NCBI GenBank assembly: GCA_025352915.1
Contig: JANXSA010000192.1
Span: 1-23,133 of the forward strand
DNA length: 23,133 bases
DNA from: Rhodospirillales bacterium
Lineage (GTDB): Bacteria > Pseudomonadota > Alphaproteobacteria > Acetobacterales > Acetobacteraceae
Reading direction: 5' to 3'
A program made the position numbers and the translations under genes. Of the stretch, positions 1 to 23,133 are shown in pieces (the first letter of the stretch is position 1; every line of letters begins with the position of its first letter). The notes under the pieces were generated by a model. It was not told where the DNA came from and did not search any database. It saw only the letters and a list, made by a program, of their open reading frames with translations.

Positions 1-298
1 CCACGCCCACCAGCGCCGCCGGCAGAAACGCCAGCACGATCGCAATGGCAAAGTGCCGCGCCGCGGGATCGCGCGGCAGCCCCACCAGCACCGCGAACAA
101 CCGCTGGAAATACAGCACCACCACCGCCAGGATCGCGCCAAGCTGGATGGCGATCTCGAAAACCCGCCCCGGCGGTCCCTCGAAGCCGAGCACCGCCTCC
201 ATCAGGATCAGATGCCCGGTCGACGAGACCGGGATGAATTCAGTCAACCCCTCAAGCACGCCAAGTAGCACGACCTGTAGCCAGAGCATGTGTTCCAT
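1..298 (-). CDS. uppP: Undecaprenyl-diphosphatase UppP (BacA family), N-terminal part
   Basis: UppP is an integral membrane enzyme that dephosphorylates undecaprenyl diphosphate to the monophosphate, recycling the lipid carrier of peptidoglycan and surface polysaccharide. Only the first 99 codons lie in the window; the 3' end is beyond base 1. The protein opens MEHMLWLQVVLLGVLEG and continues with the family's first conserved motif, LEGLTEFIPVSSTGHLIL (about residues 15-32), which carries the Glu-rich and SSTGH active-site elements. A second hydrophobic stretch, FEIAIQLGAILAVVVLYFQ, follows. The ATG at 298 was chosen; an in-frame ATG at 289 is also possible. It begins 9 bp after the stop of the upstream flippase gene on the same strand, so the two probably form one transcript. 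The family call is firm from the motif; the missing part cannot be judged. Confidence 0.93.
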   Translation of the reverse strand, partial: MEHMLWLQVVLLGVLEGLTEFIPVSSTGHLILMEAVLGFEGPPGRVFEIAIQLGAILAVVVLYFQRLFAVLVGLPRDPAARHFAIAIVLAFLPAALVGV

Positions 299-307
299 CC
301 CAGCGGC

Positions 308-1828
308 TTAGCGCAGCCGCAGCGCCAGGACCACCCTCGCCACCAGCGCCTGCCGCTCCGCCGCACCAAGCCCATGGCGCCAGCCGAACCAGATCGCCGG
401 CAGCACCAGCGCCGGCGCCGCGGCGACCCGCAGCAACGGCGCCGCCTCGGCCAACACCAACGCCGCGCCAAGCCCGCCCATGGCAGCCACCAACGCCGGA
501 CCCAGCGCGCGCAGTTCAGCGGCCAGCGGCGGATGCACCACGACCGCAAGCCGCGCCCGCACCACCGCCACCAGCAACGCCCGGCCGGACCAGACCATCG
601 CCGCCCCGCCAATCCCCCAGCCATCGAGCGCCACCAGCAGCACCGGCAAATAAAGCGCCAGTTCCGCCACCGCCAACCCCGCATTGCGCCCCGCCCGCCC
701 GGCCCCGTCGATCACCGCCGCCGCCACCCCGTCCACCGCGAACAGCACCACCCCGGCGGCCAGCCAGCGCATCGGCACCGCGCCAGCACCGGCAAATTCC
801 GGCCCCAGCCACCACCCCAGCAGCACATCGGCAAACAACACACAGCCCATGCAGGGCGGCAGCACCAGGACCAGAATACCCAGCACCGCATGGCGAAACA
901 GTCGCCCCGCCGCCTCCGGCGCGCGCCCCGCCCCCATGGCCCCCGCCCCCATGGCCAACGCACTGGCCAGCGCCGGAAACACCCCGGCCAGCACCGCCTG
1001 CCCCAGCACCGCCACGCGGATCACCAAGTCGAACGGAGTCGCGTACAGCGCCGCCGCCTCGGCCGAAATCCGCGCGGCGATGATGAAGCGATCCAGATGC
1101 TGCGCCAGCGGCCCCAGCAGATGCGACACAGTCAGCCAGCCGCCCTGGCGCAGCAGCACCAAGGCGGCCGGCCAGTCAGGCCGCGCCCGAAGCAGTTCCG
1201 GCAACGCCGCCACGCCAAGCCGCCAATACGCCCACGTCATCGCCGCCCGGCACGCCACCAGCACCAGCGTCGCGGCAATCAGGCTGTCCCAAATCTGCAA
1301 CACCGCCAGCGGCCCGAGATAATACAGCGCCAGGATCGGCAGATTGACCAGGTTGGCCCCGGCAAAACGCTGATGCGCCGCCAGCACCCCCCACAGCGCC
1401 GCGTTCACCAGCACCAGCGGCGCGGCCAACGCCAGCACCAACAGCGCCCACCGAACCTCGTCGCGTAGCGCCGCCGGCAGATCGAGCAGACCGGCATAGC
1501 CCCATGCGCCAGCCGCGGCGGCCAGCCCTGCCACCCCCCCCAGCCCCGCCAGCAGCGCAAGCCCGGTCATCACCGCCGCCGCCGCACCCGCCCGATCCGG
1601 CCCGGCAATCCGCGCCGCCACCAGCCGCGTCAGCGCCCGCCCGATCCCCAAGTCGAACACGCCGAACAGCCCAACCAGGCTGAGCGCCAACGCAAAAATG
1701 CCCCACCGCGCCAGTCCCAGCGCCCCCACCAGGAACGGCGTCGCCGCCACCGCCACAACCAGCGGCAAGACCCGCCCGGCGAGGTTCCACAGCGTTGAAC
1801 GGATCAGCGTGGCGCTGCCGGTCAGCAC
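308..1828 (-). CDS. Wzx/MATE-like polysaccharide (oligosaccharide) flippase
   Basis: A 506-residue, almost entirely hydrophobic protein with about 12 or more membrane segments, the size and layout of the MOP superfamily flippases (Wzx, RfbX, MurJ relatives). The N-terminus, with IRSTLWNLAGRVLPLVVAVAA then PFLVGALGLARWGIFALALS and GVFDLGIGRALTRLVA, is the typical opening of polysaccharide biosynthesis proteins: a conserved first helix, the LG.ARWG loop and the DLG.G.ALTR element. Such proteins move undecaprenyl-linked sugar units across the inner membrane. The start is a GTG at 1828 without a clear Shine-Dalgarno. The gene runs directly into uppP with a 9-bp gap. Coupling a flippase with the phosphatase that recycles its lipid carrier is metabolically sensible, but this is inference. 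Which glycan it moves cannot be told; no glycosyltransferases are in the window. Confidence 0.82.
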   Translation of the reverse strand: MLTGSATLIRSTLWNLAGRVLPLVVAVAATPFLVGALGLARWGIFALALSLVGLFGVFDLGIGRALTRLVAARIAGPDRAGAAAAVMTGLALLAGLGGVAGLAAAAGAWGYAGLLDLPAALRDEVRWALLVLALAAPLVLVNAALWGVLAAHQRFAGANLVNLPILALYYLGPLAVLQIWDSLIAATLVLVACRAAMTWAYWRLGVAALPELLRARPDWPAALVLLRQGGWLTVSHLLGPLAQHLDRFIIAARISAEAAALYATPFDLVIRVAVLGQAVLAGVFPALASALAMGAGAMGAGRAPEAAGRLFRHAVLGILVLVLPPCMGCVLFADVLLGWWLGPEFAGAGAVPMRWLAAGVVLFAVDGVAAAVIDGAGRAGRNAGLAVAELALYLPVLLVALDGWGIGGAAMVWSGRALLVAVVRARLAVVVHPPLAAELRALGPALVAAMGGLGAALVLAEAAPLLRVAAAPALVLPAIWFGWRHGLGAAERQALVARVVLALRLR

Positions 1829-2027
1829 GGCGGGCCGGGTTCGGCAGCATTATTCAGGGCTTGTGGCCCCCGCACTTCCCCCTTAGCGTTCGATTCCAGT
1901 AGCCTTGCACCACGTGCAGAACGAATCGGCGCCACCGGCCCGCTCCGGGGAAGCCAGAATTCCGGGGGGAAACCGTGACGAGACGGCAACCGAGAGTCAT
2001 GTCCGCGCATCCAGCGAGCGTCCGGCG

Positions 2028-2876
2028 ATGAGCGCCGCCGCGCAAGCGCTAAATCCGGCCACCCCAGGCTCTCCGATGGTGGCGGCCCCGATGGCTGGTG
2101 CTTTAATGCGGGTCGACGGCGTGGAGATGCGCTTCGGCGGCATCGTCGCCCTGGCTGGGGTGAGCTTCGATGTCGGCCACCGCGAGATATGCGGGCTGAT
2201 CGGCCCGAACGGCTCCGGCAAGACCACTATGTTCAACTGCATCAGCGGATTCTACCGCTACACGGTCGGCGACATCAGCTTCGAAGGCACGTCGCTGAAG
2301 GGCCTGCCGCGCCATCGCATGATCGAACTCGGCATCGGCCGCACCTTCCAGAACGTCGCGTTGTTCCGCAGCATGACGGTGCGCGACAACATGCTGGTCG
2401 GCTACCACTTCCGCGGCCACACCGGCTTCCTCGCCAACGCGCTGCGCCTGCCGGCGACCCGCCGCGAGGAGGCCGAGGCCGGCCGCCGCGCCGACGAGCT
2501 GATCGACCTGCTGGAACTGCGCGACCAGGCCAACCTGCCGGTCGGCGGCCTGCCGTTCGGCTGGCAGAAGCGGGTGGAACTGGGCCGCGCCCTGATCGCC
2601 GGCCCGCGCATCCTGCTGCTCGACGAACCCGCCGCCGGGCTGAACCACGGCGAGGTCGACGAACTCGGCGAACTGATCAAGCGGCTGCGGGCGCATTTCG
2701 ACCTCAGCATCCTGCTGGTCGAACATCATATGAGCTTGGTGATGCGCGTGTCGGACCGGGTGGTGGCGCTCGAATTCGGCCGCAAGATCGCCGACGGCAC
2801 CCCCGACCAGGTCCAGCGCGACCCCGAAGTGATCCGCGCCTATCTCGGCGACGGTGATGAGGCTCCCCATGGCTGA
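2028..2876 (+). CDS. livG: Branched-chain/hydrophobic amino acid ABC transporter ATPase, LivG type
   Basis: First ATPase of a HAAT-family importer. With the ATG at 2028 it has 282 residues. Walker A GPNGSGKT is at 59-66, a signature-region motif LPFGWQKRVELGRAL starts at 175, Walker B ILLLDEPAAGLN is at 195-206, and an H-loop VEHHM follows. The inserted region GYHFRGHTGFLANALRLPATRREEAE between the Q-loop and the signature is typical of LivG rather than LivF. The start is uncertain: ATG at 2106 (MRVDGVEMRFGG) gives 256 residues, closer to the usual family length, and the extra N-terminal 26 residues are low complexity. The signature departs from LSGGQ, a variation known in LivG-like ATPases. 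It overlaps livF by 8 bp (ATGGCTGA). A conventional cytoplasmic energy-coupling subunit; the substrate cannot be deduced. Confidence 0.93.
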   Translation: MSAAAQALNPATPGSPMVAAPMAGALMRVDGVEMRFGGIVALAGVSFDVGHREICGLIGPNGSGKTTMFNCISGFYRYTVGDISFEGTSLKGLPRHRMIELGIGRTFQNVALFRSMTVRDNMLVGYHFRGHTGFLANALRLPATRREEAEAGRRADELIDLLELRDQANLPVGGLPFGWQKRVELGRALIAGPRILLLDEPAAGLNHGEVDELGELIKRLRAHFDLSILLVEHHMSLVMRVSDRVVALEFGRKIADGTPDQVQRDPEVIRAYLGDGDEAPHG

Positions 2877-3594
2877 TACAATTACCGAAAAGCCAATCCT
2901 GGAGGTGCGCGGCCTGCACGCCGGCTACGGCCAGGTGAAGGTGCTGCACGGCATGGATTTCGTCGTCAACACCGGCGGCGTCACCGCCCTGCTCGGGGCC
3001 AACGGTGCCGGCAAGACCACCACCCTGCGCGCGATCAGCGGCATGGTGCGCACCACCGGTGACATCCTGTACGACGGCGAGCGCATCAATGCGCTGTCCA
3101 CCGAGGCAATCGCGGCGATGCGGGTGGGCCATGTGCCGGACGGCCGCGGCACCTTCATGGAACTGACCGTCGAGGAAAACCTCAAGCTCGGCGGCTACAC
3201 GCGGCGCGACGATACCGCCGCCGATCTCGAGCGCATCTGCACCTACTTCCCCAAGCTGAAACAGCGCTTCCGCCAACAGGCCGGCACGCTGTCCGGCGGC
3301 GAGCAACAGATGCTGGCGATCGGCCGCGCCCTGATGATAAAGCCGCGGCTGCTGCTGCTGGACGAGCCGTCCTTCGGCCTTGCCCCGCTGATCGTGCGCG
3401 AGATTTTCGAGATCATGCGCCAGATCATCATCAGCGAGCGCACCTCGATCCTGCTGGTGGAACAGAACGCCTCGCTGGCGCTGACCATCGCGGACATGGC
3501 CTATCTGCTGGAAACCGGCCGCATCGTGATGTCCGGCCCGGCCGACGAAATCCGCCGCGACGAGTCGCTGCGCCGTTCCTATCTCGGCTATTAG
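2869..3594 (+). CDS. livF: Branched-chain/hydrophobic amino acid ABC transporter ATPase, LivF type
   Basis: Second ATPase of the importer, 241 residues from the ATG at 2869 (MADTITEKPILEVRGLHAGYG). Walker A GANGAGKT is at 43-50, the ABC signature LSGGEQQM at 141-148, Walker B LLLLDEPSFGLAP from 161, and the switch region LLVEQNASLAL follows. The Q-loop area VGHVPDGRGTFMELTVEENL is the characteristic LivF form. An in-frame ATG at 2854 would add five residues, but the overlap ATGGCTGA with the livG stop favours the later start and suggests translational coupling. It forms a heterodimer with LivG on the cytoplasmic face of LivH/LivM. The C-terminus ends RSYLGY, usual for the family. No oddities seen. 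Confidence 0.95.
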   Translation: MADTITEKPILEVRGLHAGYGQVKVLHGMDFVVNTGGVTALLGANGAGKTTTLRAISGMVRTTGDILYDGERINALSTEAIAAMRVGHVPDGRGTFMELTVEENLKLGGYTRRDDTAADLERICTYFPKLKQRFRQQAGTLSGGEQQMLAIGRALMIKPRLLLLDEPSFGLAPLIVREIFEIMRQIIISERTSILLVEQNASLALTIADMAYLLETGRIVMSGPADEIRRDESLRRSYLGY

Positions 3595-3604
3595 GGAGAA
3601 GCCG

Positions 3605-4477
3605 ATGGAAGGCGTCCTGCATCAGATCGTCTCGGGCATTGCGACGGGGGGCATCTATGCCTCGATCGCGCTGGCCCTGGTGATGATCTTCCTGGCCACC
3701 CACCACATCAACTTCGCCCAGGGCGAGATGGCGATGTTCTCAACCTACATCGCCCTGACCCTGTTGCAGCTCGGCCTGCCATACTGGGCGGCGTTCCTGG
3801 CCACGCTGGTGTTCTCGTTCGTCATGGGCGTGATCCTGCAACGGATACTGCTGGAACCGCTGGCCAACGCCCCGGTGCTGGCCTCGGTCGGCGCCTTTCT
3901 CGGGTTGTTGCTCATTTTTAACAACGTCGCCGGCTGGCTGTTCAGCTACACGCTCAAGCCGTTTCCCTCGCCCTTCGGCGTTGGCGACCCGATGTTCGGC
4001 GGCATGTTCTCGCGCCATGAACTCGGCTCCACCGTGGTGACGATGGCGGTGCTGTTGTCGGTCTGGGCGTTCTTCCGCTTCACCCGGCTCGGCCTGGCGA
4101 TGCGCGGTGCGGCCTACAACCCGGTCTCCAGCCGCCTGGTAGGCGTGCCGGTCGGGCGCATGCTGGCCCTGGGCTGGGGGCTGGCCGCCGGGATCGGCGC
4201 GATTGCCGGCATGATGGTGGCGCCGGTGGTCTTCCTCGACCCCAACATGATGGGTGGCGTGCTGCTGTATGCCTTTGCCGGGGCACTGCTGGGCGGCATC
4301 ACCAGCCCGCTGGGTGCCGTGGTCGGCGGGGTGATGATGGGCGTGATCGAGAACCTCGCCGGCGCCTATGTCGTGGGTACCGAACTGAAGCTGACCACCG
4401 CGCTGGTCATCATCGTGCTGGTGCTGGTGGTCAAGCCTTCCGGGCTGTTCGGCAAAGCCCTGGCGAGCAGGGTCTAG
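3605..4477 (+). CDS. livH: Branched-chain/hydrophobic amino acid ABC transporter permease, LivH type
   Basis: A 290-residue inner-membrane permease. It opens with the LivH hallmark IVSGIATGGIYASIALALVMIF, followed by HHINFAQGEMAMFSTYIA, where NFAQGE is the diagnostic LivH motif. Several hydrophobic helices follow, with the EAA-like cytoplasmic loop around FTRLGLAMRGAAYNPVSSRLVGVPV (about residues 160-184). The closing FAGALLGGITSPLGAVVGGVMMGVIENLAG is conserved in the family. It starts 10 bp after livF with a good Shine-Dalgarno (AGGGAG at about 3594-3599). It pairs with LivM to form the membrane pore. The stop is 3 bp before livM. Confidence 0.95.
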   Translation: MEGVLHQIVSGIATGGIYASIALALVMIFLATHHINFAQGEMAMFSTYIALTLLQLGLPYWAAFLATLVFSFVMGVILQRILLEPLANAPVLASVGAFLGLLLIFNNVAGWLFSYTLKPFPSPFGVGDPMFGGMFSRHELGSTVVTMAVLLSVWAFFRFTRLGLAMRGAAYNPVSSRLVGVPVGRMLALGWGLAAGIGAIAGMMVAPVVFLDPNMMGGVLLYAFAGALLGGITSPLGAVVGGVMMGVIENLAGAYVVGTELKLTTALVIIVLVLVVKPSGLFGKALASRV

Positions 4478-4480
4478 GAC

Positions 4481-5464
4481 ATGCCCAACATCCCCCCGCA
4501 ATTCGGCATCTTCCTGTTCATCGTCGCGGCCGCGGTGCTGCCGCTGGTCTTCGCCTCGGGCTACCAGACCTTCCAGCTCACCATGGTGGTGATCTATGCC
4601 CTCTCGGTGCTGGGCAAGAACCTGGTCACCGGCTTCGGCGGCCAGGTCTCGCTCGGCCAAGGCGCCTTCTACGCCGTCGGCGCCTATACTGCGGCGGTGC
4701 TGATGGACCAGTGGGATGTCCCGTACTGGGCCACCTTGCCGATCGCCGCCATCACCAGCGGCCTGGTCGGCCTGATGCTCGGCCTGCCGGCGCTGCGCCT
4801 GGGCGGGCTGTACCTCGCCTTGGTCACTTTCGCGCTCGCCATCTCGGTGCCGCAGCTGCTGAAATACAAGGCCTTCGAGGGCTGGACCGGCGGCGTGCAA
4901 GGCATCGTGGTGAGCAAGCCGGACGCGCCGTTCAACCTGCCGATCAGCTCGGATTCGTGGATCTACCTGTTCTCGCTGGCCGTCGGCGTTGTCTTCTTCC
5001 TGGCCATCACCAACCTGGTGAACAGCCGCATCGGCCGGGCGCTGAAGGCCATCCGCGACCAGCCGCTCGCCGCCGAAGCAATGGGCGTCGAGCTGGCCCG
5101 CTACAAGACGCTGACCTTCGGCGTCGGCGCGATGGTAACCGGCATCGGCGGCGCGCTGAGCGCCATTGCCGTCGGCTTCGTCTCGCCGGACAGCTTCACC
5201 ATCGCGCTGTCGCTGACGCTGTTCGTCGGCATGGTGGTGGGCGGCGCGTCGTCGATCTCCGGGGCGATCTATGGCGCCCTGTTCATCCAGTTCATCCCCA
5301 ACATCGCCGAGGAAATCTCCAAGGCGATCCCCGGCGTGGTGTATGGCGTGATCCTGATCGCGGTGATGTTCTTCGCCCCGGGCGGGCTGGCCGGCGTCAT
5401 CGCCAACCAGCTGCGCCGCCTGCGTGCGGCAAGAGTTGTTGGCACCGGCCGCGCGCCATCATAA
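4481..5464 (+). CDS. livM: Branched-chain/hydrophobic amino acid ABC transporter permease, LivM type
   Basis: A 327-residue inner-membrane permease, partner of LivH. The LivM hallmark is seen early: VVIYALSVLGKNLVTGFGGQVSLGQGAFYAVGAYTAA (about residues 37-73), with the GQVSLGQGAFYAVGAY core. The cytoplasmic coupling loop SRIGRALKAIRDQPLAAEAMGVELARYKTLTFGVGA (about 182-217) is nearly canonical. The gene starts 3 bp after livH, so it is co-translated. After its stop a 69-bp gap with a short hairpin precedes the binding-protein gene. Confidence 0.95.
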   Translation: MPNIPPQFGIFLFIVAAAVLPLVFASGYQTFQLTMVVIYALSVLGKNLVTGFGGQVSLGQGAFYAVGAYTAAVLMDQWDVPYWATLPIAAITSGLVGLMLGLPALRLGGLYLALVTFALAISVPQLLKYKAFEGWTGGVQGIVVSKPDAPFNLPISSDSWIYLFSLAVGVVFFLAITNLVNSRIGRALKAIRDQPLAAEAMGVELARYKTLTFGVGAMVTGIGGALSAIAVGFVSPDSFTIALSLTLFVGMVVGGASSISGAIYGALFIQFIPNIAEEISKAIPGVVYGVILIAVMFFAPGGLAGVIANQLRRLRAARVVGTGRAPS

Positions 5465-5475
5465 CGTGACCACAG

Positions 5476-5491
5476 CGCCCGGAGACGGGCG
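5476..5491 (+). promoter_or_regulatory. Small intercistronic hairpin before the binding-protein gene
   Basis: CGCCC (5476-5480) and GGGCG (5487-5491) are separated by the six bases GGAGAC, giving a 5-bp stem extendable by one wobble pair. It lies between livM and the binding-protein gene, before an A-rich leader and the GAGGGAG ribosome site. Hairpins here can stabilise or uncouple the abundant binding-protein mRNA from the permease mRNA. In such GC-rich DNA a stem of this size may also be chance. Confidence 0.25.
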
Positions 5492-5533
5492 TGCGAACCG
5501 ACGAACAACAAACAAGAAATCGAGGGAGCTACC

Positions 5534-6736
5534 ATGAAGCGTCGTACCGTTCTCGCCGGGCTGGGCAGCATCGCGGCCGCGGGCGTCGCCCGCCCCGCCA
5601 GTGCTGCCACAGTCGTCGGTGTCACCGCGACCGAAATCAAGATCGGTCACACCATCCCGTACAGCGGCAATGCCTCGTCCTACAGCGTCGGCGGCAAGTC
5701 GCACACGGCGTTCTTCAAGCGCGTCAACGACATGGGCGGCGTCGGCGGCCGCAAGATCAACTTCATCTCGCTGGACGACGCCTATAACCCCGCCAAGACG
5801 GTGGAGCAGATCCGCCGCCTGGTCGAACAGGACCAGGTCGCCCTGGTGTTCAACCCGCTGGGCACGCCGACCAACTCGGCGATCCACAAATACATCAACC
5901 AGAAAAAAGTGCCGCATCTGTTCGTCGCCACCAGCGCCGACAAATGGGGCGACTACAAGAACTTCCCCTGGACCATCGGCTACGCGCCCTCTTACCGCAC
6001 CGAAGCGCAGATCTACGGCAAATACATCAAGGCCCAGCGCCCGAACGCCAAGGCCACGCTGATCTACCAGAACGACGATTTCGGCAAGGACTACCTGCAC
6101 GGCCTGCAAGACGTCTATGGCAAGGACTTCGACAAGGTCTTCGTCAAGGTCGTCACCTACGAATCGTCCGACGCCACCGTCGACAGCCAGGTCGTCAGCA
6201 TGAAAGATTCCGGCGCGGACGTCATGGTCACCGCCTGCATCCCCAAATTCACCGCGCAGATCATCCGCAAATCCTTCGATATCGGCTGGAAACCGCTGCA
6301 TGTGATGTCCAACGTCTCCTCCTCGATTGCCTCCACCATCACCCCGGCCGGCCCGGAAAAGGCCGAGGGCATCGTCACCTCCAACTTCCTGAAGGATGCC
6401 ACCGATCCCGAGTGGAAGACCGCGCCCGACATGATCGAATGGCGTGCGTTCATGGCCAAATACATCCCCGACGGCGATACCACTGACGGCAACTACGTCT
6501 ATGCCTATGGCGTGGCCAGCCTGATGCTTCAGGTGCTGAAACAATGCGGCACCGATTTCTCGCGTGAGAACATCATGAAGCAGGCTTCCAACATCAAGCC
6601 GGTCAGCCTGCCGCTGCTCCTGCCCGGCATGCAGGCAGCCACCACGCCCACCGACTTCCGCCCGCTGAAACAGCTCCAGCTGCAACGCTGGAAGACCAAT
6701 ACCTGGGAACGCTTCGGCGCCATCATCGGCGCCTGA
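5534..6736 (+). CDS. ABC transporter substrate-binding protein, LivK-like (Peripla_BP_6), Tat-type signal
   Basis: A 400-residue periplasmic binding protein. The N-terminus MKRRTVLAGLGSIAAAGVARPASA has twin arginines at 3-4, a hydrophobic core and an ASA cleavage site near 24, resembling a Tat signal. The mature part starts with GVTATEIKIGHTIPYSGNASSYSVGG, the usual first strand and ligand loop of type I (LivJ/LivK) binding proteins. Later elements include DDAYNPAKTVEQIRRLVEQDQVALVFNPLGTPTNSAI and YQNDDFGKDYL. A strong ribosome site (GAGGGAG) precedes the ATG. As the last gene of the liv cluster it supplies the ligand specificity. The ligand is unknown: many proteins of this type bind aromatic acids, amides or short carboxylates rather than leucine. 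Confidence 0.93.
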   Translation: MKRRTVLAGLGSIAAAGVARPASAATVVGVTATEIKIGHTIPYSGNASSYSVGGKSHTAFFKRVNDMGGVGGRKINFISLDDAYNPAKTVEQIRRLVEQDQVALVFNPLGTPTNSAIHKYINQKKVPHLFVATSADKWGDYKNFPWTIGYAPSYRTEAQIYGKYIKAQRPNAKATLIYQNDDFGKDYLHGLQDVYGKDFDKVFVKVVTYESSDATVDSQVVSMKDSGADVMVTACIPKFTAQIIRKSFDIGWKPLHVMSNVSSSIASTITPAGPEKAEGIVTSNFLKDATDPEWKTAPDMIEWRAFMAKYIPDGDTTDGNYVYAYGVASLMLQVLKQCGTDFSRENIMKQASNIKPVSLPLLLPGMQAATTPTDFRPLKQLQLQRWKTNTWERFGAIIGA

Positions 6737-6751
6737 TCCCGCAACACTGAA

Positions 6752-6783
6752 CAACGGCCCGGGACCCCAATCCCGGGCCGTTG
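6752..6783. terminator. 13-bp perfect inverted repeat between convergent genes
   Basis: CAACGGCCCGGGA (6752-6764) and its exact complement TCCCGGGCCGTTG (6771-6783) flank a 6-base loop CCCCAA. It sits 15 bp after the binding-protein stop and 20 bp before the stop of the convergent SDR gene, so it could stop transcription from both sides. No T-tract follows on either strand, so it is not a textbook intrinsic terminator, but the stem is very stable. Confidence 0.75.
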
Positions 6784-6803
6784 ACGTTCAGGCAGCCCCT
6801 GCT

Positions 6804-7583
6804 TCAGGCAGCATAATACCCGCCATCAATCACATGGCTCGCCCCGGTCATGAACGACGCCTTGTCCGACAGCATCCACACCACCCCCTCGGCGATCTCG
6901 TCCGCCGTCCCCATCCGCCCCATCGGCACCTTCGCCATCATCGCCTCCAGCCGAGTCTCCACCGCCGCCGCCGTCATCGGGCTGCTGACATAGCCGGGAT
7001 TGACGCAATTCACCCGGATCCCATCCTTCGCGTACTCCATCGCCGCCGTCTTGGTCAGCCCAACCACCCCATGCTTCGCCGCCACATAATGCGAGCCCAT
7101 CGGCAACCCGATCAGCCCCGCCACCGAAGCCGTATTGACGATGCTCCCCCCACCCCCGTCTTGCGCATTTTGGGCCAGCATCTGCACCAACTCATGCTTC
7201 ATGCACAAAAACACCCCAGTCAAATTGATCGCCAGCATCCCGTCAAAACTCGCCTGCGACAGCTCATGCACCCGCTGCGCCCCCGGCCCCACCGAAGCCC
7301 CGCCCACCCCTGCATTGTTGAACGCACAATCAACCCGCCCAAACGCCGCCACCGTCCGCGCCACCATCGCCTGCACATCCACCTCGCGGGTCACATCCCC
7401 GCCAATCGCAATCGCCTGCCCCCCGCCGGCATTGATCAGCGCCACCGTCCCCGCCGCACTCTCCTCCGTCCGGTCCGCCACCGCCACCCGCGCCCCCTCC
7501 CGCGCCATCACCAGCGCCGTCGCCCGCCCAATGCCAGAGGCACCGCCGGTAACCAGTGCAGCCTTGCCGCTTAGAATGCCCAT
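6804..7583 (-). CDS. SDR-family NAD-dependent oxidoreductase (copy 1)
   Basis: A 259-residue classical short-chain dehydrogenase. The cofactor loop TGGASGIG is at 12-19, Asp37 ends the second strand (VAVADR, which favours NAD(H) over NADP(H)), NNAG is at 89-92, the catalytic Ser is 153, and Tyr166/Lys170 lie in YVAAK. The start ATG at 7583 (MGILSGKAALVTGG) is preceded by GAGGG at good spacing; a longer reading from 7634 would add an implausible, Phe/Lys-rich leader encoded by repeat DNA. It is about 78% identical to the neighbour at 7735-8502 by eye, with a 4-residue insertion (NAQD) at 139-142, so the pair is a tandem duplication. The substrate is unknown; relatives include glucose, 3-oxoacyl and cyclohexanol dehydrogenases. 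Confidence 0.93.
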   Translation of the reverse strand: MGILSGKAALVTGGASGIGRATALVMAREGARVAVADRTEESAAGTVALINAGGGQAIAIGGDVTREVDVQAMVARTVAAFGRVDCAFNNAGVGGASVGPGAQRVHELSQASFDGMLAINLTGVFLCMKHELVQMLAQNAQDGGGGSIVNTASVAGLIGLPMGSHYVAAKHGVVGLTKTAAMEYAKDGIRVNCVNPGYVSSPMTAAAVETRLEAMMAKVPMGRMGTADEIAEGVVWMLSDKASFMTGASHVIDGGYYAA

Positions 7584-7609
7584 GCAACCCTCACCAAAAA
7601 AGTAAGCAC

Positions 7610-7731
7610 GTTCTTTTTTGAAAAAAAGAACCAAAAAACCTTTAGTCCTGAGCGAAGCGAAGGATCCACGCTTTCTTGCTTAACGGATAAAGTCTTTTTG
7701 CTTCTTTTTCTTCAGAAAAAGAAGACTTCCC
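7610..7731. repeat. Inverted pair of AT-rich hairpin repeats (REPIN-like), locus 1
   Basis: This fills nearly all of the gap between the two SDR genes. The left unit has the stem GTTCTTTTTT / AAAAAAGAAC (7610-7619 and 7622-7631, loop GA), then CAAAAAACCTTT. The right unit is in the opposite orientation: AAAGTCTTTTTG then the stem CTTCTTTTTCT / AGAAAAAGAAG (7701-7711 and 7714-7724, loop TC). Both units share the plan stem, two-base loop, stem, C, A-run, CTTT. The AT-rich stems stand out against GC-rich surroundings. The same paired arrangement recurs at 9565-9729. No transposase is present; a REP/REPIN-type non-autonomous repeat is an inference. Confidence 0.75.
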
Positions 7732-7734
7732 TAC

Positions 7735-8502
7735 CTACGCCGCATAATACCCGCCATCCACCACCTGACTCGCCCCGGTCATGAACGAAGCCCGCTCCGA
7801 CAGCATCCAAACCACCGCCTCGGCAATCTCGTCCGCCACCCCCAGCCGCCCCATCGGCACCTTGGCCATCAGCGCGTCATAGCGCTCTTCCATCGAGGGA
7901 TCGGTCATCGGCGTCTTGATATACCCGGGATTGACGCAGTTCACCCGGATCCCATCCTTCGCGTATTCCATCGCCGCCGTCTTGGTCAGCCCCACCACCC
8001 CATGCTTCGCCGCCACATAATTGCTCGCCGACGGCAACCCGATCAGCCCGGCGATCGACGCCGTATTGACGATCGACCCGCCCCCCTGCGCCAACATCTG
8101 CACCAGCTCGTATTTCATGCACAGGAACACCCCGGTCAAATTCACCGCCAGCATCCCGTCAAAACTCGCCTGGCTCATCTCATGCGTCCGCTGCCCGGTC
8201 GGCCCCACATTGCGCGGCGAAATCCCGGCATTGTTGAACGCACAATCCAACCGCCCAAACGCCGCCACCGTCCGCGCCACCATCGCCGCCACATCCGCCT
8301 CGCGGGCCACATCCCCGCCAATGGCAATCGCCTGCCCACCCGCGCCATTAATCAGCGCCACCGTCGCCGCCGCACTCTCCTCGCTCAAATCCGAAACCGC
8401 CACCCGCGCCCCCTCGCGCGCCATCGCCAACGCCGTCGCCCGCCCAATCCCCGACGCCCCGCCGGTCACCAAGGCACTCTTGCCCGCCAGAATTCCCGCC
8501 AT
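7735..8502 (-). CDS. SDR-family NAD-dependent oxidoreductase (copy 2)
   Basis: A 255-residue classical SDR paralogous to the downstream copy. TGGASGIG is at 13-20, Asp38 ends the second strand (VAVSD, NAD preference), NNAG is at 90-93, the catalytic Ser is 149, and Tyr162/Lys166 lie in YVAAK. Two in-frame ATGs exist at 8508 and 8502. The ribosome site GGGGGAG (8509-8515) abuts the first with no spacer and lies 6 bases before the second, so 8502 (MAGILAGKSALVTGG) is preferred. That ribosome site includes the last base of the upstream hydrolase stop, indicating translational coupling: hydrolase first, then dehydrogenase. A hydrolase releasing an alcohol that an SDR oxidises is a plausible pathway, but the substrate is not known. 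Confidence 0.93.
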   Translation of the reverse strand: MAGILAGKSALVTGGASGIGRATALAMAREGARVAVSDLSEESAAATVALINGAGGQAIAIGGDVAREADVAAMVARTVAAFGRLDCAFNNAGISPRNVGPTGQRTHEMSQASFDGMLAVNLTGVFLCMKYELVQMLAQGGGSIVNTASIAGLIGLPSASNYVAAKHGVVGLTKTAAMEYAKDGIRVNCVNPGYIKTPMTDPSMEERYDALMAKVPMGRLGVADEIAEAVVWMLSERASFMTGASQVVDGGYYAA

Positions 8503-8514
8503 GACCATCTCCCC

Positions 8515-9465
8515 CTAAACCGCCCAACCGCGCCGCAAAGCCACCGCCATCGTCTCGATCAACGCCCCGGACGCCCGGATCAGTTTCCCCATCGTCAGGA
8601 ACCCATGCATCTGGTCGTTGTAATGCAGGTGCGTCACCGCCACCCCCTCGCGGTCCAGCCGCTTCGCATACTCCACCCCCTCGTCGCATAACGGATCATG
8701 CGCGCAGGTGACCACCATCGCCGGCGCCACCCCCGCCAGCGACGCCGCCCGTAACGGCGAAGCCCTCCAATCCGCCACATCCCCCGCCGACGGCAAGTAA
8801 TGCTCGACGAACCACTTCATCGTGGAGGCCACCAGCGGATACCCCTCGGTAATCCGCTGATAGCTCTCATGCCCCATCCCCATATCGGTCACCGGATAGA
8901 TCAAGAGCTGATAAGCAACCTTCGGCAAATACCCGTCCCGCGCCATCAGCGCCATCACCGCGGCAATATTCCCCCCCGCACTGTCGCCCCCCACCGCTGC
9001 CCGCGCGGCATCAATCCCCAAGGCCGCCGCATTGCCCAGCACCCACCGCGTCGCCGCCGCCGAATCCGAAATCGCGCCTGGGAACTTCACCTCCGGCGCC
9101 AACCGGTAATCCACCGCCACCACACAGCATCCCGCCGCATTGGCAATCGCCCGGCACGCCTGGTCATGGCTCTCCAGATCGCCCAGCACCCAGCCGCCGC
9201 CATGATAATAAATCAGCACCGGCAACACCGCCCCGGCCGCCGACCCCGCCGCCCGATACAACCGCAACGAAACCGGCCCGTTCGGCCCCGGCGCCTCCAG
9301 CGCGCGCACCTCGGCGACCTCCGGCGGATCCGGCTGCAAAACCGTCCGCCCGGCGGCAAAAAACCCCCGCGCCTCATCCGGCGTCAGCGTATTGAACGGC
9401 GGCCGCCCCGCCGCCTTGATCATCTCAAGCACACGCTGGGCATCGGGATCGAGGATCATCTGCAT
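8515..9465 (-). CDS. Alpha/beta hydrolase, hormone-sensitive-lipase (bHSL) family esterase
   Basis: A 316-residue alpha/beta hydrolase-3 protein. The oxyanion motif HGGG is at 88-91 (IYYHGGGWVLGDLESHD), the nucleophile elbow GDSAGG at 160-165 with Ser162, the acid Asp257 in AHDPLCDEG, and His287 in MHGFL. All triad members are present, so it should be an active carboxylesterase, as in the HSL/acetyl-hydrolase (Aes, LipH-like) group. There is no signal peptide, so it is cytoplasmic. Start ATG 9465 (MQMILDPDAQRVLEMI) is used; ATG 9459 is better spaced from the weak GAGA site and may be the true start. It is the first gene of a three-gene minus-strand cluster with the two SDRs. The substrate is unknown: short-chain or aryl esters are usual. 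Confidence 0.92.
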   Translation of the reverse strand: MQMILDPDAQRVLEMIKAAGRPPFNTLTPDEARGFFAAGRTVLQPDPPEVAEVRALEAPGPNGPVSLRLYRAAGSAAGAVLPVLIYYHGGGWVLGDLESHDQACRAIANAAGCCVVAVDYRLAPEVKFPGAISDSAAATRWVLGNAAALGIDAARAAVGGDSAGGNIAAVMALMARDGYLPKVAYQLLIYPVTDMGMGHESYQRITEGYPLVASTMKWFVEHYLPSAGDVADWRASPLRAASLAGVAPAMVVTCAHDPLCDEGVEYAKRLDREGVAVTHLHYNDQMHGFLTMGKLIRASGALIETMAVALRRGWAV

Positions 9466-9564
9466 TCTCGTTGCTAGGACGTTTTCCGCCCCAACAGCAT
9501 CCTCGCGCTACCGCGTGCGGTCAACCCGGCGGAGGAAGCAAGCCAAGCGGCAGGAAGGCAAGAA

Positions 9565-9729
9565 TCTTCTTTTTGTGAACAAAAAGAAGCAAAAAAACTT
9601 CCTCCATTTGCTCTCCTTGCCATCGCTCTGGACAACACGGCGAACCCGCGCTTTCAGTACCGCAGTTGATTCAATCGCCCGCTAAATCGAATAAAGTTTT
9701 TTTGCTTCTTTTTGTTCACAAAAAGAAGA
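9565..9729. repeat. Inverted pair of AT-rich hairpin repeats (REPIN-like), locus 2
   Basis: A 36-base unit at 9565-9600 is repeated exactly, inverted, at 9694-9729. Each unit contains the 11-bp stem CTTCTTTTTGT / ACAAAAAGAAG with a 2-base loop, then C, seven A and CTT in the outward-to-inward direction. The 93 bases between hold no ORF that I can support. The unit matches the right unit of the locus at 7610-7731 except mainly for a paired G-C to C-G swap at stem position 10. The element lies between the hydrolase 5' end and the motA 3' end (intergenic 9466-9750), so the copy at 9694 may also protect or end the motBA transcript. Confidence 0.85.
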
Positions 9730-9750
9730 CCTGTCCCTGCCTTCCCCGCC

Positions 9751-10617
9751 TCAAGCGATCTGCAAATTCTGCACCGCCGCCTCAAGCTCCTGAAACGATG
9801 GCATGTGCTGGTTCGGTGCCATCTTGCGCCCCGACTCGACGCTGACCTGCGGCGCATTGCCATGCAGATGCGCCACCAGCACGGCGCGGATCACGTCATA
9901 GAACTTCGACTCCTCCTCCACCACGCCCTTCAGCCGCGCCGCACACGGCCCCACCATCCCATACGCCAGCAACACCCCCATGAACGTGCCAACCAGCGCC
10001 CCGCCGATCATGCCGCCCAGCACCGCCGGCGGCTCGTTGATCGACGCCATCGTCTTGATCACGCCAAGCACCGCCGCCACGATCCCCAGCGCCGGTAGCG
10101 CGTCGGCGATGCTCTGTAGCGCGTGCGAGCCATGCAACTCCTCGGCAAGCGTTTTCTTCAGCTCGCGCAGCATCAGATCCTCGATCTGGTTCGGATCGTC
10201 GGCGTTCATGCCCACCATGCGCAGATAGTCACAAACCATGGCGGTGGCATGATGGTTCTTCAGGATCTTGGGGAATTTCTGAAATGCCGGGCTGTCCTCC
10301 GGCTTTTCGATATGCGCTTCCAGCGCCATCGCGCCCTTGGTGCTGGCCAGCCGGACGAAGAAGTACAACAGGCTCAGCAACTCGATGTAGTCCGCCTTCT
10401 TGAACACCGCACCCTTCATGATCTTCCCGAAGCCGTGCACCGTATGCTTGATGTCGTACATGCTGTTGGACATCAGAAAGATGCCAATGGCGGCCCCGCC
10501 GATCGACCAGGTCTCGAACGGCAAGGCGTTCATGATGGCGCCGAACTTGCCGCCATGGACGACATAGCTGCCGAAGACGCAGAACAGCAGAAAACCAAGT
10601 CCGCCGATTACCAGCAT
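9751..10617 (-). CDS. motA: Flagellar motor stator protein MotA
   Basis: A 288-residue inner-membrane stator subunit that, with MotB, conducts protons and drives flagellar rotation. Two N-terminal helices (about residues 2-20 and 35-50) and two C-terminal helices (about 172-192 and 199-222) surround a cytoplasmic domain. The functional prolines are present: Pro174 in ADALPALGIVAAVLGVI and Pro223 in YGMVGPCAARLKG, matching the two conserved prolines of E. coli MotA. The cytoplasmic charged residues that contact FliG are plausibly Arg89 in FVRLAS and Glu100 in AMALEAH. It follows motB after 41 bp on the same strand, so the order is motB-motA. Downstream is a strong hairpin repeat. No other flagellar genes are in the window. 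Confidence 0.96.
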   Translation of the reverse strand: MLVIGGLGFLLFCVFGSYVVHGGKFGAIMNALPFETWSIGGAAIGIFLMSNSMYDIKHTVHGFGKIMKGAVFKKADYIELLSLLYFFVRLASTKGAMALEAHIEKPEDSPAFQKFPKILKNHHATAMVCDYLRMVGMNADDPNQIEDLMLRELKKTLAEELHGSHALQSIADALPALGIVAAVLGVIKTMASINEPPAVLGGMIGGALVGTFMGVLLAYGMVGPCAARLKGVVEEESKFYDVIRAVLVAHLHGNAPQVSVESGRKMAPNQHMPSFQELEAAVQNLQIA

Positions 10618-10658
10618 GGCACGGCCCTATCCGTAAATGACGAGAACGGTGAAGAAAC

Positions 10659-11774
10659 TCACGGCGTGATCCGCGTTTCGCGCAGCACCGTGATCGCAAT
10701 CCGCCGATTGGCCGCCGCAAACGGCTCGGCCGGCAACAGCGGATCGCGATCCGCATTCCCGGTCACGCTGCGCAGCCGCGTCTCGTCCACCCCCTGCTCC
10801 ACCAGCAACCGCCGCGTCGCATTGGCGCGCTCGGAGGACAGCTCCCAGTTGCTGCGGTCGTTGCCGCGAAACGGTGTCGAGTCGGTGTGGCCGGAAATCG
10901 ACAGCTTCTCCGGCATCCGCGCGATCACCGGCGCGATCTTCATCAACAGCGCCCGCGCCCGTTCATGCAGCACCGACGAGCCGGTCGCGAACATCGGCAC
11001 CCGCTCCTCGTCCAGCAGCTGGATGCGCAGCCCCTCCGGCGTCTGGTCGATGGCGATCTGGGCGGCCAGCTCGCGCAGTTGCGGGTCGTTGCGCACGGCC
11101 TCGCGGATCTGCTCGGCCGCCTGCTCGAACGCCTCGCGCTCGCGCCGCTCGATCTCCGCGCGCATCGCCGCATCGTCGATCGGCCGTGCCGGCGCCGAGG
11201 GCGTATTCACCCCGGACCCCGCATTGGCCAGCCGCGCCGCCTGGCCCAGCGCCTGCGCCTGAATCTGCGCCGGTGTCGCGGCAGTTCCCCCGCCGCCCGC
11301 CTGCCGCCCGGCCTGCTGGCTCGCCCGCGTGCCCCGCCCGCCGCCGGCATCGGCGTCCTTGCCCTCCGGCTTGCGCTGATCCTCGGCCGCTCCGCGCGTG
11401 CTCGAATTCGGCGCCTGGTCAAATTCCGGATCGTCCTGGTCGTTGGATTGCTCGGCCCGCCCCGGCACCACGCTCTGCGCGCCGCGGTCGCTGACCATCT
11501 CGCCGCGCTCGAACGGCGTCCGCCCGCCAAAAATCCGCCCGTTGCCGGACGAGCCCGAGCTCAGCACATTGGTCGGGGTGAAATAATCCGCCAGCCCCCG
11601 GCGCTGCTCCTCGGTGGTGGCATTCAACAGCCACATCAACAGGAAGAACGCCATCATCGCGGTGACGAAATCGGCGTAGGCCACCTTCCAGGCGCCGCCA
11701 TGATGGCCGCCTGCGATGATCTCCTCTTTCTTGATGATGATCGGACGGCCCTTGCCGCCCTGCTTGCCCGCCAT
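10659..11774 (-). CDS. motB: Flagellar motor stator protein MotB, peptidoglycan-anchored
   Basis: A 371-residue stator anchor. A Lys-rich N-terminus leads into the single helix WKVAYADFVTAMMAFFLLMWLL, with the proton-accepting Asp35 (Asp32 in E. coli). The helix is followed by the plug-like stretch NATTEEQRRGLADYF. Residues of roughly 75-225 form a long Gly/Ala/Arg/Gln-rich, low-complexity linker with charged helical parts (RAEIERREREAFEQAAEQIREAV). The C-terminal OmpA-like domain, from about 245, carries SISGHTDSTPF (His296, Asp298) and NWELSSERANATRRLL, the peptidoglycan-binding signature. The protein is longer than the roughly 310-residue E. coli MotB because of the linker. It is the first gene of a motB-motA pair, an inversion of the common order. 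Confidence 0.96.
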   Translation of the reverse strand: MAGKQGGKGRPIIIKKEEIIAGGHHGGAWKVAYADFVTAMMAFFLLMWLLNATTEEQRRGLADYFTPTNVLSSGSSGNGRIFGGRTPFERGEMVSDRGAQSVVPGRAEQSNDQDDPEFDQAPNSSTRGAAEDQRKPEGKDADAGGGRGTRASQQAGRQAGGGGTAATPAQIQAQALGQAARLANAGSGVNTPSAPARPIDDAAMRAEIERREREAFEQAAEQIREAVRNDPQLRELAAQIAIDQTPEGLRIQLLDEERVPMFATGSSVLHERARALLMKIAPVIARMPEKLSISGHTDSTPFRGNDRSNWELSSERANATRRLLVEQGVDETRLRSVTGNADRDPLLPAEPFAAANRRIAITVLRETRITP

Positions 11775-11890
11775 CGGTTCCGCCTTCCCGCCTGCACGCC
11801 GCCGGCCCCCCTCTTTTGCCCTCCCTTTACTTAACCGATGGTTTCCTCCCCTTCCGCCGGCCGCCTCCCGGCACGAAAATGAAAAATTCC

Positions 11891-11919
11891 TTGCGCCCGC
11901 AAACGCTCCGGTGTATAGA
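11891..11919 (+). promoter_or_regulatory. Candidate sigma70-type promoter of the hypothetical gene
   Basis: TTGCGC (11891-11896) and TATAGA (11914-11919) are spaced by exactly 17 bases, a good -35/-10 arrangement in otherwise GC-rich sequence. It reads toward the plus-strand hypothetical gene whose ATG is at 11975. The LexA-like box at 11918-11932 overlaps its -10 element. Confidence 0.5.
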
Positions 11920-11932
11920 ACATATCATGAAC
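11918..11932 (+). promoter_or_regulatory. Candidate alphaproteobacterial LexA (SOS) box
   Basis: GAAC, seven bases, GAAC (GAACATATCATGAAC) is the reverse complement of the GTTC-N7-GTTC direct repeat known as the alphaproteobacterial SOS box. It begins in the last two bases of the -10 element TATAGA, an ideal site for repression. By chance about 0.7 such 8-base matches are expected in a window this long on both strands, so the position carries most of the weight. Confidence 0.45.
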
Positions 11933-11974
11933 GATTGGCCAGCAACCGCCGCGCGCGAAAGGACGCACCGAACC

Positions 11975-12598
11975 ATGATCCCCCCCCCCGCTTCCATCCC
12001 TGAAGCACGCGATTTTTCCGCCCGCCTGACCGCCATCCTCGCCTGCGTCACCCGGCTCATCTTCGCCCGCACCCATTTCTTCGCGGCCCTCGGCGCCCCG
12101 CTGCACAACCGCATCGCCGGCGCCTCGCGCCGCCTCGCCACCCTGCTGGCCCGCCTCGCCGCAGGCACCTTCCGCCCGCGCCCCCATTCGCCCAAACCCG
12201 GCACCAAGGGCGGCCCGCCCCCCATCCACCTCCCGCAGGGCCGCGCCTGGCTGGTCGCCAAACTCGGCTGCCACGTCGCCGCCTACGCCTCGCACCTCGA
12301 TTTTCTTCTCCGCGACCCCGCCACCCAAACCCTGCTCGCCACCGCCCCGCCCGAGGCCCTCAAATCCCTCGGCCGCACCCTGCGCCCCATCGCCCGCCTC
12401 CTCGGCGTCGACCTGCCGCCCGAACTCCAACCGCCGCCGAAACCGCCCCGCCCTAAATCCGTCAAACCCCCCACGTCTCAATCAGGGCGCCCCAAACTCC
12501 CGCCCCTCCTGCCCCTCTACCCGCAAGCCCGCCCGCGCGACCTCCCCTTCATGAACTTCGCGGCCACCCCGCGGCCGCCAAAAACCAACCCCGCCTGA
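11975..12598 (+). CDS. Hypothetical protein with Pro-rich linkers
   Basis: I do not recognise a named family. Taking the ATG at 11975 (MIPPPASIPEARDFSARL), with AAAGGA 11 bases upstream, gives 207 residues. An in-frame ATG at 11927 would add 16 residues but lies inside the LexA-like box just after the promoter. An N-terminal helical part (about 10-63) is rich in Ala, Leu and Arg. A Pro/Lys/Gly linker follows (about 68-87). A compact helical core, PQGRAWLVAKLGCHVAAYASHL through LRPIARLLGVDLP (about 87-148), is followed by a basic, proline-rich tail to the end. There is no signal peptide or confident membrane helix. The core reminds me of small conserved hypothetical proteins of Acetobacteraceae, from memory only. 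The coding strand is unusually C-rich, like the znuA region. It is convergent with nth. Confidence 0.75.
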   Translation: MIPPPASIPEARDFSARLTAILACVTRLIFARTHFFAALGAPLHNRIAGASRRLATLLARLAAGTFRPRPHSPKPGTKGGPPPIHLPQGRAWLVAKLGCHVAAYASHLDFLLRDPATQTLLATAPPEALKSLGRTLRPIARLLGVDLPPELQPPPKPPRPKSVKPPTSQSGRPKLPPLLPLYPQARPRDLPFMNFAATPRPPKTNPA

Positions 12599-12639
12599 CC
12601 CCGGCCCTCCTGACCCCAGGCAGAATCATGTCGATAATA

Positions 12640-13317
12640 TTACGATATCAAAACATTCTTGTCCGGATACCGGCACCACGCCGCCGTCACGCACCGCCAG
12701 CATTCCGGCTTGCGCGCCTTGCAGACATACCGCCCATGCAGGATCAGCCAGTTATGCGCATCCCGCAGCAAAGCGGCCGGAATCCGCTTCACCAGCCCAT
12801 CCTCCACCGCCCGCTCATTGGCACCGGGCGCCAACCCGGTCCGGTTGCCCAACCGGAAGATATGCGTGTCCACCGCCATCGTCGCCTCGCCAAACGCCAC
12901 GTTCAGCACCACGTTGGCGGTTTTTCGCCCCACCCCCGGCAGCGCCTCCAACGCCGCCCGGTCATGCGGCACTTCGCCGCCATGCCCGGCCAGCAACCGC
13001 CGCGACAGCTCGACCACATTCTTCGCCTTGCCCTGCCACAGCCCAATGGTGCGGATATGCCCCGCCACCCCCTCGACCCCCAGCGCCACCATCCCGGCCG
13101 GGTCCGGCGCCGCCCGAAACAACCCCGCCGTCGCCTTGTTCACCGACACATCGGTCGCCTGCGCCGACAGCACCACCGCCACCAGCAGGGTGAACGCGCT
13201 GGAATACACCAGCTCGGTCGCCGGCGCGGGATGCGCCGCCGCCAGCGCCCGGATGAACGGCGCGACATCCCGCGCGGCCATGCGGGGCGTCTTGCGAGTG
13301 GAAACGGGCTTTGCCAT
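12640..13317 (-). CDS. nth: Endonuclease III (DNA glycosylase/AP lyase)
   Basis: A 225-residue base-excision repair enzyme removing oxidised pyrimidines and cleaving AP sites. The helix-hairpin-helix LPGVGRKTANVVLN carries the catalytic Lys132, Asp150 is in VDTHIFRLGNRTG, and the [4Fe-4S] cluster ligands are Cys199, 206, 209 and 215 with the exact C-X6-C-X2-C-X5-C spacing. The early motif LLVAVVLSAQATDVSVNKAT is also canonical. The start ATG at 13317 (MAKPVSTRKTPRM) is chosen because the open frame upstream to 13581 has no family similarity. The last codons (DKNVLIS) and the 40 bases after them are AT-rich relative to the rest of the gene. It is convergent with the hypothetical gene and divergent from the small ORF at 13370. 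Confidence 0.97.
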   Translation of the reverse strand: MAKPVSTRKTPRMAARDVAPFIRALAAAHPAPATELVYSSAFTLLVAVVLSAQATDVSVNKATAGLFRAAPDPAGMVALGVEGVAGHIRTIGLWQGKAKNVVELSRRLLAGHGGEVPHDRAALEALPGVGRKTANVVLNVAFGEATMAVDTHIFRLGNRTGLAPGANERAVEDGLVKRIPAALLRDAHNWLILHGRYVCKARKPECWRCVTAAWCRYPDKNVLIS

Positions 13318-13369
13318 GGTCCCGATGTTCGCCGCCTGATGCGCCACAGGCAAGCGCGAAGGTAAGGCC

Positions 13370-13468
13370 ATGACCAGGGCAGAGCACATACCGCAAGACG
13401 TCCAGTTCGAAGCGGTCATCGTCCCGCATCGCCGCAACCCGGTCTTCGACAACCCGCAACTGCGCTGA
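13370..13468 (+). CDS. 32-codon ORF, possible truncated gene remnant
   Basis: ATG 13370 is preceded by GAAGG at 7 bases, a good ribosome site, and reads 32 residues (MTRAEHIPQDVQFEAVIVPH then RRNPVFDNPQLR) to a TGA at 13468. The section VQFEAVIVPHR resembles the opening of DUF2244 membrane proteins, which I recall near nth in other alphaproteobacteria, but the hydrophobic body expected after PHR is missing. It may be the 5' stub of a deleted DUF2244 gene, or an unrelated small protein. The similarity is from memory and short, so the call is weak. It lies divergent to nth (52 bp between starts) and upstream of the GGDEF gene. Confidence 0.35.
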   Translation: MTRAEHIPQDVQFEAVIVPHRRNPVFDNPQLR

Positions 13469-13540
13469 CTCGCTCTAAACGATTGGTGAAGACTTTCCCG
13501 CCTAGCCTTCGCGCGAACGCCGCTGCGGAGGAATTGGCCG

Positions 13541-15448
13541 GTGCCATCCCTGACGAACGACACCGATTCGCACGCCAGCACTGGCGCCCTGGCGCGCCGG
13601 CTGCTGCTGCTGATGCTGGTTGGCGCGCTGCCGCTGCTGGCCTATGTGATGATCGGTGCCGAAGCCACCCGGCATGCCACCCTCGACTGGCTCGACTCCG
13701 AATTGCGCGACGCCGCCCGCCAGGCCGCGGCGCGCGAGGCCGAGGAACTCAGCCGCTCCGCCCGCCTGCTGGACGCCCTCGCCGAAACGCCGCTCCACCC
13801 CGAAGCCCTCTGCTCCGCCCTAAGCTCCCGCCTGGCCGGCGGCCCCGGCGACGTCGCTGCCGTGTCGGTCCACTTCGCCGATGCCCGCCCGGCCTGCGCC
13901 ATCGCGGTCCAACCGGACCGTGCCATCGGCGGCCATCACGTCCGCGCCGCCCTGGCGGCACATGGCGCGGTCGTGCTGTCCACCGATGCCGGCGCCGGCC
14001 TGGTGGTATCGCGCAGCGTACCGGTGCCCGGCAGTCCCGGCGCCGTGCTCGCCCTGGCGCTGGCGCCCAGCCACCTGCCGCCGCTGGCGCTGCCGCTGCG
14101 CCGTGACCATGTCGCGCGCCTGCTGGTCGACCCTGCCGACGGCATGGTGCTGGCGGTCCAATCTGCGGAGGCGGGGGCCGGCGAAGCCATCCGCGAAGCC
14201 GGCGGCGCGCTGGATGTGCCACGGGTGCTGGCGGCCTTGCGCGCGGGCATCGCCGACGGCGTGGCGATCGCCCGTGACGCCACCGGCGCCCGGCGCTTGA
14301 CCGGCTACGCCGAACTGGCCTTTCCGCCCGGCATCGCCGGACGCGCGGCGTTGCTGGTCGAACTGCCCTATGACGAATTGCTCGCCGAAGCCGATGCGCG
14401 CCGGCGCGACCAATGGCTGGCCGCCCTGGCGCTGGTCCTGATGGGAGTGGGGTTGGCCGGCCTGCTGGCCAAGCACGATCTGTTCCGGGCACGCCACCTC
14501 GCCGGCGGCCCGCAAGCCGGCGCCCACGCCTTGGCTGCCTTGCGTCCGGCCGGGGCGTGGCTGCGCCAACAGGGTGACATGGCGGCGGTGACCGACGCGG
14601 CGGGCGAGATGTTCCTGCGCCTGGATGCCGGATTGCGCGTGCTTTACGCCTCGCCGGCCACGCGGCGGATGCTGGGCTATGCCCCCAGTGAGGTGGAGGA
14701 CGCCGACCTCGCCTCCGAACCCGGCTGGGAGCCATGCCAGGCACAGTTGGACGCGTTGCGCCGGGGCGAGGTGACGGTATTGCCGTGCCGGCTCCTGGCG
14801 CGCCGGCGCGACGACACTGAGGCGCGGCTGGAAGTCCGGGCCAGCAAGCTTGGTGACGGCGGATTCATGCTGGCCTGCCGCGATATCACGGCCGAACACG
14901 CGCTCGAGGCACAACTATCGGAGGCGCAGGCAAGGCTGGCGGCGCTGGCGTTGCTTGATCCGCAATCCGGCCTGGCCAATCGCCGGCGCTTTGACGACGC
15001 CTTGGACGAGGAAGTGCGCCGTGCCCGCCGGGCCCAGGAACCGGTATCGCTGGTGCTGGTACAGCTCGGCCAGACTGCGACCGACGAGGCGGTCCAACGG
15101 GTGGCGCGCATCCTGTCGGCGGTCTTGCGCCGGCCGGGCGATCTCGCGGCCCGGCTTGAGGATGACGTGTTCGCCGTGCTGCTGCCGACCAGTGACCGGA
15201 TCGGAGTACAGCGGATTGCCGAACGGCTGCAGGAATCGCTGGCGGCGGTTTGGGCCGAGTCACCGGGGACGGCGGTGTCCAGCCGGATCGGCGCCTGTAC
15301 CGTGCTGCCGCTGTCGGACGGCGACGGGCCGGCGATGGTGCTGGACCTGGCCCGCCAGGCGCTCGGCGAAGCGGCCGGCGACCGGTGCGGCATGGCGCTG
15401 TTGGTGCCGGTTGCCGCCGCCGATCCGGTGGCGCAGATGGCAACCTGA
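13541..15448 (+). CDS. Membrane sensor with PAS and degenerate GGDEF domain
   Basis: A 635-residue protein starting at a GTG (13541) with a strong ribosome site GGAGGAA (13527-13533). A first membrane helix is at about 19-39 and a second at about 292-311, bounding a periplasmic sensor region of about 250 residues. A PAS-like domain follows (about 346-460; LRVLYASPATRRMLGYAPSEVED). The C-terminal domain begins LDPQSGLANRRRF (from 472), the conserved opening of GGDEF diguanylate cyclases. The signature itself reads LEDDVF (539-544) in place of GGDEF/GGEEF, and the segment holding the metal and substrate residues (xDxDxFKxxND) is shortened by about 11 residues (SLVLVQLGQTATDEAVQRVA). It is therefore probably not a cyclase, but may act as a receptor or protein-interaction module. 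The Mg2+-binding and guanine-contact residues cannot be seen. Confidence 0.85.
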   Translation: MPSLTNDTDSHASTGALARRLLLLMLVGALPLLAYVMIGAEATRHATLDWLDSELRDAARQAAAREAEELSRSARLLDALAETPLHPEALCSALSSRLAGGPGDVAAVSVHFADARPACAIAVQPDRAIGGHHVRAALAAHGAVVLSTDAGAGLVVSRSVPVPGSPGAVLALALAPSHLPPLALPLRRDHVARLLVDPADGMVLAVQSAEAGAGEAIREAGGALDVPRVLAALRAGIADGVAIARDATGARRLTGYAELAFPPGIAGRAALLVELPYDELLAEADARRRDQWLAALALVLMGVGLAGLLAKHDLFRARHLAGGPQAGAHALAALRPAGAWLRQQGDMAAVTDAAGEMFLRLDAGLRVLYASPATRRMLGYAPSEVEDADLASEPGWEPCQAQLDALRRGEVTVLPCRLLARRRDDTEARLEVRASKLGDGGFMLACRDITAEHALEAQLSEAQARLAALALLDPQSGLANRRRFDDALDEEVRRARRAQEPVSLVLVQLGQTATDEAVQRVARILSAVLRRPGDLAARLEDDVFAVLLPTSDRIGVQRIAERLQESLAAVWAESPGTAVSSRIGACTVLPLSDGDGPAMVLDLARQALGEAAGDRCGMALLVPVAAADPVAQMAT

Positions 15449-15461
15449 CCGTCGTGGTCAG
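15445..15461. terminator. Small hairpin spanning two convergent stop codons
   Basis: CTGACC (15445-15450) and GGTCAG (15456-15461) form a 6-bp stem with a 5-base loop GTCGT. The stem contains the TGA of the GGDEF gene (15446-15448) on one side and the complement of the TGA of the dehydrogenase (15458-15460) on the other. The stop codons are only 9 bp apart. No T-tract is seen, so it is a weak terminator candidate. Confidence 0.3.
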
Positions 15462-16462
15462 TCGCTGTCCGGCGGGATGACGTTCTGCGGCGCGTTGGAC
15501 AAGGCGGCGGCCATGGTCTCGGCCGACAGGCGGCGGATGTCGTCGTATGATTCCGGCGTGTGAAAGGCGGAATGCGGCGTGATCACCAACCGCCCCTCCA
15601 GCCATTTCTCCCGGGCGCGGTAGGCCCGGAGCAGTTCCGGGACCGGCTCCACCGGCGGCTCGACCGGCAACACGTCGAGTCCGGCGCCGGCGATCTTGCC
15701 GGATTTCAGCAGCGTGGTCAGCGCATCGAGGTCGATCATCGGCCCACGCGCGGTGTTCACGACGACGGCATGCTCCGGCAACAGCGACAATTCGCGCAGG
15801 CCGAGCATGCCCTTGGTCTGTGGCGTCAGTGGTACATGCAGGCTCAGGATATCCGACTGGCGCAACAGGTCGTCGAGATGGCGCACCCGGTGCAGGCCCA
15901 ACCCACGCTCATGGCCGTTCGGCTTGTAGGGATCGTAGAACACGACGCGAAACCCAAACGCCTTCGCCCGCAATGCCGCGGCGGTGCCGATGCGGCCCAT
16001 GCCGATCAGGCCGAAGGTCTGGACCTCGGACCGGCGCACCAGGGGCGAAGGCATGAACGCCCACGGCGCCGGCGGGTCGGCGCGCTGGGTGTCGTGGTAC
16101 AGGAACAGGCCACGGCGCAAGGCAAGGGCGGTGACCACGGCGTGTTCGGCCACCTCCATGGTGCCGTAATCCGGCACGTTGCAGACGGTGATGCCCCGGG
16201 CGGCGCAGGCCTGGCGGTCAACCCGGTCGTAGCCGACGCCCATGCGGACCACCACACGCAGGCGCGGGAATTTCGCCAGGTCCTCGGCCCTGATCCAGTC
16301 GCCCAGGGTCATCAGCCCGTCGACATCGGCGCAATCCTCGGCGGGGAGGTCGGCGATGGCGGGCACATGGCGCACCCGGACGGTGACACCCGGCCCATAG
16401 ACGGCGCGTTCGACGCTGTCGTCGCCGTGGTAGAGGTCCTTGGGGTAGAGAACGACGGGCAT
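15458..16462 (-). CDS. D-isomer-specific 2-hydroxyacid dehydrogenase (NAD type, CtBP-like)
   Basis: A 334-residue NAD-dependent dehydrogenase converting 2-oxoacids and D-2-hydroxyacids. The nucleotide loop GMGRIG is at 154-159 (TFGLIGMGRIGTAAALRAKAFG), and Asp177 ends the second strand (VVFYDPY), which favours NAD(H). The catalytic Arg239 is in NTARG, Glu268 in VEPP, and His297 in TPHSAF. The N-terminal part MGVGYDRVDRQACAARGITVCNVPDYGTMEVAEHA is typical of the C-terminal-binding-protein-like branch. The start ATG at 16462 has AGGAG at 5 bases. It is divergent from the TPP-enzyme gene (84 bp between starts) and convergent with the GGDEF gene. The substrate is unknown. Confidence 0.93.
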   Translation of the reverse strand: MPVVLYPKDLYHGDDSVERAVYGPGVTVRVRHVPAIADLPAEDCADVDGLMTLGDWIRAEDLAKFPRLRVVVRMGVGYDRVDRQACAARGITVCNVPDYGTMEVAEHAVVTALALRRGLFLYHDTQRADPPAPWAFMPSPLVRRSEVQTFGLIGMGRIGTAAALRAKAFGFRVVFYDPYKPNGHERGLGLHRVRHLDDLLRQSDILSLHVPLTPQTKGMLGLRELSLLPEHAVVVNTARGPMIDLDALTTLLKSGKIAGAGLDVLPVEPPVEPVPELLRAYRAREKWLEGRLVITPHSAFHTPESYDDIRRLSAETMAAALSNAPQNVIPPDSD

Positions 16463-16546
16463 GGCGGCTCCTGGGGTCGGCTTGCCTTGGCACGGGCTGG
16501 CGGGCAGTCTCCGGCCGAATCACTGCGGCGAGCAAGGGGACGGTCG

Positions 16547-18112
16547 ATGGATGCTTCTACAAAGGCGATGAATGGGGCGGAGAGCCTGGTTCACACGCTG
16601 CTGGCCAGTGGGGTCGATACCTGCTTTGCCAATCCCGGCACTTCGGAGATGCATTTCGTCGCGGCCCTCGACCGGGTGCCCGGCATGCGCTGCGTATTGG
16701 GCCTGTTCGAGGGCGTGGTGACCGGGGCGGCTGATGGCTATGCGCGGATCGCCGGCAAGCCGGCCGCCACGCTGTTGCATTGCGGCCCCGGGCTGGCGAA
16801 CGGGCTGGCCAATCTGCATAATGGCCGGCGCGCCAACACCATGATGGTGAATTGCGTCGGCGACCAGGCGACCTATCACCGGCCGCTCGATGCGCCGCTG
16901 ACGGCGGATACCGAGGGCTTTGCCAAGGGCGTGTCCGGCTGGGTGCGGACCGCGACCAAGGCGGAGAATGTCGGCGCTGATGCCGCCGTGGCCGCCCAGA
17001 TGGCGCAGGTTTCGCCGGGGCAGATTGCCACCCTGATCCTGCCGTCCGACACCTGCTGGGATGCTGGCGGCGTGGTCGGCAAAAAGCTGCCGGTGCCGGC
17101 GGCGCCGACGGCATCGCCCCATGCGGTGAAGGTCGCCGCCCAGTTGCTGCGCGATGGCACGCGGACGCTGTTGCTGTTGGGCGGCAATGCCCTGCGCCAG
17201 GGGCCGATGGCTGACGCCGCGCGGATCTGTGCCGCCACCGGGGCGACGATGATGTCGCAGGGCAGCAACGGGCGGATGGAGCGCGGCCGTGGCCGGTTCC
17301 CGATCAACGGCATTCCCTACCCGGTGGACCAGGCGGTTGCGGCGCTGAAGGATTTCGACACCATCATCCTGGTCGGCACGATCAAGCCGGTGGTCTTCTT
17401 CGCCTATCCCAACAAGCCGGGCTCGCCGGTGCGTCCGGATGCGACGGTCCATTCGCTGTCCCGGCCCGAGCACAACCAGGACCAGGTATTGGCTGCCCTG
17501 GCCGAAGAACTCGGCAACCCGGCGCCGGTCGCGCCCCCGAGCTTTGGTGCCAAGCCCGAGCTGGCGCGCGGGGCGATCAGCAGCGAGGCCTTTGCCCAGT
17601 CGCTGACCAACATGATGCCGGATCAGGCGATCATCGTGAACGAGGCGGTGACGTTCGGCCGCGCCTTTATCGGCGCGACTCACGCCGCGGCCCCTCACGA
17701 TTGGCTGACGGTGACCGGCGGCGCGATCGGTGGTGGCATGCCGATCTCGACCGGGGCGGCGGTGGCGGCGCCGGGCCGGCGGGTGATCAACCTGCAGGCG
17801 GATGGCTCGGCGATGTACACCATCCAGTCGCTGTGGACCCAGGCGCGCGAGAAGCTGGATGTCACCACGGTGATCTTCAACAACCGCAAGTATCAGATCC
17901 TGCTGGGCGAGTTGGCCAACGTGGGCGCCAATCCTGGCCGGGTGGCGCTGGATATGATGGATTTGAGCAATCCCGATATCGACTTCGTGAAACTCGCCAA
18001 CGGCATGGGCGTCGAGGCGGCACGGGCCGACACGATGGACCAGTTCAACGACCTGTTTGCGCAATCGATGACCCGCAGCGGGCCGTTCCTGATCGATCTC
18101 GCGACGGCGTGA
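16547..18112 (+). CDS. Thiamine-diphosphate-dependent enzyme, acetolactate synthase / benzoylformate decarboxylase-like
   Basis: A 521-residue TPP enzyme with the three-domain plan of the acetolactate synthase/decarboxylase family. The N-terminal Pyr domain holds the conserved catalytic Glu55 (CVLGLFEGVVTGAADGYAR). The motif LHCGPGLANGLANLHNGRRANTMMVNCVGDQATYH follows. The C-terminal PP domain has ADGS (418-421) and NN (445-446), the GDG-X(~26)-NN cofactor motif with Ala in place of the first Gly. At 521 residues it is shorter than biosynthetic IlvB (about 570), and no IlvN-like small subunit is adjacent, so I do not call it valine/isoleucine biosynthesis. The start ATG at 16547 (MDASTKAMNGAESLV) has AAGGGGA 6 bases ahead. 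Databases often name such proteins acetolactate synthase large subunit. The substrate is unknown: a 2-oxoacid linked to the flanking D-2-hydroxyacid dehydrogenases is an attractive inference. Confidence 0.9.
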   Translation: MDASTKAMNGAESLVHTLLASGVDTCFANPGTSEMHFVAALDRVPGMRCVLGLFEGVVTGAADGYARIAGKPAATLLHCGPGLANGLANLHNGRRANTMMVNCVGDQATYHRPLDAPLTADTEGFAKGVSGWVRTATKAENVGADAAVAAQMAQVSPGQIATLILPSDTCWDAGGVVGKKLPVPAAPTASPHAVKVAAQLLRDGTRTLLLLGGNALRQGPMADAARICAATGATMMSQGSNGRMERGRGRFPINGIPYPVDQAVAALKDFDTIILVGTIKPVVFFAYPNKPGSPVRPDATVHSLSRPEHNQDQVLAALAEELGNPAPVAPPSFGAKPELARGAISSEAFAQSLTNMMPDQAIIVNEAVTFGRAFIGATHAAAPHDWLTVTGGAIGGGMPISTGAAVAAPGRRVINLQADGSAMYTIQSLWTQAREKLDVTTVIFNNRKYQILLGELANVGANPGRVALDMMDLSNPDIDFVKLANGMGVEAARADTMDQFNDLFAQSMTRSGPFLIDLATA

Positions 18113-18116
18113 GGGC

Positions 18117-18269
18117 AGAAAGGCCAGGGCTCTGCCCTGGACCCGCTGGGGCCGGCGGCCCCAGACCCCGTCCGTTTAAGCGCCTTCGGCTGAGGGTCCA
18201 GGGACCTCGGGTCCCTGGTGGGGGTGTCGGGGGCGAAGCCCCTGACCGGGTCCCAGGGCGGAGCCCTGG
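18117..18269. repeat. Array of five GC-rich hairpins between convergent genes
   Basis: This fills the 158 bases between the TPP enzyme stop and the dehydrogenase stop. The stems are: CCAGGGC/GCCCTGG (18124-18140, loop TCT); CTGGGGCC/GGCCCCAG (18146-18164, loop GGC); CCAGGGACC/GGTCCCTGG (18198-18218, loop TCG); an 8-bp stem with one wobble around GGGGC GAA GCCCC (18227-18245); and CCAGGGC/GCCCTGG again (18253-18269, loop GGA). The first and last stems are the same sequence, so the array is itself roughly an inverted pair. Bases 18117-18189 recur at 23027-23099 (64 of 73 identical). It probably acts as a bidirectional terminator; the wider repeat family is inferred. Confidence 0.85.
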
Positions 18270-18270
18270 C

Positions 18271-19185
18271 CTATGCGCCCCCCGCCACCCGCCCGGCGAT
18301 GTCCAGGGCGCGGCGCAGCAGGGTTTCGCTGGCTTCGGGGGTCATGAAGGCGCTGTGGGCCGAGAGGGTGACGTTATCGAGCTTGGCGAAGGGCGTGTTG
18401 GCCGGCAGGGGCTCATCGACGAACACGTCGAGTGCGGCGTGGCCGACCTGGCCGGACTTGAGGGCGTCGATCAGCGCCGCTTCGTCGATCACCGCGCCGC
18501 GGGCGGTGTTGACCAGGATCACGCCCGGCTTCATCCGCGCGATATGGCCGCGCGAGATGAAGCCGGTGGTCTCGTCGTTGAGCAACAGGTGCAGGCTGAT
18601 CACATCGGATTCGGCGAGCAGCTGATCCATCGGCACGAAGGTGACGCCGGGGGCGGCCTTCGGGGTGCGGTTCCAGGCCAGCACCCGCATGCCGGAGCCG
18701 TGGGCGATGCGCGCCACCTCGCTGGCGATGCCGCCAAACCCGATCAACCCGATGGCCTTTCCGGTCAGCTGGCGCCCTTCCATGCGCAGCCATTGTCCGC
18801 CGCGGATGCCCCGGTCCATGCGCGCCAGGCCGCGCGCGGCCCCCCACATCAGCGCGATGGCGTGCTCGGCCACGGCGGTGTCGCCATAGCCCTTGATGAT
18901 GTGCACGGTGATCCCGTGGGCGGCGAGTTCCTCGGGGTTCATGTAGCTGCGCGCGCCGGTGCCCAGGAAGATGACGTGCTTCAGGTCGCCGCACCTGGCC
19001 ATCCATTCTGTCGGCATATAGGTCCGGTCGCTCAGCACGAAATGCTGCCCGGCGAGCAGGGCGGGCAGCTGTTCGGGCGTCACCTCGTCCTGGATGTTCA
19101 CCCCCACGGCGGGGTCCCCAGGCCGGCCGACGCGGCGCATGATTTCCGCAAGCTCGTCCGTGGCGTCGACAAACAGGCCCTGCAT
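18271..19185 (-). CDS. D-isomer-specific 2-hydroxyacid dehydrogenase (second, NADP-leaning)
   Basis: A 304-residue dehydrogenase of the same superfamily as the one at 15458, but only distantly related to it. The nucleotide loop is GFGGIA (149-154), with Ala in place of the third Gly. The second strand ends AWNRTP, without the NAD-selecting Asp, which suggests NADP(H). The catalytic Arg229 is in NTARG, Glu258 in VDEPL, and His277 in SAHSAF. The start ATG at 19185 (MQGLFVDATDELAEI) has GAGGA 6 bases upstream; the open frame continues to 19458 but the extension has no family features and would overlap the divergent PBP gene. Its 3' end abuts a hairpin array shared with the TPP enzyme gene. The substrate is unknown; glyoxylate/hydroxypyruvate reductase is a possible relative. 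Confidence 0.9.
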   Translation of the reverse strand: MQGLFVDATDELAEIMRRVGRPGDPAVGVNIQDEVTPEQLPALLAGQHFVLSDRTYMPTEWMARCGDLKHVIFLGTGARSYMNPEELAAHGITVHIIKGYGDTAVAEHAIALMWGAARGLARMDRGIRGGQWLRMEGRQLTGKAIGLIGFGGIASEVARIAHGSGMRVLAWNRTPKAAPGVTFVPMDQLLAESDVISLHLLLNDETTGFISRGHIARMKPGVILVNTARGAVIDEAALIDALKSGQVGHAALDVFVDEPLPANTPFAKLDNVTLSAHSAFMTPEASETLLRRALDIAGRVAGGA

Positions 19186-19247
19186 GGCAATCCTCGTGCG
19201 GTTGATGAGGCGCTGATCCTGCCTGCCGCGCCGGGGCTTCTGCAACC

Positions 19248-21106
19248 ATGACCGCCGGCCGGCTGCTACAGATCGATCCCGAGGACCGGCGCACGCCCAA
19301 GGAACGCGCGCCCAAGGAAAAGGAGCGCAAGCCGCGCCGCCGCGGCTGGAAGCTGTTCGTGCTGCGCTGGTTGATCGTGCTGGCGATCTGGGGTGTGCTG
19401 ATGGCCGGCCTGGTGCTGCTGGTCTTCGCCTGGGATTTGCCGCGCCCCACCTCGGCACTGGACGCCGCCCGCCGCCCCAGTGTCATGCTCCAGGACTCCG
19501 CCGGCGGCATCGTCACCACCTACGGCGACCTCGTCGGCGAGCCGCTGCGCCTGGGCGACATGCCGCGCTATCTCCCGGCCGCCGCCGTTGCCGTCGAGGA
19601 CCGGCGCTTCTACAGCCATGCCGGGCTCGATGTCATTGGCATTGCGCGGGCCATCTGGGTCAACCTCCAGGCCGGCCAACTGGTCCAGGGCGGCTCCACC
19701 ATCACCCAGCAAGTGGCGAAAAACCTGTTCCTGACCAACGCCCGCACCTTCCGCCGCAAGGTCCAGGAGGTGCTGCTGACGCTGTGGCTGGAACGTCAGT
19801 TCAGCAAACAGGAGATCCTGGAGATCTGGTTGAACCGGGTCTATCTCGGCTCCGGCGCCTTCGGTGTCGATGCGGCGGCCCGCGTCTATTTCGGTGTTTC
19901 CGCCCGCCAGGTGAACCTCTGGCAAGCCGCCGTGCTGGCCGGCATTCCCCGCGCCCCCTCGCGCATCAACCCGCGCGTCAATCCCGCGGCGGCAGAGGCG
20001 CGCGGCCGTGAAGTGCTGGCCGCCATGGCCGAGACTGGCGCGATTGGGGCCGAGCTGGCGCGTATCGCCGCCGGCAGATTGTCTTTCCCCCCCGCGCCTC
20101 GCGCGCTGCCGGCTGGTTCAGCGACTGGGTGGTGGAACAGGCCGAAACCCTGCTGCCCGACGGGGCGGATGCCGTGATCCGCACCACGCTGGACCCTCGT
20201 CTGCAGGCCATCGTCGAAACGCGCCTCAGAACCCTGCTCGACGGCCCCGGGGCGGAGGCTGGCGTGGGGCAGGGGGCCGTGGTGGTGCTGGACGCCCAGA
20301 CCGGCCAGGTGCGCGCCCTGGTCGGCGGCCGCGACTATCGCACCGGACCGTTTAACCGCGCGGTCGTGGCCCGCCGCCAGCCTGGCTCGGCGTTCAAGCC
20401 CTTTGTCTGGCTTGCCGCCATCGAGGCCGCTGGCGTCCGCCCGGACGACTTGGTGCTCGACGCCCCGATCCGCCGCGGAACCTGGTCCCCCGCCAATTTC
20501 GACGGCAAATTCCGTGGCGAAATCTCCGTCGAGGATGCCCTCGCCCACTCCATCAACACGGCCGCCGTCCGCCTGCTGATCCATGCCGGCGGCCCGCGCG
20601 CGGTCGCCCGCGTCGCCGCCCGCCTCGGCATCGCCGACCCCCTGCCCAACAACGAATCCCTCGCCCTGGGCACCGCCGAAGTCGGCCTGCTGGAACTCAC
20701 CGCCGCCTACGCCAGCTTCTTCAACGGCGGGCTGCGGATCACGCCGGCCGCCATCGAATCGGTCCAGGCCGAACGCCGCACCATCGCCGTCACCCGCGCG
20801 GCGCCGGCCCGCGTCCTCGACCCCGACCACGCCGCGATGATGGCCCGGATGCTCGCCGCCGTCGTTTCCCGTGGCAGCGGCCGCGCCGCCGCCAGCCCCG
20901 GCCGCCTGGTTGCCGGCAAGACCGGCACCACCCAGGATTTTCGTGATGCCTGGTTCATCGGCTGGCTCGATTCCGGCCGCGGCGGCGGGAGGATGATCGG
21001 CATCTGGCTCGGCAACGACGACAACCGCCCGATGGACCGCGTTACCGGCGGCAGCCTCCCCGCCCGCCTGTTCGGCGATATCGCCCGCGACATCGGCGCG
21101 AACTGA
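19248..21106 (+). pseudogene. Class A penicillin-binding protein (PBP1-type), split by a -1 frameshift
   Basis: A bifunctional peptidoglycan glycosyltransferase/transpeptidase that would be 619 residues if intact. The first part (frame from 19248) has a basic N-terminus, a membrane helix (about 38-62), the glycosyltransferase Glu117 in VAVEDRRFYSHAG, GGSTITQQVAKNLFL, and WLNRVYLGSGAFGVDAAARVYFG. After residue 282 the frame should shift by -1 at a C7 run (20087-20093): reading on gives a false tail ending at 20177, while the -1 frame continues RASRAAGWFSDWVVEQAE without a gap into the transpeptidase. There SAFK (Ser381, Lys384), SIN (435-437) and KTGT (from Lys558) are all intact. The downstream frame alone starts at a GTG (20129) and would lack the membrane anchor. 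A one-base loss (C8 to C7), a sequencing error or ribosomal slippage are all possible. Confidence 0.88.
20087..20093 (+). other. C7 homopolymer at the frameshift site
   Basis: The run reads TTC CCC CCC G in the upstream frame, so the last seven C form a possible slippery heptamer C-CCC-CCC. Re-reading from the last C gives an uninterrupted family-like sequence. I see no clear Shine-Dalgarno-like stimulator just upstream; the GC-rich downstream bases could fold but I cannot compute it. Confidence 0.6.
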
Positions 21107-21137
21107 TCTCCCCATTGCCAGGTCGCCGTTGGCGTGT

Positions 21138-21152
21138 TGTTATAGTATAACA
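21138..21152 (+). promoter_or_regulatory. Zur box (zinc-repressor operator)
   Basis: TGTTATAGTATAACA is a perfect 7+7 palindrome with one central base. It is identical at every fixed core position to the Zur operator core of E. coli (TGTTATANTATAACA) as I know it. It lies 21 bases before the ATG of the outer-membrane protein gene, after the stop of the PBP gene, and contains TATAGT/TATAAC, likely the -10 of the promoter. A given 14-base match is expected about 0.0001 times in this window, even less in GC-rich DNA. The downstream ZnuA-type gene agrees with zinc control. Confidence 0.85.
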
Positions 21153-21173
21153 TACGATCCCGGAGGCCCCAAA

Positions 21174-22115
21174 ATGCTCCCCCGCGTCACACTCCTCATC
21201 GCCCTGGTGCTGCCCCTTCCCGCCGCGGCTCAGCTTTTCGACCAGGGCCGCGTTCCAACCCGCGACTTCAAAAGCCCCGACATGGCGGCCCAGGCCAGCC
21301 ACGGCATCGAAAGCGAAAACCTCTTCGGCCTCACCCTCGGCTCCGACATCGACGGCCCCGGCAGCCGCGCTGCCGCCCTCGAAATCAACAGTCGCATCGG
21401 CGCCCGCATCGGCGCCCGCTCGGACCGCTACGCCGCCACCGGCGCCAAGCTCGAATTCGCCTATGGCGCCACGGAAAAACTTTCCATCGCCGGCAGCGTG
21501 CTCGCCGGCTGGCGCAACAGCAGCAACGTCCCCGGCCAGGCCAACCTCAACGCCCCCACTCTTAACGCAATAGCCTTCGACGGCGTTGGGGCCGAACTGC
21601 GCTGGCGCTTCCTCGAACGCGGCCCCTCCCCCGTCGGCGTCACCCTGCACATCGAGCCCTCGCTGCGCGTCACCGACGAACGCACCGGCGAACGCGGCCT
21701 CGGCTGGGCCTTCGAAAATCGCCTGATCGCCGACACCGCCCTCATCCCCGACAAGCTCTTCACCGCCGCCAACCTGATCTACGACATCGAATCCTTCCGC
21801 CCGAAAGGCAGCCCCCTCGAACGGGCCTCCACCGCCGGCATCTCCACCGCCATGACCTACCAGGTCCGGCCCGGCCTCTTCCTCGGCGCCGACATCCGCT
21901 ACCTGCGCGCCTATGAAGGCCTGGCGCTCGACAAATTCCGCGGCTGGGCCATCTTCGCTGGCCCCACCCTCTTTTGGCACGCCACCGACAACATCTGGCT
22001 CTCCGCTACCTACGCCTTCCAGATTGCCGGCCGCGAACGCGGCACCACCGACACCTACGACCTCGGCAACTTCCCGCGCCAAATGCTGAAGTTCAAAATC
22101 GGCATGGAGTTCTGA
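21174..22115 (+). CDS. Outer-membrane beta-barrel protein, putative Zur-regulated channel
   Basis: A 313-residue exported protein that I do not recognise by name. Start ATG 21174 has GGAGG 7 bases upstream. The signal peptide MLPRVTLLIALVLPLPAAAQ is followed by a mature protein of alternating polar/hydrophobic strands (KLEFAYGATEKLSIAGSVLAGW; AELRWRFLE; VGVTLHIEPSLRV; GLFLGADIRYLRAY; ATDNIWLSATYAFQIAG) and ends KFKIGMEF. The terminal Phe is the usual BAM-targeting signature. I count roughly 10-14 strands by eye. There is no TonB box or plug domain, so it is not a ZnuD-type receptor. It is the first gene behind the Zur box and is followed at 2 bp by the zinc-binding protein gene. An outer-membrane zinc channel or sensor is inferred; a general porin or structural barrel is the alternative. 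Confidence 0.82.
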   Translation: MLPRVTLLIALVLPLPAAAQLFDQGRVPTRDFKSPDMAAQASHGIESENLFGLTLGSDIDGPGSRAAALEINSRIGARIGARSDRYAATGAKLEFAYGATEKLSIAGSVLAGWRNSSNVPGQANLNAPTLNAIAFDGVGAELRWRFLERGPSPVGVTLHIEPSLRVTDERTGERGLGWAFENRLIADTALIPDKLFTAANLIYDIESFRPKGSPLERASTAGISTAMTYQVRPGLFLGADIRYLRAYEGLALDKFRGWAIFAGPTLFWHATDNIWLSATYAFQIAGRERGTTDTYDLGNFPRQMLKFKIGMEF

Positions 22116-22117
22116 CC

Positions 22118-23023
22118 ATGCGCCTTACCCGCCGCGCCGCCCTTGCCCTCCTCCTCGCCGCCCCCGCTTCCGCTCAACCCACCCAAAAACGCGTCGTCGC
22201 CAGCTTCTCCATCCTCGCCGACATGATCAGCCGCGTCGGCGAATCCCGCGTCACAATCCGCTCCCTCGCCGGCCCCGACCAGGACCTGCACAGCTACGAA
22301 CCCCGCCCCTCGGACATCCAGGCCGTCGCCCAGGCCGACATCATGGCCATCAACGGCCTCGGTCTCGAAGGCTGGGCCGACCGCATCGCCGCCGCCGCCG
22401 GCTTCAAAGGCACCGCCATCGTCGCCAGCAAAGGCATCCCCGCCCTCAAATCCGCCCACACACACGCTCCCGGCCAAGCCCACGCCCATGGCGCCTTCGA
22501 CCCCCACGCCTGGCAAGACGTCGCCAACGCCCGCCGCTACGTCGCCAATATCCGCGACGGCCTCATCAAAGCCGATCCCGCCAACACCGCCGCCACGACC
22601 GAAGCCGCCGCCCGCTACACCGCCGAACTCGACGCCCTGGACGCCGAAATCCGCGCCCTCCTCGGCCCCATCCCCCGCGCCCGCCGCCGCGCCGTCACCT
22701 CCCACGAAGCCTTCGCCTACTTCGCCGACGCCTACGACATCGACATGCTCGCCATCACCGGCACCTGGCGCGACGCCGAACCCTCCGCCCGCGAACTCGC
22801 CGCCCTCGCCGCCCAAATCAAACGCCAAAACATCCGCGCCCTGTTCCTCGAAAACACCAGCCCCCCAGCCAGCCTCCGCGCCCTGGCCAGCGAAACCAAA
22901 ACCACCATCGGCGGCCGCCTCTACAGCGACGCCCTCTCCGCCCCCACCGGCCCCGCCGGGTCATACATCGCCCTGATGCGCCACAACGCCCGCACCATCG
23001 CGGCGGCGCTGGCGGACGGGTAG
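22118..23023 (+). CDS. znuA: Zinc ABC transporter substrate-binding protein, ZnuA-like
   Basis: A 301-residue cluster A-I (ZnuA/TroA/MntC) metal-binding protein. The start MRLTRRAALALLLAAPASAQ is a signal peptide with twin Arg. The likely ligands are His58 in DQDLHSYEP, His130 in FDPHAWQD, His196 in VTSHEAFAYF, and Asp271 in GGRLYSDAL. A short His-rich loop (HTH at 114-116 and HAH at 122-124) lies just before the second ligand, as in ZnuA; its modest size leaves room for manganese-binding relatives, but the upstream Zur box favours zinc. It begins 2 bp after the barrel gene's stop, with GGAG 8 bases ahead inside that gene, so the two are co-translated. The ZnuB/ZnuC partners are not in the window; the next bases are a hairpin repeat. 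Confidence 0.93.
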   Translation: MRLTRRAALALLLAAPASAQPTQKRVVASFSILADMISRVGESRVTIRSLAGPDQDLHSYEPRPSDIQAVAQADIMAINGLGLEGWADRIAAAAGFKGTAIVASKGIPALKSAHTHAPGQAHAHGAFDPHAWQDVANARRYVANIRDGLIKADPANTAATTEAAARYTAELDALDAEIRALLGPIPRARRRAVTSHEAFAYFADAYDIDMLAITGTWRDAEPSARELAALAAQIKRQNIRALFLENTSPPASLRALASETKTTIGGRLYSDALSAPTGPAGSYIALMRHNARTIAAALADG

Positions 23024-23026
23024 GCA

Positions 23027-23099
23027 AGAAAGGCGAGGGCTCTGCCCTCGACCCGCTGGGGCCTGAGGCCCCAGACCCCCATCCTTTAAGCGCCTTCGG
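23027..23099. repeat. GC-rich double-hairpin repeat, second copy
   Basis: This is a copy of 18117-18189, 64 of 73 bases identical. Stems: CGAGGGC/GCCCTCG (23034-23050, loop TCT) and CTGGGGCC/GGCCCCAG (23056-23074, loop TGA). Relative to the other copy the first stem has swapped a C-G pair to G-C and the second stem differs only in its loop. It lies 3 bp after the znuA stop and could end that transcript. The window ends 34 bases later within similarly GC-rich sequence. Confidence 0.8.
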
Positions 23100-23133
23100 T
23101 AGAGGGGGGCGTCGAGGCCTTCATGCAGGCCTC

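Follow-up and report, generated by a model that had tools for sequence, protein, structure and literature searches.

A predicted Zur-box-linked, outer-membrane barrel-like protein encoded next to an AztC-like metal-binding protein in alphaproteobacteria

To our knowledge, TonB-dependent receptors aside, little is known about how zinc passes through the outer membrane. For manganese, MnoP of Bradyrhizobium is induced by limitation of the metal and is TonB-independent. The available text on MnoP describes an outer-membrane metal-ion channel of 675 aa with a Brucella-Rhizobium-porin-like part (PMC6011978, PMC4827864). It is, like the barrel proposed here, an alphaproteobacterial outer-membrane metal channel, but it carries manganese, and we rejected an identification of our barrel as MnoP because of its length (313 aa versus about 675 aa) and its lack of a Porin_2 match. 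MspD of Mycobacterium smegmatis, as described in the accessible part of its report (PMC13098993), is a porin that both zinc starvation and deletion of zur induce and that supports ZnuABC importers. MspD shares with our barrel a proposed place in the outer membrane under zinc-starvation/zur control; however, it is a mycobacterial MspA-type porin, whereas our barrel matched no PDB chain beyond chance, and that part of the report describes no bicistron with a binding protein of the kind found here. ZnuD and the Zur-controlled TonB-dependent receptors of Caulobacter (PMC4176598, available portion) exemplify Zur-controlled outer-membrane zinc import, as proposed for our locus, but ZnuD-type proteins are large plug-and-barrel receptors (685-aa model), and a TonB-dependent zinc receptor of this type was set aside as a candidate since the 313-aa barrel matches no such receptor model. 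In Paracoccus, aztA lies under a 15-bp palindromic Zur motif and aztABCD are clustered (PMC5387054, in the text available), whereas the AztC-like binding protein studied here (265 bits) follows a barrel gene, with the znuCB genes of its relatives located elsewhere. The accessible part of a review of Zur regulons lists numerous TonB-dependent receptors and, as the single porin name, oprD (PMC6103462). Zur-controlled outer-membrane import and metal-induced channels are already known kinds; what is new in the locus described here is the protein family, the fact that it is repeatedly paired with a binding protein of zinc type, and the occurrence of relatives beside other metal importers. Our literature search, of partial coverage and with most subscription journals outside it, returned no mention of DUF6662, the family to which the barrel is distantly related, and no description of a barrel-znuA unit.

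The window, that is, the whole 23,133-nucleotide stretch analysed, is an entire contig (C61, G000:C61) of a 3.84 Mb assembly that consists of 749 contigs and is 69% complete. Our best reading of its last genes, with a rough probability of 0.68, is that they would encode a Zur-controlled, TonB-independent zinc channel feeding a co-made binding protein. The barrel gene starts at an ATG at 21174, 21 bases 3' of a palindrome, and stops at 22113-22115 after a final Phe codon; the ATG of the periplasmic binding protein of an ABC importer (hereafter SBP) lies at 22118, 2 bases past that stop (Table 1). The preliminary description had placed a barrel protein with a signal peptide and a C-terminal Phe 21 bases after the palindrome, and this arrangement is borne out, with the signal peptide recognised by reading. 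It had also placed znuA after 2 bp with its own GGAG site. The spacing is correct and the GGAG exists, but at 22106-22109 it is embedded in the Met-Glu-Phe codons that end the barrel gene; comparable junctions occur in the relatives that were compared. The further claim that znuBC are not adjacent is unreadable from the window because the contig ends 110 bases after the SBP gene, but it holds in relatives with longer contigs, where no znuBC lies beside the SBP.

Table 1. Features of the barrel-SBP locus in the window
Feature	Position	Strand	Basis
Predicted Zur box, perfect palindrome TGTTATAGTATAACA	21138..21152	.	sequence reading, shuffle, boxes in relatives
Ribosome-binding site of barrel gene, GGAGG	21162..21166	+	direct reading
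Barrel-like outer-membrane protein, 313 aa, distant DUF6662 (PF20367) relative	21174..22115	+	family, alignment
Signal peptide, residues 1-19, probable cleavage after AAA	21174..21230	+	direct reading, predicted
Mature N-terminal motif FDQGRVPTR (F-x-Q-[GE]-x-V-x-x-R)	21237..21263	+	common to most SBP-linked relatives
GGAG within last codons of barrel gene, probable ribosome-binding site of SBP gene	22106..22109	+	sequence
Periplasmic metal-binding protein of ABC importer (PF01297; AztC-like ZnuA)	22118..23023	+	model matches

The 15-base palindrome is perfect, as had been claimed: direct reading gives two 7-base arms (TGTTATA and TATAACA) that are exact reverse complements around one central G. 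Shuffling predicts 0.01 occurrences of a TGTTATAGTATAACA 15-mer at up to 3 mismatches in the window, and a search of the whole assembly with TGTTATANTATAACA at up to 2 mismatches recovers this site and one 2-mismatch site, while the reversed control gives 0 matches. The strict motif GTTA-N5-TAAC, which is conserved in the Zur sites of many proteobacteria according to the accessible part of the Caulobacter study (PMC4176598), occurs in the window only at 21139-21151. The same motif precedes the barrel in seven of nine family relatives, and L030 and L034 have TGTTATAACA palindromes at that place. A looser box (NN centre, up to 2 mismatches) yields counts that in many of 16 genomes, among them the window's own, do not exceed the reversed control, so weak box matches alone carry little meaning. 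No sigma-70-like promoter was found at 21060-21200.

Judged by the genes found behind similar palindromes, the palindrome appears to be the Zur box used in this group of bacteria. In relatives, Zur-type palindromes precede znuCB, a COG0523 gene (L105, and L107 by eye), a NikA-like SBP (L103) and a ZnuD-like receptor (L108; 225 bits against a cut-off of 950). The Zur-motif genes of Paracoccus likewise include a COG0523 gene, a Ni/dipeptide-type SBP and aztA, in the portion of the study available (PMC5387054). The L103 box (G033:C22, 4038-4052) is a perfect one, and the SBP gene that it precedes is of the NikA/CntA-like family 5, as in the Paracoccus Zur regulon. The window's assembly contains two Fur-family matches. 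One of them, L046, has Zur as its best NCBIfam model (120 bits, E 6.5e-35, against a Zur cut-off of 167; the next model scores 39) and adjoins a COG0523-type GTPase gene.

The barrel itself has no significant match in Pfam, NCBIfam, PHROGs or PDB, and sequence and profile searches found PDB chains resembling the barrel family at chance level only. A sequence search returned 78 homologues, and 107 were obtained with a profile. Among 47 aligned relatives, 29 weakly match DUF6662 (PF20367; E up to 0.01, best E 1.1e-8), although the window's own barrel gives no Pfam match; a precomputed DUF6662 domain is present in seven relatives that are 72-82% identical to it, and the one record found bearing the DUF6662 name precedes FMN_bind and ApbE genes. 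Phenol_MetA_deg and BBP2, matched by three and one of the 47, respectively, are presumably outer-membrane barrel families, and PF02530 (Porin_2) is absent from the three families matched by these members. The apparent signal peptide, the C-terminal Phe and the alternating hydrophobic windows along the family alignment are barrel traits, and a rough ad hoc score marks 15 strand-like windows besides the signal peptide, some of them likely false. Sequence pattern and family together suggest that the 313-aa protein is outer-membrane barrel-like.

A conserved motif, F-x-Q-[GE]-x-V-x-x-R, which is absent from the preliminary description, marks the mature N terminus. With V or I at its sixth position, it is found just past the signal peptide in 15 of 17 SBP-linked barrels and in none of 89 others; L307 and L148 do not match it, and the L148 match begins late. 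TonB boxes lie near the mature N terminus, where this motif also sits. The barrel might be a receptor rather than an ion channel, either a surface protein that binds zinc or a port that admits a zinc-zincophore complex, perhaps energised via its N terminus; that some His-rich members read ETVEVR at the motif and that one barrel (L311) shares an operon with a ZnuD-like receptor would fit such a role. We consider it improbable, since the protein is only 313 aa long and QGRVPTR, the window's version of the motif, is unlike a TonB box in our judgement. No TonB-dependent receptor model of Pfam or NCBIfam matches the window's barrel, and none of Pfam matches the 47 aligned members, in agreement with the earlier claim that it has no plug or TonB box. 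Some members of the family are rich in histidine: 15 of the 78 homologues contain at least 5 His per 40 aa, up to 16, and in 13 of them the stretch precedes the barrel.

The protein encoded downstream matches PF01297, the family of cluster A-I metal-binding proteins, with 275 bits (cut-off 29). Its best NCBIfam model is AztC (NF040870), but we call it AztC-like rather than AztC because its 265.5 bits are under the 350-bit cut-off; the ZnuA equivalog (NF007091) gives 69.7 bits, under a cut-off of 268. The name znuA given to it earlier is therefore right as to a PF01297 metal-binding protein, but the protein is nearer AztC than E. coli ZnuA. The closest solved structures are 8svc and 5w56; 5w56 and 5w57 we take to be AztC. 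Three His and one Asp are kept in the SBP alignments, and these are presumably the AztC zinc ligands.

SBPs of this kind also occur alone. Among the loci fetched from the window's family, which were drawn from the PF01297 matches listed, many of them best-scoring, and are not a random sample, 28 contain a lone SBP, 17 of these with a box at up to 2 mismatches and none with a barrel. The lone SBP was accordingly rejected as the novelty of the locus. Lone SBPs with a Zur box but no barrel are frequent in the window's family, so the SBP would work without the barrel. The barrel was presumably inserted where a Zur box and a lone SBP of this kind already stood, or it was lost from such a place. The SBP table has 69 rows (of 60 loci fetched, L196 yielded no row). 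A 58-row set was obtained by removing 12 rows (L003, which duplicates L148; L197; and the low-scoring ZnuABC-type L186-L195) and adding the window's SBP, and the 56-row tree by removing 23 rows and adding nine new SBPs and the window's. One 22-row set (SH-aLRT 85) comprises the 17 barrel-linked SBPs of both bacterial families together with 5 lone SBPs. A tree in which the 17 form a single clade is not rejected (p-AU 0.29), the best such tree lying 10.3 log units below the free tree. The SBP tree fits, without proving it, an old cassette that may have moved or descended as a unit.

Linkage of barrel, SBP and box in relatives was checked as the point on which the preliminary description could fail. 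The barrel turned up in 9 of the 150 genomes searched in the family and in 6 of the 9 searched in the genus, which makes 12 genomes altogether, and the SBP directly follows it in 10 of the 12 (seven of nine in the family search and three more in the genus search): the window's genome, G119, G033, G532, G531 and G535, all of one genus, and G089, G103, G082 and G077. Loci L001, L002 and L003 are counted once together with G119, G033 and G532. On the strand of the genes, the box differs from TGTTATANNATAACA by no mismatch in six pairs and by one in three, and is poor in G077; the box of L034 is poor. The two exceptions to pairing are G111, whose barrel is unlinked and has no box, and G078, whose distant member precedes FMN_bind and ApbE genes. 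Nine of ten pairs are thus boxed within 1 mismatch and the linkage recurs in a second family, which supports the earlier proposal of a zinc-starvation outer-membrane component paired with a ZnuA-type protein, as far as sequence can speak for it. The pairing as an accident of a single genus is rejected, as it spans five genera in the window's family and two more in the second, although kinship inflates the counts: the window's genus contributes 6 of the 10 pairs, and genus g535 contributes 6 of the 7 in the second family. A penicillin-binding-protein-like gene lies upstream in five of nine family relatives, each a member of the window's genus, and in none of the seven loci of the second family. 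Because this neighbour is common only to the five genus mates, the cassette stays together while its surroundings change.

The second family is the Rhodopseudomonas family (that of G506), in which a search found barrel relatives in 195 of 391 genomes. From these 195, 40 loci were fetched, picked as His-rich or multi-copy and thus non-random; 40 loci were also fetched from 35 of a set of 45 barrel-containing genomes, again as a non-random sample. A His-rich barrel is directly followed by an SBP in seven genomes (L305-L308 and L310-L312), and all seven SBP-linked barrels carry the His-rich segment; the two SBPs classified, those of L308 and L312, are AztC-like. The upstream palindromes are mostly TGATATA-NN-ATATCA, which we infer to be the local Zur box. 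No box within 1 mismatch precedes L305 or L306, the box of L311 lies only before the receptor gene, and L309 has a TGTTATA-type box and no adjoining SBP. The His-rich segment bears on another explanation, namely that the barrel is a zinc-starvation sensor, an adhesin or an envelope-remodelling protein that moves no zinc. Genes of other functions do occur in Zur regulons, according to the accessible part of a review (PMC6103462), but a His-rich segment and adjoining metal-binding proteins fit transport better, and we regard such a role as very improbable. At L311 (G1082, 1-3738), a ZnuD-like TonB-dependent receptor gene (255 bits) is followed by the His-rich barrel and the SBP; both kinds of outer-membrane zinc entry are predicted to stand side by side there.

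A quick tree of 106 barrels from 104 loci relates these pairs to the rest of the barrel family. The neighbours of the 106 are a zinc-type SBP in 17, a Mn/Fe-type SBP in 2, a cupredoxin with or without FTR1 in 7, FMN_bind/ApbE in 6 and no marker sought in 74, so metal linkage is not universal in the family. The 17 zinc-type pairs and L309 form one 18-row set (SH-aLRT 94). An SBP lies within 150 bases downstream in 17 of these 18, and a box, taken as TGTTATANNATAACA or TGATATANNATATCA with at most 1 mismatch within 400 bases upstream, is present in 14 of the 18 versus 1 of the 88 others. That one is L313 (G956), whose barrel is His-rich and falls outside the zinc set; it has an exact TGATATATTATATCA palindrome upstream and no adjoining SBP.

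These counts also bear on the idea that the barrel has no zinc-specific function: it would be a general porin, or a structural protein of the outer membrane, that came to lie behind a Zur box and in front of a lone znuA and is co-expressed with the latter. Lone boxed SBPs without a barrel (17 of 28 loci), the 74 barrels without a marker neighbour and the unlinked, unboxed barrel of G111 speak for it. Against it, the pairing persists as the flanks change, recurs in a second family with an extra His-rich segment, and has counterparts in which other family members adjoin other metal importers; we judge it unlikely.

Barrels of this family in L324 (G1119) and L328 (G1027) stand immediately before genes for a Mn/Fe-type SBP (as the L324 SBP is classified), an ATPase and two ABC-3 permeases, a Sit-like arrangement. 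A separate set of barrels (L111, L245, L253, L255, L341) directly precedes a cupredoxin and an FTR1 iron permease, and L318 a cupredoxin only; six of the seven cupredoxin rows fall in one set, and L041 is placed among the FMN_bind rows. DUF6662-like barrels precede FMN_bind and ApbE genes in L035, L040, L042, L043, L044 and L113, loci that may constitute a periplasmic flavin, electron or iron-reduction unit. We consider it conceivable, if somewhat short of probable, that the DUF6662-like barrels are an unrecognised outer-membrane metal-channel family with branches wired to different metal systems: zinc through Zur and an AztC-like SBP in the families of the window and of Rhodopseudomonas, Mn/Fe through Sit-like importers, iron through cupredoxin/FTR1, and FMN_bind/ApbE. 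In the zinc branch, the N-terminal motif, with the His-rich tail in one lineage, would then pass zinc straight to the SBP.

The genes for the importer that the SBP would serve lie elsewhere. Among seven paired genomes searched, five (G119, G033, G089, G077 and G103) encode znuC-znuB at another place under its own box, with no SBP listed beside them. In the other two, the window's assembly and G082 (73% complete), an ABC-3 permease had no match, and the missing match in the former means little because that assembly is 69% complete. In G077, which is 100% complete, PF01297 is matched by the barrel-linked SBP alone, and ABC-3 by the znuB of the boxed operon alone.

Taken as a Zur-controlled zinc channel with its acceptor, the locus would work as follows. 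When zinc is short, Zur would leave the box at 21138-21152, whereas plentiful zinc would let it repress the bicistron. A single transcript would encode both the outer-membrane beta-barrel and the zinc-binding protein of the periplasm, and the second gene would be translationally coupled to the first. The barrel would be a plug-less, TonB-independent channel, presumably zinc-selective, through which zinc ions diffuse; the high-affinity SBP would keep periplasmic free zinc low, draw the flux inward and hand zinc to ZnuCB, made from the second Zur-boxed operon. It is this co-made trap that would let the cell profit from passive entry when zinc is low. A probable role of the conserved mature N terminus, and of the His-rich tail that the second family has as well, is to attract zinc or to dock the SBP at the channel mouth.

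Such a two-gene unit suggests a simple outer-membrane route for scarce zinc, and sister proteins may offer the same to other metals. A small Zur-controlled channel with a periplasmic acceptor, recurring in two alphaproteobacterial families, is a model testable by a single gene deletion. If other branches are indeed used by iron or manganese, a single protein family would account for how several metals cross the outer membrane.

Two further observations concern other genes of the window. The penicillin-binding-protein-like gene upstream of the palindrome (19248-21106) is split over two frames that overlap near 20129-20177; it matches over all 618 aa in the five genus mates compared, and the split is either a frameshift or an assembly error. 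On the minus strand, two frames at 9751-11774 resemble MotA and MotB by eye.
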